Source of the DNA: an uncultured Coriobacteriaceae bacterium
GTDB lineage: Bacteria; Actinomycetota; Coriobacteriia; Coriobacteriales; Atopobiaceae
NCBI GenBank assembly: GCA_902786015.1
Contig: CADAAU010000002.1
Coordinates: 62,001-126,000 of the forward strand
DNA length: 64,000 bases
Direction of reading: 5' to 3'
Part shown: piece after piece, positions 1 to 64,000 of the stretch
How positions within the stretch are numbered: the first letter of the stretch is position 1
How the letters are laid out: every line of letters begins with the position of its first letter
Made by a program: the position numbers and the translations under genes
Notes under the pieces: generated by a model
Told to the model about the DNA's origin: nothing
Databases searched by the model: none
The model's input: only the letters and a program-made list of their open reading frames with translations

Positions 1-614
1 GAGGTGCCGTAGCGGCTGGTGGGAGCAAAGAATCCCGTGGGCTGATACCCCCACGACCCGTCAAAGGGATGCTCCATGAGCGGCAGGAACTCCACGTGCG
101 TATATCCCGCTTCCTTGAGGTAGGGGATGAGCTGATAGGACAGCTCGGAGTACGTAAACCAGTCGCCGACCTCAAGGCTCTGTCGCACGCCACTGCGTTT
201 GCGCCAGCTGCCCACGTGCAGCTCGTAGATGTTGAGTGGCTCGTCGTAGTGGGTGGACCGTCGAGCCATCCAGGCCTCGTCGTGCCAGTCGAAGCTGAGG
301 TCGCGCACGATGGAGCGATGCGCGGGGCGTAGGTCCATGCCGTAACCAAATGGGTCGCAGTGCTCTTGGACCTTGCCGTCGTGCCAGATGGCGTAGGCAT
401 AAGGGTCGCCTGGCCCCATGCCGTCGACATGGGCCTCCCAAAAGTTGCCGTCTGCAACCCTGCCCATGGGAATCTCTCCCATGGCTGTGCGGACGTCGAT
501 GCGCTCCGCGGACGGGGCGTACGTCCTAAACGTTACGCCGCCATCCTCCAGATGCGCGCCAAGCCACGTATGGGCAAAGAACTCCGCGCCTGCATAGAAG
601 TCCTCGATGTTCAT
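1..614 (-). CDS. glgB: 1,4-alpha-glucan branching enzyme, N-terminal part (partial)
   Basis: The gene runs off the left edge, so only about the first 204 residues are present. The translation starts MNIEDFYAGAEFFAHTWLGA and shows the N-terminal carbohydrate-binding module 48 (F-R-T-Y-A-P, then W-E-A-H-V-D-G-M-G-P-G-D-P-Y-A-Y). The start of the GH13 catalytic domain follows, with the typical NIYELHVGSWRK and VEFLPLMEHPFDGSWGYQ. The enzyme makes alpha-1,6 branches in glycogen in the cytosol. The ATG at 614 is preceded by AGGAGGG at a good distance. A promoter with operator-like sequences lies just upstream. The call is secure; the catalytic residues lie outside the window. Confidence 0.93.
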   Translation of the reverse strand, partial: MNIEDFYAGAEFFAHTWLGAHLEDGGVTFRTYAPSAERIDVRTAMGEIPMGRVADGNFWEAHVDGMGPGDPYAYAIWHDGKVQEHCDPFGYGMDLRPAHRSIVRDLSFDWHDEAWMARRSTHYDEPLNIYELHVGSWRKRSGVRQSLEVGDWFTYSELSYQLIPYLKEAGYTHVEFLPLMEHPFDGSWGYQPTGFFAPTSRYGT

Positions 615-972
615 AAACCCTCCTGTCCGTTTGGACAAACCGAAACATAGTACTCCAAACGCTTTCGGAAAGTAAGGGGGCTTCTCGCGATGCCTCACGG
701 GCATTGGCGTTAAGGGTGCCCGGCGCGCAAAATGTCTTGGACAGCTTTCGCGACCGCCCCGGGAGTTTCCGCGGAACAAAACTTTGCGGAAACCTTGTTC
801 CGAGCTAGCCGTCTAATTCCGAAATGGTGCAATAAATGTCGGGCACGGCGGGGTGCAGCCTCATCAATTACTGCAGCGCGCGTAGCGCGGAGCTCCTTGG
901 GAACTCCGCGCCACAGTTTTACGGCAATGGCCTGGAACGGGCGATCCGTTTGGCCTTTATTGGAATGTCCCG
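615..972. other. Intergenic region with decayed palindromic repeat
   Basis: Beyond the glgB promoter this 358-base gap holds no supported gene. Bases 745-805 contain GTTTCCGC and GCGGAAAC arms around GGAACAAAACTT, followed by another TTGTTCC. This relates it to the GGAACA/CCCGGGA palindromes at 12547, 30306 and 51553. A second GGAG/GGGAACTCC pair lies near 890-915. I see no clear terminator for the SPFH gene that ends at 973. Confidence 0.4.
624..675 (-). promoter_or_regulatory. glgB promoter with LacI-type operator-like sequences
   Basis: On the minus strand a TTACTT (-35, 670-675) and a TACTAT (-10, 647-652) are separated by 17 bases. The spacer contains AAACGCTTT (plus-strand reading, 657-665), which resembles the core of LacI/CcpA-family operators. 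Downstream of the -10 is TGTCC-GTTT-GGACA (624-637), a perfect short inverted repeat. Carbohydrate-responsive repression of glgB is an inference. Confidence 0.45.
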
Positions 973-1971
973 CTAGTGGGCTGCATGGTTGCCGTTTCCG
1001 GTGTCGTCATGGACGTGCGGCCTGGGCGCGGGCTCCGGGTCGATATGGGGCTGCGGCGCAGACTGTGCGGCTACGAGCTGCTCAAACATCGATTGGCTCT
1101 CGCGGAAGTCGCTGGGCAGCACCACCGAACTCGCGCCCTTGTCGGCGAAGCCGCGCATCATGTCCACCCACTGGGTGAACTCAAACAGGCGGTTGGCCTC
1201 CTCGGTGGTCATGGTCGAGCCCTGAATCACGTCGATGGAGTCCTTGATGCCGCGGGCGATGGCGATGCGCTGATCGGCGATGCCCTTGCCCTCGGCGGCC
1301 ATGGCCTCGGCCTTTGCCTGCGCGGCGATGACGGTCTTTGCGCGCGCCGCGTTTGCGTCGTTGGTCGCACTTTCGAGGTTGTTCTTGGACGCGATGATGT
1401 GGTTCATCGACTCCTGTACCTCGGCGGGCAGCTTGATGCGGGTGATGAGCGTGGTGACGAGTACGTAACCGTACTCGAGCATCTTGTGTGCTACGACCTC
1501 GTCGATGGCATGGGCGATGGCGTCCTTCTCGGAGAACACCTCGTCAAGAGTGCGGTTGGGAATCTGCGAACGCAACGCGTCGGCCAAATAGTCCTGCATC
1601 TGCGACACGGGATCCTGCAGCATGTAGTAGCTCTTGTACACGCCCGAGTTCTCGCGCTGATTCATGTTGGAGCTGTCCACGTGGTACTGGATGGACACGT
1701 CGAGCTCGATGGTAACGTTGTCGGATGTCTTTGCGTCAAACGTCATGTGCTCGTCCTCGGTCTTGAGGTCGATGTAAAAGACGCGGTCCACAAACGGCAC
1801 CCTAAAGTGTAGACCGGGACCCGAGAACCCATGGAAGCGTCCAAGGCGCTCGATTACCGCCACATGTTGCTGGCGCACGACGTAGGCGAGCTGCGAAAGC
1901 ACGATGGCGATGATTGCGATGGGGACGATTGCGGAGACGATAAAACCAAAGATAGATTGCATTGCATACAT
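973..1971 (-). CDS. SPFH/band 7 (stomatin-prohibitin family) membrane protein
   Basis: 332 residues from the ATG at 1971, which has GGAGAAAGG upstream. A longer in-frame reading to 2025 lacks a comparable ribosome-binding site. One N-terminal membrane segment (about residues 6-27, rich in I/V/A) is followed by RQQHVAVIERLGRF and the SPFH domain, which includes the typical GPGLHFRVPFVDRV. An Ala/Glu-rich coiled-coil stretch around residues 190-240 is typical of oligomerising members. The tail is rich in Pro and His. Such proteins scaffold membrane microdomains or regulate membrane proteases. No nfeD-like partner is adjacent, so the partner is unknown. Confidence 0.88.
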   Translation of the reverse strand: MYAMQSIFGFIVSAIVPIAIIAIVLSQLAYVVRQQHVAVIERLGRFHGFSGPGLHFRVPFVDRVFYIDLKTEDEHMTFDAKTSDNVTIELDVSIQYHVDSSNMNQRENSGVYKSYYMLQDPVSQMQDYLADALRSQIPNRTLDEVFSEKDAIAHAIDEVVAHKMLEYGYVLVTTLITRIKLPAEVQESMNHIIASKNNLESATNDANAARAKTVIAAQAKAEAMAAEGKGIADQRIAIARGIKDSIDVIQGSTMTTEEANRLFEFTQWVDMMRGFADKGASSVVLPSDFRESQSMFEQLVAAQSAPQPHIDPEPAPRPHVHDDTGNGNHAAH

Positions 1972-2110
1972 GGCAGGCCTTTCTCCGGATGGACGAATCC
2001 TCAGTATAGACCAAGTGATGAGCAAACGACGGGTTTGGCCCCTTTGCCATCGGCGCGGTCAATTCTCCGTTCGCACATCCCATGTTCTTAGAGTCCCTAT
2101 CGCGAAACGT

Positions 2111-3079
2111 CTATGCCAGGAACTTCGCCCGCAGCTGCGCGATCTGCTCCTCGGTGACCCCCAGCTCCTTGGTGATGTAGCCCATCGGCGAGCCGTACTC
2201 CTTCTTGAGCCAGTCGAGCGCGTTGGTCATGGTCTGGGGGAAGACCTGGTCACGGGCGATCATGACGCCGTCGAGCTCGCTCTCCTTCACGCCGGCGTCG
2301 AGCATCTCCTGCCGCTCCTGCGCGATGAGCCCGGCGTTGAACTCGTTCGTGAGCAGGTAGTCGCCCATGATGGTCTCCTCGTCCACGCCCAGCGCAAAGA
2401 GTATGAGCATGGCCGCGCATCCGGTGCGGTCCTTGCCCTGGGTGCAGTGGAACAGCAGCGACTCGCCCTCGGGCAGCTCCAGCAGCTCCTTGAACATCTG
2501 CGCGTAGCCCTGCTTGCCCGCGTCGTGGGAGAGGAAGTTGACGTACATCTGGTCGCCAACGATGCCGAGCTTCATGATGGGCTTGAGCTTCTCTGCCGGG
2601 CTGTCGGAGAGCATCATCTCCTGCTCCTCGGGGGTCAGCGACTCGATTCCCTTAGCCATGGCTTCCTCGTCGACGATGCGGATGTTGAGGGCCTTCACGC
2701 CGTCTATCTGGGGCTCGGGGTCGGCCTCGGTCTCGCGGCTCATGCGCAGATCGATGGTCTCGGCCAGGTGGTAGGTGTCCTTGAGGCGCTTGACGTCCGC
2801 CTCGGTCGCCTCGCCCAAAGCGGCCGTGCGCAGGAGCACGCCGTCCTTCACGGCCTTGCCGCCCTCGCCCACGTATCCGCCGAGCTGGCGCGCGTTGCCC
2901 ACGCCCTCAAGCTTGATGCTCTGCTTTTCGGCGGCTGCCGAGAGCGGCTTCGTTGCCTCGCTCTCGGCCTGCGACTGCGCATCGGTTTTTGTCTGTTGTT
3001 GCGTGGTCGCGTTGCCGCAGGCACCAAGACCCAAAAGCGCGGTCAGGCTCAGGATGACAATCGTTTCTCTTGTTTTCAT
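2111..3079 (-). CDS. Lipoprotein tyrosine-protein phosphatase
   Basis: 322 residues. The N-terminus is a lipoprotein signal with a lipobox ending L-G-A-C (Cys21), followed by a Gln/Thr-rich linker, so the enzyme should be anchored outside the membrane. The catalytic P-loop is HCTQGKDRTG, a CX5R motif with Cys212 and Arg218. GVGNARQLGGY near residue 60 and IDLRMSRE near 109 match the Y_phosphatase3 (PF13350) family. The usual role is dephosphorylation of phosphotyrosine, or of phosphoinositides in some pathogens. The substrate here cannot be deduced. It is a single gene between the SPFH gene and the repeat patch before trp. Confidence 0.88.
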   Translation of the reverse strand: MKTRETIVILSLTALLGLGACGNATTQQQTKTDAQSQAESEATKPLSAAAEKQSIKLEGVGNARQLGGYVGEGGKAVKDGVLLRTAALGEATEADVKRLKDTYHLAETIDLRMSRETEADPEPQIDGVKALNIRIVDEEAMAKGIESLTPEEQEMMLSDSPAEKLKPIMKLGIVGDQMYVNFLSHDAGKQGYAQMFKELLELPEGESLLFHCTQGKDRTGCAAMLILFALGVDEETIMGDYLLTNEFNAGLIAQERQEMLDAGVKESELDGVMIARDQVFPQTMTNALDWLKKEYGSPMGYITKELGVTEEQIAQLRAKFLA

Positions 3080-3203
3080 GCGAACCAGTTACCCTCTCGT
3101 CGATGCTGGCCAAGAAAAGCCTTGCGTACTCATTATTCCATATCAAAACTCGGCCCTCCATCCGTCGCCGCGGTTCAAGGGATGCAGGCCCGGGCGAGCT
3201 GAC

Positions 3204-3368
3204 CTTGAGCTGAGAATGCCTTTCGTGTGGCGGACGGGCCCACACAGAAGGCATTCTCGGCGAATCTTGCCACACGAAACGCAAAGCCAGCTCAAACGGC
3301 AGGCCTTGAGCCGAGATTGACTTTCCTGTGGCGAGTGGAGCCACACGAAACGCGATTCCAGCTCAGGC
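3204..3368. repeat. TTGAGC/CCACAC palindromic repeats, three units
   Basis: Copies of a roughly 60-base imperfect palindrome: TTGAGCYGAG, then CTTTCGTGTGGC, a variable loop, CCACACGAAA, and a CCAGCTCA end. The first copy has arms GAGAATGCCTTT(c)GTGTGG and CCACAC(a)AAGGCATTCTC. The middle copy is a half unit. The same family forms the array at 23604-23951 and a decayed copy at 8430. Confidence 0.75.
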
Positions 3369-3474
3369 CCTAATTCCTCGGGAAGCTCTCCCCGCCCGGC
3401 GCTTGCCAGCCCGGGCATAGTGCCAACGCATATGTTGCACTTACGTTTCTGTGCATGATTGAATGATGTGGGAG

Positions 3475-3483
3475 TGTTATATT
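3475..3483 (+). promoter_or_regulatory. Extended -10 promoter of the trp operon
   Basis: TGT-TATATT (TGn followed by a near-consensus -10 at 3478-3483) lies a few bases before the start of the T-box fold. No convincing -35 is seen 17 bases upstream, which fits an extended -10 promoter. Transcription should start near 3490. Confidence 0.45.
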
Positions 3484-3499
3484 CCATCCGTACGACAAA

Positions 3500-3775
3500 C
3501 CGATGAGGCGGAAGGTAGCAGCCGCACGCGCGCAGAGCGAGCTCGGGATGGTGGGAGCCGAGACGAGATGCGGGGTTGCGAATGGGCCGCCGAGGGCGCA
3601 CCCAACGGCCAAAGCACGCTTGGCTCAGTAGGCTGCGACGTAAGGCACACGTTACGTGCCGGGAGTGTGTTGGCACTTCGCAAAGCGCGCGGACGCAAGT
3701 CCGCGAACCAAGGTGGCACCGCGAGCCAGATGGCCCGTCCTTGGACGCATTGACGTCGGGGCGGGCTTTGTGTTG
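3500..3775 (+). promoter_or_regulatory. T-box riboswitch, tryptophan specifier
   Basis: The T-box core AACCAAGGTGGCACCGCG is at 3706-3723. Its antiterminator partner CCGTCCTTGG lies at 3735-3744. Stem I carries GGATGGTGGGAGCC (about 3545-3559). The specifier loop reads GAA-TGG-G with TGG at 3583-3585, i.e. the tryptophan codon. The competing terminator is GCCCGTCC (3733-3740) against GGGGCGGGC (3758-3766), followed by TTTGTG. Uncharged tRNA-Trp would stabilise the antiterminator and switch on the trp genes downstream. The limits of stem I are approximate. Confidence 0.9.
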
Positions 3776-3808
3776 CAGGCCTGTCCCACACACGGAAAGG
3801 GGCGCGCG

Positions 3809-4831
3809 ATGATTAAGGAAGCCATCGAAAAGATTGTCATGAAAGAGGACCTCACGTACGACGAAGCCTATACCGTCATGCGCGAGATCATGGAGGGCAA
3901 GACGTCGGCGACGCAAAACGCCGCGTTTCTTGCCGCGCTCTCTACAAAGAGCGCCAAGGCCGAGACCATCGACGAGATAAGCGGCTGCGCGGAGGCAATG
4001 CGCGAGCTCGCGACGCCGGTTGAGCACCCGGGCATGGACGTGCTAGAGATTGTGGGCACGGGTGGCGACCGCGCCAACACGTTCAACATCTCCACGACGA
4101 CCGCGCTCGTCTGCGCCGAGGCCGGAGCGAAGGTCGCCAAGCACGGCAACCGCGCGGCGAGCTCCCAGTGCGGCACGGCCGACTGCCTGGAGGCGCTCGG
4201 CGTCAACATCGAGCAGGATCCGAGCACGTGCCGTCGCTTGCTCGACGAGGTGGGTATGTGCTTCCTGTTTGCCCAAAAGTATCATCCCGCGATGCGCTTT
4301 GTGGGCGCCATACGCCGTGAGCTGGGATTCCGCACGGTCTTCAACATCTTGGGGCCGCTTACCAACCCCGCGCGACCTGCGGCGTACTTGCTTGGCGTGT
4401 ACGACGAGTACCTCGTGGAGCCTATCGCCAAGGTGCTCAGCGCCTTGGGCGTGCGCCGCGCGTTCGTGGTGTATGGGCAAGACCGCATGGACGAGCTGTC
4501 GCTTGCGGCGCCCACAACGGTGTGCGAGCTGCGCGACGGCTACTACAGGTCAAGCGTCGTGACGCCCGAGGAGTTTGGCTTCGAGCGCTGCAGCAAGGAC
4601 GATCTGCTTGGCGGGACGCCCGAGCAGAACGCCGCCACGGTGCGAGCGATTCTTGCCGGACAAGAGCAGGGGCCCAAGCGTGATGCCGTGCTGCTCAATA
4701 CGGGATTTGCGCTGGTGGCGGCAGGAATCGTTGACGATGTGGCGGCGGGAGTGCAGATGGCGCGCGAGGTCGTAGCATCGGGTACCGCTGTTGGCCGGCT
4801 CAACAAGCTTATTGAGGAATCCAACCGATAG
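3809..4831 (+). CDS. trpD: Anthranilate phosphoribosyltransferase
   Basis: 340 residues, the usual length. It transfers the phosphoribosyl group of PRPP to anthranilate. Seen: [14 protein letters not shown] near residue 80 (PRPP/glycine-rich loop), [15 protein letters not shown], and the C-terminal helical region. The start is the ATG at 3809 with GGAAAGG upstream. An in-frame extension to 3656 would translate the T-box and is rejected. It is the first gene of the trp operon; no trpE or trpG precedes it, so anthranilate must come from genes elsewhere or from outside. Confidence 0.96.
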
Positions 4832-4893
4832 CTCACAGGCGGCGCAAACGGACCCGGTGCGTTTGTGCCATTCGGGCGGCAGGAGGAGGGCGA

Positions 4894-5691
4894 GTGATGA
4901 CCATTTTGGACCGCATCGCGGCGCGGACGCGCGAAAGGTGCCGGGAGGCGCGGGAACGCGTGCCGTTGGAGACCGTGGCAAAGAGGGCGCGAGACCTCGC
5001 GGACGCCGAGGGCTCGTTCGCGTTTCCCTTCGAGAAGGCCCTGCGCGTGCCGGGCATGGCGTTCGTGTGCGAGTGCAAGAAGGCGAGTCCCAGCAAGGGT
5101 CTCATCTCTCCGACCTTCGATCCGGCGGCGATTGCGCGCGACTACGAGTTGGCGGGTGCCGCTGCGGTGAGCGTGCTCACCGAGCCATACTTCTTTATGG
5201 GAGAAGATCGCTTCTTGGCGGCGGTTTCGGGGAGCGTAAACATCCCGACGCTTCGCAAGGATTTCGTGGTGGACGAGCTCATGATTTACGAGGCCAAGGT
5301 CCTGGGTGCGAGCGCGGTGTTGCTCATCTGCGCGATCCTTTCTGACGAGGAGCTCACGCGCTTTGTGGCGCTATGCCACGAGCTGGGTCTTTCTGCGCTG
5401 GTGGAGGCCTACGAGCCGGACGAGGTTCCCCGCGCGTTGGCGGCCGGAGCGCGCGTCGTCGGCGTCAACAACCGAGACCTGCGTACGTTTGAGGTGGACT
5501 TCGGCCGAAGCGTCGACCTTCGTCCGCTCGTTGGTCCCGACCGCGTGTTCGTGAGCGAGAGCGGCGTGCAGACGGCCAGCGACGTGGCAAGGCTTGCCGA
5601 GGCGGGTGTCGATGCCGTGCTCATTGGAGAGACCCTCATGCGGGCGCCAAACAAGCGCGCGGCGCTCGATGAACTGAGGAGCCTGTTGTGA
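4894..5691 (+). CDS. trpC: Indole-3-glycerol-phosphate synthase
   Basis: 265 residues; a TIM-barrel enzyme that closes the indole ring from CdRP. Motifs: CECKKASPSKG (catalytic Lys and phosphate contacts), LRKDFVVDELMIYEAK, VEAYEPDEV, GVNNRDLRTFEVD and VFVSESGVQTASD. Two ATG codons stand in tandem at 4894 and 4897. GGAGG lies 8-12 bases upstream. It follows trpD by 62 bases, and its TGA overlaps the GTG of trpF. Confidence 0.96.
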   Translation: MMTILDRIAARTRERCREARERVPLETVAKRARDLADAEGSFAFPFEKALRVPGMAFVCECKKASPSKGLISPTFDPAAIARDYELAGAAAVSVLTEPYFFMGEDRFLAAVSGSVNIPTLRKDFVVDELMIYEAKVLGASAVLLICAILSDEELTRFVALCHELGLSALVEAYEPDEVPRALAAGARVVGVNNRDLRTFEVDFGRSVDLRPLVGPDRVFVSESGVQTASDVARLAEAGVDAVLIGETLMRAPNKRAALDELRSLL

Positions 5692-6419
5692 GCCGCCCGT
5701 CCGATGCCGCGCGTGGTCGACGCGCGGATCCAGAGGCCCCCACGTGGCCCGGCGCGAAGGGCGATGGCGGCACGCGCGTCAAGCTGTGCGGGCTGTCTCG
5801 ACCACAGGACGTGGTGGCGGCCAACGACGTGCGGCCCGACTTCGTGGGCTTTGTGGTGGACTTCCCCCGCTCGAAGCGGTCGGTGAGCTCGGACGACCTG
5901 CCAGGGCTTACCTCGCTGGTCGCGCCGAGAATAGAGCGCGTGGGCGTGTTTGTGGACGAGCCGCCGCACGTGGTAGCGCGTCTGTTTGCGCAAGGGGCCA
6001 TCGACGTGGCGCAGCTCCACGGCGGCGAAGACGAGTCGTATCTTGCGGAGCTCCGTGCCCTCAGCGACGTGCCCCTGTGGCAGGCCTTTAGCGTGCGGAC
6101 GCCGCAGGACGTGGCGCGGGCGGAGGCAAGCACGGCCGATCTCGTGCTGCTCGATAACGGCCAAGGAACGGGTAAGATGTTCGACTGGTCGTTGGTGCGT
6201 GGCGTGCGCAGACCGTTTGTGCTGGCAGGAGGGTTGTCGCCGGCCAGCGTGGGGGAGGCCATTGCTGCCGTTCGCCCCTGGGGCGTGGACATGAGCAGTG
6301 GTGTCGAGACTCACGGAACCAAGGATCCGGCAAAGATGAGGGCGGCCGTCGAGGCCGTAAGAAGGGCCGCCAAGAGGAGCGCGTTTCTTGGCGACGAGAC
6401 GACGAGAGGAGCGCAATGA
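5688..6419 (+). CDS. trpF: Phosphoribosylanthranilate isomerase
   Basis: 243 residues from a GTG that overlaps the trpC stop (GTGA), so translation is likely coupled. The TIM barrel shows [11 protein letters not shown] (catalytic Cys), [56 protein letters not shown] and [12 protein letters not shown]. About 30 Gly/Arg/Pro-rich residues precede the usual N-terminus. No better in-frame start is visible, so this extension may be real or the start may be mis-set. It converts PRA to CdRP. Confidence 0.94.
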
Positions 6420-7615
6420 GCAATTCGAGCGCGTCGCGGGGCAGGTTTGGCATTCACGGTGGCCAATACATCCCCGAGACGCTCATGAACGCCGTGCTCG
6501 AGCTGGAGGAGACGTACGACCGATTCAAGGACGACGCGGTCTTTAACGCCGAGCTCACCGACCTGTTCAACAACTACGCCGGGCGTCCGAGCCTGCTGTA
6601 CTTTGCGGCAAACATGACGGCCGATCTGGGCGGCGCAAAGGTCTACCTCAAGCGCGAGGACCTCAACCACACGGGTGCCCACAAGATAAACAACGTCCTT
6701 GGCCAGGCGCTTCTCGCCAAACGCATGGGCAAGACGCGCCTCATAGCCGAGACGGGAGCCGGCCAGCATGGTGTGGCCACGGCTACGGCCGCCGCGCTCA
6801 TGGGCATGGAGTGCGTGGTGTACATGGGCCGAGAGGACATGGAGCGTCAGGCGCTCAACGTCTATCGCATGCGCCTGTTGGGGGCGGAGGTTCGCGGCGT
6901 GGACGCCGGCACGGCAACGCTCAAGGATGCCGTGAGCGAGACGTTCCGCGAGTGGACCAACCGCATTGACGACACGCATTACTGCTTGGGCTCGGTGATG
7001 GGGCCGCATCCGTTTCCCACCATCGTGCGCGACTTCCAGGCGGTCATCAGTCGCGAGAGTCGCGCGCAGGTTCTCGAGGTCGAAGGCCGTCTGCCCGACG
7101 CCGTGCTCGCGTGCGTGGGCGGAGGGTCGAACGCCATCGGGAGCTTTTATCACTACATCGGCGACGAGGGCGTGAGGCTTATCGGCTGTGAGGCCGCAGG
7201 TCGCGGCATCGACACGTGGGAGACGGCGGCGACCATATCCACCGGCAAGTTGGGCATCTTCCATGGCATGAAGAGCTACTTTTGCCAAGACGAGTACGGC
7301 CAGATCGCGCCGGTGTACTCCATTAGCGCGGGGCTCGACTATCCGGGGGTGGGGCCCGAGCATGCGGCGCTGCACGATTCGGGTCGGGCTGAGTACGTTG
7401 CCGTCACCGATGACGAGGCCGTTGCAGCGTTCGAGTATCTGAGCCGCACCGAAGGCGTGATTCCGGCAATCGAGAGCGCGCATGCCGTGGCCCATGCCAT
7501 AAAGCTCGCGCCGACCATGCGGCCTGACCAAATCATGGTCGTAACGCTCAGCGGTCGTGGCGACAAGGACGTCGCGGCGATCGCGCGCTACAGGGGAGAG
7601 GATCTGCATGAGTAG
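6416..7615 (+). CDS. trpB: Tryptophan synthase beta chain
   Basis: 399 residues. The ATG overlaps the trpF stop (ATGA). The PLP lysine is in [15 protein letters not shown]. Also seen are [32 protein letters not shown] and the phosphate-binding loop [12 protein letters not shown]. All match the classical TrpB1 type, which works with TrpA through an indole channel. It makes L-tryptophan from indole and serine. Confidence 0.97.
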
Positions 7616-8435
7616 CATAGTCGGCGCAGGCAGCATTGCCAGAGCATTCGCAAACAGCCCCAACGGCAAGGCGTTCATTCCGTTCATAACGGCCGGCGAC
7701 CCCACGCTCGAGGTGACGGAGAAGCTCGTGCTTGGGATGGCCGAGGCAGGAGCCGACCTCATTGAGCTGGGCATACCGTTTTCGGATCCCACGGCCGAGG
7801 GGCCGGTGATCCAGGAGGCGAACCTCAGGGCCCTGCGCAACCAGGTGACCACCGACGACGTGTTTTGCATGGTGGAGCGCGTACGTCGGCAAAGCGACGT
7901 GCCGCTGGTGATAATGACTTACGCAAACGTGGTGTACTCCTACGGCATCGAGCGGTTCGCCGCGCGTCAGGCCGAGCTGGGCATGGGTGGCGTGATTTTG
8001 CCCGACGTGCCCCATGAGGAGAAGGAAGAATTCGACGTGCCGTTTTCGGCGGCGGGACTGGATGTGGTGAGCCTCATTGCCCCGACGTCTAATGATAGGA
8101 TTCGGGCGATTGCGGCCGATGCGAAGGGATTCGTCTACTGCGTCAGCTCGCTGGGGGTTACCGGCGTACGCGCGCAGATAACCACCGACATCGGTGCCAT
8201 GGTCGAGCTCGTGAGGGGAGTGCGGCCCGACTTGCCGTGCGCCGTGGGCTTTGGTATCTCCACGCCCGAACAGGCGGCCCACATGGCGACGGTCTCTGAC
8301 GGTGCGATCGTGGGGTCGGCCATCGTGCACATGATTGGCGAGCTGGGGGAGAGCTGCGTGGATGCCGTTTGCGACTACGTACGCAACATGGCCGCCGCAG
8401 TTCACGGGCTACCAGCTCAGGTTGGCCGGCCCTGA
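7608..8435 (+). CDS. trpA: Tryptophan synthase alpha chain
   Basis: 275 residues; starts at the ATG at 7608 inside the last codons of trpB (8-base overlap), with GGGGAGAGG upstream. Catalytic Glu and Asp are seen in [29 protein letters not shown]-type [23 protein letters not shown] and [10 protein letters not shown] are also present. It cleaves indole-3-glycerol phosphate and passes indole to TrpB. The TGA stop lies within a dispersed palindromic repeat starting near 8430, so the extreme C-terminus (GRP) is set by the repeat. Confidence 0.96.
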
Positions 8436-8483
8436 GCAGAGATTGACTTTCCTGTGGCGAACGCACCCCTCACAAAGCGAGGC
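8430..8483. repeat. Single decayed TTGAGC/CCACAC repeat at trpA 3' end
   Basis: CTGAGCAGAGATTGACTTTC, CTGTGGCGAACGC and CTCACAAAGCG match the left half of the repeats at 3204 and 23604, with a degenerate right half. The left end contains the trpA stop codon. Confidence 0.55.
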
Positions 8484-8484
8484 G

Positions 8485-8534
8485 CAAACAAAACCTCCCG
8501 GCAAGCACCTTGCAAGGGGCGCTCGTCGGGAGGT
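8485..8534 (-). terminator. Intrinsic terminator of the InlB-repeat gene
   Basis: On the minus strand ACCTCCCG (8534-8527) pairs with CGGGAGGT (8500-8493) around a 26-base loop, followed by TTTGTTTG. It lies just after the stop of the gene ending at 8564, and convergent with trpA. Confidence 0.65.
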
Positions 8535-8563
8535 TCGCCTTGGGGAAGGCCGTTTGCGGTGCG

Positions 8564-10699
8564 CTATGCGCTCTCGGTGGTTTCTTCGTCGCTACCGGAG
8601 GCGTCGCTATTTGTCTCGGTTGGCGTTGCGTCAGGGGTCGTCTCGGTGCTGCCGAGGTCGCTGGCGCCGGCGTTGTCGCTGGGCTGTGCGCCGTCGGTGA
8701 TGTTCTCGACGTCGGTGACCATGCCCTCGTTGTCAACGTTGACGGTCCATTCGTCCTGGTGGGTGTCCGTGGAATTGGGTTCCTGAGTGGAGGACTTGTC
8801 TGGGTCGGTCGTGGTGCTGGGGTCTGGGGTGGTGGTCTGCTCGACCCTGATCCACTGGGCATACAGGGTCATGTCACTGGTGGGGGTCAGCTCGGTGCCA
8901 CCATAATAGGTGCTGCCGCTGTCTGGCGAGAGGCCCCAGCCTGCGAACTCGTAGCCATCGCGTGTCAGGCCGCCCGAGGGTAGCGTGGTGGACTGGCCGC
9001 TCTCGACCTGGGCCGACTGAACGTAGCCGCTGCCGCCGTTGGTATCGAAGGTGATGGTGTAGTAGATCGTGGTTGCGGACTCGCCCGGAGTCGTGGTCGT
9101 GGAATAGGAGGGCTCGGTCGGTTCGGTTGGCGTCGCGGTCGTGGATCCCGCCGGGGTCGTCGGCTCGCTCGGCGTCGTTGTGTCGGTCGGATTGGTCGGT
9201 GTGCTCGGCTCTGTGGGATCGGCCGGGGTCGTCGAATCCGTGTGTTTGCTTGGCTCGCTCGGCGTCGTGGGATCCGCCGGGTCCGTGGGGCTGCTCGGGT
9301 CCGTGGGGCTGCTCGGCTCGGTCGGGTCCGCGGGGTTGCCGGGCTCGGCAGCCTTCTGTTTCTCGGTCCATTGCGCAAAGAGAAGCGTGTCCGTTTCGGG
9401 CGTGAATTCTGCTCCCGCGTCGTATCCCTGGCCGCTGCCATCTGCCCACGTGTTCCAGCCGCTGAACTCGTAGCCCTCGCGCTCGAACCCGCCCACAGGC
9501 AACGTGGTGGTCTCGCCCACGTTTACGGTAGCCTCATTGGCGCTGCCCGTGCCGCCGTTCGCGTCGAAGGCCACTGTGTAGGTCTTCGGTTCGGGCTCTT
9601 TGTCTTCCTTCTTGGTCCACTGGGCGTAGAAGGTCGTATCTGCCTTGGGGGCGAACTCCGCTCCTGTGCCGTATGTATCGCCGCTGCCGTCGGTGGAGGT
9701 GCTCCAGCCGTCGAGCACGTAGCCGTCGCGCTCAAAACCGTCTGCGGGAAGCGTAGTGGTCTCGCCGTCCTTCACCTTTGCGCTCTGGGCGCTGCCCGTG
9801 CCGCCGTTGGCGTCGAAGGCTACGGTGTAGGTCTTTTCGGGTTGCGGTGCGGGGTCAGGATTCTCTGCGTCTTTGTCCCACTGAGCATAGAGTGCTGTGT
9901 TTTCGGAAGGGGTGATCTTGGATCCAGCGGCGTAGGTCTGGCCGCTGCCGTCGGGAGAGGTGTTCCAGTTGCGGAATACGTAGCCCTCGCGCTCGAATCC
10001 ATTTGCGGGCAGCGTTTCGGACTGGTTCTGCATCACTGTGATGTTATTGATGCTTCCCGTTCCGCCGTTGGCGTCGAACGATACGATAAAGGCCATTTTC
10101 CAAGGAACTACGATAACGGGAGGATTGTTTCCGTCGCCTGGCTTTACCACGATCTTTTTGTTGTTGATGACGCGCGTGTAGTTGTTCCTGCTGTTGTCGA
10201 CGAAGACTTTCTTTACCTGGGTGACGAACTTGTTGCACGCTGCGGATCCGGGCCGCATGTGGGGGATGCAACGCTTAACGATGGGGGCGTAGGTCATGAT
10301 CTGATGCGGCTTGACCTTGCTGTAGTCGTTGTTGTAAAGGGTGCCAATGAAGTTCTGCGCGATGAGCATGATGTTGGAGCTGGATTGCTCGGGCTTGTTG
10401 CCCGCGTTGGCCGAGGGCCTGCTGCTCAAAAGGGCGAACGTGCCAACGCCAATGGCGAGGACCAGAGCGACCGAGAGGCCGACCACAATGGGGAGGTTGT
10501 TTTTGCGTGGAGCGGGCCACATGCTTTGATTGGGCTGGACGCCCCAGTTGGGGTTAGTGTTCTGGGCTTGATACTGCGGCTCATAGTAGGACTGTTCCTG
10601 CTGCTCCGGGGAGTACATCGGTTCCGCAAGTAACGCGCCACAACGTGAGCAAAACGCTGCGCCTGGTACGTTTTCCATTCCACAATTGTTGCAACGCAT
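8564..10699 (-). CDS. Zinc-ribbon membrane protein with four InlB B-repeats
   Basis: 711 residues from the ATG at 10699 (GGAGGA upstream; a TTG four codons earlier is rejected). Order: zinc ribbon with Cys3, Cys6, Cys17 and Cys20; a Gln/Tyr/Pro-rich linker; one membrane segment near residues 67-92; a basic region; three Listeria-Bacteroides (InlB B, Flg_new) repeats, each from FDANGGTGS to LYAQW or a variant. A Pro/Thr/Ser-rich linker of about 110 residues follows, then a fourth repeat (FDTNGGSGY) and an acidic Thr/Ser-rich tail. The zinc ribbon should be cytosolic and the repeats outside. There is no LPXTG signal; anchoring is by the membrane segment. Function unknown; surface adhesion is plausible for these repeats. 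Confidence 0.85.
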   Translation of the reverse strand: MRCNNCGMENVPGAAFCSRCGALLAEPMYSPEQQEQSYYEPQYQAQNTNPNWGVQPNQSMWPAPRKNNLPIVVGLSVALVLAIGVGTFALLSSRPSANAGNKPEQSSSNIMLIAQNFIGTLYNNDYSKVKPHQIMTYAPIVKRCIPHMRPGSAACNKFVTQVKKVFVDNSRNNYTRVINNKKIVVKPGDGNNPPVIVVPWKMAFIVSFDANGGTGSINNITVMQNQSETLPANGFEREGYVFRNWNTSPDGSGQTYAAGSKITPSENTALYAQWDKDAENPDPAPQPEKTYTVAFDANGGTGSAQSAKVKDGETTTLPADGFERDGYVLDGWSTSTDGSGDTYGTGAEFAPKADTTFYAQWTKKEDKEPEPKTYTVAFDANGGTGSANEATVNVGETTTLPVGGFEREGYEFSGWNTWADGSGQGYDAGAEFTPETDTLLFAQWTEKQKAAEPGNPADPTEPSSPTDPSSPTDPADPTTPSEPSKHTDSTTPADPTEPSTPTNPTDTTTPSEPTTPAGSTTATPTEPTEPSYSTTTTPGESATTIYYTITFDTNGGSGYVQSAQVESGQSTTLPSGGLTRDGYEFAGWGLSPDSGSTYYGGTELTPTSDMTLYAQWIRVEQTTTPDPSTTTDPDKSSTQEPNSTDTHQDEWTVNVDNEGMVTDVENITDGAQPSDNAGASDLGSTETTPDATPTETNSDASGSDEETTESA

Positions 10700-10875
10700 G
10701 ATTTCCTCCAATCCGTGTTTTGCTTACAATCTAAAGGTATCACGCCCCAAAGACGTTTTTTGCGTTTGACCGTTCGCGGACAAATGGACTTGCCGACCGG
10801 TTCTGGCTCGGCCTATCCTTCCGCGCGATTTACTGCGTGCTGTGATTGTTGTGATGCATGGCGCTCTCCCATCAA

Positions 10876-10881
10876 TATAAT
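10876..10881 (+). promoter_or_regulatory. Perfect -10 box upstream of the first 6-phospho-beta-glucosidase
   Basis: TATAAT stands 170 bases before the start codon in an otherwise GC-rich gap. The -35 is weak. It would give a leader of about 165 bases that contains the hairpin at 10980-11006. Confidence 0.4.
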
Positions 10882-10979
10882 CGCGAGTGATGGCGCTACG
10901 GTATCCCCCAGAGGCATTGCGTTTTGCGTTGCTCTTTGCGCCGTGGCATGGCCCATCCGTCGAGTCGGATGCACATTTC

Positions 10980-11009
10980 GCCCCAAGCGCGGTTGCGCCA
11001 CGGGGCTCT
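10980..11009 (+). terminator. Leader hairpin, possible conditional terminator
   Basis: GCCCC-aa-GCGC-ggtt-GCGC-cac-GGGGC followed by TCTTTG lies 45 bases before the glucosidase start. A terminator in the leader of a beta-glucosidase gene suggests antitermination of the LicT/BglG type. No clear RAT sequence or bglG gene is visible in the window. Confidence 0.35.
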
Positions 11010-11053
11010 TTGTGCATGCTTTTTTGCAGGTATACCGTGGAAAGGAGAATAAC

Positions 11054-12478
11054 ATGTTGCATAAGTCTCTGAAGCCCTTCCCAAAAGACTTCTTATGGGG
11101 TGCCTCGACTTCCGCGTATCAGGTCGAGGGAGCCGCGCTCGAGCATGGTAAGGGGCCGTCGGTCCAAGACGTCAAGGAGCCGCCTGCGGGCACGTCTGGC
11201 TTTGAGGTCGCGGCCGACCAATACCATCGGTTCAAGGAGGACGTCGCCCTTATGGCGGAGATGGGCTTTAGGACCTATCGCTTCTCCATTAGCTGGGCGC
11301 GCCTTTTGCCCGATGGCACCGGCCGCGTGAACGAGGAGGGCGTGCAATACTACTCCGACCTTATTGACGAGTGCCTCAAGTACGACATCCAACCGCTCGT
11401 GACCATGTATCACTTCGACCTACCCGCGGCGCTCGACGCCCAGGGCGGCTGGGGCAACCGTGCCACCGTGGATGCCTTTCTCGAGTTCAGCCGCCTGATG
11501 TTCGAACGTTATGGCGATCGCGTAAAGTACTGGCTTACCATCAACGAGCAAAACATGATGACGCTCGCGGCCGAGGCAATCTTGGGTATCGACACCTCCG
11601 CGCCCGGTGCCACCAAGCTCATCTACGAGCAGAACCACCACATGTTGCTTGCCCAGGCAAAGGCCATGAAGCTCTGCCACGAGATGCTGCCCGAGGCAAA
11701 GATCGGTCCTGCGCCCAACATCGCACTCGTTTATCCCGAAACCGACAAGCCCGAGGATATCCTGGCCGCCCAGAACTTCAACGCGCTCCGTAACTGGCTT
11801 TACCTCGATATGGCCGTCTATGGCATCTACAACAACATCGTGTGGAGCTGGCTGGAGGGGCAAGACGCGCTGCCGCAGAACATCCTGGATGGCGACATGG
11901 AGATTATGGCTGCCGCAAAGCCCGACTTCATCGCCTTTAACTACTACAGCACGGCCACCGTGGCGGCGAGCGACGGCACCGAGAAGGCCGGACACACTGG
12001 CGACCAGCAGCGCCAGCTCGTGATTCCTGGCTTTGCAAAGGGAGTGCCCAACCCGCATTTCCAAAAGACCGAGTTCGGATGGGAGATCGACCCGGTGGGC
12101 TTCCGTAACACGCTGCGCGAGGTGTACAGTCGCTATCACCTGCCCATCATCATCACCGAGAATGGCTTGGGTGCCTATGACAAGCTCGAGCAGGACGAGG
12201 CGGGAAACGACGTGGTGCACGATCCGTATCGGATCGACTACCTGCGTGCTCACATCGAGCAGATGCATCTGGCCATCAGTGATGGCGTGCGGATGATGGG
12301 ATATTGTCCTTGGAGCGCGGTTGACCTTATCTCCACGCATGAGGGATTCGTCAAGCGCTACGGGTTTATCTTCGTCAATCGTGAGGAGTTCGACCTGCTC
12401 GACCTGCGCCGCGTGCGCAAGGACTCGTTCCATTGGTATAAAAAAGTTATCGCGAGTAACGGGGAGAATCTGGACTAG
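11054..12478 (+). CDS. 6-phospho-beta-glucosidase, GH1 (first copy)
   Basis: 474 residues from the ATG at 11054 with AAAGGAG upstream. GH1 signature FLWGASTSAYQVEG at the N-terminus. The acid/base Glu is in YWLTINEQN and the nucleophile Glu in [12 protein letters not shown]. The C-terminus has KRYGFIFVN and KDSFHWYKKVIASNGE. The enzyme hydrolyses phosphorylated beta-glucosides such as cellobiose-6-phosphate or salicin-6-phosphate after PTS uptake. No PTS gene is adjacent. INEQN replaces the more common NEI/NEP tripeptide. Two paralogues are at 14659 and 48323. Confidence 0.92.
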   Translation: MLHKSLKPFPKDFLWGASTSAYQVEGAALEHGKGPSVQDVKEPPAGTSGFEVAADQYHRFKEDVALMAEMGFRTYRFSISWARLLPDGTGRVNEEGVQYYSDLIDECLKYDIQPLVTMYHFDLPAALDAQGGWGNRATVDAFLEFSRLMFERYGDRVKYWLTINEQNMMTLAAEAILGIDTSAPGATKLIYEQNHHMLLAQAKAMKLCHEMLPEAKIGPAPNIALVYPETDKPEDILAAQNFNALRNWLYLDMAVYGIYNNIVWSWLEGQDALPQNILDGDMEIMAAAKPDFIAFNYYSTATVAASDGTEKAGHTGDQQRQLVIPGFAKGVPNPHFQKTEFGWEIDPVGFRNTLREVYSRYHLPIIITENGLGAYDKLEQDEAGNDVVHDPYRIDYLRAHIEQMHLAISDGVRMMGYCPWSAVDLISTHEGFVKRYGFIFVNREEFDLLDLRRVRKDSFHWYKKVIASNGENLD

Positions 12479-12546
12479 ACCTAGCTAATGGGGCTTCAAT
12501 AGCTTCAGAAGTCGCTTGCCTCCAAGAGCGAAAGAGCAACGCGCCT

Positions 12547-12614
12547 GAACAGGGCTCCCGGGGAGTTAGTTCCGTGCTTAGGGGTTCGGAGCGAACTCAC
12601 CGGGAGCCCTGTTC
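12547..12614. repeat. GGAACA/CCCGGG palindrome
   Basis: Arms GAACAGGGCTCCCGG (12547-12561) and CCGGGAGCCCTGTTC (12600-12614) are perfect 15-base inverted repeats. The loop holds TTAGTTCCG and TTCGGAGCGAA. It belongs to the family also found at 30306 and 51553. It lies directly after the glucosidase gene and could end transcription, though no T-run follows. Confidence 0.8.
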
Positions 12615-12741
12615 CTAAAGGGGCGTTCCATATCAGTGGGAAGGCACGGAAGCGGCCACGTGGCGTCACGAGGGCAAAGGCCCGACCGCCGGACGTGTGC
12701 GTGCTACACTGGTGAGGACGGGAGAAACGAGAGGCGCGATC

Positions 12742-14436
12742 ATGGCACGCAGCATAAAGATTGGGGCACAGGGATTCGAAGGAATCCGCGCAAACGGGAG
12801 CTTCTATGTTGACAAGACTGGCTTCGTGCGGGATTGGTGGCTCGCGCAGGACGACGTCACCCTCGTCTGTCGGCCGAGGCGCTTCGGTAAGACTCTTAAC
12901 CTCGACACCGTCCGCTGCTTCCTCTCTACCGAGTTTGCCGACCGTGGAGAGGAGCTTTTTGGCGGATTGGAGGTGTGGGAGGACCCTGCCATGCGGGCGC
13001 TGCAGGGCACGGTGCCGGTAGTGGAGCTGAGCTTCGCTGACGTGAAAGCCGGAGATTGGGAGAACGCACGCGCAGGTATCGCACAGGTGTTGCGCGTTGC
13101 GGTCGAGGCGCACGGTTATCTGCGGGAGTCGGATTCCGTGAGCGACGGTGATAGGGAGTTTCTCTCACGTGTTTCGGACAATATGGACGACATAACCGCG
13201 ACCGCCTGCATCAAGCGCCTCTGCTCCATGCTGCGAGTGGAGCACGGTACGGCGCCCGTGGTGCTGCTTGACGAATACGACGCTCCCGTGGAGTGCGCTT
13301 GGACGGGCGGCTACTGGGACGAGGCGTCCGGCTTCATGCGCCAGCTCATGAACTCCACATTCAAGACCAACCCGTCGCTCGGACGTGGGCTTATCACCGG
13401 CGTCACGCGCGTCTCCCGTGAGTCAATTTTCAGCGATCTCAACAACCTCGTGGTGGTTACCTCCTCGACGCCGCTATACCAGACCTGCTTTGGGTTCACG
13501 CAGGGAGAGGTGGATGCCGCGCTTGCCGAGTACGGACTCACCGCAAAGCGCGACGACGTGCGCGACTGGTATGACGGCTTCGTGTTCGACGGGCATGAAC
13601 ACATCTACAACCCGTGGTCCCTCACCCAGTATCTGCAGTTCGGCGAGTTCAGGGCGTACTGGGCAAACACCTCCGACAATGGACTCGTGAGCGAGGTCGT
13701 GCGCCGCGGCGACGAGGACCTCAAGGCTGACTTCGAGGAGCTCATGCGTGGTGGCGAGGTGGCAAAGGTCATCGACGAGCAGGTGGTCTTCTCGGAACTC
13801 TCTACGACACCCGATGCCGTATGGGCTTTGCTTCTGGCCGCCGGCTATGTGACAAGCCCGGGGGCGGTACCCGAGTTCCCCGAGACCACGCCGCGACGTC
13901 TGCGCCTTACCAACAGGGAGGTCGAGCTGGCCTTCGACCGCATGGTGCGCGGCTGGTTCTCGCCGGCGCGCGTACGCTACGACCAGTTTTCCCGCGCGCT
14001 GCTCGAGGGCGACACGCGGGTGGCGACGCGCTGCCTCGCGGATGTCACACGGGCGTGCGTCTCGTCCTTCGACTCGGGTACCCATCCCTCTGAGTCGAGT
14101 GAGCCCGAGCGCTTCTACCACGGCCTGGTGCTGGGCCTACTCGCGTCGCTGCGCGGCCGCTACGCAGTGGAGTCCAACCGCGAGAGCGGCTTCGGGCGCT
14201 ACGACGTGGCTCTTGTGCCCAACGATGGTTCCGAGGGCAGCGATCCCGCCGTGGTGATGGAGTTCAAGGTGTTCGACGACTGGGAGGAGCGGACGCTCGC
14301 CGATACCGTCGCCTCCGCCCGCGCCCAGATTGAGGAGAAACGCTACGTCGCCGGCCTCGTCGAACGCGGCATCGTGCCCGGGCGCATTCGCACCTACGGC
14401 ATCGCCTTCCGCGGCAAGGAGGTGCTGGTAGGATAG
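12742..14436 (+). CDS. AAA-ATPase-like protein with C-terminal PD-(D/E)XK nuclease domain
   Basis: 564 residues. The N-terminal IKIGAQGFEGIRANGSFYVD and the Walker A-like RPRRFGKT (residues 44-51) are typical of PF09820. Walker B is VVLLDEYDAP (about 173-182). The C-terminal part (about 470-560) matches the PF08011/DUF1703 nuclease fold, with Y-D-V and the E-F-K of VVMEFKVF. GITGVTRVSRESIFSDLNNL is a typical family block (here LITGVTRVSRES). The family is common in gut anaerobes and often multicopy; its function is not established. A role in defence or mobile-element biology has been suggested but is not shown here. Start chosen at the ATG at 12742. Confidence 0.9.
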   Translation: MARSIKIGAQGFEGIRANGSFYVDKTGFVRDWWLAQDDVTLVCRPRRFGKTLNLDTVRCFLSTEFADRGEELFGGLEVWEDPAMRALQGTVPVVELSFADVKAGDWENARAGIAQVLRVAVEAHGYLRESDSVSDGDREFLSRVSDNMDDITATACIKRLCSMLRVEHGTAPVVLLDEYDAPVECAWTGGYWDEASGFMRQLMNSTFKTNPSLGRGLITGVTRVSRESIFSDLNNLVVVTSSTPLYQTCFGFTQGEVDAALAEYGLTAKRDDVRDWYDGFVFDGHEHIYNPWSLTQYLQFGEFRAYWANTSDNGLVSEVVRRGDEDLKADFEELMRGGEVAKVIDEQVVFSELSTTPDAVWALLLAAGYVTSPGAVPEFPETTPRRLRLTNREVELAFDRMVRGWFSPARVRYDQFSRALLEGDTRVATRCLADVTRACVSSFDSGTHPSESSEPERFYHGLVLGLLASLRGRYAVESNRESGFGRYDVALVPNDGSEGSDPAVVMEFKVFDDWEERTLADTVASARAQIEEKRYVAGLVERGIVPGRIRTYGIAFRGKEVLVG

Positions 14437-14484
14437 TGCCGTGACTGGCACCCATCAAGCGTGTACCGGGGACGGCGGCAATGA

Positions 14485-16119
<1,635 letters not shown>

Positions 16120-16490
16120 CGCTGCCGACATGTTACTGTTCATATCCGGCAGCAGTCTGTCTGGAATGCGCGGCGGCATGCGACCAGGGCAAGCGATTGG
16201 GGGTATCCCCATCGCTTGCCTCAGGAGTGAAACAGTACCGGCACCACCCGTCTTGTGACAAGGTAGAGCGAATAACCTTGTTGGGGGACGCTCGTCGAGG
16301 TGTAAAATGTTATAGCCATGAATAGTGAGGACTTATGGTAGGGTTTTTGGCAAAGTTTTGTGGGACGCGAGACGCTTCGCGTCGTATCAAGGCATAGACG
16401 GAACGTGAGCACGACAAGGCGCGTTCAAAAGAGGCGAAGCCTACGGCAATGGTTCTATGAGCCGTTCGCACTGTGCGAAAGGAGATTGAC
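16120..16490. other. Intergenic region with palindrome
   Basis: A 371-base gap without a supported gene. It holds GGCAAGCGAT (16188-16197) and ATCGCTTGCC (16211-16220) around TGGGGgtatCCCC, a member of the GGGGATACTCCC palindrome family. Further on are TTGTTG and TAAAAT (16278, 16303) with a 19-base spacer, a weak promoter candidate for the PepSY gene. Confidence 0.5.
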
Positions 16491-16988
16491 ATGAGGAACA
16501 CTATGGTAGCGGGAGCCATCGCATCGGGAGCACTGACTTTCTCACTGATTTTGTCAGGGTGTGGCGCACAGCCTGCACAGCCTGCGCAGACAAATGCGAC
16601 CACCGAGGCGGCCGCCACCGAGACAAAGACGGAGACCACCCAGACCACGAAGACGACGGATGCCGCAACTACCGACACGACTGCGCAGAAGACCGACGCG
16701 TCGGCAGCAACCAACGCTCAGCAGACGACGGAGCAGACCCCCGCGAATGCCGCTCCCGCGCAGAACAACTCCTACATTGGCGAGGAGGCTGCAAAGACGA
16801 CGGCGCTCAACGATGCGGGTGTCTCTGCGGCAGACTGCACCGAGCTGAAGGCGGAACTCGATCTGGATGACGGTGTGCCCCACTACGATGTTGATTTCAA
16901 AGCCGGTGGAGTTGAGCACGACTACGACATCGATGCAACGTCCGGCGCGATTATCTCGCACACATCCGAAGTGGACGTCGACGACTAA
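16491..16988 (+). CDS. PepSY-domain lipoprotein
   Basis: 165 residues from the ATG at 16491 (AAAGGAG upstream). A lipoprotein signal ends L-S-G-C, followed by an Ala/Thr/Gln-rich low-complexity linker of about 70 residues. One PepSY domain comes next: YIGEEAAKTTALNDAGVS, then VPHYDVDFKAGG and DIDATSGAIISH. PepSY proteins on the outer face are thought to inhibit or modulate peptidases, or to bind ligands. It ends two bases before the GTG of yaaA, so the two may be cotranscribed. Confidence 0.88.
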   Translation: MRNTMVAGAIASGALTFSLILSGCGAQPAQPAQTNATTEAAATETKTETTQTTKTTDAATTDTTAQKTDASAATNAQQTTEQTPANAAPAQNNSYIGEEAAKTTALNDAGVSAADCTELKAELDLDDGVPHYDVDFKAGGVEHDYDIDATSGAIISHTSEVDVDD

Positions 16989-16989
16989 C

Positions 16990-17751
16990 GTGAGAGCGAT
17001 CATATCGCCTGCAAAAAAGATGCGACTTGACACCGACAGCCTGGCATGTGCTGGGCTGCCGGTGTTTGTTGAACAGGCCGAGGAAGTGCGGGATTGGGTG
17101 GCCAGCCTCACGTACGAGGAGCAAAAGGCGCTCTGGAAATGCAGCGACAAGATTGCTGCCGAGAACCACGCTCGGTTTGCAAACATGGACCTTCGCCGCG
17201 ATCTGACGCCAGCGCTTTTGGCCTACGAGGGCATCCAATATACCTACATGGCGCCAGCCGTCTTTGAGGACGGAGAGTTCGACTACGTGCAGGAACACGT
17301 GCGCATTCTGTCGGGGCTGTACGGGGTGCTGCGCCCGATGGATGGGGTAGTAAGCTACCGTCTGGAGATGCAGGCGAAGGCGTGCGTAGCGGGCGCCGCA
17401 AATCTATATGACTATTGGGGAAGGAAACTGTACGACGAGGTCAGGGGCCAAGATTGCGTAATCGTGAATCTCGCCTCCAAAGAGTACTCAAAGGCGATAG
17501 AGCGTTACCTTGCACCTGAAGATACGTGCGTGACCTGCGTTTTCGCCGAAGTCGTGGGTGATCGTCTAGTGCAAAAGGGCGTATACGTAAAGATGGCCCG
17601 TGGCGAGATGGTGCGCTACATGGCCTCGACGCATGCCGAGCGTCCTGAGGACCTCAAAGGGTTCGCATGGAGTGGCTACGCGTACGATGAGGGCAATTCC
17701 ACGTCGGTCCGCTATGTTTTCTCACGTCAAAGTGGGGCAAAAAGCGACTAA
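16990..17751 (+). CDS. yaaA: Peroxide stress protein YaaA (DUF328)
   Basis: 253 residues from the GTG at 16990, directly after the PepSY gene. The family pattern is clear: RAIISPAKKMR at the N-terminus, MDLRRDLTPALLAYEGIQYTYM in shortened form, ILSGLYGVLRPMD, YRLEMQAK, LYDYWGRKL, VNLASKEYSKAIE and KMARGEMVRYMA. E. coli YaaA lowers intracellular free iron during peroxide stress and binds DNA. The C-terminus is close to the repeat-bearing gap before purF. Confidence 0.92.
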   Translation: MRAIISPAKKMRLDTDSLACAGLPVFVEQAEEVRDWVASLTYEEQKALWKCSDKIAAENHARFANMDLRRDLTPALLAYEGIQYTYMAPAVFEDGEFDYVQEHVRILSGLYGVLRPMDGVVSYRLEMQAKACVAGAANLYDYWGRKLYDEVRGQDCVIVNLASKEYSKAIERYLAPEDTCVTCVFAEVVGDRLVQKGVYVKMARGEMVRYMASTHAERPEDLKGFAWSGYAYDEGNSTSVRYVFSRQSGAKSD

Positions 17752-17846
17752 ATCGGGTGTCGAGGAGGGCTGCGCCCCGGATGGTGGGCTTTCGCGGAGG
17801 ATTGCGCCCCGGATTGCCGGGCGTTTTAAGGCTTCTCTTTCCGCGA

Positions 17847-18002
17847 GTGTACCCAAATTGCAAATGGTTCAGCAAAACCCCAGATGGGCGAGAACAGGAA
17901 TACAATTTGGGTACACTAGCTAAAGTAGACAGTGTACCCAAATTGTTTTATTCAGCTAGCCTATCTGGTGTTTTATGACCTAGAGCGCAATTTGGGTACA
18001 CT
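17847..18002. repeat. Paired hairpin element, locus 1
   Basis: Two adjacent hairpins. The first pairs GTGTACCCAAATTG (17847-17860) with CAATTTGGGTACAC (17903-17916), 14 perfect base pairs. The second pairs AGTGTACCCAAATTG (17931-17945) with CAATTTGGGTACACT (17988-18002), 15 perfect. The second loop holds TATCTGGTGTTTTATGA (17962-17978). The first loop holds a related sequence on the other strand. The same loop core occurs at 62400-62416 between different arms. The element lies between the convergent yaaA and purF-like genes. Confidence 0.8.
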
Positions 18003-18121
18003 CGCGCAGTGCTGTGCTCGGAAATATTAAGGCATGTTTAAGGTTAAGATGCCCTTCCTCGGCAAAAGGGAGCTTCCATTGCCTGCATCCCCTTGATTGC
18101 CGCGTTTTCGGATATCTTACC

Positions 18122-19543
18122 CTATTCGCGGCCGTTCCAGCAGTACGTGCATACCTTGGTGCGGTCGATTCCTATGGCCTCGAGCATGCCGTCGAGCGAT
18201 TGGAACCCCAAGGAGTCAAAGCCCATCTCTTCGCATATGGATCGGAGGAGGCATTTGCCACGCTCGGTGTGCCCGTCGGCGTATTCCTCAATGTGCTCTA
18301 TGCCCTCGTCGCCCTCCAGCTCACGAATCTTGCGTCGCGCGATAAGCTCGTACTCGGAGTTGGACCGCGAGAAGCTCAGATACTTGCACCCAAACATGAT
18401 GGGTGGGCAGGCCGACCGCATGTGGACCTCACCGGCGCCAGCGCCATACAGGAAGTCGACCGTCTCGCGCAGCTGCGTGCCTCGCACGATAGAGTCGTCC
18501 ACAAAGAGCAGGCTCTTGTCGGAGATGAGCTCGGGTACGGGAATCTGCTTCATCTTTGCCACGCGGTTGCGGACCTCTTGGTTTGATGGCATGAAGGAAC
18601 GCGGCCACGTGGGCGTGTACTTTACGAACGGGCGAGCGAATGGCTTGCCCGAGGCGGTGGCATAGCCTATGCCGTGCGGGACGCCCGAGTCGGGCACGCC
18701 CGCGACGTAGTCAACGTCTGGTAGCATGCCATGGGCGGCGTCGTCGGCCGCCATGAGCGCGCCGTTGCGGTATCGCATGACCTCTACGTTCTGTCCCTCG
18801 TAGTTGGAGTTGGGATAACCGTAGTAGACCCACAAAAACGCGCAGATGCGCATCTCGTCTCGAGCGGGCGCCAGCGTCTCGTAGCCATCGGCCGTGATGC
18901 GAACGATTTCGCCGGATCCAAGCTCGTACTCGTCTGCGTAGCCAAGCTTTCCGTAGGCAAAGCTCTCGAACGTGACGCAGTATCCATCGTCGTCGTGCCC
19001 GATGAGCACGGGTAGGCGTCCCATGCGATCGCGCGCAGCAATGAGCGATCCGTCGCGGCACATGATGAGCAGCGTAATGGACCCCTCGATGGTTTCTTGG
19101 GCATACTGGATGCCCTCGAGGATGCTTGATTGCGTGTTGATGAGGGCCGACACAAGCTCGGTTGCGTTGACTTCACCCGAACTCATGGCCATGAACTGGT
19201 GTCCTACGCCCGAGAATCTCTTGATGATTGCGTCCGCGTTGGCAATCTCGCCTACCGTGGTGATGGCAAAGACGCCAAGGTGAGAGCGTACGACGAGTGG
19301 CTGAGGGTCGGAATCGCTTATGCAACCGATGCCCGTACACCCACGAAACGTCGCAAGATCCCTTTCGAACTTGGTACGAAAAGGTGTGTTCTCTATAGAG
19401 TGTATCTCGCGGTTGAAGTTGCCGTTACCGTCGCGCATGACCATGCCCGCGCGGCGCGTGCCCAAGTGCGAATGGTAGTCCACGCCAAAGAATACGTCCA
19501 ACGTCGCGTCGCGCCGCGAAGCCGCCCCAAAAAAGGCTCCCAT
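18122..19543 (-). CDS. purF: Amidophosphoribosyltransferase homologue without obvious catalytic Cys
   Basis: 473 residues from the ATG at 19543. The N-terminal Ntn amidotransferase-like domain begins MGAFFGAASRRDATLD, with DYHSHLGTRRAGM and TGIGCISDSD. The C-terminal phosphoribosyltransferase domain carries LLFVDDSIVRGTQL (PRPP loop) and MRSACPPIMFGC. The classical enzyme starts with Cys after processing. Here Met-Gly-Ala follows, and the only Cys is the codon just before this ATG. An upstream TTG at 19618 would include it 24 residues in, but has no ribosome-binding site. Proteins starting MGGFFG exist in other anaerobes. It may use ammonia, or be a paralogue. Confidence 0.82.
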   Translation of the reverse strand: MGAFFGAASRRDATLDVFFGVDYHSHLGTRRAGMVMRDGNGNFNREIHSIENTPFRTKFERDLATFRGCTGIGCISDSDPQPLVVRSHLGVFAITTVGEIANADAIIKRFSGVGHQFMAMSSGEVNATELVSALINTQSSILEGIQYAQETIEGSITLLIMCRDGSLIAARDRMGRLPVLIGHDDDGYCVTFESFAYGKLGYADEYELGSGEIVRITADGYETLAPARDEMRICAFLWVYYGYPNSNYEGQNVEVMRYRNGALMAADDAAHGMLPDVDYVAGVPDSGVPHGIGYATASGKPFARPFVKYTPTWPRSFMPSNQEVRNRVAKMKQIPVPELISDKSLLFVDDSIVRGTQLRETVDFLYGAGAGEVHMRSACPPIMFGCKYLSFSRSNSEYELIARRKIRELEGDEGIEHIEEYADGHTERGKCLLRSICEEMGFDSLGFQSLDGMLEAIGIDRTKVCTYCWNGRE

Positions 19544-19790
19544 ACAACCCCCAAATCCTCGTGGCGTCCAGCTGTGTTCGCTCAGTCCGAGCGCATACAA
19601 GACAGTATATGCAAGCAAAGTGACAAAAATAGAGCTATCACGCTCTGTTTACAACCTCGTACTTATTTATTCATCAAAGCGGCATCCCAACGCAACAGGG
19701 ATCGTGCGCTGGCATTAGCTGGCAGCTAATGCAAATTGGGCCCGGCTCAACAATGATGGACATACGCATATTACGAAGAAAGGAGTCCTC

Positions 19791-20543
19791 ATGGCGGAGC
19801 AGGAAAATCAGGCAAAGTCGGGCCTTGCCATCGCTGGTTTGGTGCTGGGAATCGTTGCGATAGCCGGATCGTTTGTTCCCATCATCAATAACTTGTCGTT
19901 CTTTATAGCGCTGGTGGGAGCCGTTCTTGCCATCATCGCGCTGGTGGGTGCGCTACGTGGTAAGCATGGCGCAAAAGGCATGTCGATTGCTGGCGTCGTG
20001 ATCTGCGTCCTTTCGATGGTCATTGTGTTGGCAACCCAAAGCGCGTTCAAGGCTGCGCTCGATTCCGCAAAGACGGGTGGTGGCAGCAGCTCTCCGGTGA
20101 GCACCTCGCAAGCCGAGGATGCCCCGGGCGACTCCAGCGCCGTCGACTCCAAAGACGACAAGGCGGAGGAGGCGGATTTCTCGAACATGGGCGTGGGGCA
20201 ATCCGTCGACCTCAAAAATGGCCTAAGCATCACCGTCAATTCTGCCGAGCCAGGACCAGATCAGTACGACGGAACGCACACGGTCCGAGTCAGCGTTACG
20301 TACACAAACAATGGCTCGTCGAACGAGTCCTTCAACATATTTGATTGGAAGGCCGTCGACGAGAACGGTGTAGAGAAGGGCAGCACGTACGTCATGGATG
20401 ACGGCGACCGACTCGAATCCGGAAAGCTCAACCCCGGCGGCACCGTTACGGGCAACGTGTATTTTGAGGGCGATCCCGTCAAAGTTCTTTACTACTCGAA
20501 TCTTTTGCAGACCGAGTCGCAGGTCGCCTGGAACATCAAATAG
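19791..20543 (+). CDS. DUF4190/DUF4352 membrane-anchored protein
   Basis: 250 residues, AAAGGAG upstream of the ATG. Three hydrophobic segments fill residues 10-85 (LAIAGLVLGIVAI, then a loop with RGKHGAKGMSIAGVV), which is the DUF4190 pattern. A Ser/Asp-rich linker follows, then a beta-rich DUF4352 domain (SVDLKNGLSITVNSAEP, VRVSVTYTNNGSS, LNPGGTVTGNVYFEG). The C-terminal domain should be outside the cell. Function is unknown; DUF4352 domains resemble immunoglobulin-like folds in surface lipoproteins. Confidence 0.85.
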   Translation: MAEQENQAKSGLAIAGLVLGIVAIAGSFVPIINNLSFFIALVGAVLAIIALVGALRGKHGAKGMSIAGVVICVLSMVIVLATQSAFKAALDSAKTGGGSSSPVSTSQAEDAPGDSSAVDSKDDKAEEADFSNMGVGQSVDLKNGLSITVNSAEPGPDQYDGTHTVRVSVTYTNNGSSNESFNIFDWKAVDENGVEKGSTYVMDDGDRLESGKLNPGGTVTGNVYFEGDPVKVLYYSNLLQTESQVAWNIK

Positions 20544-20844
20544 CTCCCTTCCCCTTGGCTGCCACAGGGTGGCCGTAGCTTTTTGGGACATCCCGAACGG
20601 CGCTTTGCCACTCGGGGTGTCCCACTTTTGGAACGGAGGCCCTGGGAACTCCGTCCCGGTCGGACTGTCTGCAAGCGACGGGGTACTTCCCTTTGCTTGA
20701 GCATCCCATGGGCTGGCCCAGGCGCGCGGGTAAGGCAAAGGAGGGTGTCCCCATCGCTTGTCACGTGCTCACAACCTTTGGATAGCGCAAACGAACATGC
20801 CTCGGCTTGCGGTATGCTTGTGGGCACCGAGAACAGGAGGCAGC
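20544..20844. other. Intergenic region
   Basis: Besides the terminator, the 301-base gap holds GGAACGGAG/GGGAACTCCGT (20630-20655) and a decayed copy of the GGGGATACTCCC/AAGCGATGGGGA palindrome (GGCAAAGGAGGGTGTCCCCA near 20726-20745). I see no gene. Confidence 0.4.
20585..20629 (+). terminator. Intrinsic terminator after the DUF4190 gene
   Basis: GGGACATCCCGA (20585-20596) pairs with TCGGGGTGTCCC (20612-20623), with one G-T wobble. ACTTTTGG follows. It lies 42 bases after the stop codon. Confidence 0.55.
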
Positions 20845-21486
20845 ATGGATACCAGCTTCATTACCATCAACACGCACAGCTCGATTCGCCTCGAGGCCAA
20901 GCAAGGGACCGTGATATACGTCGATCCGTATGGGTTCAAGACGGAGCCCCATGACGCGGACCTCGTCCTTGTTACGCACACGCACTTCGATCACCTCTCG
21001 CCTGAGGACATCGCGAAGGTCGGTACGGACCGCACCGTCTTTGTCCTGCCTGCAAGCGCCAAGTCCGACTTTGTTTCTGCTGGGTTTGCGCAGAAGGACG
21101 CCACCTTCCTTGTTCCCGGCGAGTGCGCAACGCCCCTTCCCGGAATCGAGGTCCAGGCCGTTCCCGCGTACAACGTCTCGAAGGCATTCCACCCAAAGAA
21201 GAACGCATGGGTGGGGTACGTGATCCAGATGGACGACGTGCGCGTCTACGTTGCGGGCGATACCGACGACCTGCCCGAGAATCGCTCCATCGACTGTGAC
21301 GTGGCCCTGGTGCCTGCGGGCGGAACGTACACCATGGATGCTCGCGAGGCGGCCGCATTCGTGAACGCGCTGCGACCTGCGGTCGCGATTCCCGAGCACT
21401 ACGGGACCGTGGCCGGCTCGCCCGGTGACGGCAAGACGTTCGCTTCGCTCGTCGACCCCTCAATCGAGGTCGTCTTTAAGCTGTAG
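20845..21486 (+). CDS. Metallo-beta-lactamase-fold metal-dependent hydrolase (UPF0173 type)
   Basis: 213 residues from the ATG at 20845 with AGGAGG upstream. The metal motif is VTHTHFDHLS (HxHxDH). YVAGDTDD supplies the bridging Asp, and IPEHYGT a C-terminal His. The short length, early HSS(I/F)xI start and GTVAGSP end match the small UlaG-like/UPF0173 hydrolases. The substrate is unknown; an RNA or phosphodiester substrate is not implied. It stands alone between two repeat-rich gaps. Confidence 0.88.
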   Translation: MDTSFITINTHSSIRLEAKQGTVIYVDPYGFKTEPHDADLVLVTHTHFDHLSPEDIAKVGTDRTVFVLPASAKSDFVSAGFAQKDATFLVPGECATPLPGIEVQAVPAYNVSKAFHPKKNAWVGYVIQMDDVRVYVAGDTDDLPENRSIDCDVALVPAGGTYTMDAREAAAFVNALRPAVAIPEHYGTVAGSPGDGKTFASLVDPSIEVVFKL

Positions 21487-21517
21487 GGCGCATGCGCGGG
21501 GTCTCGGGCGTCCTGCG

Positions 21518-23488
21518 CTATCGGAGCCATGCGGGCAGGTCGGAGGTGACGACGCGAGCGCAGACCCGAGCCCGGTCGAGCGAGAGCACCGCCCGCGCCT
21601 CGTAGTCTCCGTCTCCAAGGTCTGCGAGCACGACCGCGCGATCTATGGTGCTCGGATCGCGGGACGCGAGCGGCAACAAAAGCCGGAGCTCCTCGGTCCG
21701 CGGGTCGTATGCGGGCGTGGCAACGCGATGGTTCCGTTGTGCCCTGAGCATCGCGCGTGCGATTGGGGTGTCGAGAGCTTCTCCGTAGGTCTTGCGCACC
21801 GGCCTGCTCAGGCGAACGGCGTGGGGTGCGACGAGACACAGGTGCGAGAGTGACGACACATACGTGGCGGGCTCGGGGTCCTTCTCCAAACGCGTCGTGG
21901 TCGAGAAGGACTCGAGCTGCCATGCGATGCTGTCGTCGCGTACGTCGAAGCAGGCATAAATCGGCTGTGCGTCCTTTGTAAGAAGCCCTGTGTCAAAGGC
22001 AGCGTGCTGTTTGTTGGCAGAGACCCCGATTCTTCCTTGGCTTTTGGCGCGATGGAACGTCACGAGGAAGTATTCGCGCAGGTTTTCGAGCCCTGGGCCC
22101 CACGGCTCGGGTTCGGCAAGTTGCTCGAGTTCGGGAAGCGTCTCGGCCCAAGAGCCGATGAGCGCGAATTGCGAGAACTCACGGAGAGGGCTTGTTGGAC
22201 GATAGGCGCCGGTTGGCATACCGTCGAGGTCGGTCCAAGCTCCCTCGTTGTTGGCGGGAAGTCCACCGAGGTCAACAAAGGCATCCTGCGAGATTCCGTC
22301 AAGGTGAGCAAGCTGCCAGTGCTTGCCCGATGCGGTGGGACCCTGACGGTGAAGGTGGGCGCGTACGGGCGTGCCTTCGCTTGTGGAGAGGCAACGCAAG
22401 GGATAGGCGACGCCGCGCGCGGTTTGCTCAAATGAGTTGGTGGCGCGAGCGACGGTCCAGTCCTCATCGAGCAGCGTAAGGGGATTGACGTCAAGAGGCA
22501 GCACTTCGTACAGGGCGCCAAGGACGTCCGAAGGGCACCATACCTCGCGGAAGAACGAGTGCGGTATGGGTCGTGTGGGCGCCTGGTGGGGGATAGGTCT
22601 TTGTTGTGATTCGGGCATCGGCGCGGCGTCGAATGTGGTTTGTTGCGCGGAATCCGGAGCGACTTGCGGTGCGGGCTCATACGCAATGGCCGACGCCGGC
22701 TGTGGCATGGTGATGACCTCTGACGTGGGTGCAGGCTGTTGTTGAGCTGCGGGCATCGGGGTGATTTGCTGTGCGGGAGTGGACGTTGCCTGTGCTTCGG
22801 ATGTTTGCCTTAGTAAGTCTGCGCTCTCCGAGGCCGCGTTCTCGAGTCGCTGCTTTTCGGCAGGCTTGGTCGTCGGTTGCTCCGGATCATAAGTGATCCG
22901 GAGCTCGGTGGTTGGCGCTGTTGCTTCTTTGGGGATGGCTATCGCGTCGGAAGTGGCCTTGGATTCAGGTACGGAACTCTTTGCGGAAATGGCCTGTCGG
23001 TTTGTGACGTCCTGCGGTTCCGTAGGAGCGCTTGGCGTTGGGGTGAGTGCGGGGCCGCTTCGTTCTGCTTGCGACTCAGCCTCAGCCTCGGCCCTCTCAA
23101 CATCGGGCTTCACTCGGCCCTTTGGACGTGGCTTCGCGGGTTGGATGTCCTTTGCGCCTTTCTTGCGCCTCCAAGAGCGGCGTTTTCCTGCCGCGGTAGA
23201 TGCCTTCGTGTCCTTGTCGCTCTTTGCGGCGGCGCGTTCGAGCAGCTCGTCTAACTCTGGCTGCGCGATGACGGTGGCGTATATGCGCCCGCGCTTAAAG
23301 ACCGTGAGCCGAATGAAGTCGAGCTGTTCCAAAAGCTCGCGCGTCTCGGCGCATCCCACGTCCGAGGGCATGATGTCGTCGGCCTCTAAAACCTTTTCGA
23401 CGCGTGAGAGCATCGTTTGTCGTCCGACGCCCATGGCGTCGCGCAGCAGGCGGTAGAGGTAGAGCTTGTTTCCCGGTGTCATGGGCAT
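21518..23488 (-). CDS. DUF3825-type protein with long Pro/Ala/Gln-rich linker
   Basis: 656 residues. The N-terminal 90 residues form a small helical, winged-helix-like domain (NKLYLYRLLRDAMG, then FIRLTVFKRGRIYATV). A basic stretch (RRSWRRKKGAKD) and about 200 low-complexity residues follow. The C-terminal third matches DUF3825: a helical start near ENLREYFLVTFHRA, FDTGLLTKDAQPIYACF, and LRLLLPLASR with an alternating ending to ARVVTS. DUF3825 is found with RNA-related domains in other anaerobes, but its role is not established. The start at 23488 has a weak GAGG upstream; the ATG two codons on is as likely. Confidence 0.72.
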   Translation of the reverse strand: MPMTPGNKLYLYRLLRDAMGVGRQTMLSRVEKVLEADDIMPSDVGCAETRELLEQLDFIRLTVFKRGRIYATVIAQPELDELLERAAAKSDKDTKASTAAGKRRSWRRKKGAKDIQPAKPRPKGRVKPDVERAEAEAESQAERSGPALTPTPSAPTEPQDVTNRQAISAKSSVPESKATSDAIAIPKEATAPTTELRITYDPEQPTTKPAEKQRLENAASESADLLRQTSEAQATSTPAQQITPMPAAQQQPAPTSEVITMPQPASAIAYEPAPQVAPDSAQQTTFDAAPMPESQQRPIPHQAPTRPIPHSFFREVWCPSDVLGALYEVLPLDVNPLTLLDEDWTVARATNSFEQTARGVAYPLRCLSTSEGTPVRAHLHRQGPTASGKHWQLAHLDGISQDAFVDLGGLPANNEGAWTDLDGMPTGAYRPTSPLREFSQFALIGSWAETLPELEQLAEPEPWGPGLENLREYFLVTFHRAKSQGRIGVSANKQHAAFDTGLLTKDAQPIYACFDVRDDSIAWQLESFSTTTRLEKDPEPATYVSSLSHLCLVAPHAVRLSRPVRKTYGEALDTPIARAMLRAQRNHRVATPAYDPRTEELRLLLPLASRDPSTIDRAVVLADLGDGDYEARAVLSLDRARVCARVVTSDLPAWLR

Positions 23489-23603
23489 GCGATCACGGCC
23501 TCGTTTTGAGTTGTGGTGGCTATGGGACTATAGATTACCGCATAACTTATTCCGACCACAGAAAAGCCCTCTGGCATAATGCAAACGGAGGACTCAATAA
23601 GCT

Positions 23604-23951
23604 CTTGAGTCGGTATTTCCTTTCGTACGGTGCCGGACCCCACACCAAAGGCGATCCCAGCTCAAGATCCCGTCCATGAGCTGACTTTGCGATTCGTGTG
23701 GCAGAGAAACCCGCCCATGAGCCGAGATTAACTTTCGTGTGGCGGCGAACCCCACACCAAAGGCAATCCCAGCTCAAAAACACGTATTTGAGCTGACTTT
23801 TCCTTTCGTGTGGCGATCAGCTCCACACCAAAGGCGATCCCAGCTCAAGTACCCACAGGAAAGGCGATTCCGGCTCAAGCGGGCCCCTCCTGAGCCGAGA
23901 TTGACTTTCGTGTGGCAAACCGCGCCACACCAAACGCAATCCCAGCTCAGG
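23604..23951. repeat. Array of TTGAGC/CCACAC palindromic repeats
   Basis: Four nearly complete and two half units of about 60 bases. Consensus: TTGAGCYGAGATTGACTTTC, GTGTGGC, a 6-10 base variable loop, CCACACCAAAGGC and AATCCCAGCTCAA. The two halves are imperfect inverted repeats, so each unit folds back on itself. Spacers between units are short and irregular. It lies between the divergent DUF3825 and deacetylase genes, inside a gap of 570 bases with no gene. Confidence 0.85.
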
Positions 23952-24058
23952 CGAATCTGCGCATTATGCCAAGCGTTTATCTGCGCGGCCGAATCTGTGG
24001 CATACTGTAGTGCCAACGCAAGAACCGCACCATAAACGCCACGAAGGACGTGATCTAC

Positions 24059-25378
24059 ATGCCGCGTTATCAAGCGCAAGGACCGTCGCGCGGAGCGGCG
24101 CACTTCAAGCCGGACGCTCAGCCCCACCAACACGATACGCGCCCCAAACGTCGTTCGCGCCTTCTCGGTTGCTTTATTGTGTTGCTCGTGCTGGCCCTGC
24201 TTGCGGGCGCGGGAGTCATCTTTTGGCGTCATCGGCCCGTGAGCGTAATGATGGACGGCATGCCCCACACGGTTTTCAAGCGCTCGACGCTCACGCAGCT
24301 GTACGAGGGGGAGCACCCAAGCGTCACGCCGGGCAATTTGGTCTCGGTGACCGGCAACGTGCTCGCCGAAGGCGAGGGAGACCCCTTCTCGGCCACGGTC
24401 AATGGCGTGGACGTGTCGTACGCGGAGGCATCTCAGCGTCTCTTGTGGGGAGGCGAGGACATCGTATTTAAGGATGGAGGCGACCGAATGGAGGACTACA
24501 CCTCGGAGGTCACAGTCATGAACCCCAAGCTGGAGTTCGACGTACGCGCGGGGACTCCCGAGAAGGGCTATATGGTGCAGCAGGGCACTATCCAGTACGT
24601 GAGCCAGTGGGGAAAGGCCGGTCGACATGAGGTTCGCCACGGACAGCGGTCGGGGGAGACGGGAGACGGCGAGGTCGTCGAAGAGCCGCAGAACTGCGTG
24701 GTGACCGTCCAAAACATCCATCCCGACAACGACGAGAAGCTCGTGGCGCTCACGTTTGACGATGGACCCTCCTACTACACTGACTCGTATCTAAAGATTC
24801 TTGCCGAGCACGACGTCAAGGCGACCTTCTGCATCATCGGCGAGCAGGTGTCCGACGGGCAGTCCGTCATCGCCCAGACCGCAGCCGCGGGCCACCTCAT
24901 CGCGTCACATACGTGGGATCACAAGCAGCTCACCACGCTCGATGAGGCGCAGGTCAAGCAGGAGCTGGGCGACACGGCCCAAGCGCTTGCAAACGTCCTA
25001 GGGTCGAGCGTCACGTTCCTTCGTCCGCCGTACGGCGACATCGACGAGCAGGTCTGGCTCAAGTCGGGCGGCGCCATAGCCGCCTCTATGTATTGGACGC
25101 AGGATTCCCTGGACTGGGAACGTCCCGGCGTTGACGCAATCGTGAGCAACGCCACACAATACATGGCGCCGGGCAGCGTCATCCTGATGCATGACGGCGG
25201 CGGCGATCGCAGCCAAGACCAAGAGGCGCTGCCGCGCATCATCGCGGCCTGGAAGGAAGCGGGCTATCGCTTTGTAACTATGCGGGAGCTTATGGAATCC
25301 GACAGTTCAATTGATTTAAGTGCTGTTAACATAGGGGCAATGCCCGCCGATGCCGTTTGGCCTACCGAGTTGGCGTAG
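24059..25378 (+). CDS. Membrane-anchored polysaccharide deacetylase (peptidoglycan GlcNAc deacetylase type)
   Basis: 439 residues. A basic N-terminus (RPKRRSRLL) is followed by one membrane segment (about residues 40-60), so the rest is outside. After a beta-rich middle region, the NodB domain (about 225-415) has LTFDDGPSYYTD, SHTWDHKQLTTL (metal His pair), LRPPYGDID, QDSLDW and VILMHDGGG. This order matches PgdA-type enzymes that deacetylate cell-wall N-acetylglucosamine and raise lysozyme resistance. GAAGGA precedes the ATG. A GTG three codons earlier is the alternative start. Confidence 0.9.
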   Translation: MPRYQAQGPSRGAAHFKPDAQPHQHDTRPKRRSRLLGCFIVLLVLALLAGAGVIFWRHRPVSVMMDGMPHTVFKRSTLTQLYEGEHPSVTPGNLVSVTGNVLAEGEGDPFSATVNGVDVSYAEASQRLLWGGEDIVFKDGGDRMEDYTSEVTVMNPKLEFDVRAGTPEKGYMVQQGTIQYVSQWGKAGRHEVRHGQRSGETGDGEVVEEPQNCVVTVQNIHPDNDEKLVALTFDDGPSYYTDSYLKILAEHDVKATFCIIGEQVSDGQSVIAQTAAAGHLIASHTWDHKQLTTLDEAQVKQELGDTAQALANVLGSSVTFLRPPYGDIDEQVWLKSGGAIAASMYWTQDSLDWERPGVDAIVSNATQYMAPGSVILMHDGGGDRSQDQEALPRIIAAWKEAGYRFVTMRELMESDSSIDLSAVNIGAMPADAVWPTELA

Positions 25379-25413
25379 AATAGCGCTACCATTTAGCTAC
25401 GAGAGGGGTTTGC

Positions 25414-26448
25414 GTGAGCAAGATCGTTACCTTTGGCATTCCGTGCTATAACTCTTCGGGATACATGGACAAGTGTATCCGGTCCATCCTTACAGGGGCG
25501 AACTATGCTGAAGACATCGAGATCATAATCGTTGACGATGGTTCCACGAAGGATGATACGGCGCGGAAGGCCGATGAGTGGGCCGAGCGATACCCCGAGA
25601 TCATTCGCGTGCATCACCAAGAAAACGGCGGTCACGGCATCGCCGTCCTTTCGGGCCTCAGGGAGGCGACGGGAACGTTCTACAAGGTGGTCGACTCCGA
25701 CGACTGGCTCGACGCCGACGCCCTGGCGACCCTGCTCGCAAAGATGCGCGCCACGGAAGCGGCGGGCGACAAGGTCGACCTCTTCATCACCAACTATGTG
25801 TACGAGCACACGGTGGACGACACGCGCAACGTGGTGCGCTATGGCAGCGTCTTGCCCGAGAACCGCATCTTTGAATGGAGCGAAATCGGTCACTTCCTCA
25901 TGACACAGAACCTGCTGATGCATGCCCTGTGCTATCGCACCTCGACCTTGCGCGCGGTAAATCTCAACCTGCCTGCGCATACGTTCTACGTCGACAACAT
26001 CTACGCCTGGGTACCGCTGCCCCATTGCAAAAAGATCTGCTATTACAACGTGGACCTGTATCGTTATTACATCGGGCGCGAAGACCAGTCGGTCAACGAG
26101 AAGGTCATGGCGGGCCGCATCGATCAGCAGCTACGCATCACGCGCATCATGATGGAGGCGTACCACCTGTACGAAGACATTCATCCCGTGCAGCTGCGGA
26201 GCTACATGGTGAACTACTTCGTGATCATGACTGCGATTTGCTCGGTGTTCTCGCGCCTGTCCGACCGTCCCGATGCCATGGACGAGCTCGAGCGCTTCTG
26301 GAGCGACCTGCACGACTACGATCGCCGCATGTGGAGGCGCTGCCGCCTGGGCATCATAGGCCAAGGCAGCAACCTGCCCGGCAGGCTTGGCCGCAGGACC
26401 ACCATCGGCCTGTATCGTCTCGCCGACAAGGTCGTCAAGTTCAACTAG
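25414..26448 (+). CDS. Family 2 glycosyltransferase
   Basis: 344 residues from a GTG with GAGAGGGG upstream, 35 bases after the deacetylase gene, so probably the same operon. GT-A fold: VTFGIPCYNSSGYMDKCI, IIIVDDGSTKDDT, and the DxD motif in KVVDSDDWLD. No membrane segment is obvious. The pairing with a wall-modifying deacetylase suggests work on a surface polysaccharide. The sugar is unknown. Confidence 0.9.
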   Translation: MSKIVTFGIPCYNSSGYMDKCIRSILTGANYAEDIEIIIVDDGSTKDDTARKADEWAERYPEIIRVHHQENGGHGIAVLSGLREATGTFYKVVDSDDWLDADALATLLAKMRATEAAGDKVDLFITNYVYEHTVDDTRNVVRYGSVLPENRIFEWSEIGHFLMTQNLLMHALCYRTSTLRAVNLNLPAHTFYVDNIYAWVPLPHCKKICYYNVDLYRYYIGREDQSVNEKVMAGRIDQQLRITRIMMEAYHLYEDIHPVQLRSYMVNYFVIMTAICSVFSRLSDRPDAMDELERFWSDLHDYDRRMWRRCRLGIIGQGSNLPGRLGRRTTIGLYRLADKVVKFN

Positions 26449-26450
26449 CG

Positions 26451-26477
26451 AAACGATGGGGATACTCCCTATCGTTT
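26451..26477. repeat. Short GGGGATACTCCC palindrome after the glycosyltransferase
   Basis: AAACGATGGG-gatact-CCCTATCGTTT directly follows the glycosyltransferase stop. It folds into a 10-base stem and ends with GATATT. It is a short member of the family with the long perfect copy at 39410. Confidence 0.7.
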
Positions 26478-26517
26478 GATATTATTGCGGGTGCAGGGAG
26501 GCGGCCCGGCCGAGGAC

Positions 26518-27345
26518 TTACGCGCGGCCGCCCCGAGCTGCCCGCTCTTTTTGGCGGCGCAGGTTCACGATGGTCTGCTCCATGCCGTGCGGCACGTAGC
26601 GACCTTCAAAGAGGTCTTCGGGCAGGTAATCTACCAGGCTGAGCGAAGCGGTCTGCTCGCTGCAGACGGGCTTGTTGGCGGGCGACGCCCAAAGCGCCAA
26701 CACGTGCGCACCGGCTGCACACAGACGCTCCTCATATTCGCTTGAGGGCTCGTCTGGGTGTTCGGCCCGCTCGTCCTCGGACGAGTGCACGATGCGATAG
26801 CCAGCCAGATCGAGCTGGGTGAGCGCGAAGTCACGCAAGGGCTGGCTATCGGTGCGCAGGCGCAGCGTCCCGCTATCCGCAAGCACTTCTCGATATTCGA
26901 TGAGCCGCTCGAGCGAGACCAGCCGCCGCGCCGCATCGCGTTTTCGCGGATACGGCGTGGGGAAGTTCAGGTGTATGGTGCTCACCTCGCCCGGCGCAAA
27001 GATGCGCTGAAGGGCATCGCCTTGCAGGGGGACTACCACCGCGTTGCGAAGGTCGGCTTCCATGATGCGCTGTGCCGCGTAGGCCATGCAGAGTGGCTCG
27101 GCGTCGATGCCTACAAACAGCACGTTTGGCTCACGGCGCGCCGACTCGACGATAAAGGCGCCCTTCCCACACCCGAGGTCCACGCGCGCCTCGTCGAATC
27201 CGTTCCCGCTTTTGCCCAATGGCCAACACGCCCGAGTCCAGCATCCTCGGTATACGGCGGGCTGTTTCTCGATGGCATCGGCGTAGCGCTCGAGGCGCTC
27301 TTCGAGCACAAAATTGACGGGTAGCCGTGCATGCATGGCGTGCAT
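26518..27345 (-). CDS. trmB: TrmB-like tRNA (guanine-N7)-methyltransferase
   Basis: 275 residues; AAAGGA precedes the ATG at 27345. The SAM-binding motif VDLGCGKGAFIVESA and FVGIDAEPLCMAYAAQRI are clear. TIHLNFPTPYPRKRDAARRL replaces the usual FPDPWPKxRHxxRR block of TrmB, with Thr-Pro-Tyr-Pro instead of Asp-Pro-Trp-Pro and Asp for His. The family assignment rests on order and spacing of these blocks. The altered block leaves open a changed tRNA target or site. About 40 extra residues stand at the C-terminus. Confidence 0.72.
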   Translation of the reverse strand: MHAMHARLPVNFVLEERLERYADAIEKQPAVYRGCWTRACWPLGKSGNGFDEARVDLGCGKGAFIVESARREPNVLFVGIDAEPLCMAYAAQRIMEADLRNAVVVPLQGDALQRIFAPGEVSTIHLNFPTPYPRKRDAARRLVSLERLIEYREVLADSGTLRLRTDSQPLRDFALTQLDLAGYRIVHSSEDERAEHPDEPSSEYEERLCAAGAHVLALWASPANKPVCSEQTASLSLVDYLPEDLFEGRYVPHGMEQTIVNLRRQKERAARGGRA

Positions 27346-27395
27346 GAGTGTTCCTTTCGCGCGTGCGTGAGGTTGTGCAAGCCAAGCAGTATACG

Positions 27396-28220
27396 CTATT
27401 GCTGCTGATTATATCGGTCGCTGTACGAAGAGTACTCGCGCGCCCAGTCGGGAACCTTGTCCCCCATATCGGTAATCCACGAGCTGACGTCATTCCGGAA
27501 CTCCTTTTGGTAGCCCGTCTTGGCGTCGTCAATGACGATGTAGAGGTCTTCCTTGCCGTTAAGCGCCCGCGTGGCGCGCACGATGATGTGTAGACTCATC
27601 CACGTGATCACGATGAACGAACAGGCGGCAGTCGTTACGTTGAGCAGCGTGATGAGCGAAGGATTGATCTCGCTGCGGAACTGCGCAAACACCGCCGCCT
27701 CGAATGTGTAAAGAGAAACGAGGGCCGTTGCGAGATTTACCGATTTGCTCGCCGAGATGAGGGGACTCTCAAGGATCCGATAGCGCCATAGGTTGAGGAT
27801 GGAGAGCACGAAGGTATAGAGGGTAAATGTGCCCACGACAAACACCATGTGCCCAGGGTACTGCTTGGGGGTGCTGTTGCCGTTGTTCATGAGCACACCA
27901 ATGCTCAAGATCATAAAGGTGAGTACGAGCATCATGATGCCGCACTTGCGGTAGCGCCGCAGCTCCTCTCGGCCGTCTTGGGCCTCGCGACGAATGTAGT
28001 AGAGCATGAGCACGCGCGTGACCGTAACGAGTACATAGTACAGCGCGAGTGCGTAAAACCACAGGGAGTTGCGAGTGATGCCTATGAAGACTTGGTACAA
28101 AGAAAAGGAGATGTTGACGCCACACGACATATAGACGGAGGCCTCGGCACGAAACCACAGGTCAGAGCGATAGTCGTTGATTGCTTTCATAACCCGTTTG
28201 CGGCCTTCGCGCAGCTTCAT
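27396..28220 (-). CDS. Six-segment integral membrane protein of unknown function
   Basis: 274 residues from the ATG at 28220, which has a perfect AAGGAGGTG. An upstream in-frame reading to 28319 is not needed. Six hydrophobic segments are visible (around YMSCGVNISFSLYQVF, LALYYVLVTVTRVLML, IMMLVLTFMILSIGV, GHMVFVVGTFTLYTF, VNLATALVSLYTF and TTAACSFIVITWMSLH). Basic loops lie between, and the soluble C-terminal tail is charged and has an SYSDRYNQQ end. I do not recognise the family. It is transcribed away from transketolase and towards trmB. Confidence 0.75.
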   Translation of the reverse strand: MKLREGRKRVMKAINDYRSDLWFRAEASVYMSCGVNISFSLYQVFIGITRNSLWFYALALYYVLVTVTRVLMLYYIRREAQDGREELRRYRKCGIMMLVLTFMILSIGVLMNNGNSTPKQYPGHMVFVVGTFTLYTFVLSILNLWRYRILESPLISASKSVNLATALVSLYTFEAAVFAQFRSEINPSLITLLNVTTAACSFIVITWMSLHIIVRATRALNGKEDLYIVIDDAKTGYQKEFRNDVSSWITDMGDKVPDWAREYSSYSDRYNQQQ

Positions 28221-28367
28221 GACGCACCTCCTTCTCATCGAGCTATACCTATGCACGATTCTAGCGCCCCCAATCCAGGCTGTTTGTTTGCCACTTGTTG
28301 GATGCCGCCCACCGCGCACAATATACCGCTTGGGGAGGCAAATGAATGCGCTATAAGGACGGCGCCA

Positions 28368-28422
28368 GGTTACTATTCACCCCCATCGCCTGCCCCCAAG
28401 GAGCGAACACTGAAAAGTAACC
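28368..28422. repeat. Inverted repeat before transketolase
   Basis: GGTTACTATTCA (28368-28379) and TGAAAAGTAACC (28411-28422) are inverted with one mismatch. The loop contains CCCCCATCGCCTGCCC, which relates it to the AAGCGATGGGGA palindromes. It lies in the 309-base gap between the divergent membrane-protein and transketolase genes; nothing else is evident there. Confidence 0.55.
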
Positions 28423-28529
28423 GTGCCAGTTTCATCGCGAAGCCAAACAACCTTTTGCGTGCAATTTTTAGCCGTTTGGGGGATAATGGTTGCGCCACGA
28501 TTGCGCAAGCACATCAAAGGAGGACGGGC

Positions 28530-29342
28530 ATGCAAATCGACCTTTTTAGTATTGCCCAGCAAATGCGAGGTCACATAGTCCAAATGTTGGCAGCTGCAGG
28601 ATCCGGCCATCCCGGTGGTTCGCTTTCAGCAACCGACATATTGGCCGATTTATACTTTAAGCAAATGCGTATAGATCCCGGCAATCCCAATTGGGAAGAC
28701 CGGGATCGACTTGTGTTGGCCAAGGGCCATGCGGCACCGGCACTCTATGCGGCGCTGGCCCTGCGAGGGTTCTTCCCCGTGGAGGACCTCGTTACGGTTC
28801 GCACGATTGGCTCTTATCTGCAAGGACATCCTTGCATGGGCACCACGCCCGGCGTGGACATGAGCACGGGGTCGCTGGGTCAGGGTCTTTCGGTCGCAAA
28901 CGGCATGGCGCTGGCCGGCAGGCTGGACGGTCGCGACTACTACGTGTACTGCCTCATGGGCGACGGCGAGATCGAAGAGGGCCAGGTGTGGGAGGCCGCG
29001 ATGAGCGCCGCCCACTACAAGCTCGACCACGTCATCGCCTTCGTAGACCACAACGGCCTACAGATTGACGGGCCAAACAGCAAAGTGATGACCGTCATGC
29101 CCATCGCACAGAAGTTCGAGGCGTTCGGGTGGGATGTTGTAACCATCGACGGACATGATTTCGCCCAGATAGACGATGCCATCGATCGCGCAAAGCGTAC
29201 CGAGGGCAAGCCGACCGTCATCGTGTGCGAGACGATCAAGGGCAAGGGCGTCTCGTTTATGGAAAACGTGGTGGACTGGCATGGGGTCGCCCCCACATCC
29301 GAGCAGGCCGAGGCCGCATTGGCCGAGATTCGCGCTTGTTAG
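28530..29342 (+). CDS. tktN: Transketolase, N-terminal subunit
   Basis: 270 residues from the ATG at 28530 (AAAGGAGG upstream). It contains the thiamine-diphosphate part: AAAGSGHPGGSLSATDIL, KGHAAPALYAALA, GSLGQGLSVANGMA, and the ThDP motif GDGEIEEGQVWEAAM with HYKLDHVIAFVDHNGLQIDG. Split transketolases need the separate C-terminal subunit, encoded 19 bases downstream. The pair shuttles C2 units in the pentose phosphate pathway. Confidence 0.94.
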   Translation: MQIDLFSIAQQMRGHIVQMLAAAGSGHPGGSLSATDILADLYFKQMRIDPGNPNWEDRDRLVLAKGHAAPALYAALALRGFFPVEDLVTVRTIGSYLQGHPCMGTTPGVDMSTGSLGQGLSVANGMALAGRLDGRDYYVYCLMGDGEIEEGQVWEAAMSAAHYKLDHVIAFVDHNGLQIDGPNSKVMTVMPIAQKFEAFGWDVVTIDGHDFAQIDDAIDRAKRTEGKPTVIVCETIKGKGVSFMENVVDWHGVAPTSEQAEAALAEIRAC

Positions 29343-29361
29343 GCGCATGACGGAGGTAAAG

Positions 29362-30285
29362 ATGAACTCTGCGACACGCGAGGCATACGGAGCGGCGCTC
29401 AAGGAGCTGGGACGAACCAACCCGGACGTGGTAGCGCTCGATGCCGACCTGGCAGGCTCCACGAAGTCCGCTATGTTTGGGAACGAGTATCCCGACCGCT
29501 TCTTTGACATGGGCATTGCGGAGGCCGACATGATTGGCACGGCGGCCGGGCTTGCTGCATGTGGCAAGAAGCCCTTCGCATCGTCCTTCTCGGTGTTTGT
29601 GACGGGGCGTGCGTTCGAACAGATTCGCAACTCCGTGTGCAACGCTGGACTCAACGTCAAGGTGGTGGGCAGCCACGCCGGTCCGAGCTGCGGCGAGGAT
29701 GGCAGCTCGCATCAGGCGGTGGAAGACATTGCCATCATGCGATCCCTTCCCAACATGACGGTCGTAGTGCCGGCCGACGACGTGGAGGCATATTCTGCGA
29801 CACTTGCCCTGGCGCAGCATGAGGGGCCGGCGTATCTGCGTGTGGCCCGACTCGCGAGCCCCACCATCCACAAAGAAGGCCATGTGTTCGAGCTTGGCAA
29901 GGGTGAGGTTCTACGCGAGGGCGACGACGTGACCATTGTTGCGTGCGGCATGATGGTTCCCCGCGCCTTGCAGGCGGCAGACGAGCTCTGTGCCGAGGGT
30001 ATCTCGACTCAGGTGGTCAACATGGCGACCATTAAGCCCATAGATGGCGACCTGCTGGTGGAGTGTGCACGGCACACAGGAAAGGTCATCACGATAGAGG
30101 AGGGCACGATCGTCGGTGGCCTAGGCACGGCCGTGGCCGAGGTCCTGAGCGAGCGCTGCCCGGTGCCGGTACGTCGCATCGGCATGCCCGACGTGTTTGG
30201 AACGTCCGGCCCCGGCGACGCCCTTCTTGACCACTTTGGCCTGAATGCCGAGCACATCGTCGAGGTGGCACACGAACTGGTATAA
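29362..30285 (+). CDS. tktC: Transketolase, C-terminal subunit
   Basis: 307 residues from the ATG at 29362 with CGGAGG at ideal distance; the ATG at 29347 is less good. The pyrimidine-binding domain shows DADLAGSTKSAMF, FFDMGIAEADMIGTAAGLA (catalytic Glu), SFSVFVTGRAFEQIRNSV and HAGPSCGEDGSSHQAVED. The C-terminal domain is present (IEEGTIVGGLGTAVAEVL). It completes the enzyme with the preceding subunit. Confidence 0.94.
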   Translation: MNSATREAYGAALKELGRTNPDVVALDADLAGSTKSAMFGNEYPDRFFDMGIAEADMIGTAAGLAACGKKPFASSFSVFVTGRAFEQIRNSVCNAGLNVKVVGSHAGPSCGEDGSSHQAVEDIAIMRSLPNMTVVVPADDVEAYSATLALAQHEGPAYLRVARLASPTIHKEGHVFELGKGEVLREGDDVTIVACGMMVPRALQAADELCAEGISTQVVNMATIKPIDGDLLVECARHTGKVITIEEGTIVGGLGTAVAEVLSERCPVPVRRIGMPDVFGTSGPGDALLDHFGLNAEHIVEVAHELV

Positions 30286-30305
30286 CGCGCCAAGGCGGCA
30301 CGGTT

Positions 30306-30365
30306 GAACAGAGCTCCCCGGGAAGCTTGTTCCGTGTGGTACAAGCTTCCCGGGGAGCTCTGTTC
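30306..30365. repeat. Perfect 25-base palindrome between convergent genes
   Basis: Arms at 30306-30330 and 30341-30365 are perfectly complementary over 25 bases (outer GAACAGAGCTCCCC, inner AAGCTTGT). The loop is TCCGTGTGGT. It lies between the transketolase gene and the exonuclease gene, which converge. It could act as a bidirectional terminator, though T-runs are lacking. Same family as 12547 and 51553. Confidence 0.85.
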
Positions 30366-30380
30366 CGCGTCCGCGCCGCT

Positions 30381-31346
30381 TTAGGCAAACATGTTTCGTT
30401 CTGCGAACTCGGCTTGGACGGTCCTAAACATCAGGTCCACGTCGTCGAGGCCCAAATGCGTTTCCTTCTCGTTGGCCGCCAGGGTCTTGCGTCGCTTCGC
30501 CCACGTCTCTAGCGCGGCGGGACGCGAGTCGTGGGGGAGTGTGCGTACTTCGGGATCGATGCGGCGACAGATGTCGCGCGTGTCGACGACTATGATGCGC
30601 CCCGCCTTGCGCGCCTCCGCGTAACCGTTGAGCTGCAGCATGAACCAAGAGTCCTCGAAGGCGGCGTTGTGTGCCATGTAGGGGAACGTCTCGAGCGCCA
30701 AGAGCAGCGCCGACTGGAGTTCGGCGTTCTCTCTGAACGGACGCTTGTCGGCAACGTCGCTCCACTGGATGTGATGAATGTTTGCAAGGGGTACGCCCGT
30801 GGAGGCATACTGCTCGGGCAGGCCGCAGTAGGTCGCATACCCCTGCTTGGCGCGACCCTTGGGCGCGAGGCGAACGAACTCCAGGCCGATGTTGATGATG
30901 TATCCGCGATCGGGGTACCTGCTCGTCGTCTCGATGTCCACACCGCCCACCATGCCCGAGACGGGCGCCTGAATGTAGGCGACGCCCATGTCTCGCAGTC
31001 CCGGTCCAGCGCTGCGACGAACCTCAGATACGTCGCGATGCTGGAGTGCCGCCGCCGAGCGCACAATGTCCTCGTCCGAGAGCCTTTGTGCGAGACTGGT
31101 GCCCCGCAGCTCGCGAAGGCGCTGCTCGCCAATAAGGTCGCACAGCTCGCGGTTGCGGTCGGCCAGATTGCGCACGAGGTCAAACGAGTAGGGCTCCCTG
31201 CCGGCGGGCGCTGCCATCCAGGCGTCGCGCAGCAGCCCGATGGCCTCCTCGTTCTTTTCTCGTTCGGCGGTACGGGCGGGTTCGTCCGCCAAAAACGCCG
31301 GAAGCACAAATGCGTTGGCGTGCTCTATTGCCTGTTGGAGGTTCAT
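30381..31346 (-). CDS. DEDDh 3'-5' exonuclease, DnaQ-like fold
   Basis: 321 residues. Its ATG overlaps the helD stop (ATGA), so translation is coupled. Exo I: GGVDIETTSRYPDRGYIINIG (Asp and Glu ligands). Exo II: PYMAHNAAFEDSWF. Exo III: HLGLDDVDLMFRTV with His and Asp. An N-terminal helical region of about 125 residues precedes the nuclease domain and is not recognised. The pairing with a HelD-type helicase suggests nucleic-acid processing around stalled RNA polymerase or R-loops, an inference. Confidence 0.82.
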   Translation of the reverse strand: MNLQQAIEHANAFVLPAFLADEPARTAEREKNEEAIGLLRDAWMAAPAGREPYSFDLVRNLADRNRELCDLIGEQRLRELRGTSLAQRLSDEDIVRSAAALQHRDVSEVRRSAGPGLRDMGVAYIQAPVSGMVGGVDIETTSRYPDRGYIINIGLEFVRLAPKGRAKQGYATYCGLPEQYASTGVPLANIHHIQWSDVADKRPFRENAELQSALLLALETFPYMAHNAAFEDSWFMLQLNGYAEARKAGRIIVVDTRDICRRIDPEVRTLPHDSRPAALETWAKRRKTLAANEKETHLGLDDVDLMFRTVQAEFAERNMFA

Positions 31347-33481
31347 GCGCTCGCCTCGCCCTCTTGTGCCGCCATGTAGGGGTCGAGCAGCGGCGTGAGC
31401 TTGCCTTGCGACAGCACGGTCACTTCGTGCATGGCGCGCGAAAGCGCCGTGTAGAGCTTGCGTCGTGAAAGCTCGTCGTCCCCGTATACCCAATCCTGCG
31501 CGTCGGCAATCACCACGTGGTCGAACTCGAGTCCCTTGGCCAGGGCGAGGTCGAGCAGGACGACGCCCGACGCGGGCAGCGCGTCTCCGCGTCCAATGGT
31601 CTGCACCCCGTCCCCGAGCTGCTTGGCAAGCCAGGCGGCACGTCGGGGATCGGCCGTCACGATAGCACACAGGCCGGCGCGATCTTGCTCCGTGCCAACA
31701 AGTCCCTGCAGATAGCACACGTATTCCTCGGCGTCTTCGAACGAGACGACGGCGGGCATAACGCCTGCACGCCGCACCGACGAGAGGGTTCCGCGCTCCT
31801 CGTCGCTCAGCAGGCTGCTAAACATCGCGGTGATCTCGGGGGAGGACCTATAACTCGTGCGAAGTGCGAGTTCTGTTACGCTTCCATGTGAAGCCGTAAA
31901 GACCTTGTGAATCTCGTCCCAGGTGGCCGTTCCCTCGCGAATGGCCTGATGCTCGTCGCCGAGCATGAGGAAGTGGGCACGACCAAAGTAGCGCGAGAGC
32001 AGCATGAGCTGCGCGAGCGAGTAGTCCTGCACTTCGTCGATCATCACGTAACGGGCGCCCTTGATGCCCTCGCCGGTGAGCAGGAGGCGCAGCCAGAGCC
32101 ATTCGGTCGCATTGAGCGACTGGCCGTCGAGCATGCGCGAACCAATGCGATCGATGCGTAGCCAAGAAAGATCGTCTATGTCGTCGTGGGCTTGCGCAAA
32201 GCGATGCGCCACGTAACGCTTGGTGAGTTCGATGGTCTCGCGCTCGTCCTCGGGAGAGACCGTCTCGCCAAAGATCTCGACCTGCTCGTCCACGTCCAGG
32301 CCGAGCATCTCTTCCTGCATGTCGGAATGACGAGAAAGCTGGCCCAAGCGCCGCTCGAGGCGCAGGTGAAGCTCGTCGCGCGTGAGTGCCAGGCGACGTG
32401 GGCCAATGGGAAACCGAGAGAACTTATCGAGCGCGCTCTTTGCCTGCGCCGCCTTGAGCAAGACTATCCCGTCGACCTTTACTTCGCGCATGTCCTGCGT
32501 TTCGACCTCGATTTGACCGACGAGTTGCTCCAGGCGCTGTAGCGAAGCCACCGAGGCGTGTGCCCCGGCGTCACGGTCGCCGAGTCCCTGGTTCGCCACG
32601 AACGTGCGCCACGTAAAGACCTGCGGGTTTGCCTCGCCCATGCTCGGGAGCACCGAGTCGATGTAGTTGCCAAACACTGCGTTGGGAGTAAACAAATACA
32701 CCTGGTCGGGACTCAGGCTCTTGCGCTCCCGATAAAAGAGATAGGCGATGCGTTGCAACATCACCGAGGTCTTGCCACTGCCCGCTACGCCGCACACGAG
32801 CATCGCGGGCACGTCCTCATGGCGCACCACCTCATTCTGCTCGCGTTGGATGGTGGACGTGATGGCCTGGAGCTTCTCGGAGTGATGCCGCTTGAGGGCG
32901 CCGAGCAGCAGCGAGTCCTCGATGGCGACGGTCGTGTCGAAGTACATGCGCAGGACGTCGCGCTCGATGTCGAACTGCCGTCGAAGCTCGAGCTCCACAT
33001 TGCGCACGCGTCCGTCCACGGTAAACGAGGTCGGACCGTTCTCCTGCTTGTAGTACGTCTCGGCAACGGGACTGCGCCAGTCCACCACGAGGGGCGTTCG
33101 GTCCCTGTCGGTGAGGCCCACGGCGCCGATGTACACGTCGCGGGCGGGTCTGCCGGGCCGCATCTTGAGTCGTACCTTCGCAAAATAGGGCTGGCGCATG
33201 AGCACCAGAATGCGGCTCAGGCGCTCCAAGGCAAAGTCGTGGCGCTGGTTATAGGCGTCAATGACGGCATTGAGCGTCTCGATGGCCGCAAGTGTCTCCA
33301 TGGCCTCGTCGGCCTCGATGCCCGCCGTGTCGGGCCTCAGCTCCTCGCTGAGGTCCCTGAGGTCTTTGGCCGCTGTCGCATGGCGTTGCTCGAGGTCCCT
33401 TGTCAGCTCGTCATGCAGGGAGCATATGGTGGCATACACCTCGCTCAGATGGCGCTGCTCCTCTTCATGCGTTGTATCCAT
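31343..33481 (-). CDS. helD: HelD-like superfamily 1 helicase
   Basis: 712 residues from the ATG at 33481 (GGAGGGAGG upstream). The N-terminal 90 residues form a long, charged coiled coil typical of HelD arms that enter the RNA polymerase channels. Walker A is CGVAGSGKTSVMLQ (about 231-242) and Walker B VMIDEVQDYSLAQLMLL. FTPNAVFGNYIDSVLPSMGE, LALRTSYRSSPEITAMF and KGLEFDHVVIAD also fit the UvrD/HelD fold. HelD recycles stalled RNA polymerase and can give rifampicin tolerance. An in-frame extension to 33943 overlaps the next gene and is rejected. Confidence 0.9.
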   Translation of the reverse strand: MDTTHEEEQRHLSEVYATICSLHDELTRDLEQRHATAAKDLRDLSEELRPDTAGIEADEAMETLAAIETLNAVIDAYNQRHDFALERLSRILVLMRQPYFAKVRLKMRPGRPARDVYIGAVGLTDRDRTPLVVDWRSPVAETYYKQENGPTSFTVDGRVRNVELELRRQFDIERDVLRMYFDTTVAIEDSLLLGALKRHHSEKLQAITSTIQREQNEVVRHEDVPAMLVCGVAGSGKTSVMLQRIAYLFYRERKSLSPDQVYLFTPNAVFGNYIDSVLPSMGEANPQVFTWRTFVANQGLGDRDAGAHASVASLQRLEQLVGQIEVETQDMREVKVDGIVLLKAAQAKSALDKFSRFPIGPRRLALTRDELHLRLERRLGQLSRHSDMQEEMLGLDVDEQVEIFGETVSPEDERETIELTKRYVAHRFAQAHDDIDDLSWLRIDRIGSRMLDGQSLNATEWLWLRLLLTGEGIKGARYVMIDEVQDYSLAQLMLLSRYFGRAHFLMLGDEHQAIREGTATWDEIHKVFTASHGSVTELALRTSYRSSPEITAMFSSLLSDEERGTLSSVRRAGVMPAVVSFEDAEEYVCYLQGLVGTEQDRAGLCAIVTADPRRAAWLAKQLGDGVQTIGRGDALPASGVVLLDLALAKGLEFDHVVIADAQDWVYGDDELSRRKLYTALSRAMHEVTVLSQGKLTPLLDPYMAAQEGEASA

Positions 33482-33519
33482 GTTCCTCCCTCCAAGGGCT
33501 GGGGTGTGCGGGGTTGCGC

Positions 33520-33924
33520 CTATCCTACGCGACAGCAGGTTGCGCTCATGCGGGCCACGGGAGTGCCCAACTCGTCGGATACGTCCACGGTATAGAAGCT
33601 CAGCGTGCGCCCACGTTTCTGGGCGTCGCAGGTGGCGACGAGCCGTTTTCCGCGTACGCGTGACATAAAGTCGATGGTGCTGTTCACCGAGGCGTGGTGC
33701 TCGTGGAGGTTTGAGGCGACGGCCAAGGCGAAATCGGCGAGGGTAAAAATCGCGCCGCCCATCACGGCGCCCATCGCGTTGAGGTGCGACGGCCCCACAG
33801 TGAGCTCGCAGATGGCGTGGCCCTCTCGTGCTTCGACTACGGTGCAGCCACAGGCCTCCGTGGCAAATCTGTCGTTGGCAAACCGGGCCTGAACCTCGCC
33901 GAGCGTTGGATCTGTATTGCTCAT
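33520..33924 (-). CDS. PaaI-type hotdog thioesterase
   Basis: 134 residues from the ATG at 33924 with GGGAGG upstream. The hotdog core is HLNAMGAVMGGAIFTLADFALAVASN. In many members HGG stands where MGG is seen here, and the Asp of TLAD is kept. VNSTIDFMSRVRGKRLVA and GRTLSFYTVDVSD complete the fold. Such enzymes hydrolyse acyl-CoA, for example phenylacetyl-CoA. The gene lies 38 bases before helD, in the same direction. The substrate is unknown. Confidence 0.88.
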   Translation of the reverse strand: MSNTDPTLGEVQARFANDRFATEACGCTVVEAREGHAICELTVGPSHLNAMGAVMGGAIFTLADFALAVASNLHEHHASVNSTIDFMSRVRGKRLVATCDAQKRGRTLSFYTVDVSDELGTPVARMSATCCRVG

Positions 33925-33938
33925 AATCCACCTCCCTG

Positions 33939-33982
33939 CGCAAAGAGGCGGGCGCGCGACCTCTAGCCAGTCGCGTGCCCGC
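33939..33982 (-). terminator. Hairpin terminator for the small gene at 34016
   Basis: GCGGGCACGCGAC (33982-33970) pairs with GTCGCGCGCCCGC (33960-33948) on the minus strand, with one G-T wobble, followed by CTCTTTG. A stem of 13 bases is strong, the T-tract short. Confidence 0.6.
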
Positions 33983-34015
33983 CCCATCATGTGTGTGCTC
34001 TACGGTAGCAGGAAC

Positions 34016-34255
34016 CTACTCCTGCCAAGCGGCTGCCTCGTCGGCGGAGAGGGGACGAACGTCCTCGCCCTTGGCGTAGGGGGACTCGTCGCCGCCCTTG
34101 CCAGCAACAAAGTAGAAGCCCTGCTTGTTCTGGTAGAGGGTCTCCTCGTAGCCCGCGGGATCACCATATGCACCAAACGAACGAGTGCCCAGTACGGTAG
34201 ACTTCTCGGTGTCGTACACGTGACGCTTGCCGTCGAACTGCTTAACCTTACGCAT
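34016..34255 (-). CDS. Small conserved protein of mobile-element-associated type
   Basis: 79 residues from the ATG at 34255, preceded by TTGGATG. The upstream ATG at 34270 has no ribosome-binding site. The pattern VYDTEKSTVLGT, then TLYQNKQGFYFVAGKGG and IRPLS-like VRPLSADEAAAW, resembles small proteins found on mobile elements of Gram-positive bacteria (TExLYxxxxGxFFxxGxGG). That likeness is from memory of the pattern. Function unknown. No mobile-element gene is adjacent. Confidence 0.7.
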   Translation of the reverse strand: MRKVKQFDGKRHVYDTEKSTVLGTRSFGAYGDPAGYEETLYQNKQGFYFVAGKGGDESPYAKGEDVRPLSADEAAAWQE

Positions 34256-34383
34256 GTGACATCCAATCATTTACTAGAACGTACAAAAAGCCTGTGCGGG
34301 ATTGTATTCCCAACCCGACTTATATTGCTAGTGCCTCAACGAACTCTCCCCAACTGAAACGAAGATGATACATAGCAGTGGGT

Positions 34384-36597
34384 TTATGAGCTCCCTTCGG
34401 CCTCTTTTGCATCGCCTTGCCCCGCAAGCTTCGAGCCGAATCGTAAGTAGTCCATGTTTTGCAGGTCTCGGAACGTGGCGTCAAGGCTCGGAGAGGTATT
34501 TAGGTCGTGCCAGCGCCCGTCGGTACCCTTGAGGCCTATGCCCGTTACGACCTGTATTCGCTGGTGAACGGCAAGCTGTGCCGACTGGAACGGGTCGAGC
34601 GGTGCGCCCATCAGGTCAAGGATGCGTGCGCCAAGAAGATCTGCGCCGCAGTCGTCCACTTGATTTACCTGACCGGTGCCGGCCACGTTGTAGTTTGCCC
34701 ATATGGCGTACTCGGTTTGGTAGATGCGGGACTGGTGCCCTATGGTCTCGGGGTCCTCGTCCGCAAAGAACACGTCGTTTGCGATGCTCGATATTGCGGG
34801 GTGATGGTCGCCAAAGAAGGCCAAGACCACGGGACGGTCGACGTTTCTGAGCTCGTTAACAAACCACTCGAGGTCCTCGTCGGATGCCTGAATGCACGAG
34901 AGGTACTCGTTGAACTGGTCCGTGTCCCTCTCGTTGAGTCCGTCGAACTCGAAGGTCGTGAGTCGCTCGGGGGGAATGTTGCCTTGCTCGTAGCCTCCAT
35001 GGTTTTGCATGGTGACGTCAAAGATGAACTGGGGCTTGTCGGACGATTTGAGGACCTCGAGGCACTTCTCGTACGTCGCCCTGTCGGTGATGCCCGAATG
35101 CAGTGCGGGCGCGTCTTCAAAGCTGTTGTTGGTGCTGTAAAACTCGTCGAACCCCATGTCGCGATATGTGGCGCGGCGGTTCCAGTTGTCCTGCTCATTG
35201 GGGTGGATCGCAGTGGAGGTGTAGCCCATGTCCGAGAACTGGCGTGCCAGATTCGGGACACCCACGAAGCTAAACATCTGGTAGGGGTATTTGCCGTACC
35301 CAATAAATGCGATGGAGTTACCGGTGAGGCACTCGAACTCGGTGTTGCAGGTGCCGCCTCCAAATGTGGACACGCCAAGCTGCCCACGCATGAGGGTGTC
35401 GTTGAGCCCCTCCCTAAAGAACGCGGGACCCTGATAGTCGCCATGGAGGTTGTCGAGGCGTGACAGGTCAGCGAAGGTCTCGTTCATCACGACGATGACG
35501 CTTGGCTTGATTTGCTTGAACTGTGCGGTTGAGGCGGACCGGCGTGCGGAGCGCTCGGGCATGGCGTCTGCCTTGGCGGCGTACGACTCGGTAATCTTCT
35601 GTGCTTTCTCGTCGGTGTAGCCAATGGGAACTTTGATGGGGAGGTCCTCCGCTGCCGTCATAAAGGATGGCAGGAAGCCCTGCTTCTTGTAGCTTTCGGC
35701 AGTGTTCCAATAATTCATCTTCATGCCGTAGCCCTCATGGTAGTTGGGGACGGAAATCCACCAGCTAAGCGCCAGGCCAAAGGCAAGGGCGAAGGGGAGG
35801 TTCCAGCAGAGGTTGTATACAAAACGCTTTGCGCCCGTCGCCCGTGCGGGACGAATGAAGCTCACAAACAACAAGGCCAGGCCGCCGTACATTATGGCCT
35901 TGATGTCGAACGTGTTGAGTATGTAGGAGTATGAGTCGCTGACTTCGGTCGCCGTTTGCAAGGCGAGGAGGTCCGTCGGCAGAATGGCGGCGCGCCTGAA
36001 CTGCAACACAAAGTGCTCGATGAGTCCGATGGCAATGCAGGAGCCAAACACGATGGCCGGGCCGAGCGACCTTCTTTGCAACACAAAATAGGCGATGAAT
36101 GCGGCGATTGCAATCATGGTGAACTCGATCGCCACGCTGTCGATGCCCAGGCTGTCTACCTTGCCGTTCCACGGGACCTCCAGTGCCCGACGTGCCAGCT
36201 CGCTGCCCAAAAGGATGATACCCACGTCACGTAATGCGCGTATGACTTGACCCACGCCCCGTTTGACCGTTCCGCCGCTGTCGAGGTCATCGAGGGCCTT
36301 GAACACACGCTCGCGTTGGGCGAGTATCGACCCACATGTGGTGAGCACCACGACGCACTGCATGAGGTAGAGCACGTCGGTGCTCATGAACTGATTGCCA
36401 CACCAAACGGCCAGGAAAATGAGGGCGGCGGCGATGAGGACCGACCAGATGAGCGAGCCGATGCCCAGGTGCTTGCCGTCGCGACGACAACTGATGACGT
36501 GCCAAGCGGCGCAGCCGATGACGATTACGGCACCAATAATGGGTACGAACATATATTCGGGTGGCGTTGTTCCCAAGAGAAGCTCGTTCTCGTCCAT
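34384..36597 (-). CDS. LtaS-like sulfatase-family phosphoglycerol transferase
   Basis: 737 residues from the ATG at 36597. Five or more membrane segments lie in residues 15-345, then an extracellular alkaline-phosphatase/sulfatase domain. Motifs: VIVVMNETFADLSRL, with Thr as the likely nucleophile, STFGGGTCNTEFECLTGN, YTSTAIHPNEQDNWNRRATY, MGFDEF, VTMQNHGGYEQ and AFFGDHHPAI. These match lipoteichoic-acid synthase-type enzymes that transfer glycerol phosphate from phosphatidylglycerol. A reading frame that extends to 38331 crosses galKT on the other strand and is not coding. Confidence 0.9.
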   Translation of the reverse strand: MDENELLLGTTPPEYMFVPIIGAVIVIGCAAWHVISCRRDGKHLGIGSLIWSVLIAAALIFLAVWCGNQFMSTDVLYLMQCVVVLTTCGSILAQRERVFKALDDLDSGGTVKRGVGQVIRALRDVGIILLGSELARRALEVPWNGKVDSLGIDSVAIEFTMIAIAAFIAYFVLQRRSLGPAIVFGSCIAIGLIEHFVLQFRRAAILPTDLLALQTATEVSDSYSYILNTFDIKAIMYGGLALLFVSFIRPARATGAKRFVYNLCWNLPFALAFGLALSWWISVPNYHEGYGMKMNYWNTAESYKKQGFLPSFMTAAEDLPIKVPIGYTDEKAQKITESYAAKADAMPERSARRSASTAQFKQIKPSVIVVMNETFADLSRLDNLHGDYQGPAFFREGLNDTLMRGQLGVSTFGGGTCNTEFECLTGNSIAFIGYGKYPYQMFSFVGVPNLARQFSDMGYTSTAIHPNEQDNWNRRATYRDMGFDEFYSTNNSFEDAPALHSGITDRATYEKCLEVLKSSDKPQFIFDVTMQNHGGYEQGNIPPERLTTFEFDGLNERDTDQFNEYLSCIQASDEDLEWFVNELRNVDRPVVLAFFGDHHPAISSIANDVFFADEDPETIGHQSRIYQTEYAIWANYNVAGTGQVNQVDDCGADLLGARILDLMGAPLDPFQSAQLAVHQRIQVVTGIGLKGTDGRWHDLNTSPSLDATFRDLQNMDYLRFGSKLAGQGDAKEAEGSS

Positions 36598-36789
36598 CAA
36601 TACTTCACCCCTGTTCAAATGTCTCTCTTGCAACAGTAGATAATAGCCTACGAAGGCGCCCGCCGGCACCTCACAATATTCTGTACACTTATACGTGAAG
36701 GATGTGCGTCCAGACATGGTGGCGGGCGATGAGGATGCCTGTCGGTGAGCTATGTGTCGCAAGTTGCGAAAGCATGAGATGGAGGAGGC

Positions 36790-37995
36790 ATGAGCATGGT
36801 GGACACGAGTTTTGCGCAAGAACTTGTTGGCCAGTTGCGGGAGTCGTTTGGGGACGCTCGGTACGAGCGTGTCCTTGCCGTGAGGGCGCCGGGACGAACG
36901 GAGCTTGCGGGCAACCACACCGACCACGAGGGCGGCGAGGTCATTGCCGCGGCAGTTGATCGCTACATTCGGGGCGTCTTTGCACCCAACGGCACCGACG
37001 AGTTGCGCGTGATGAGCGAAGGGTACGGATTGACAACAGTTCGGGCAAGTGAGCTGGGTGCACGCGACGAAGAGCACGGGAGCACTGCGGCGCTTGTGCG
37101 AGGGATGGCGGCGCTCTTTGCCGAGCGGGGATTCGAGCCGCGGGGATTCGATGCCTACATTGTGAGCGACGTGCCCGGCGGGTCGGGCCTTTCGAGCTCT
37201 GCCGCGTTCGAGCTCGAGCTCGGTCAGGCGTTCAACGCGCTCTGGGCGGACGGCGCGCTTGCGGCCGCCGATTTGGCGCTCATGGCGCAGCGGGCGGAGC
37301 GCGAGTGGTTTGGCAAGCCGTGTGGGCTCATGGACCAGGCGGCGGTGGCGCTCGGAGGCATTCAGCACATGGACTTTGCCGATCCGACGAAACTCGAGGC
37401 CAAAAGCATAGACTTCGATTTCGCCAAGCATGGGTTTGCGGTCTGCATCGTGGCGGTGGGGGCCGACCATGCGGCAAACATCGACGATTATGCGGCGGTT
37501 CCAAAAGAGATGCAGCAGGTGGCACGCGAGCTTGGGAAGCAGGTGCTTTCTGAGGTACGGCCCGAGGACGTGTTGCAGGCGATTCCGCGTCTTCGTGAGC
37601 GCTTGGGTGATCGTTCGGTGCTGCGCGCGTTGCATTACTACAACGAGGAGAATCTTGTCGAGCGTCGTGTGGTGGCATTGAGCGAAGGGAACGTGAAGCA
37701 GTTCTTGGAACTTACGCGACTTTCGGGCACGAGTTCGGCGATGCTGCTGCAAAACGTGAGCATAGGAGGATCGGCCGAACAGCCTTCCATGCTTGCCATC
37801 GTGCTGGCCGAACGACTCTTGATGGGACGTGGTGCCGCACGCGTGCACGGTGGTGGCTTTGGGGGAACCATTCAGGCGTTCGTGCCGTTCGACGTTCTTG
37901 ACGAGTTCTCCAAAGGCATGGACGCCGTGTTTGGTGATGGCGCCTGTAGCGTGTGCAACGTCGATCACGAGGGAGCGCGGGCAGAATGGATCTAG
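36790..37995 (+). CDS. galK: Galactokinase
   Basis: 401 residues; GGAGGAGG precedes the ATG. GHMP kinase with the galactokinase signature GRTELAGNHTDHEGG, the ATP loop VPGGSGLSSSAAFE, and GLMDQAAVALGG. The C-terminal ARVHGGGFGGTIQAFV is typical. It phosphorylates galactose at C1 in the Leloir pathway. Its stop overlaps the galT start by ten bases. It is divergent from the LtaS-like gene, separated by 192 bases. Confidence 0.96.
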   Translation: MSMVDTSFAQELVGQLRESFGDARYERVLAVRAPGRTELAGNHTDHEGGEVIAAAVDRYIRGVFAPNGTDELRVMSEGYGLTTVRASELGARDEEHGSTAALVRGMAALFAERGFEPRGFDAYIVSDVPGGSGLSSSAAFELELGQAFNALWADGALAAADLALMAQRAEREWFGKPCGLMDQAAVALGGIQHMDFADPTKLEAKSIDFDFAKHGFAVCIVAVGADHAANIDDYAAVPKEMQQVARELGKQVLSEVRPEDVLQAIPRLRERLGDRSVLRALHYYNEENLVERRVVALSEGNVKQFLELTRLSGTSSAMLLQNVSIGGSAEQPSMLAIVLAERLLMGRGAARVHGGGFGGTIQAFVPFDVLDEFSKGMDAVFGDGACSVCNVDHEGARAEWI

Positions 37996-39404
37996 CGTAC
38001 GAGGGCGCCCGCGCGGCGTCGTGGCTGGTGGAGTATGCCGTGTCGCATGGGCTGGTGGTCGAGGGCGACCGCGTGTGGGCATACAACCGGCTGTTGGAGT
38101 CTGTGGGGCTGTACGGCCCGTCTTGTCCTGCGTGTCCGGAGGGGGAGTACGACATCGACTTGGCACTCTGGGCGCTCGCCGAGGTTGCTGTAAAGAACGG
38201 GCTGGTGGAAGACACGGCCGGCGGTCGCGATCGTGCTGCGATGCGCGTGGCGGGCTGCATCGTTCCGCCGCCTTCGGTTGTGGGCGGCCGGTTTTGGTCT
38301 TTGCACGACGACGAGGGTCCACGCGCGGCAACGGATTGGTTTTACGGATTGTGTTGCGACGTAAACTACGTGCGCAGGTCCGCCATAGCGCGAGACCTCA
38401 AGTGGACGGTGGACACGCGCTGGGGCGAGCTCGAGATAACCATAAACAAGTCCAAGCCCGAGAAGGACCCGCGCGACATAGCGGCTGCCGGTGCGGCGCC
38501 TGTTGGGGAGGCGTATCCTGCTTGTCAACTCTGCGTGCAGAACGAAGGGTACTCGGGTCGTCCTGCCGCGGCGTCGCACGGCGCGCATCCTGCTCGGCAG
38601 AACCTGCGTATCGTACCCATCGATCTTGGCGGCGAGCAGTGGGGCTTTCAATACAGCCCGTATGCCTATTTTAACGAGCACTGCATCTTCATGAGCTCCG
38701 AGCATCGGCCCATGCATGTGGACCGAGGCTCGATTGCCAACCTGCTCCGCATCGTGGACGTGCTGCCGCACTACTTCGTGGGGTCGAACGCCGACCTCCC
38801 CATTGTTGGTGGCTCGATTCTCTCGCACGACCACTTTCAGGGCGGGCGGCACGAGTTTCCCATGGATCGCGCGCGAGAGCAGGACGAGTTTCGCATGCCC
38901 GGCTCAGCGGAGGTGAGCTGTTCCGTGCTGGAGTGGCCTATGACGGCGCTGCGACTCAGGTCGGACGACAAGGCCGCGCTGCTCGAGGCGGCGGTGCGCG
39001 TGATCGACCTGTGGCGCGGCTGGGATGCTCCGCGCGTGGGCGTCTTTTCTTGCGACGAGGACGGTACACGCCACAATACCGTTACCCCTATCTGTCGGCG
39101 GCGGGGTTCGGCGTTCGAACTCGACCTTGTGCTGCGGTGCAACGTGACGACGGAGGAGCATCCGCTTGGCGTCTTTCATCCGCATGAGGACAAATGGCAC
39201 GTAAAGAAAGAGAACATAGGCCTTATTGAGGTGATGGGGCTTGCCATCCTGCCTCCTCGCCTGGAGACGGAGCTCGACGCCGGTCGACTCACGCGTGACG
39301 AGATTGGTCGCGTGTTTGCGTCGGTGCTCGAGGATGCGGGCGTGTTCAAGTGGGACGAAGCGGGTCGTGCCGAGCTAGCACGTTTCATGGCGGTGCTGCA
39401 CTAG
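37986..39404 (+). CDS. galT: Galactose-1-phosphate uridylyltransferase, type 2
   Basis: 472 residues, starting at the ATG at 37986 inside the end of galK. The length and the motifs DWFYGLCCDVNYVRRSAIARDL (in part), TINKSKPEKDP, ACQLCVQNEGYSGRP, NEHCIFMSSEH and GGSILSHDHFQGG (catalytic HxHxQ type) are those of the firmicute GalT family. It swaps UMP between UDP-glucose and galactose-1-phosphate. No galE lies next to it. Confidence 0.96.
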   Translation: MDLAYEGARAASWLVEYAVSHGLVVEGDRVWAYNRLLESVGLYGPSCPACPEGEYDIDLALWALAEVAVKNGLVEDTAGGRDRAAMRVAGCIVPPPSVVGGRFWSLHDDEGPRAATDWFYGLCCDVNYVRRSAIARDLKWTVDTRWGELEITINKSKPEKDPRDIAAAGAAPVGEAYPACQLCVQNEGYSGRPAAASHGAHPARQNLRIVPIDLGGEQWGFQYSPYAYFNEHCIFMSSEHRPMHVDRGSIANLLRIVDVLPHYFVGSNADLPIVGGSILSHDHFQGGRHEFPMDRAREQDEFRMPGSAEVSCSVLEWPMTALRLRSDDKAALLEAAVRVIDLWRGWDAPRVGVFSCDEDGTRHNTVTPICRRRGSAFELDLVLRCNVTTEEHPLGVFHPHEDKWHVKKENIGLIEVMGLAILPPRLETELDAGRLTRDEIGRVFASVLEDAGVFKWDEAGRAELARFMAVLH

Positions 39405-39409
39405 CTCGG

Positions 39410-39476
39410 GCAGGCAAAGGGGATACTCCCTATCGTTTGATAACATCAAACGATAGGGAGTATCCCCTTTGCCTGC
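39410..39476. repeat. Perfect 32-base palindrome with 3-base loop
   Basis: Arms at 39410-39441 and 39445-39476 are fully complementary over 32 bases around AAC. The outer end is GCAGGCAAAGGGG, the inner end CCCTATCGTTTGAT. It lies between galT and the cellulase gene, which converge. The core GGGGATACTCCC recurs at 26451, 16188, 20730 and elsewhere. It probably ends transcription from both sides, although its tails are not T-rich. Confidence 0.9.
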
Positions 39477-39483
39477 CTATGCG

Positions 39484-42141
39484 TTACCCGGCATTGATCG
39501 CGAGGCCTGCGTCGGCGGTGACTTGGAACCCGATGCCCAAAAGCGTCGCGCCACTCGCAATACCGCCGTTGTAGCTCATGTTTCGAATGTCGAGGTTCGA
39601 CCCCGCCGTGGCATACGTTCCGTTCCAGCCGTTGGTGAGTGCGACGGCCTTGTTGAACGGGACGGTGATGCTCCAGGACGTACAGTCCGCTCCTTTGTTG
39701 GTAACGGAGAGGTCGTATTGGTAGCAGGTCTTGCCGTTTCCCGCCTGCCACGAGCTGACGGGCGTGGCCTTGCACGCGAAGGAACCGGACGAGAACGAAA
39801 CCGCCGGCGCGGAACCCTGCGGCGGGGTCGAGCCGCTGGTATCGCCCGAGTACGTCTTTGAGCTATCGGTCCCTGCGGGCAGGGACCCATTAAGGGCCTT
39901 GAGCAGCCAAGATCCCGACGCGGACAGGTCATCTGCGCCAAATCCCGACGTCGCCTGGCAGCTGCTCTTTATTGCGGACGCCGACTCTGCCTTGTTGCAC
40001 AGGCTCCACATGCACCAGCTCACCCCAAGGCTGTTCATGGTGGTGACCCAATCGTTGGCAGAGGCCTCGTCAATCGCGCCGTTGCCGCTGGCATCGCAGA
40101 TGCCAAATTCGCTCACAAAGACCGGAAGCCCTCCACGCACCGCGCTTACCATGCGATTGCGCAGGTCGTCCTTATGCGTGGCGGCGTAGAAGTGCAGGGC
40201 ATACATGACGTTGTCGTACGACAGCGGGCTGGCGGCTGCCTTGTCGATCTCCTGCGACCACGTGGGCGTGCCCACGATGATCACGGCGTCGGGATCGTTC
40301 TGGCGGATGACGGGTATGACTTGGTCGGCGTACTGCTTGATTTCGTCCCAAGAAGTTCCGCCGTTTGGCTCGTTGCAAATCTCGTAGAGCACGTTCTGGT
40401 TGTCCCTAAAGGTGGATGACATGTCTGCAAAGAATGCCTGCGCCTCATTCGTGTGCCGGTTGGGGTTTCCGTCCGAAAGGATGTGCCAGTCCACGATTGC
40501 GTAGAGGTCGTTGTCCGTTGCGAAGCGCACGCCCTTCTTGACAAGGTCTGTGAGGTAGGCTTGGTCGCCTCCGCTGCAGTATCCGCCGTACTCTTCGGTG
40601 TACATGGCGAGGCGTACGACGTTGGCGTTCCAGTTGTTGCGAAGCTGCTTGAAGCAGTCGTCGTTGACGTAAGCGGGGAACCATGCCAAGCCGTGTGTGC
40701 TGATGCCTCTGAGCTGGATGGGCTGCTCGTTGTGGTCTACGAGCTGATTGCCCTTGACCTTAAGGGCGCCCGCAGTCGATGGCCCTGCCGTCGAGGCCGT
40801 CTGTGCGGGTGCGGAACCCGGCGTGCTTACCCTAAAGGCGTCGGATGTTGCCTCTTGTATTCCCATGAAGTCGGCAGTCGGGGCCTGGCTGTCCTTGGGT
40901 ACAAGGACGATTTGTATTGCCTCCAGTCGCTTGGAGTATCCTGCCGTGCCGGCCTCTTCTCCGTTGCGTGCCCATCCCATCCAGCCAAAGGTCTGTGCGT
41001 GGACGCGATACCATACGTCGTAGCGATCGGCGACTTGTCCGTAAGGTGCGATCTGTATTGCCTCCAGGCGCTTGGACTCTCCCTCGGTGCCGCTCATGGC
41101 GCCGTCGCGTGCCCAGTCCTGCCAGCCGTAGGTCTGCACGTGCGTGCGGTACTCGATGCCGCCGGAGCAGTCCATGTCGGGAAGGTTGATGTTTATGCCT
41201 TCGAGGCGCTTTGATTGTCCCGAGGTGCCCGATACCTCTCCGTCAAACTTCCAGTCCTGCCAGCCGTAAGTTTGAACATGCGTGCGATACTGAACGGCCC
41301 GCGTTATATACGGCTGCTCCGTGCTGCCGGGAGCGGCGGAACCCTTGGGAAGGATGCGTATCTCTATGCCTTCGAGTCGCTTGGAGTAGGTGGCGGTTCC
41401 GGCTCGTGCGCCGTTTGAGGTCCAGCCGAGCCAACCGTATGTTTGGGCGTGGACGTGATACCACACGTCGTAGTGCTCTGCCATTGCTCCAGTAAGCTGA
41501 ATCTGTATTGCCTCCAGGCGCTTGGACTCTCCCTCGGTGCCACTCATTGCGCCGTCGCGCACCCAGTCCTGCCAGCCGTAGGTCTGCACGTGCGTGCGGT
41601 ACTCGATGCCGCCTGCATGGGGTGCGGATTCCAACTTGATGTTGATGCCCTCAAGGCGCTTGGACTCTCCCTGGGTCCCGCTCATGGCTCCGTCGCGTAC
41701 CCAGTCTTGCCACCCGTAGGTCTGCACGTGTGTCTTATAGGCAACTTGCGGACTGGCCTGCGCCTCAAGGGCGTCTTCTGCGGGGCGTCCCTCCTTTGCA
41801 TCGTCGTTCGCGGTAGGTTTTTGGACGTCGGCTTCGGATGAGGGTGTCGGTTCGCCCGCCCGCCTTTCGTCCATTTGCTCTTCGGGCGTCTGCTCCTTGG
41901 CGGGGGGTTCGCTCTTTGTGGGCGTGTCTGGTGTCGCAGGTCCTGCCTCGAGGGTCGAAGGTTCCTTTGCGCTGTTTTCCTGCTCGTTTGCGGTTTGGGC
42001 CTGTTCGGATTCCGCCATCTCCATGGGCTCTGCGCGACGTTTGGGGTTCTCCTGCGCTGAGGCAAAAGGCTGCGGTACAAGCATCATTACCAGCATTAGT
42101 GCGAACGCTACAACCAACAATCCGTGCTTTGTTTTGCTCAT
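39484..42141 (-). CDS. Secreted GH5 cellulase with six ChW repeats and C-terminal CBM
   Basis: 885 residues from the ATG at 42141 (a GTG seven codons earlier is rejected). A signal peptide ends near ASAQE, then about 95 low-complexity residues. Six clostridial hydrophobic-with-conserved-W (ChW) repeats span about 133-415; each has a core VQTYGWQDW or AQTYGWLGW and ends in SKRLEGI. A GH5 domain spans about 460-755, with the acid/base Glu in LYEICNEPNGG and the nucleophile Glu in VFVSEFGICD. LHFYAATHKDD is also seen. A CBM2-like domain closes the protein (FACKATPVSSWQ, CTSWSITVPFNKAV). It should hydrolyse beta-1,4-glucans outside the cell. Confidence 0.93.
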   Translation of the reverse strand: MSKTKHGLLVVAFALMLVMMLVPQPFASAQENPKRRAEPMEMAESEQAQTANEQENSAKEPSTLEAGPATPDTPTKSEPPAKEQTPEEQMDERRAGEPTPSSEADVQKPTANDDAKEGRPAEDALEAQASPQVAYKTHVQTYGWQDWVRDGAMSGTQGESKRLEGINIKLESAPHAGGIEYRTHVQTYGWQDWVRDGAMSGTEGESKRLEAIQIQLTGAMAEHYDVWYHVHAQTYGWLGWTSNGARAGTATYSKRLEGIEIRILPKGSAAPGSTEQPYITRAVQYRTHVQTYGWQDWKFDGEVSGTSGQSKRLEGININLPDMDCSGGIEYRTHVQTYGWQDWARDGAMSGTEGESKRLEAIQIAPYGQVADRYDVWYRVHAQTFGWMGWARNGEEAGTAGYSKRLEAIQIVLVPKDSQAPTADFMGIQEATSDAFRVSTPGSAPAQTASTAGPSTAGALKVKGNQLVDHNEQPIQLRGISTHGLAWFPAYVNDDCFKQLRNNWNANVVRLAMYTEEYGGYCSGGDQAYLTDLVKKGVRFATDNDLYAIVDWHILSDGNPNRHTNEAQAFFADMSSTFRDNQNVLYEICNEPNGGTSWDEIKQYADQVIPVIRQNDPDAVIIVGTPTWSQEIDKAAASPLSYDNVMYALHFYAATHKDDLRNRMVSAVRGGLPVFVSEFGICDASGNGAIDEASANDWVTTMNSLGVSWCMWSLCNKAESASAIKSSCQATSGFGADDLSASGSWLLKALNGSLPAGTDSSKTYSGDTSGSTPPQGSAPAVSFSSGSFACKATPVSSWQAGNGKTCYQYDLSVTNKGADCTSWSITVPFNKAVALTNGWNGTYATAGSNLDIRNMSYNGGIASGATLLGIGFQVTADAGLAINAG
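40890..41760. repeat. Direct repeats encoding ChW units
   Basis: Six copies of about 130-150 bases in the cellulase gene are highly alike, with blocks such as CCAGTCCTGCCAGCCGTAGG and TTGCCTCCAGGCGCTTGGAC repeated nearly unchanged. Copies near 41050-41150 and 41500-41600 are almost identical, pointing to recent duplication or gene conversion. Confidence 0.85.
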
Positions 42142-42499
42142 TCCGTTCCCCTTATCCGCCACGTGCCGACTCCATAAGTAATCTTACCACCGGTTCCAAA
42201 AAACTCCGCCCGGTATCCCAAATAGTGCCTTCGCGCCTTTTAGAAGGCGAATTCTATTACTAATATGGAATTGCCTCCATCCAGGCTTGTTGCTGCCGTG
42301 GTGCCGAAAGGGTTTGACGCTACTTTGAGGCGGGGCCAGACGCGCATCCGCCCTCGGAACTTCAAGAGTTTGGGTCAGCGAACCAAACACGGGGACTGTT
42401 TTTGCCAATCGTTGGTTTGTTTGGACGGTGTAGCGGTGGGACCGTTGTCTATACAATTAGGGTACGCATAAAACGTGGTATCGAGGAGAGGAGCACCAC
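42142..42499. other. Intergenic region, divergent promoters
   Basis: A 358-base gap with no gene. TTTTAGAAGGCGAATTC and GCGCCTTTTAGAAGGCG near 42235 form a short hairpin. The flavoprotein promoter candidate lies at 42445-42474 (18-base spacer). Elsewhere nothing distinct is visible. Confidence 0.35.
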
Positions 42500-43465
42500 A
42501 TGAAGGTTATGGCCATTTGCGCAGGTCGCAAGAACGGCAATGGCGAGATTCTGGCCAAGGAGGCCCTGAGTGCCGCGCAGGCCGCAGGCGCCGAGGTCGA
42601 GATGATCAACCTGTTTGACTATAACATCCTGCCTTGCACTGGCTGTGAGGGCTGCACCATGCAAATGGGCGAAGTCGCCATGGATCCCACAAAGAAGTAC
42701 CGTGGTTGCGTGCTCAAGAACAAGGACGACGTGGATGCCCTCGTTGCCGAGATGCACACCTGCAATGGCGTCATCTTCTCCGTGCCCACCTACGACCTTA
42801 CTCCCAGCTCCCTTTACACACGTTTCGCTCAGCGCTTCCTCGCCTACGAGCTTTCGTTCCTGCTCGAGATTGGTGTCGTAAAGGAGAACCCCAACACCGT
42901 TGCCGGCCTCATCGCCGTAGGCGGTTCCATGCACGACTGGCAGTCCTTGGCGCTTGAGAGCCTACAGGCAACCATGTTTACGATGTCGCTCACGGTTGTC
43001 GACCGCTTCATGAGCCAGCGCGTTGGCCGTCCGGGCAACGTCCTGCTGCACCAAGACCAGCTCGACCGTGCACATCAGATGGGCGAGAACATCGTCAAGG
43101 CCATCCAGACGCCCGTTGAGGAGCGCACCTGGCTGGGCGATCCCGACGACGGCGTGTGCCCCAACTGCCATTCCAGCCTTGTGTATCCTGGCGACGCCCA
43201 CTGGGACGGCATCGAGTTCCCGTACGAGTGCGCGGTGTGCGGCTGCGGCGGAGAGCTGGGTATCAACCCCCACAACGGTCGTCCGATGCTCGTCATCGAC
43301 CCCGAGAACGGCCATGTGCGCGATCGCAACATCGACGAGTCCCGCTCCGAGCACCTCAACGAGATCATCCAGACCCGCATCGACTTCTTCCAGCGTCAGG
43401 GAGAGGTCAAGCCGCTGCAGGCCAAGTATCGCGATATGAAGTTCCCCACGTTCGTCATCGAGTAA
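42500..43465 (+). CDS. Iron-sulfur flavoprotein / NAD(P)H-dependent FMN reductase family
   Basis: 321 residues; the ATG follows GAGGAGAGG. The flavodoxin-like N-terminal half starts MKVMAICAGRKNGNGEILA (FMN phosphate loop), with LPCTGCEGCTMQMG (CX2CX2C) and a fourth Cys at YRGC, typical of iron-sulfur flavoproteins. VIFSVPTYDLTPSS follows. A second Cys-rich knuckle lies in the C-terminal half (VCPNCHSS and YECAVCGCGGELG). It likely carries electrons; the donor and acceptor are unknown. A candidate promoter is TTGTCT (42445) and TAAAAC (42469). It might serve the thiolase cluster nearby, but the distance is 2.6 kb. Confidence 0.8.
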   Translation: MKVMAICAGRKNGNGEILAKEALSAAQAAGAEVEMINLFDYNILPCTGCEGCTMQMGEVAMDPTKKYRGCVLKNKDDVDALVAEMHTCNGVIFSVPTYDLTPSSLYTRFAQRFLAYELSFLLEIGVVKENPNTVAGLIAVGGSMHDWQSLALESLQATMFTMSLTVVDRFMSQRVGRPGNVLLHQDQLDRAHQMGENIVKAIQTPVEERTWLGDPDDGVCPNCHSSLVYPGDAHWDGIEFPYECAVCGCGGELGINPHNGRPMLVIDPENGHVRDRNIDESRSEHLNEIIQTRIDFFQRQGEVKPLQAKYRDMKFPTFVIE

Positions 43466-43526
43466 CTAAGGGCAATCTTCGCTATAATGCTTCCATCTGT
43501 TCGGGTCTCTTTGGAAGGAGCACAAC

Positions 43527-43895
43527 ATGTCGATGGTGGAGGCAGTCAAAAGCGTATTTGGACAATATGCGACGTTTACGGGTCGCGCGAGGAGGAGCGA
43601 GTATTGGTACTTCACTCTGTTCAACTTCTTGGTCTCGCTAGTCATCAGCGTATTGTGGGCTGTGATTCTTCGTGGCGAGGGTTCCCTCAACTTTTTGTCA
43701 GGCATTTGGACACTTGCGACATTTGTTCCCTCCCTTGCCGTGTCGATTCGCCGTCTTCACGACACGGGGAAGTCGGGCTGGTATTGCTTGATTAGCCTCA
43801 TTCCGTTGGTGGGCGCGATCATTCTTATCGTGTTCCTCGCAACGGACTCGCAGCCTGGCACGAACCAGTATGGTCCGAATCCTAAGGGTATGTAG
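43527..43895 (+). CDS. DUF805 membrane protein
   Basis: 122 residues; GGAAGGAG precedes the ATG. FGQYATFTGRARRSEYWYF and LFNFLVS at the start, then three membrane segments, SIRRLHDTGKSGWYCLIS and the end GTNQYGPNPKG are the DUF805 hallmarks (E. coli YhaH/YhaI). Function unknown. A terminator follows. Confidence 0.93.
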   Translation: MSMVEAVKSVFGQYATFTGRARRSEYWYFTLFNFLVSLVISVLWAVILRGEGSLNFLSGIWTLATFVPSLAVSIRRLHDTGKSGWYCLISLIPLVGAIILIVFLATDSQPGTNQYGPNPKGM

Positions 43896-43926
43896 CGTGG
43901 CAGCTCTCGTGCAATGAGCACATCAC

Positions 43927-43963
43927 AATCCCCGGAGGCCGCAACGCGCCGCCGGGGATTTTG
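43927..43963 (+). terminator. Intrinsic terminator after the DUF805 gene
   Basis: AATCCCCGG (43927-43935) pairs with CCGGGGATT (43952-43960), followed by TTG after a TTTT run. Confidence 0.75.
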
Positions 43964-44025
43964 CGTACGGGCATAGCGCGCACCCATCTTGCGAAGGCCG
44001 GGGTTCATCGAGGCGCCGGTGTTGG

Positions 44026-45630
44026 TCAGCCCCTCAGGTCTTGGCGGCTCGAGGGGGTGCGCGGAGAAAAGAGGCCCAGATACATAAGGATCCTAAAGCT
44101 CATTTGCAGCGCAAACTGGTCCTCTCCAGACGTGAGATCCATGCCCAATATTTCCTTGATGCGGTTCATGCGATAGAGCAGCGTGTTCTTGTGCAGGTGC
44201 AGCATGGACGCCGCCCGTTTCGTGATGCCCGCGACTTGCAGGTAACAAAAGAGCGTCTCCATGAGCTCGCCCGAGTGCTTCTCGTCGTGAGCGGCGAGCC
44301 GGACCAAGGCGGGGTGGCAGTAGCCCAACAGGCTCGTGCGGCGATTCGCCAAATCGAGTAGACGCAGGTAGGAATAGTCGCAGTGGCGATACAGGCCGTT
44401 TTCGTCAAAGACGTTGCGGGCCATTTCGCCCATGCGGATGGCGGCACGTGCTTGTTCGTATCCGCGTCGCGTGTCTATGAGGTGCTCAAAGGCGTCGGAA
44501 ACGCCTGCCGAGAGTCCGTTGAGGCGCGCGACCTCACGCAGCAGGCGATACGAGTCGCGTTCGAGGTCATATTCCGTGTCGCGGCTCACAAGAACGACCA
44601 AGTTCTGGTGGTAGCGCGTGTAGAGCGCGTGGTGCATCATGGGCCGCAGCTGGCCGGCTATGTGCTCCGCCTGCTCTTGTCGGAGCCCCTCGTTGGGCGC
44701 ATGCAAACAGACGACCGTAAGCACGGGCTTGGGATGGAAGTTGACGGCCTTGAGTCGCCTGCGGGTCACAGCCTCGCTCGGGTGATGGTCGCCCAGAAGA
44801 TTAGCCAAAAAGAACGAGCCCAGCTCTCCGCTCGTGGGACCCCATACCTCGCTCTTTTGCATCTCTTGTGCAACAAACTGGAGCAAGCGGTCAAAGCACT
44901 CGCGATCGAGCTCGGTAAACGGTCGCGCGTGCTCCATCATCATGACGTGGGCGATGCATACACCGCGTACCATGACGGCGCCGGTCATGGTGTTGCAGTC
45001 AAGAATCTCGTTGTGTTCCACGAGCGGCGCCCCCAGATCCGCGAGGCGCGAGTCGATGTGCGAGCTCCGAATGTAGGAGACCGCATTGTCGAGTACGGTC
45101 TCGTTTTGGATCTCTTGTGCCATGACGCGAGAAAGCGTGGACTCTACGCCCTCGAGGTCTGCCAGATGGTGGGCAATATAGCGGTAGGTGGTATCGACCA
45201 CAACGATTGGATTGCCCAAGGCCACGGCCGACTCCTCCACGAGGTACTGCAGCCCCGAGTTCGAGAAGTGTGCGGCGAGCATGCGCCGGATGATGCCCGC
45301 CTGCTCCTGGTCTTCCAAGAAATAGGCCTGAAGCGCGTTGTAGCAAGCGAACGGGTCGACGTCGCCCGCGAGCGTCACGACGTTGGTCATCACACCGGTC
45401 GGAAGGGCCTCGTCCGAGCTGTCGGAGCCGTACAGCATGAGGCTGGGCGACTCGGGCAGGTGCTTGTTGGACAACAGCGTAGTGTCTCCAAAGTAGAGGA
45501 TGTCCTCTCGCAGGGTGGTCGCCTCGGGGGTGAGGAAGCTCACCGTGTAGACGTCCGCCTCGGGATCGGCGAGCGAGAGATTGTCTATCGAACCCTCCGG
45601 TAGGCGTGCGAGAAGCGTCGAAAGCCTCAT
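44026..45630 (-). CDS. PucR/CdaR-family transcriptional regulator
   Basis: 534 residues from the ATG at 45630 (GGGAG upstream); the ATG at 45642 is an alternative. N-terminal region of about 300 residues with a GAF-like middle (ALGNPIVVVDTTYRYIAHH, then VMVRGVCIAHVMMMEH). The C-terminal HTH_30 domain is clear: YCHPALVRL, LFCYLQVAGITKRAASMLHLHKNT (in part) and LLYRMNRIKEILGMDL. Such regulators respond to small molecules. The gene is divergent from the thiolase operon, separated by 448 bases, and is the likely regulator of it. Confidence 0.88.
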   Translation of the reverse strand: MRLSTLLARLPEGSIDNLSLADPEADVYTVSFLTPEATTLREDILYFGDTTLLSNKHLPESPSLMLYGSDSSDEALPTGVMTNVVTLAGDVDPFACYNALQAYFLEDQEQAGIIRRMLAAHFSNSGLQYLVEESAVALGNPIVVVDTTYRYIAHHLADLEGVESTLSRVMAQEIQNETVLDNAVSYIRSSHIDSRLADLGAPLVEHNEILDCNTMTGAVMVRGVCIAHVMMMEHARPFTELDRECFDRLLQFVAQEMQKSEVWGPTSGELGSFFLANLLGDHHPSEAVTRRRLKAVNFHPKPVLTVVCLHAPNEGLRQEQAEHIAGQLRPMMHHALYTRYHQNLVVLVSRDTEYDLERDSYRLLREVARLNGLSAGVSDAFEHLIDTRRGYEQARAAIRMGEMARNVFDENGLYRHCDYSYLRLLDLANRRTSLLGYCHPALVRLAAHDEKHSGELMETLFCYLQVAGITKRAASMLHLHKNTLLYRMNRIKEILGMDLTSGEDQFALQMSFRILMYLGLFSPRTPSSRQDLRG

Positions 45631-45666
45631 GATTGCTCCCATCTTTTGTGCGAGAGAACAAATAAT

Positions 45667-45688
45667 ATCAGGTATTGTAGGACCTGAT
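45667..45688. promoter_or_regulatory. Inverted-repeat operator candidate at the PucR-type gene
   Basis: ATCAGGT-N8-ACCTGAT forms a perfect 7-base inverted repeat 37 bases upstream of the regulator start. On the minus strand TACAAT lies within it as a -10 candidate. It may be an autoregulatory site. Confidence 0.45.
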
Positions 45689-46012
45689 TGGATTGTTCTC
45701 GCAAAATCGGTCGACGCACGTGCTTGTGGTTGACGCCGTGGCTTGGCAATGGTGCGCGCAGATTGCCCCCAAGGAGACGTCAAATCCACGAGGCGCCATG
45801 GAAAGCAACCGCGCAGTTCCAACAGTAATGAGGACTGTTTGAGCACGGCGCGCGTCCATGCACCGGAAGGACTTGACGCTTCCTTGGGGACGGGCGCGCA
45901 GGGGATACTTCGCCGTCTTGGTTCGTGCCGGATGCAAAAAACGTCATGCTGTGCGCGAGACACAAAAAGTTCGGGTCTGGTCGGCGTATTTATCGGGTAG
46001 GTGAACCTCGGA

Positions 46013-46041
46013 TTGTCTTGTGGCCTGTGAGATACTTTATC
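46013..46041 (+). promoter_or_regulatory. Candidate promoter of the thiolase operon
   Basis: TTGTCT (46013-46018), 17 bases, then TTTATC (46036-46041), 38 bases before the thiolase start. The rest of the 448-base divergent gap (45631-46078) shows GC-rich sequence with no gene. Confidence 0.4.
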
Positions 46042-46078
46042 TGCCACAAATCCATCGTAGGACCGAAGGAGTGAGAGC

Positions 46079-47365
46079 ATGTTCAAAGTAGGCAAGTACG
46101 CGCGCAGCGTCTCCATTGTGGGCGTTGGCTGCACCCCGTTCACGAATTTTGAGGATCATCCCGAGACCAAGGGCATGAGCGAGGGAGAAGCGTTCGGTTA
46201 CGCTGCGCTGGAGGCCATCGCGGACGCCGGGCTCGAACCGCGCGATATCCAGTACTTTTATCATGGCTCTGCCAATCCCTTCATGATCGGCGACTCTCTG
46301 ACTCCCAACATGCAGGTTGCTGACTGGTTTGGTACCCGCGGCATCGGTTCGGTGCATCACTCCGAGGCCTGCTGCACGGGCTATGTGGCTATGCAGGAAG
46401 CTGCCATGGCCATCGCTTCGGGCGAGTTTGATATCGTTCTTTCGGGTGCCGTGGATCTTGCCGCGAGCCTGCCGGTCGTCGGTGCTCCCGGCCACATGCG
46501 TCGTGACTTCCCACTCGAAGAGATGCTTCCCTCCATCCCCATGGTGTACGATCGCGCCTACGGACGTCCCTTGGACTCCGCATTTGGTATCAGCTTTGAC
46601 AACTGGATCAACGAATATCGCTGGACCTACGATCTTTCGGCCGACGACGTTGACCGCGCGCTCAACGCAGTCGCAAAGAGCCTGCGCCGCGCCTCCGTGC
46701 TCAATCCGCTGGGCTTCTATGACCAAGACCTCGACCAGGTGGCGGCCGCCAACGGCATGCCCGACGCCGACGCCTTCCTCACCTCCATGTTTAATCCCAG
46801 GGTTACACAGTACTTGCGCGTCACAGGCTTCGAGACCAAGTGCGACGGTGCTGCCGCCATGGTGCTCATGCCTACCGAAATGGCCGTCGCCCGTGGCCTG
46901 GATCACAAGGTGATCGAGATTCTGGGCACTGGCAGCGCCGCCTACGAAGGCGCCACCCTTGCCAACGAAAAGACCGGCACCATCCGTGGTACCAAGCAGG
47001 CCTTCGAGCTTACCGGCGTCTCTCCCGACGAGGTCGACCTGCTCTTCATCAACGACTTCTTTATGGCGGGCGACATCTGCGTGCCCGAGGAGGTCGGCTA
47101 CGTACCGCGTGGCGAGGCTTGGCAGTACGCCATCGACGGTCGCTTTGCATTCGACGGCGACAAACCCATCAACACCCACGGCGGCCGCTGCAACTTTGGT
47201 CACGCCCACGGCGCCTCCGGCATCGCCGACATCGTGGAGGCTGTGCGCCAGATGCGCGGCGAGGCGGGCGCAACCCAAATGAAGAAGCTGCCCCAGACCA
47301 CGTTGTTCCGCGGCTTCGGTGGCGGACAAAACATCCGCGTCCAGCTCATCCGTACCGTCGACTAG
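46079..47365 (+). CDS. Thiolase-family (SCP-x/PhlC-like) acyltransferase
   Basis: 428 residues. The thiolase fold starts VSIVGVGCTPF. The active-site region is GSVHHSEACCTGYVAM (Cys98/Cys99), and INTHGGRCNFGHAHGASG carries the catalytic His. FINDFFMAGD stands in place of the usual E-D-C-F block. It is not a standard degradative thiolase. Members of this branch work with a DUF35 partner, as in archaeal HMG-CoA synthesis and PhlC/PhlB of diacetylphloroglucinol biosynthesis. The DUF35 gene and an acyl carrier protein follow at once. Likely reaction: carbon-carbon bond formation or acyl transfer; substrate unknown. Confidence 0.86.
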   Translation: MFKVGKYARSVSIVGVGCTPFTNFEDHPETKGMSEGEAFGYAALEAIADAGLEPRDIQYFYHGSANPFMIGDSLTPNMQVADWFGTRGIGSVHHSEACCTGYVAMQEAAMAIASGEFDIVLSGAVDLAASLPVVGAPGHMRRDFPLEEMLPSIPMVYDRAYGRPLDSAFGISFDNWINEYRWTYDLSADDVDRALNAVAKSLRRASVLNPLGFYDQDLDQVAAANGMPDADAFLTSMFNPRVTQYLRVTGFETKCDGAAAMVLMPTEMAVARGLDHKVIEILGTGSAAYEGATLANEKTGTIRGTKQAFELTGVSPDEVDLLFINDFFMAGDICVPEEVGYVPRGEAWQYAIDGRFAFDGDKPINTHGGRCNFGHAHGASGIADIVEAVRQMRGEAGATQMKKLPQTTLFRGFGGGQNIRVQLIRTVD

Positions 47366-47394
47366 TCGCGCGCCGCGCAGAAAGTGAGAAAACC

Positions 47395-47850
47395 ATGCCT
47401 CTTCTCAATCAGATGGAGCCCATCGTAAAGAAGTTCTACGACGGCGTTGCCGAGGGCAAGTACTACGGCCGCAAGTGCAAGGAGTGCGGCGCCATCGAGT
47501 TCCCGCCCCACATCGCCTGCAACACCTGCGGATATCACGAGACCGAGTGGGTCGAGCTCTCGGGCCATGGCACCCTGCAGTCGTTCGTGGTACCCGGCAT
47601 TCAAAACGATAAGCCCTACCTCAAGGCTCTGGGCGCCTATGGCTACGGCGCCGTGAAGCTGGACGAAGGTCCCGTGTACACGTTCGTGGTATACGCCGGA
47701 AAGAAGAAGATCGCAAAGGGCTTGCAGCAGCGTCTTGCTGACGGCGAGGTCATTGGGGTTCACGCTAAGCCCATCGACCGTGAGGTGCCTCTCAAGCCCG
47801 GTTCCGACGAGGTGGTCGCCTGGAGCCAGCTCTGCTTCGAGCTCGACTAA
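47395..47850 (+). CDS. DUF35 zinc-ribbon/OB-fold acyl-CoA-binding protein
   Basis: 151 residues, 29 bases after the thiolase. The zinc ribbon has Cys28, Cys31, Cys42 and Cys45 (RKCKECGAIEFPPHIACNTCG). The OB fold follows: GHGTLQSFVVPGI, YGYGAVKLDEGPVYTFVV. In known complexes the DUF35 subunit holds the CoA and links the active sites of two thiolase-type enzymes. It is expected to bind the thiolase encoded upstream. Confidence 0.9.
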   Translation: MPLLNQMEPIVKKFYDGVAEGKYYGRKCKECGAIEFPPHIACNTCGYHETEWVELSGHGTLQSFVVPGIQNDKPYLKALGAYGYGAVKLDEGPVYTFVVYAGKKKIAKGLQQRLADGEVIGVHAKPIDREVPLKPGSDEVVAWSQLCFELD

Positions 47851-47901
47851 CGCATGTAAAAGAGTGACGCGTCCGCGCCACCTAAAGGAAAGGAAAGAAC
47901 C

Positions 47902-48138
47902 ATGAACCAGGAACTACTTGAGCAACTCGCAGGCTTCGCCAAGGTCGCGTACCAGTATGACGGCGAGATTACAGCCGACACCACCTTCGACGAGCTTGGC
48001 AAGGGCTCGATGAAGATGATTGCCCTCACCTCCACCATCGAGAACGAGCTTGATGCCGAGGTCACGATCCATGAGGTCATGAAGATGAAGACCTTCGGCG
48101 AGCTCGTTGAGCACGTCGAGGAAGAGATGGACGAGTAA
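47902..48138 (+). CDS. Acyl carrier protein with atypical GSM attachment motif
   Basis: 78 residues; AAAGGAAAGG precedes the ATG. A four-helix carrier pattern with the probable phosphopantetheine Ser36 in FDELGKGSMKMIAL. The usual D-S-L is replaced by G-S-M. TIENELDAEVTIHEVMKMKTF is the usual helix II/III region. Encoded right after the thiolase and DUF35 genes and followed by a terminator, so it is a dedicated carrier and not the fatty-acid ACP. The Sfp-type transferase at 62665 might load it. Confidence 0.86.
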   Translation: MNQELLEQLAGFAKVAYQYDGEITADTTFDELGKGSMKMIALTSTIENELDAEVTIHEVMKMKTFGELVEHVEEEMDE

Positions 48139-48160
48139 CCTCTCGCACATATCACGTTTG

Positions 48161-48205
48161 CGAGGAGCCTTCCCGAATCGAGCCCGGGAAGGCTCCTCGT
48201 GTTAT
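48161..48205 (+). terminator. Terminator of the thiolase operon
   Basis: CGAGGAGCCTTCCCG (48161-48175) and CGGGAAGGCTCCTCG (48185-48199) form a perfect 15-base stem, followed by TGTTATG. Confidence 0.75.
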
Positions 48206-48322
48206 GTGGAGGCTTCTTCCAGAGGTATCGCTTCGCGGCGCCTGCAAATTAGTGTGATCTTCCGTGCGGGCACGACCAAACGATTCAACGGCCCCACGTT
48301 CAGCGTTTGCCGCTCAGATAGG

Positions 48323-49807
<1,485 letters not shown>

Positions 49808-49837
49808 TCAATGGTTATGCCAATAAAACAACTCCTT

Positions 49838-49843
49838 TATTAT
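49838..49843 (-). promoter_or_regulatory. Perfect -10 box for the third glucosidase
   Basis: TATAAT on the minus strand in an AT-rich stretch (CGATATAATAAAGG). No clear -35 is seen at 17 bases. Confidence 0.4.
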
Positions 49844-49887
49844 ATCGTAATTGATTAACAAGCGCAGGAGTATTCCCACTGCCTGCG

Positions 49888-49953
49888 TGCTATGATGGCC
49901 TCACGGGTGAGCATCTACCGGCAGTCAGGCTACGTCGCTTGGCTGCCTTTTTT
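49888..49953 (+). promoter_or_regulatory. Short leader with hairpin and terminator (attenuator or riboswitch candidate)
   Basis: An extended -10, TG-C-TATGAT (49888-49896), is followed by hairpin CTCA-CGGG-TGAG (49900-49911), the linker CATCTACC, and then a strong intrinsic terminator. The terminator pairs GGCAGTCAGGC (49920-49930) with GCTTGGCTGCC (49937-49947) and ends in TTTTTT. The transporter's ribosome-binding site follows at once. A terminator between a promoter and its own gene implies conditional readthrough. I cannot match the leader to a known class. Confidence 0.55.
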
Positions 49954-49967
49954 GAGAGGATCTTTGC

Positions 49968-50399
49968 ATGGCGTCGTTCTCGTACATTTGGCCCATCGCG
50001 CTGGTTGTTTTGTCCAACGTCGTGTATCAGGTGTGTTCCAAAGGGGTTCCTGCGGACATGAGCCCCTTCGCCTCGCTCTTTGTGACCTACCTTGTTGGGG
50101 CCCTTGCTTCCCTCGTAGCGTTTTTTGCGTTTGGAGCCCACGAAGGCTTCGTGCAGGAGCTGCGCAAGGTCAATTGGGCGCCCTTCGTGTTGGGCATCGT
50201 TATCGTGGGCCTGGAGGTGGGATTTATCTATGCCTATCGCGCCGGCTGGGAAGTGAGCATGGCATCGGTGGTACAGAGCTCGTTTTTGGCCGTGGCGCTG
50301 CTCTTTGTAGGACATGCGCTGTATGCAGAGACCCTCACGCCTACCAAGATCCTTGGAGTGGTCATCTGCCTCGTCGGGTTGTGGTTCATCAACAGGTAG
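49968..50399 (+). CDS. EamA-type half-length DMT transporter
   Basis: 143 residues; GAGAGGA precedes the ATG. Five hydrophobic segments and the EamA pattern (ALVVLSNVVYQVCSK at the start, YAYRAGWEVSMASVVQSSFLAVALL, and LTPTKILGVVICLVGLWFI at the end). Full DMT proteins have ten segments, so this half-length form probably dimerises. The substrate is unknown; the leader suggests control by a small molecule. Confidence 0.85.
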   Translation: MASFSYIWPIALVVLSNVVYQVCSKGVPADMSPFASLFVTYLVGALASLVAFFAFGAHEGFVQELRKVNWAPFVLGIVIVGLEVGFIYAYRAGWEVSMASVVQSSFLAVALLFVGHALYAETLTPTKILGVVICLVGLWFINR

Positions 50400-50498
50400 C
50401 AATTGACGAGTTGCTTACGATGAGGTTTCCAAAATCGGGCATAGTACAAATACGGAATACAATGGATTCATGCTTCCGCACCAGAAAGGAGACCAGCT

Positions 50499-51542
50499 AT
50501 GGCAGACCGCATCCTCAACATCGGCTTTATTGGCAACGGCAAGGGAACCAACCGCTATCATGCGCCCTTCAGTCTCGCTTTGCCCCAAAAGTTTAGGATC
50601 AAGACCATCTATGCTCGCTACATGGGCGGCCCATGGCCCCGCATTCCTGGCGTCGAGTACACGACCAAAATCGATGCGCTGCTTTCGGATCCCGAAATCG
50701 ACGTGATAGAGGTCAGCACCCCCATCCGCACGCACTACAACCTCACGCGGCAGGCGCTCAAGGCGGGCAAGCATGTGGTCTGCGACAAGGCGTTTACGGA
50801 GTCCGAGGCCGAGGCCGAGGAGCTCTATGAGCTCGCGGCCGAGAAGGGCGTTACGGTACAATGCTACCAAAACCGCCGCTTTGATTCCGACTATCTCACG
50901 GCAAAGAAGGTCGCCTCGTCTGGCAAGCTCGGGCGTATCTACGAAATCGTGACGCACTACGACTATTGGCGTGAGGAGTTCTTCCAGATGGCGCACCAAA
51001 GCGCCTACCATTGGTCGGAGGGCATCGTCTACGGCCACTCTTGCCATTGTGTGGACCAGCTCATCGCATGGCTGGGCATTCCCGAGCGCTGGCATGCGGA
51101 GGCACGCCAGCTCGGCGGAACGGGACATCCCGACATGGCCTTCGACTTTGACCTGTACTACGACAAGGTCGGCATCAAGGCGACGGCGGCGGCAAGCTAT
51201 TTGGCGGCCATCCAGCGCCCGAGCTTCGAAGTATACGGCGAGCGTGGAACGTTCATCAAGGTCGAGAAGGACCAGCAGGAGCGCGACCTCAAGAAGTTCT
51301 ACCTGCCAGTTGGCAACGACGACTTTGGCCTCGACACGCCCGAGCAGTATGGAACCTTGCGTTACTACGACGACGAGGGCGCCTTCCACGAGGAGCGCGT
51401 TCCGACGGTGCGTAGCACCTACTCTGCCTTCTATGAGGCCCTGTACGAGACGGTCGCCCACGGCGCGCCGCAGCTCGTGAAGCCCGAAGAGACCATGGCG
51501 CAGCTCCGGATCTTGGAGGATGCCACCATGGACCTGCGCTAA
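50499..51542 (+). CDS. Gfo/Idh/MocA-family oxidoreductase
   Basis: 347 residues; AAAGGAG precedes the ATG. The Rossmann start is ILNIGFIGNGKGTNRYH, with VIEVSTPIRTHYNLTRQAL and VVCDKAFTESEAEA, the CDK taking the place of the usual CEKP. The C-terminal alpha/beta domain has HSCHCVDQLIAWLG with a probable catalytic His. It resembles YdgJ/YhhX-type sugar oxidoreductases that use NAD(P). The sugar is unknown. A palindrome follows. Confidence 0.88.
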   Translation: MADRILNIGFIGNGKGTNRYHAPFSLALPQKFRIKTIYARYMGGPWPRIPGVEYTTKIDALLSDPEIDVIEVSTPIRTHYNLTRQALKAGKHVVCDKAFTESEAEAEELYELAAEKGVTVQCYQNRRFDSDYLTAKKVASSGKLGRIYEIVTHYDYWREEFFQMAHQSAYHWSEGIVYGHSCHCVDQLIAWLGIPERWHAEARQLGGTGHPDMAFDFDLYYDKVGIKATAAASYLAAIQRPSFEVYGERGTFIKVEKDQQERDLKKFYLPVGNDDFGLDTPEQYGTLRYYDDEGAFHEERVPTVRSTYSAFYEALYETVAHGAPQLVKPEETMAQLRILEDATMDLR

Positions 51543-51552
51543 CGACGCGAGT

Positions 51553-51616
51553 GGAACAGAACTCCCCGGGAACTTTGTTCCGTTTGGAACAGAGTTCCCG
51601 GGGAAGTTTGTTCCGT
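51553..51616. repeat. GGAACA/CCCGGG palindrome between convergent genes
   Basis: GGAACAGAACTCCCCGGGAA, CTTTGTTCCG, TTTGGAACAGAGTTCCCGGG and GAAGTTTGTTCC in sequence. The arms overlap as inverted and direct copies of GGAACA...TTCCCGGGG. It lies just after the oxidoreductase stop and just before the end of the nikE-like gene. Confidence 0.75.
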
Positions 51617-51625
51617 TGACGCCGT

Positions 51626-52393
51626 TTAGGCTCGGGCGGTCAAGACGAGCCTTTGGGTGTATTCGTGTTGTGGATGGGCAAGAACGCCTGCGGTGGGTCC
51701 CTCTTCCACGATGCGACCGGCTTGCATGACCATCACTCGCTCGCAAAAGCCCTGCACGAGCGCGAGGTCGTGGCAAATGAAGAGCAGGGCGAGCCTACGA
51801 TTGCGCTGAATGTCCCCCAGCATGCGGACAACGAGGTTCTGGACCGTGACGTCGAGTGCGCTGGTGGCCTCGTCGCATATAAGAAGCTCAGGACCGACGG
51901 CCAAGGCGCGGGCGATGGCGGCGCGCTGGCACTGTCCACCGCTCACCTCGCCAGGATAGTGGTCAGCAAAGCTCGGATCGAGGCCGCATTGTTCCAAAAG
52001 GTCTGTGGTCGCGATGCGCGCTTCCGCCTTGCTCACGCCGCGATTGAGAAGCCCTTCTGCGATACCGTGTCCGAGCGTGCGGCGCGGGTCGAACGAGCTG
52101 GTGGGGTTCTGGAACACCATCTGTACGTGATCGTACAGCGTGCGTAGCTCACGCCGGCGTGTATGGGTTATGTCGCGACCATGCAGTAGGATTCGCCCCG
52201 AGGTCGCATCCGTCAAGCGAACGAGCATGCGTGCGGTCGTGCTCTTGCCGCAGCCCGAGCCGCCCACCAGCGCCACGCTCTGACCGACGTGGATTTGGAA
52301 GCTTGCGCCGTCGACCGCCACAATATCGTCTTTGCCCTTTGCGCGGAACACCTTGCGCAGGTCACATGTCTCAAGGATGGGTGTGCGCTCCAT
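51626..52393 (-). CDS. nikE: ABC transporter ATP-binding protein (NikE/DppF type)
   Basis: 255 residues. Walker A: VALVGGSGCGKSTTARML. Signature: VSGGQCQRAAIARALAVGP. Walker B: LLICDEATSALDV, with H-loop FICHDLALV. It starts directly at the stop of the nikD-like gene. It is the last gene of the five-gene operon and pairs with the nikD product to drive uptake. Confidence 0.88.
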   Translation of the reverse strand: MERTPILETCDLRKVFRAKGKDDIVAVDGASFQIHVGQSVALVGGSGCGKSTTARMLVRLTDATSGRILLHGRDITHTRRRELRTLYDHVQMVFQNPTSSFDPRRTLGHGIAEGLLNRGVSKAEARIATTDLLEQCGLDPSFADHYPGEVSGGQCQRAAIARALAVGPELLICDEATSALDVTVQNLVVRMLGDIQRNRRLALLFICHDLALVQGFCERVMVMQAGRIVEEGPTAGVLAHPQHEYTQRLVLTARA

Positions 52394-53185
52394 CTATTCC
52401 TCCGGTCCCCACAGTCTGGGTGTTGCCTCGATGAGCTGGCGTGTGTACGCCTGAGCGGGATGCGTTAGAACTGCGTGCGTGCTCCCGTACTCCACGACCA
52501 TGCCGTCCCTGAGGACCAAGACGTTGTCGGCTAGGGCGCGTACCACTCCCATGTTGTGCGTCACGATAACTATCGCAGCGTCACAGAGGTCGCGGATGTG
52601 CGAGAACAGCTCGATGACCTGCGTCTGCGTGATGACGTCGAGCGCGCTGGTGGGCTCGTCGGCCAAAAGCACGTGCGGCTCCCCCATGAGGGCTATGGCA
52701 ATTCCCACGCGCTGCCCCATGCCGCCAGAAAGCTCAAACGGGTAGCTCGCAAGAACCTGCTGGGGGTTCTCTAGGCCCAGCTGGGAAAAGAGCTCTGCGG
52801 CATGCTGGTCGCACTCGGAGCGCGAGATGCGCCTGTGGGCGGACATGAACTCATGGATTTGGTCGCCGACGGTGCGGATGGGAGTGAGTGCGGCCAGGCA
52901 GTCTTGGAAGACGAGCGCGAGGTCCGTGCCGCACAGCGCCCGCAGCGCTTGCGGCGACAGATTGGGAATGCTTTTGTCCCCATACCAAATGTCGCCTTGC
53001 GTGACGAGCCCGTCTGTGCCGAGCTGGCCCATGGCGGCCTTTATGAGCGTGCTCTTTCCGCTGCCGGACTCTCCCACGATGCCAAGAATCTCGCCGGGGC
53101 GGACGGCAAACGACACGTCGCGCACGATCGCGACGCCGCGGTACGATACCTCGACGCGATCGTATGTAAGCACGGGTTGTGGCAT
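52394..53185 (-). CDS. nikD: ABC transporter ATP-binding protein (NikD/DppD type)
   Basis: 263 residues. Walker A: GIVGESGSGKSTLIKA. Signature: ELSGGMGQRVGIAIALM. Walker B: VLLADEPTSALDV, H-loop IVTHNMGVV. Q-loop region LVFQDCLAAL. It lies 77 bases after the substrate-binding gene. Confidence 0.88.
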   Translation of the reverse strand: MPQPVLTYDRVEVSYRGVAIVRDVSFAVRPGEILGIVGESGSGKSTLIKAAMGQLGTDGLVTQGDIWYGDKSIPNLSPQALRALCGTDLALVFQDCLAALTPIRTVGDQIHEFMSAHRRISRSECDQHAAELFSQLGLENPQQVLASYPFELSGGMGQRVGIAIALMGEPHVLLADEPTSALDVITQTQVIELFSHIRDLCDAAIVIVTHNMGVVRALADNVLVLRDGMVVEYGSTHAVLTHPAQAYTRQLIEATPRLWGPEE

Positions 53186-53262
53186 ATCCCAATTCCCAAT
53201 CTTCCGCCAGATGATGGCATCCAGCGATGGAGACGCTCCCCATTGCTTGATGCCAGTGACTG

Positions 53263-54852
53263 CTAGATGTCCAAGTCCACGGTGATTTCGTAGTAGTCGC
53301 AGGGATGGGCCATCATGCCCTTGACATTGCTCTGGCTCACGATGCCCATCTTGAGGAACGAGGCGAACGTATAGGCGTGGTCGTCCAATATGATCTGCTG
53401 CATCTGCGTTGCGAGCTTGCCGCGTTCGTTGGCGTCGAACGTCGTGTGGAGCTCGGCCGCGAGGTCCTCGAGCTTATCACTGTGGTATCCGCCCACGTTC
53501 TTGCTCGACGAGTCGAGGCAGGTCGCGCTAAAGAAGTACTCGGGGTCGCCGGTGGGTGCCGTCACCAGGGCGCTGGCATACACGTCCCAGGCCTTCTTGT
53601 CGGCGCGGATGTCCACGTGGTTGGCGGTGGTGTTTACCTGCACGTCAAAGCCGATTGCCCCAAGCGTTGCCTGCGCGGACTCGGCGAGCAGCGGCAGCTC
53701 CTGCCGCCCGGGATAGGTGAGCCAGCGAAGCGTGAGCTTTTGTCCGTCCTTCTCGCGGATACCGTCGCTGTCGGTGTCTTTCCAGCCCGCATTCTCCAGC
53801 AGCTTCTTTGCCGCCTCGGGGTCATATGCCTCGGTGGTGACGGTCTTGCCACCAAACGAGAGACTGTCGGGGAAGGCCCCCTTGGCCACCTCTCCCCGGC
53901 CGTTGAGCAGCGTCTTTACGAAGCCGTCCTTGTCGATGCCCATGGCAAGGGCCTTGCGGACTCTTTCGTCCTTCATCACCGCGGAGTCGTAGTTGGCCTG
54001 CATAAAGAACGCACGGCTGGTCGCGCAGTCTGCCACGCGGTAGCTGTCGTTGTCGAACAGCTGGTAGCTGGCGTAAGGGAGGCCATATGACGCGTTTATC
54101 TCGCCTGCCTGCAGGGCACTCGTGAGCGTGTCGCCGTCGGTGATGGAGCGGACGACGACCTTGTCGACCTTGGGTGTGCCGTTCCAATAGTGCTCGTTCT
54201 TCGCGAGGGTAATCTGGGTGTCCGAAACGGTCTGCGCAACGTAGGGGCCCGTGCCGCTCACGTTCTGGTCGCTCGTCACGCCAGCCTTCATGTCAATGAT
54301 GGCGCCATAAGGGTCGCACAGGTAGTTAATAAGCGCTGGGCAGGGCTCGCTCGTCTCGATGGTCACAGTGTTGCCTTCGGCCGTGATCTTGCTGATCTTT
54401 GTGTCCACGGGCGCGCGATCGTGGGTGGCAATGAGGTCATCCAGGCATTCCTTCACGGCGGCACCGTCCATGTGGCGACCGCTTGTGAAGTCGACGTCAT
54501 CGCGTAAGGTGATCTTTACGTGGGTGTCGTCAACGAACTCGTAGGAGGTGGCGAGCCAGGGCTCCGGTTCCATTGAGTCGCTGAACTTAAAGAGGGTCTC
54601 GCCGACGCCGTAGCGCACCGCGCTCCATCCCGAATAGGCGCTGTGTGGATTGAGTCCCGTGTCGTCCATGTCGAGTCCATAGCCCGTAGTGCCGTACACG
54701 AAGGTTTTCTCTGTGGCTTGGCCGTCTGACGAGTCGGCCGTTCCCTGTGGCGTGCCCGAACTCCCGCACGCACAGAGAGCTAGCGCCACCGTGCAGGCGA
54801 GCACCACCGCCAAGATACTGAGTCCATTTCGTCTTTTCGTTACGTTCTTCAC
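53263..54852 (-). CDS. nikA: Family 5 substrate-binding lipoprotein (NikA type)
   Basis: 529 residues. A lipoprotein signal ends ALALCAC (lipobox Cys near 28), followed by a Gly/Ser/Thr linker. TGLNPHSAYSGW, LATSYEFVDDTHVKITLR, the family-5 domain with GTGPYVAQTV, and RKALAMGIDKDGF are as in NikA/OppA proteins. Ni, nickel-histidine or peptides are possible ligands. The NikR-like operator before the operon favours nickel. Confidence 0.85.
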   Translation of the reverse strand: MKNVTKRRNGLSILAVVLACTVALALCACGSSGTPQGTADSSDGQATEKTFVYGTTGYGLDMDDTGLNPHSAYSGWSAVRYGVGETLFKFSDSMEPEPWLATSYEFVDDTHVKITLRDDVDFTSGRHMDGAAVKECLDDLIATHDRAPVDTKISKITAEGNTVTIETSEPCPALINYLCDPYGAIIDMKAGVTSDQNVSGTGPYVAQTVSDTQITLAKNEHYWNGTPKVDKVVVRSITDGDTLTSALQAGEINASYGLPYASYQLFDNDSYRVADCATSRAFFMQANYDSAVMKDERVRKALAMGIDKDGFVKTLLNGRGEVAKGAFPDSLSFGGKTVTTEAYDPEAAKKLLENAGWKDTDSDGIREKDGQKLTLRWLTYPGRQELPLLAESAQATLGAIGFDVQVNTTANHVDIRADKKAWDVYASALVTAPTGDPEYFFSATCLDSSSKNVGGYHSDKLEDLAAELHTTFDANERGKLATQMQQIILDDHAYTFASFLKMGIVSQSNVKGMMAHPCDYYEITVDLDI

Positions 54853-54864
54853 TGCTCTTCCTTT

Positions 54865-56007
54865 CTATTGGTTGGGGTGTTTCCAAACACCGTTAGCTAA
54901 CGAGGGGGTACCGTCCTCACTCCGAGGGTTGCCGCTCTCTCCTGTAGGTACGGTGTTCTCCCTCTCAGTGACGCGACCCTCCCTCCAAACGGCATTCTTG
55001 CGGTGCGCGGGGTCCATCCAGTCGCGCAGCGTGTCTCCGAGTAGGTTGAACACCATTACGGTTACAAAGATTGCGATACCAGGGGCAATTACAGTCCATG
55101 GGCTTGTCTGCAGGAGATTGCGGTTCTCGGCCATCATGGAGCCCCACTCCGCCACGGGTGGCTTGGCACCAAGGCCCAAAAACGAGAGGCCCGAGAGCTC
55201 CATCATCATGGTGCCTATGTCGAGCATCGCCGTAACGAGAAGGGGGCCGGCAACGTTGGGGAGAATATGCACAAAGATGAGCTGGGCGGTGGTGCACCCA
55301 GCAAGGCGTGCGGCATCCATGTATGGCTCGCTCTTTTGGGCGAGCGTCAGGCCGCGTGCGATGCGGGCGTACTTGGGCCACGAAATGGCTGCAAGGGCAA
55401 TGACGGCGTTGAGCATGCCGCCCCCTAGCACACCGGCGATTGCAAGGGCAAACACTAGTCCGGGAAAGGCGAGAAACACGTCGGATGTCCTCATGAGCAC
55501 GGTGTCGAGCTTGCTGCCCCTCCAGCCGCACAGCACGCCGACGAAGATGCCCGTTGCGGCGATGAGGGCGACGAGCGCCAAGGTAGAAAACACGCTGGGC
55601 TGCGCCCCCATGATGATGCGCGAAAAGAGGTCGCGGCCGTAGCGGTCGGTGCCTGCGAGGTGTTCGGAACTTGGTGGAAGCAGCGCGTTGCCGAGGTCCT
55701 GCGCGTAGGGATCGCAAGGTCGGATGAGCGGTGCAAGAACCGCGACGGTGAGGATGGCGGCGGCGCAGACGAGGAGTATCGCGAGTTTGAGGCGCGTGCG
55801 GTCCGCAGGAACGCGCTGCGCGCGTCGCGTGGGAGGATTGGGTGAGGCTGTCCTGCCCGATTGTGGGCTCGTCGGCTCGTCACCATGCTGCCCCTCGCAT
55901 GGCTCGGACGAGGCGGGCCTGCCCGCGTGGGTGCGCTCTTGCTCGTCTCCCCCCATCCTCTCGCATGGCTCGGACGAGGCCGTCTTATTTGTCTGGACGC
56001 CCGTCAA
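54865..56007 (-). CDS. nikC: ABC transporter permease (NikC/DppC type)
   Basis: 380 residues if started from the TTG that overlaps the nikB stop (TTGA), with GGGAGG nine bases upstream; the ATG at 55956 (363 residues) is the main alternative. After about 80 charged residues come a first membrane segment, LAGTDRYGRDLFSRIIMGA, and the inner-membrane EAA loop SEPYMDAARLAGCTTAQLIFVHILPN. The unusual N-terminal extension carries a 66-base-period repeat (ASSEPCE twice), and the C-terminal tail is hydrophilic. It forms the channel with the nikB product. Confidence 0.8.
   Translation of the reverse strand: MTGVQTNKTASSEPCERMGGDEQERTHAGRPASSEPCEGQHGDEPTSPQSGRTASPNPPTRRAQRVPADRTRLKLAILLVCAAAILTVAVLAPLIRPCDPYAQDLGNALLPPSSEHLAGTDRYGRDLFSRIIMGAQPSVFSTLALVALIAATGIFVGVLCGWRGSKLDTVLMRTSDVFLAFPGLVFALAIAGVLGGGMLNAVIALAAISWPKYARIARGLTLAQKSEPYMDAARLAGCTTAQLIFVHILPNVAGPLLVTAMLDIGTMMMELSGLSFLGLGAKPPVAEWGSMMAENRNLLQTSPWTVIAPGIAIFVTVMVFNLLGDTLRDWMDPAHRKNAVWREGRVTERENTVPTGESGNPRSEDGTPSLANGVWKHPNQ
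55894..55979. repeat. Duplicated segment in the nikC N-terminal region
   Basis: CTCGCATGGCTCGGACGAGG occurs at 55894-55913 and 55960-55979, 66 bases apart, with related flanks (GCTCGTC upstream of both). It codes for the repeated ASSEPCE in the N-terminal extension. Confidence 0.7.
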
Positions 56008-56972
56008 GCCTCGTCGCCTCCCAACCTCACGCGAGGGTCGAGCCAGTGATACAGGATGTCGGCGACGAGGTTTACGATTACATATGCTATAGCCATCCAT
56101 ACAACGTATGCCTGGATCATGGGGTAGTCTCGCATGGTTATGGAGTCCACCGCGAGCTTGCCCACGCCGTCCCACATAAAGATGGACTCCACGATGGCGG
56201 TACCTCCCAAAAGATCGCCGATGGAGAGGGCCAAAAGCGTGACTAGCATGATCATGACACTCTTGAGCACGTGCCGAAACAGAATGACGCGCTCGGATAC
56301 GCCACGTGCCCGAGCGCCGGCGACGTAGGGCTTGTTGAGCTCGTCGAGCACGGTGGCGCGAATCTGGCGAGTGTATTTGGAGACCATGGCGATACCGAGC
56401 GTTGCGGTGGGGAGCACGATGCCCACCAACGAAATGGAGGTCGAACCACTCGATCCGATGGGGGAGGACACGACCGGAAGCCAGCGTAGCGTGACGGCGA
56501 ACACGAGGATGAGCAAAAGCGCAACGAAGAAGTTCGGCAGCGAGTTGCCCACAAAGCTCAGCACGCGGATGGCGTAGTCCACGAAGCGGTTTTGTCGCAC
56601 AGCCGAAAGAATGCCCAGCGGAACGGAGATCAGTATGGTGACGAGCACCGATGCGAAGGTGAGCAGGAACGTGGCGGGCAGCTTGGAGGAGAAGGTCGCA
56701 AAGACGTCTTTTCCCGAGACGTAGCTCGTCCCCATGTTTCCCGAGAGCAAACCGCCGAGCCACCTGACGTACTGAACAACAAAGGGCTGGTCGAGGCCGA
56801 GTTCGTGCCGCTTGGCGTCAATAATCTCTTGCGTGACGGCAACCCCTTGGTTTTCGAGCAACGCCGTCACCGCGTCACCGCCCGCAAGGTACATCAAGGC
56901 AAACGAAAGCAGCGTGATACCCAGTAGGATGGGTATGAGTTGAAGGAGTCTCTTTGCTATGAACGTGGCCAC
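56004..56972 (-). CDS. nikB: ABC transporter permease (NikB/DppB type)
   Basis: 322 residues from a GTG with GGAAG upstream. MATFIAKRLLQLIPILLGIT, HELGLDQPFVVQYVRWLGG, GNMGTSYVSGKDV, and the EAA loop LDELNKPYVAGARARGVSERVILFRHVL are typical of NikB/DppB. It is the first gene of the operon nikB-nikC-nikA-nikD-nikE, directly behind the operator. Confidence 0.88.
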   Translation of the reverse strand: MATFIAKRLLQLIPILLGITLLSFALMYLAGGDAVTALLENQGVAVTQEIIDAKRHELGLDQPFVVQYVRWLGGLLSGNMGTSYVSGKDVFATFSSKLPATFLLTFASVLVTILISVPLGILSAVRQNRFVDYAIRVLSFVGNSLPNFFVALLLILVFAVTLRWLPVVSSPIGSSGSTSISLVGIVLPTATLGIAMVSKYTRQIRATVLDELNKPYVAGARARGVSERVILFRHVLKSVMIMLVTLLALSIGDLLGGTAIVESIFMWDGVGKLAVDSITMRDYPMIQAYVVWMAIAYVIVNLVADILYHWLDPRVRLGGDEA

Positions 56973-56987
56973 GTTGCTTCCATAGGA

Positions 56988-57020
56988 CTGGTGTTACGAA
57001 TCAAAAATTCATAACACCAG
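56988..57020 (-). promoter_or_regulatory. NikR-like operator of the nickel transporter operon
   Basis: CTGGTGTTAC-N10/13-ATAACACCAG: GTGTTAC (56991-56997), 13 bases, ATAACAC (57011-57017), with CTG/CAG extending the symmetry at both ends. It matches the GTGTTAY-N13-RTAACAC type of NikR site. It lies downstream of the -10 and before the nikB start, so nickel-bound NikR would repress the operon. nikR itself is not in the window. Confidence 0.8.
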
Positions 57021-57047
57021 TATATGACCAGCCTCCGCTCGATGCAA
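57019..57047 (-). promoter_or_regulatory. Promoter of the nikBCADE operon
   Basis: On the minus strand TTGCAT (57047-57042), 17 bases, then TATACT (57024-57019). The predicted start lies inside the operator. Confidence 0.75.
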
Positions 57048-57116
57048 GGGCGCCAGGTCAAGCGATGGGGACGTCGCAAACAGGCAAGTGCACGGATTCG
57101 CTATCGGGCATCCTGC

Positions 57117-57494
57117 CTAGTCGTGATCCTTGATATGGTGGCAAAGATGAATGGCAAATCCAGAGGGCGCAAACAGCATTGCGTTCTTGTTCGACCTCGT
57201 GTCTATGGTGCCCTTTGGATTCGTGAAGCCCTTCGCGATTAGCATCTCGTATGCCTCGTCGAAATCGGCGACGTTAATGCGAATGGCTGTCAGGTCCTTC
57301 GGGATATCGGGATTCTCGGCTACGTCAACATAGAATCCGCTGGCATCCTTCATGCGAATGCCGCTGACGTCTTGGCCAGCTGCATTGACCGCATGGCCGT
57401 GATGGCGCCTGGCGAAACCGAGCTCTTCGAACAGCGCGACGATTTCCTCTTGATGCTTAGTAACGATCAGGGGATTGAACGTTGTGATTTTCAT
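57117..57494 (-). CDS. VOC-superfamily (glyoxalase-like) protein
   Basis: 125 residues from the ATG at 57494 (AAAGGAC upstream). KITTFNPLIVTKHQEEIVALFEELGF starts a beta-alpha-beta repeat, and AIRINVADFDEAYEMLIAKGF with FAPSGFAIHLCHHIKDHD ends it. Such proteins include glyoxalases, extradiol dioxygenases and antibiotic-binding proteins. Metal ligands cannot be assigned with certainty. The neighbouring nickel operon fits a Ni-dependent glyoxalase, but that is only suggestive. Confidence 0.8.
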   Translation of the reverse strand: MKITTFNPLIVTKHQEEIVALFEELGFARRHHGHAVNAAGQDVSGIRMKDASGFYVDVAENPDIPKDLTAIRINVADFDEAYEMLIAKGFTNPKGTIDTRSNKNAMLFAPSGFAIHLCHHIKDHD

Positions 57495-57549
57495 ACTTGC
57501 GTCCTTTCTGCGGTCGGGTGGATGCGAAGGCTTCGCGCAGTCGCAAAAC

Positions 57550-57564
57550 ATAGTTGCAAACTAT
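57550..57564. promoter_or_regulatory. Operator-like palindrome before the VOC gene
   Basis: ATAGTT-GCA-AACTAT has perfect 6-base arms, 56 bases upstream of the VOC start. TAGTTGCAAACTA sequences often bind MarR-family regulators. No such regulator is nearby. Confidence 0.45.
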
Positions 57565-57670
57565 ATCATCGATTACGACAAACTCCGTGCGCTATGTCCT
57601 TTCTCGGTCCAAAAAACAAAATAGATAATGTATCCTAAATCTATAATCCATCGCTGCGGAAGGATCCCAC

Positions 57671-60280
57671 ATGAAACAGACTAGAACGAAAGGCGGGGTC
57701 TGCCGGCTGCTCGGCATCTTCCTCGCCGTCGTGTTATCGTTGCAGGGCATCTTGCCTGCTGTCGCCCTCGCTGTTCAGCGCACCGTCAGCGTGGACAACC
57801 ACACCACGTCAGGCGATCAAACCACGACCGTCAAAGACATCACGATCGACGGCGTGGACAAGCCCATCGCCGGCTCTGCGTTCGATCGCAATGCCACCGT
57901 TACTGCAGATGGTGGCGCCACGTGGGACGTTCCCGTTCTGTGGGTGCGAGACGACCTTGCCATGGGCGAAGACCAGGCTGCGGAGGGTCACTCCTATTTG
58001 CCTGCCATTGCGTTTTTTGTACCGCAAGAGTACGCGCTCGAGGAGGACGTCTATACGGTGACGCTCTCGGACTCGCTCTCGGAGCTGTTTGGTACAAATG
58101 AGGTCATCTCGGTCTACGATGCCTCTGCGGGCATCACCTACATCTTGCCCGCGTCTCTTCGGGACGTGCTCGTGCGTGCCCACAATGCGGAAACGGCCTC
58201 CGTCGCTTCCGATACCGCCTCCATTACCGCTTCCGGCGCCGTCTCTGGCGCCACTTCCAACACCGCTTCCGGCGCTGCCTCCAACACTGTTTCTGGCGCC
58301 GCTTCTGAAGAGGCGCCATCCGACGACGCGTTCCCCGATGCTGAGCCGACGGACGATTCACCCGAAGCTGAGCCGGCAGACGATTCGCCCGTAGAGGATG
58401 GAGTCGGTGGCGGCGGCACAATCGTCGATATTTTCTGTGCCAATACCGCACGCGATGCCCTTACCGATGAGGATCTTCAGTGGCTCATCGAGCTCATTTT
58501 GGACTACTTGCAGCCGCAGGCCGTAGAGCTTTTGCTCGACAGCTTTCCCTCCCTTCGCGCCGCCGCGAACAAGGACGAAATCGGCAGGGAGCTGGGCCTC
58601 TATGTCTTCTATCGTAAGGGCGACAAGGATGGCAAGATTGAGCACGAAACTGCGGATGGGGCGCTTGCCTATGTGGCGGCAAATTCCGCGAGGGTGAACG
58701 GCGAGCTCAAGTACTGCTACCTGATGGCGGTCGACGTTGATGACCTGATTGTTAAGGATTCGAATGACTCTCCTGTACTCAACAGCGAAACGGGACGCTA
58801 CAAGCTCATCTACGAGGGCGAAAAAATGGAGACCTTCAAAAACACCATCGTACACGAGCTTTTCCATGCGCTTATGGACGACTACAACCGCACGGGTATG
58901 GCCGGGGGTACAAGCCTAGAAGATATAGAGACCGACGCAAACAATAACTGGATCAAGCCGGGGGCGGGAGACCGTTATACCAAGCTGCGTTTTCCGCTGT
59001 GGTTCATCGAGGGTAGCGCCTCTGCTGTAGAAAATGTCTATCAGTTCCGATATGACACGTTCCAGGTGCTTCGTAGACTCCAGGGTGCAGATGGCAAGTA
59101 TGGTACGGGCGACCTCAACGATGAGTTTACGACCCAGTTGCTCATCGATAACTACTTGGATGGTTGCTTTACCGACGGCACGTTCGGTTACTTCGATATT
59201 GACTACAGCGATGGAGGGACCGACAGCAACGGCAACCAGATAAACACCGAACCGTCTCGCTACGTCACGGGCTACCTCGCGACCCTCTACCTTGCCGAGC
59301 TGTCAGCGCGTTACTGCTACAACGGGCAGTCGTCGGTAAAGACCGAAAACGGCGTGACTACGGTTGACTCCAGCATGTTGCGCACTGGCCTTGACTCCCT
59401 GCTTCGGTGGATGCACGAAGGCGAGACGTTGGATAACCTTATTGCCGCGCTAACTACGCCCGCTGAGGGCGGGGAGGCCCGCTTCAAAAACACCGAGGAA
59501 TTCCAGAATCAGTTCATTAAGGGGCCAAAGGACGGAGACGCCTATGCTGGCGACGGAGACTCGCAGCAGTTCGTGAACAGCTTCCTTAACTACATGCTCG
59601 ACATAGATAAAAAACTGCCAGAGAACGAGCGCCCCAACGGTTCCATCCTGTTTGACTTCGACAAGCGCTTTACGTCTCCGCTCGATCCGACGAAAAAGTC
59701 AACTTCCCCATACCTGCAGATCATCGAGAGAAACGATTACGTTCCGTCGACGGTAAAGAATGACACGCCCTACATTGGCGGAGGAAGGACAGACCCCAGC
59801 AAACTCGCCGCTGCAGCCGAGCCCGCAGCAGCTGCCAGCGATGCGCAGCAGGCGGCGAATTTGCCCATGGCGGCAAAGGAGCCCGCGAGCGAGCAAGTCG
59901 GCGCTACTGGCACCGCGAAGTCGGACGAGACGAAGCCGGATGAGACGAAGCCGGGTGAGACGAAGCCGGGTGAGACGAAGCCGGGTGAGACGAAGGCACC
60001 CGAGGCAAAGCCGGATGAGACCAAGCTGCCCGAAACCAAGCCGGGCGAGGCTAAGTCCTCCGAGAAGAGCGAGGACAACGCCCAACCCGATACCGCGAAG
60101 GCAGCCGATAACACCGTTCCGGCAGACACGACAGGGGTAACCAAGGTGGAGCAGGCTGCAGCAGACGCCAGCGCTGTCGCACATGCTGAGCCTCAAGCGG
60201 TAAAGCTCGACGAGCCCACGGCCGTGCCGGCTGAGGCTCCCGTACCCGAGAAATCGCCTGCGGTCGATTCCGCCGCATAA
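57671..60280 (+). CDS. Secreted zinc metallopeptidase, gluzincin type
   Basis: 869 residues; GGAAGG precedes the ATG, with TATAAT at 57642. A signal peptide (about residues 1-34) ends near ALAVQ. An N-terminal beta-rich domain is followed by a Ser/Ala/Thr linker with repeated ASGA (about 177-250). The catalytic motif is VHELFHALMDDYN (H395-E-x-x-H399), and WFIEGSASAVEN has Glu447 as the third zinc ligand 48 residues on. The C-terminal 130 residues contain DETKPGETKPGETK repeats. No LPXTG signal is seen. It should be secreted and cleave proteins outside; the target is unknown. A terminator follows. Confidence 0.86.
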   Translation: MKQTRTKGGVCRLLGIFLAVVLSLQGILPAVALAVQRTVSVDNHTTSGDQTTTVKDITIDGVDKPIAGSAFDRNATVTADGGATWDVPVLWVRDDLAMGEDQAAEGHSYLPAIAFFVPQEYALEEDVYTVTLSDSLSELFGTNEVISVYDASAGITYILPASLRDVLVRAHNAETASVASDTASITASGAVSGATSNTASGAASNTVSGAASEEAPSDDAFPDAEPTDDSPEAEPADDSPVEDGVGGGGTIVDIFCANTARDALTDEDLQWLIELILDYLQPQAVELLLDSFPSLRAAANKDEIGRELGLYVFYRKGDKDGKIEHETADGALAYVAANSARVNGELKYCYLMAVDVDDLIVKDSNDSPVLNSETGRYKLIYEGEKMETFKNTIVHELFHALMDDYNRTGMAGGTSLEDIETDANNNWIKPGAGDRYTKLRFPLWFIEGSASAVENVYQFRYDTFQVLRRLQGADGKYGTGDLNDEFTTQLLIDNYLDGCFTDGTFGYFDIDYSDGGTDSNGNQINTEPSRYVTGYLATLYLAELSARYCYNGQSSVKTENGVTTVDSSMLRTGLDSLLRWMHEGETLDNLIAALTTPAEGGEARFKNTEEFQNQFIKGPKDGDAYAGDGDSQQFVNSFLNYMLDIDKKLPENERPNGSILFDFDKRFTSPLDPTKKSTSPYLQIIERNDYVPSTVKNDTPYIGGGRTDPSKLAAAAEPAAAASDAQQAANLPMAAKEPASEQVGATGTAKSDETKPDETKPGETKPGETKPGETKAPEAKPDETKLPETKPGEAKSSEKSEDNAQPDTAKAADNTVPADTTGVTKVEQAAADASAVAHAEPQAVKLDEPTAVPAEAPVPEKSPAVDSAA

Positions 60281-60309
60281 CAAAAGCCAAACGAATCGTT
60301 CAAACAAAC

Positions 60310-60349
60310 GTCGGGGCGGATTGCCAAGCAGTCCGCCCCGACCTGTTTT
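60310..60349 (+). terminator. Intrinsic terminator after the metallopeptidase gene
   Basis: GTCGGGGCGGA (60310-60320) pairs with TCCGCCCCGAC (60332-60342), then CTGTTTTG. Confidence 0.85.
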
Positions 60350-60439
60350 GTCTGCACCAATGAGTCCGGCCATTGTGACCGCCTGCCCGTTTGTACCATT
60401 TGATAAAATCGCTAATATCGGCGACGAAAGGCGGGCGCA

Positions 60440-61132
60440 ATGGGCGCGCTTATCTACTTGGCGGACGACGACCCGGGACTGCTCGAGGTATTCTCGGCCT
60501 TTTTGGAAAACGCGGGCTATGAAGTGCGGGCCTTCCCTACGGGAGACGAGCTGGCAGATGAGTTTTCGAGGCACGAACCCAGCCTGGTTGTGCTGGACGT
60601 CATGATGCCTGGCACCGACGGGCTCACCGTGTGCAAGAATCTACGGGCAGTTTCCGATGTGCCCATTGTGATTCTTACGGCAAAAGACTCCGAGATGGAC
60701 TATCTGCACGGCTTGGCGATCGGTGCTGACGACTATCTCACCAAGCCCTTTTCTCCCTCCATGCTCGTGATGCGTGTCAAGGCGTTGCTGCGCCGAGTCG
60801 AGATGAGCCGTGGTGCTACCGGATCCGAGCGCAAGTTCGTGTTCGCAGACATAGAGCTCATGGACGAGGCACACGAGGTGCGTGCCGCAGACAAGCCCCT
60901 AGAGCTTACGATGACCGAGTTCGCGCTGCTCCGCTGCCTTTTGGAGGCGAAGGGGACGGCAGTGTCGCGTGCGTCGCTTCTCCAAAAGGTCTGGGGTTTC
61001 GATGCTGAGGTGGAAACAAGGGTGACGGACGAGACGGTACGTCGTGTACGCCGCAAGCTGCGGGACGTGGGTAGCGGCACGCAGATAAAGGCGGTGTGGG
61101 GCTATGGCTACAAACTGGAGGCGGGCTCATGA
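60440..61132 (+). CDS. OmpR-family response regulator
   Basis: 230 residues. The receiver domain has IYLADDDPGL, the phosphorylated Asp53 in LVVLDVMMPG, and LTKPFSP. The winged-helix effector domain shows LTMTEFALLRCLLEAKG, LLQKVWGF and ETRVTDETVRRVRRKL. Its stop overlaps the kinase start (ATGA). Target genes are unknown. Confidence 0.95.
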   Translation: MGALIYLADDDPGLLEVFSAFLENAGYEVRAFPTGDELADEFSRHEPSLVVLDVMMPGTDGLTVCKNLRAVSDVPIVILTAKDSEMDYLHGLAIGADDYLTKPFSPSMLVMRVKALLRRVEMSRGATGSERKFVFADIELMDEAHEVRAADKPLELTMTEFALLRCLLEAKGTAVSRASLLQKVWGFDAEVETRVTDETVRRVRRKLRDVGSGTQIKAVWGYGYKLEAGS

Positions 61133-62319
61133 GCGACGCCCGACCTGCGAAAGGAACGCGTTGCAAGCTGGCTGTGCTGGGTGCGTCGGCGGTTGTCGTT
61201 GCCCTCGTGGCTGCCGCTGCTGCGTTCAACCTGTTTGTGGGCTGGAAGGTCGAATCCGATGCCGTGAACGACATAGCCTATGCGTTGAGCCTGTCCGAAG
61301 AGGCTGAGCCTACGGGGCGCTCTCCCAACTACCTGCTGCTCGACTCGACCTACGTTATCGACTCCTTCGACCATGTGCGAAGTACCGAGGACGAAGAGAA
61401 GCTTGCCGCATGGTTTGCCCGAAACCCCGGGGAATACGAGGTCAGATGCGTGGCGTTGGACGGCTGGACGTGCTATGCGGCAATCGTGCCGGCGTCTGAC
61501 TACGTCGACTTTGGCGAAGATCCTTATCGGCCGATAGATTATGCGGACGAGCAGGTGGGCTATCTTGTCGCATATATAGACACCGCCTCGGAACAGTCGC
61601 TCATCGCCTCGGTAAACTTGGCCATTTGCGCGATTGGCGTGGTGGGTTCCATGGTGGCTGGGATGGCGGGATATTTGGCGGGAAAGCGCATCGACACGGC
61701 GCAGGAGACTCAAAAGCGCTTCTACGAAAACATGTCGCACGAACTCAAGACGCCGCTGGCTGCAATTCGCGGTTTTGCAGAGGGTTCGCTCGACGGTGTC
61801 GTGGACGGCGTTGACGCCAATCGCGCCATCGTGCGCGAGACCGATCGTATGACGCAGACGATAGACGAGATCCTGAGCCTGTCGCGTCTTGAGGCCGGAG
61901 CGGTGACGCCAGCTAACGAGGTGTTGGAGGTCGCGGACTTGGTTCAGGACTGCCTCATGCCTATGGAGGGAGCCGTGCGCACAAAGGGCATTGATGTGCA
62001 GCTTGACCTTGCGGTGGGCGAGGTGAAGGCGGATCCTGACCTCTTTGACCACGCGCTCTCCAATATCCTCACCAACGCCATTCGCCATGCCGCCACCTGC
62101 GTACGGGTGAGCTACGATGGAGCGCGTCTAGCGGTGTGGAACGACGGCGCGGTGCCCAATGAGTCACAACTGCCGTATTTGTTTGACCGTTTCCACGTGG
62201 GGGAGGGCGGATCTACGGGCATTGGGCTCGCCATCGCGAAGGAAATTGCCGATTTGCAAGGCTGGGAGATCTCGGCGCGTTGTATGGAGGGCGGTTTGGA
62301 GGTCGCATTCGCCTTTTGA
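61129..62319 (+). CDS. Sensor histidine kinase
   Basis: 396 residues. Two membrane segments (about 14-38 and 158-185) flank an extracellular sensor of about 120 residues (YALSLSEEAEPTGRSP, YVIDSFDHVRS). The His box is NMSHELKTPLAAIRGF (His204), followed by SRLEAG. The ATPase domain has DHALSNILTNAIRHA (N box), VWNDGAVP and GGSTGIGLAIAKEIA (G boxes). It phosphorylates the response regulator encoded upstream. The signal is unknown. Confidence 0.94.
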   Translation: MSDARPAKGTRCKLAVLGASAVVVALVAAAAAFNLFVGWKVESDAVNDIAYALSLSEEAEPTGRSPNYLLLDSTYVIDSFDHVRSTEDEEKLAAWFARNPGEYEVRCVALDGWTCYAAIVPASDYVDFGEDPYRPIDYADEQVGYLVAYIDTASEQSLIASVNLAICAIGVVGSMVAGMAGYLAGKRIDTAQETQKRFYENMSHELKTPLAAIRGFAEGSLDGVVDGVDANRAIVRETDRMTQTIDEILSLSRLEAGAVTPANEVLEVADLVQDCLMPMEGAVRTKGIDVQLDLAVGEVKADPDLFDHALSNILTNAIRHAATCVRVSYDGARLAVWNDGAVPNESQLPYLFDRFHVGEGGSTGIGLAIAKEIADLQGWEISARCMEGGLEVAFAF

Positions 62320-62370
62320 GCGCGATGAAAGGCGCCGGAGATTCGTTGCCGACTCAGGTCGTTTTGAATT

Positions 62371-62526
62371 AGTGTACACCAAAATCGATAGTCAACATTT
62401 TATCTGGTGTTTTGTGAGCGCATTTCATTTTGGTGTACAGTACGTAAAATAGCTACTGCACACCAAAATGAAATGGAAATTTGCGACCTGCGGTTTTGTT
62501 GGGCAAACGAAAATTGGTGTGCACTA
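62371..62526. repeat. Paired hairpin element, locus 2
   Basis: First hairpin: TGTACACCAAAAT (62373-62385) with ATTTTGGTGTACA (62427-62439), 13 perfect base pairs; its loop holds TATCTGGTGTTTTGTGA (62401-62417). Second hairpin: TGCACACCAA (62457-62466) with TTGGTGTGCA (62514-62523), 10 perfect; its loop has the related CTGCGGTTTTGTTGG. Arms of neighbouring hairpins can also pair with each other. Same family as 17847-18002, with different arm sequences. It fills the gap between the kinase and the phosphopantetheinyl transferase genes. Confidence 0.8.
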
Positions 62527-62664
62527 ATGGATTGAGCAGACTTCCAGGCCGTCCGAAAACACGGCACACGCGGGGCGATGGGGCTTGCGGCAGGGCTCTT
62601 TTCGTGCATACCGACTATACTTAAGCGAATTAGCGTCGGTGCGGATGACAACGGGAGGCATATG

Positions 62665-63345
62665 ATGGGGTCTGGACTGCTCAACGGCGAAGTTCCAGCA
62701 CTCGAAGCCGCCGATGTTCGATGCTGGCTCTATGACGTGTCGGAGCTCTATGACGACACGACCTTCTCGATGACAATGGGGTGCTTGCCGTGGGAGGAGC
62801 GGCGTCAGCGCGCGAGGAGGTATCGCTTCAAAAAGGACCAGTGTCTCTGTTTGGGCGCCGGCCTGCTCGTGGCCTACGCGCTCAAGAAGATGGGCGTCCG
62901 TGACCTCTCGCTGGGCAGTGGGGAGTGGGGAAAGCCGTATCTTCTCCGGTACCCACACATCCACTTTAACCTTTCGCATAGTGGCACGATGGTCGCCTGT
63001 GCGGTGGCGAGCGAGCCGGTAGGAGTCGATGTGGAGGAGCGTCACGCATACGACGAGGGCGTGGCGCGCTTGTGCTTCACAATAGCGGAACGGCACTGGA
63101 TGATGGGGCAACCGAACGTGGACGAGGCGTTCGTGCGGCTATGGGTGCGCAAAGAGAGCTATCTTAAGCTCCTAGGCACGGGCCTTACGGACGATGTGCG
63201 CGCATTCGATGTGACGCCCGGATTGACGGGCCGCCGCAACGTCCAGTTCTCCGAACGTGAGCAGGGTGGCCATACCGTATGCGTGTGTGCCGAATCACCC
63301 GCCCGCGTAACGTTTGAAACGATGGAGATGCTCCCAATTGCCTGA
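62665..63345 (+). CDS. Sfp-type 4'-phosphopantetheinyl transferase
   Basis: 226 residues from the second of two tandem ATG codons (GGGAGG six bases upstream). RARRYRFKKDQCLCLGAGLLV, NLSHSGTMVACAVAS, VGVDVEERHAYDEG (Mg2+-binding D-x-E), and LWVRKESYLKLLGTGL with the catalytic W-x-x-K-E-S are the Sfp hallmarks. It transfers phosphopantetheine from CoA to a Ser of carrier proteins. The atypical carrier at 47902 is a candidate. Sfp-type enzymes usually serve secondary metabolism. Confidence 0.92.
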   Translation: MGSGLLNGEVPALEAADVRCWLYDVSELYDDTTFSMTMGCLPWEERRQRARRYRFKKDQCLCLGAGLLVAYALKKMGVRDLSLGSGEWGKPYLLRYPHIHFNLSHSGTMVACAVASEPVGVDVEERHAYDEGVARLCFTIAERHWMMGQPNVDEAFVRLWVRKESYLKLLGTGLTDDVRAFDVTPGLTGRRNVQFSEREQGGHTVCVCAESPARVTFETMEMLPIA

Positions 63346-63462
63346 TGATATTGCTTGAGGCTAAGCCGACGAGCTGCGTGTCACGTTTCGGCTGGAAATT
63401 GCCCCACCTGCTTGCTACCATGGTCAAACTTGGTATCGACGCTTGCTTTGGGGAGGTCTGTC

Positions 63463-64000
63463 GTGGAAGACAAAAACGTGATCATGGCACAACGTGTGGC
63501 GCGTGCGGTCGAGGAGGCTGGCGGCAGAACGTTCTATGTGGGCGGATTCGTGCGTGACAGGCTTCTTGGCAAAGAAAACAAGGACGTGGACATCGAGGTC
63601 CACGGCATCAGCGTCCAGACCCTGGAATCGATCCTGGACGGTCTGGGGGAGCGAATCGCCATGGGCGAGAGCTTTGGCATCATGGGCTTGCGCCACTTTG
63701 AGCTCGATATAGCCATGCCGCGGAGCGAGAGGGCAACGGGTCGAGGTCACCGCGACTTTAACGTGAGCGTTGATCCCTTTTTGGGAACGGAGCAAGCAGC
63801 ACGTCGTAGGGACTTTACCATCAACGCGCTCATGGAGGATGTTCTGACGGGCGAGGTGCTGGACTTCTTTGGCGGACGGGACGACCTTTTTTATGGCTGC
63901 ATCAGGCATGTTGACGCGACGACCTTCGTAGAGGACCCCCTTCGCGTATTGCGGGCCGCGCAGTTTGCGGCTCGGTTTGGGTTCGAGGTAGCAGCGGAGA
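63463..64000 (+). CDS. cca: CCA tRNA nucleotidyltransferase / poly(A) polymerase family (partial)
   Basis: The gene runs off the right edge; 179 residues are seen from the GTG at 63463 (GGGAGG upstream; an in-frame ATG seven codons later is the alternative). TFYVGGFVRDRLLGKENKDVDIEV (in part) has the head-domain GG-x-V-R-D and D-x-D motif. RRRDFTINALMED and EDPLRVLRAAQFAARFGF follow. It adds CCA to tRNA 3' ends, or acts as poly(A) polymerase; the part present cannot tell them apart. Confidence 0.92.
   Translation, partial: MEDKNVIMAQRVARAVEEAGGRTFYVGGFVRDRLLGKENKDVDIEVHGISVQTLESILDGLGERIAMGESFGIMGLRHFELDIAMPRSERATGRGHRDFNVSVDPFLGTEQAARRRDFTINALMEDVLTGEVLDFFGGRDDLFYGCIRHVDATTFVEDPLRVLRAAQFAARFGFEVAAE

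Follow-up and report, generated by a model that had tools for sequence, protein, structure and literature searches.

Three adjacent genes in the genome of an uncultured Coriobacteriaceae bacterium, which encode a thiolase, a DUF35 protein and a dedicated acyl carrier protein (ACP), may well belong to a fermentative pathway in which the thiolase-DUF35 pair cleaves a carbon-carbon bond onto its own ACP and ATP is formed by way of a phosphotransacetylase (Pta)-like enzyme and a kinase. The gene set is conserved in related genomes, occurs in naturally fused forms and co-occurs with other enzymes; the catabolic direction, the ACP as substrate of the Pta-like enzyme, ATP as the product and the class of substrate are what we infer from these patterns. 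The window (the whole stretch of DNA analysed, 64,000 nucleotides) sits on contig C2 of a 3.49 Mb genome (G000), which its closest named relatives place among the Olsenella-like Atopobiaceae, and contains the following features.

42500..43465, + strand: iron-sulfur flavoprotein (FMN_red, 55 bits; CTGCEGC motif), a linked partner
44026..45630, - strand: divergent PucR/CdaR-type regulator (HTH_30, GGDEF_2; start by relatives)
46079..47365, + strand: thiolase, 428 aa (Thiolase_C_1, Foldseek; Cys98, His375, PhlC-like His62)
47395..47850, + strand: DUF35 partner (zinc ribbon and OB fold), 151 aa (Pfam near threshold, phmmer, CxxC-x13-CxxC)
47902..48138, + strand: dedicated ACP, 78 aa, Ser36 in a GSM context (PF00550, predicted model)
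48161..48199, no strand: 15-bp inverted repeat (loop of 9 nt), probably a terminator where two genes converge (comparison of both arms)
62665..63345, + strand: Sfp-type phosphopantetheinyl transferase (PPTase; ACPS, 57.8 bits)

The original prediction of a same-strand thiolase-DUF35-ACP triplet was borne out by the open reading frames and by Pfam and phmmer comparisons, the three genes being separated by gaps of 29 and 51 bp. The thiolase matches Thiolase_C_1 (PF22691) with 99.2 bits (cut-off 28) and the ACP matches the PP-binding family (PF00550) with 37.9 bits (cut-off 20.8). The DUF35 protein lies just below the Pfam cut-offs (PF01796/PF12172; zf-ChsH2 and OB_ChsH2_C), with 26.5 against 27.1 bits and 23.1 against 23.2 bits; it is similar to six solved DUF35-type chains in phmmer (E=2e-6 to 1e-2) and, on direct reading, contains a four-cysteine zinc ribbon (C-x2-C-x13-C-x2-C). 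As to the terminator predicted at 48161, the inverted repeat is present but its T-tract is weak, and it could be the terminator of the operon. A gene for a GH1-type beta-glucosidase (48323-49795, - strand) converges on the ACP gene, and a further - strand gene (39484-42162) encodes a secreted protein of 892 aa that reads as a series of ChW-type repeats, then a GH5-like cellulase domain and, at its end, a carbohydrate-binding region.

A scan of relatives, with one genome taken per species, yielded 78 loci that belong mostly to Atopobiaceae and otherwise to Collinsella, four Streptococcus species, Pseudobutyrivibrio, Agathobacter and other Lachnospiraceae, Oscillospiraceae, Erysipelotrichaceae, one Anaerolineales genome and a distant Paenibacillus; many of the records are titled as gut samples from ruminants, horses, water deer or other animals. 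The thiolase occurs in 46/140 genomes of the family and in 50/400 of the class, while among 391 evenly drawn genomes of the class of Agathobacter ruminis (L072) it was found in the centre genome only and the set is therefore rare there. The triplet holds together in other genomes: when neighbourhoods were compared by tblastn for the 56 thiolase loci flanked by 7 kb or more in both directions, DUF35 was linked in 56/56, the ACP in 53/56, Pta in 39/56 and the kinase in 37/56 (13/13, 10/13, 8/13 and 8/13 of the clusters formed at 75% identity, respectively). The linkage of thiolase, DUF35 and ACP is more than would be expected by chance.

The order thiolase-DUF35-ACP-Pta-Buk (PTA_PTB and butyrate kinase) is found in Collinsella, several Olsenella-like Atopobiaceae and Streptococcus; BLAST matches place the same five genes in the Anaerolineales (Chloroflexota) locus L045, and Clostridia loci have the same set in other gene orders. 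Other genes intervene between ACP and Pta-Buk in the relatives L008 and L014. The Pta-like/Buk pair of the window genome is located 35 kb downstream of the triplet (C2:144872-146990), and in a sister species of the same genus the pair shares a contig with the triplet. Genes for small membrane proteins, of DUF1097 and of an unnamed ~168-aa family, recur beside Pta-Buk (L091:4059-5095 and relatives). Thiolases only 33-48% identical to that of the window (L123-L126) are still accompanied by DUF35, ACP, a Pta-like enzyme and a kinase, which in L124 is of the acetate/propionate kinase family. By BLAST over 20 clusters, neither Pta nor ACP was detected within 8 kb in the L046, L052, L077, L119 and L120 groups, although L119 does have an ACP according to Pfam. 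The divergent thiolase-DUF35 sets of L119 and L120, both from one genome of the family (G138), stand with SDR, OYE-type reductase and Amidohydro_2 genes, neighbours which suggest an aromatic pathway.

The Pta-like enzyme is a member of PF01515 (282 bits) and is nearer to Pta (about 250 bits) than to phosphotransbutyrylase (Ptb; about 70-80 bits). The copy in the window genome stays far below the threshold of TIGR02706 (phosphate butyryltransferase; 78 bits, cut-off 410.5), and the butyrate kinase of this genome (L091) exceeds that of TIGR02707 (374.7 bits, cut-off 289.1). Locus L074, which has Pta/Buk and no ACP, encodes a true Ptb (306 bits), a single case that fits the occurrence of an ACP-specific transacylase elsewhere.

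The serine of the putative phosphopantetheine attachment site (Ser36) is invariant in 87/87 carriers (69/69 of the window type and 18/18 of a second type), and in the window ACP model (pLDDT 93.3) helix II begins with it. This protein is not the fatty-acid ACP, because it has a GSM motif in place of the canonical DSL and the genome encodes a separate housekeeping ACP, adjoining plsX, with the motif DSF. DUF35 is fused to ACP domains in six loci and seven proteins, either with one ACP (L066, L069 and two proteins in L068) or with two, joined by Ala/Pro/Glu-rich linkers (L065, L067 and L076), and thiolase-DUF35 fusions with a separate ACP are found in L059, L061 and L070; the ACP therefore belongs to the thiolase complex. 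These data support the acyl-transfer system with a dedicated ACP and a PhlC/PhlB-like thiolase-DUF35 pair that had been proposed from the window. Both kinds of natural fusion could ease structural work on the complex.

Ordinary CoA chemistry, with the thiolase-DUF35 pair cleaving its substrate with CoA, Pta/Buk acting on acyl-CoA and the ACP delivering, for instance, a carrier-bound substrate, would agree with the CoA thioesters used by the solved thiolase-DUF35 relatives (6esq, 7pyt, 6ok1) and with the few related loci in which no ACP is nearby (L046, L052, L074). We regard it as unlikely in view of the near-constant linkage of the ACP, the DUF35-ACP fusions and the presence of PPTase genes in several operons, and also because the sole ACP-less locus with Pta/Buk has a different Ptb subfamily.

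Foldseek matches of the thiolase model (pLDDT 81) include 7yvy, 6et9/6esq, 7pyt, 5m3k/9skh and 9vbo (E to 1e-31), and the model resembles SCP2 thiolases, the archaeal thiolase/HMGCS/DUF35 complex, BbsAB, PhlABC and MucABC. Cys98 is kept in 86/86 and His375 in 84/84 ungapped alignment rows and, judged by this nucleophilic Cys and catalytic His, the protein is a member of the DUF35-associated branch of the thiolase superfamily. The SCP2-type HDCF motif (second Cys) is absent, N325-D326-F being found instead in 79-82/87 homologues. In a pairwise alignment the YFYHG segment of the window thiolase matches YGYHG of the PhlC-type chain 9skh_I, and His62 occupies the position of PhlC His56, a residue that forms a hydrogen bond to a hydroxyl of phloroglucinol and is indispensable to the activity of an enzyme for which an acyl-Cys intermediate has been reported (PMC6392133). 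His62 is retained in 80/86 homologues and lost in divergent members that still have ACP and Pta; BbsB carries Val and 6esq carries Ile instead. The likeness to PhlC suggests that the leaving group may be a phenol or an enolised 1,3-dioxygenated compound.

The genes around the operon named in the original prediction are real. The divergent regulator matches HTH_30 (PF13556) with 65.4 bits and GGDEF_2 with 48.8 bits, possesses the C-terminal PucR HTH and, compared with its relatives, probably starts at 45630 though the open reading frame extends to 46143; a PucR gene is present in 32/56 flanked thiolase loci. The iron-sulfur flavoprotein is likewise linked to the thiolase in 32/56 loci (4/13 clusters). 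Sfp or AcpS genes occur near the thiolase in 6/13 clusters, the window Sfp copy lies 14.5 kb away, and a second PPTase is encoded on contig C13 of the same genome beside a second carrier (ACP2) and a CocE/NonD hydrolase; the transferase at 62665 is only a candidate loader of the window ACP. An NRPS-like open frame of 3,048 aa with three carrier domains (G000:C9, about 33860-40160) also needs a PPTase.

Comparison of 140 genomes of the family revealed which other genes accompany the thiolase. The Pta-like enzyme is present in 45/46 genomes with the thiolase and in 10/94 others, and by genus in 15/15 with the thiolase against 1/20 without it (p=5e-9, the collapse to genera being a crude guard against kinship). 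A NuoG/GltD-like electron-transfer protein, whose gene adjoins that of a VprA-like ene-reductase in several clusters, occurs in 44/46 genomes against 9/94, and the CocE/NonD hydrolase, which is accompanied by its own ACP (ACP2), in 38/46 against 9/94. In the window genome PPTase, ACP2 and CocE are found on G000:C13 near 65800-68890 (L092:8837-11890). The CocE/NonD-ACP module is also found in L112, L113, L115, L118 and L132, and several genomes add a Pta-like enzyme, butyrate kinase, PPTase and an MFS transporter. Two genomes that lack the thiolase (G002 and G124) have an operon for CocE, ACP, Pta-like enzyme, butyrate kinase and MFS transporter, with AcpS in G124. In G100 the thiolase and CocE modules flank a reductase block: on one side are Buk, Pta, ACP2 and CocE, followed by genes for PucR, flavoprotein, VprA-like, NuoG-like and NuoF-like proteins, and on the other side flavoprotein, PucR, TetR, thiolase and DUF35. 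This contig appears to be that of L038, in which the ACP, Pta and Buk matches come after thiolase/DUF35. An ACP-Pta-kinase chassis common to two different acyl-cleaving enzymes is the strongest hint of energy conservation.

The proposed pathway can be outlined as follows. In some species the VprA-like reductase and the electron-transfer proteins, to judge from their linkage, would reduce the substrate. Cys98 would then attack the acyl carbon and expel a carbon leaving group, as in the chemistry of the family, the substrate of this thiolytic step being presumably a non-CoA compound with a 1,3-dioxygenated carbon skeleton, such as a beta-diketone or a C-acylated or reduced phenol (e.g., a cyclic 1,3-dione). 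The phosphopantetheine thiol at Ser36 of the ACP would next receive the acyl group, and DUF35 would provide the docking that the fusions and gene adjacency suggest; the Pta-like enzyme would turn acyl-S-ACP and phosphate into acyl phosphate, from which butyrate or acetate kinase would produce ATP and a carboxylate.

Genes linked to the thiolase include those for the VprA-like reductase, a C-deglycosidase and MFS transporters. The beta subunit of a C-glycoside deglycosidase (PF19906) is encoded near the thiolase locus of goat-gut Oscillospiraceae (L065:2310-3734 and L071), with a TIM-barrel partner in L065. Catabolism is favoured by these transporters, the PucR and BglG-type regulators, the deglycosidase, the ene-reductases and sugar transporters. 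Known Pta/Buk enzymes act on CoA esters and are reversible, and such chemistry leaves room for biosynthetic acylation. In that event the kinase and the Pta-like enzyme would spend ATP to convert a carboxylate into acyl-ACP, from which thiolase-DUF35 would C-acylate an acceptor in the manner of PhlABC/MucABC; the resemblance of the thiolase model to the acyltransferases PhlC and MucABC and the presence of TetR and PucR regulators agree with this. A paper on tetramates (PMC10161427) gives no donor information. The catabolic look of the neighbours, which include sugar ABC transporters, and the same ACP-Pta-Buk set in the thiolase-free CocE module make the reverse direction improbable, as does the fact that the core loci read revealed neither a KASIII-like A subunit nor any gene for tailoring or resistance. 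Of the original prediction, acyl transfer through the ACP is supported; the conserved Pta-like enzyme and kinase, the fusions and the reductase and CocE modules render an ATP-yielding catabolic route likelier than the acylation, its product unspecified, that was entertained beside it.

Within this ATP-yielding route, the YxYHG histidine shared with PhlC and the co-occurring reductase module point to reduced polyphenols or acylphenols, and a polyphenol-derived substrate is put forward tentatively. No upstream or substrate gene is common to all thiolase loci, and the substrate may therefore vary between lineages. It could also be a sugar-derived diketo acid, cleaved by the same ACP-linked catabolic route, as loci of rumen Clostridia contain Gfo/Idh proteins, TIM-barrel isomerases, an aldo-keto reductase, sugar ABC transporters and glycoside hydrolases, and the window operon itself has GH1 and GH5 genes on its flanks. 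This proposal has a low probability: Coriobacteriia loci are mostly devoid of such genes (L042 has only PPTase, TetR, the core set and MFS), His62 is PhlC-like, the reductase module co-occurs, and Gfo/Idh and TIM-barrel genes are also part of C-glycoside pathways (as with the deglycosidase in L065). Other readings were rejected. A part in fatty-acid or polyketide synthesis is discounted as the main reading, since the core loci read showed no KS/AT/KR genes and the genome has a distinct DSF-type ACP next to plsX. Against the formation of butyrate from acetyl-CoA, genes for crotonase and for hydroxyacyl- or butyryl-CoA dehydrogenase went unnoticed in all neighbourhoods that were read, and the transacylase falls outside Ptb. 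For the known phloroglucinol pathway, the cyclase family PF04199 is absent from the window genome.

Acyl carrier proteins are known chiefly from biosynthesis. It is conceivable, if short of probable, that the two modules represent a general mode of fermentation in gut bacteria in which dedicated ACPs replace CoA in energy conservation, thiolase-DUF35 acting on C-C bonds and the CocE/NonD serine hydrolase on esters or similar bonds, each loading its own ACP; plant-derived acyl compounds would then be cleaved with energy saved rather than hydrolysed. If so, ACPs would carry acyl groups toward substrate-level phosphorylation in Collinsella, Olsenella and other common gut genera, a possible ATP gain from C-acyl or 1,3-diketone dietary compounds would be explained, and conserved uncharacterised thiolase, DUF35, ACP and CocE genes would acquire functions and provide new biocatalysts for C-C bond cleavage or Friedel-Crafts reactions. 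Confirmation would add a new energy-harvesting route in gut and rumen bacteria. Both the thiolase and the CocE gene sets with ACP are apparently undescribed: no description of the thiolase-DUF35-ACP-Pta-kinase or CocE-ACP combinations was found in the full-text literature, with subscription papers mostly outside its scope and novelty thus unproven.

Among known systems, PhlABC and MucABC share with the proposed complex a thiolase-fold C subunit and a DUF35 B subunit, including the Cys and the YxYHG histidine, at about 20-23% structural identity to the window thiolase. However, they need a KASIII-like A subunit, which neither the window operon nor those related core operons that were read displayed; they have no ACP, Pta or kinase, and the role of PhlABC is biosynthetic. 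The benzoylsuccinyl-CoA thiolase BbsAB, the archaeal thiolase/HMGCS/DUF35 complex and Ltp2-ChsH2 are thiolase-DUF35 complexes of the same fold, but their substrates are CoA thioesters. Phloroglucinol degradation in Clostridium scatologenes is alike in that reduction precedes C-C cleavage and that acetate and butyrate kinase act downstream, but it relies on hydrolysis by a cyclase and on a CoA-using enzyme for the cleavage of a beta-keto acid (PMC10470551). The dihydrophloroglucinol cyclohydrolase family (PF04199, Cyclase) was not found in the window genome, and the missing ring-opening hydrolase leaves room for a thiolytic alternative. Citrate lyase and malonate decarboxylase with their ACPs, and glycine reductase with protein C, are examples of catabolic cleavage on a dedicated carrier or of the conversion of a protein-bound acyl group to acyl phosphate, but their machinery is unrelated, and they have special prosthetic groups or lack an ACP. 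Finally, the pathway of phosphotransacetylase or phosphotransbutyrylase and butyrate kinase comprises the same families (PF01515, TIGR02707) with the expected ATP yield; known Pta/Ptb enzymes use acyl-CoA, whereas the Pta-like group described here is a separate subfamily linked to ACP.
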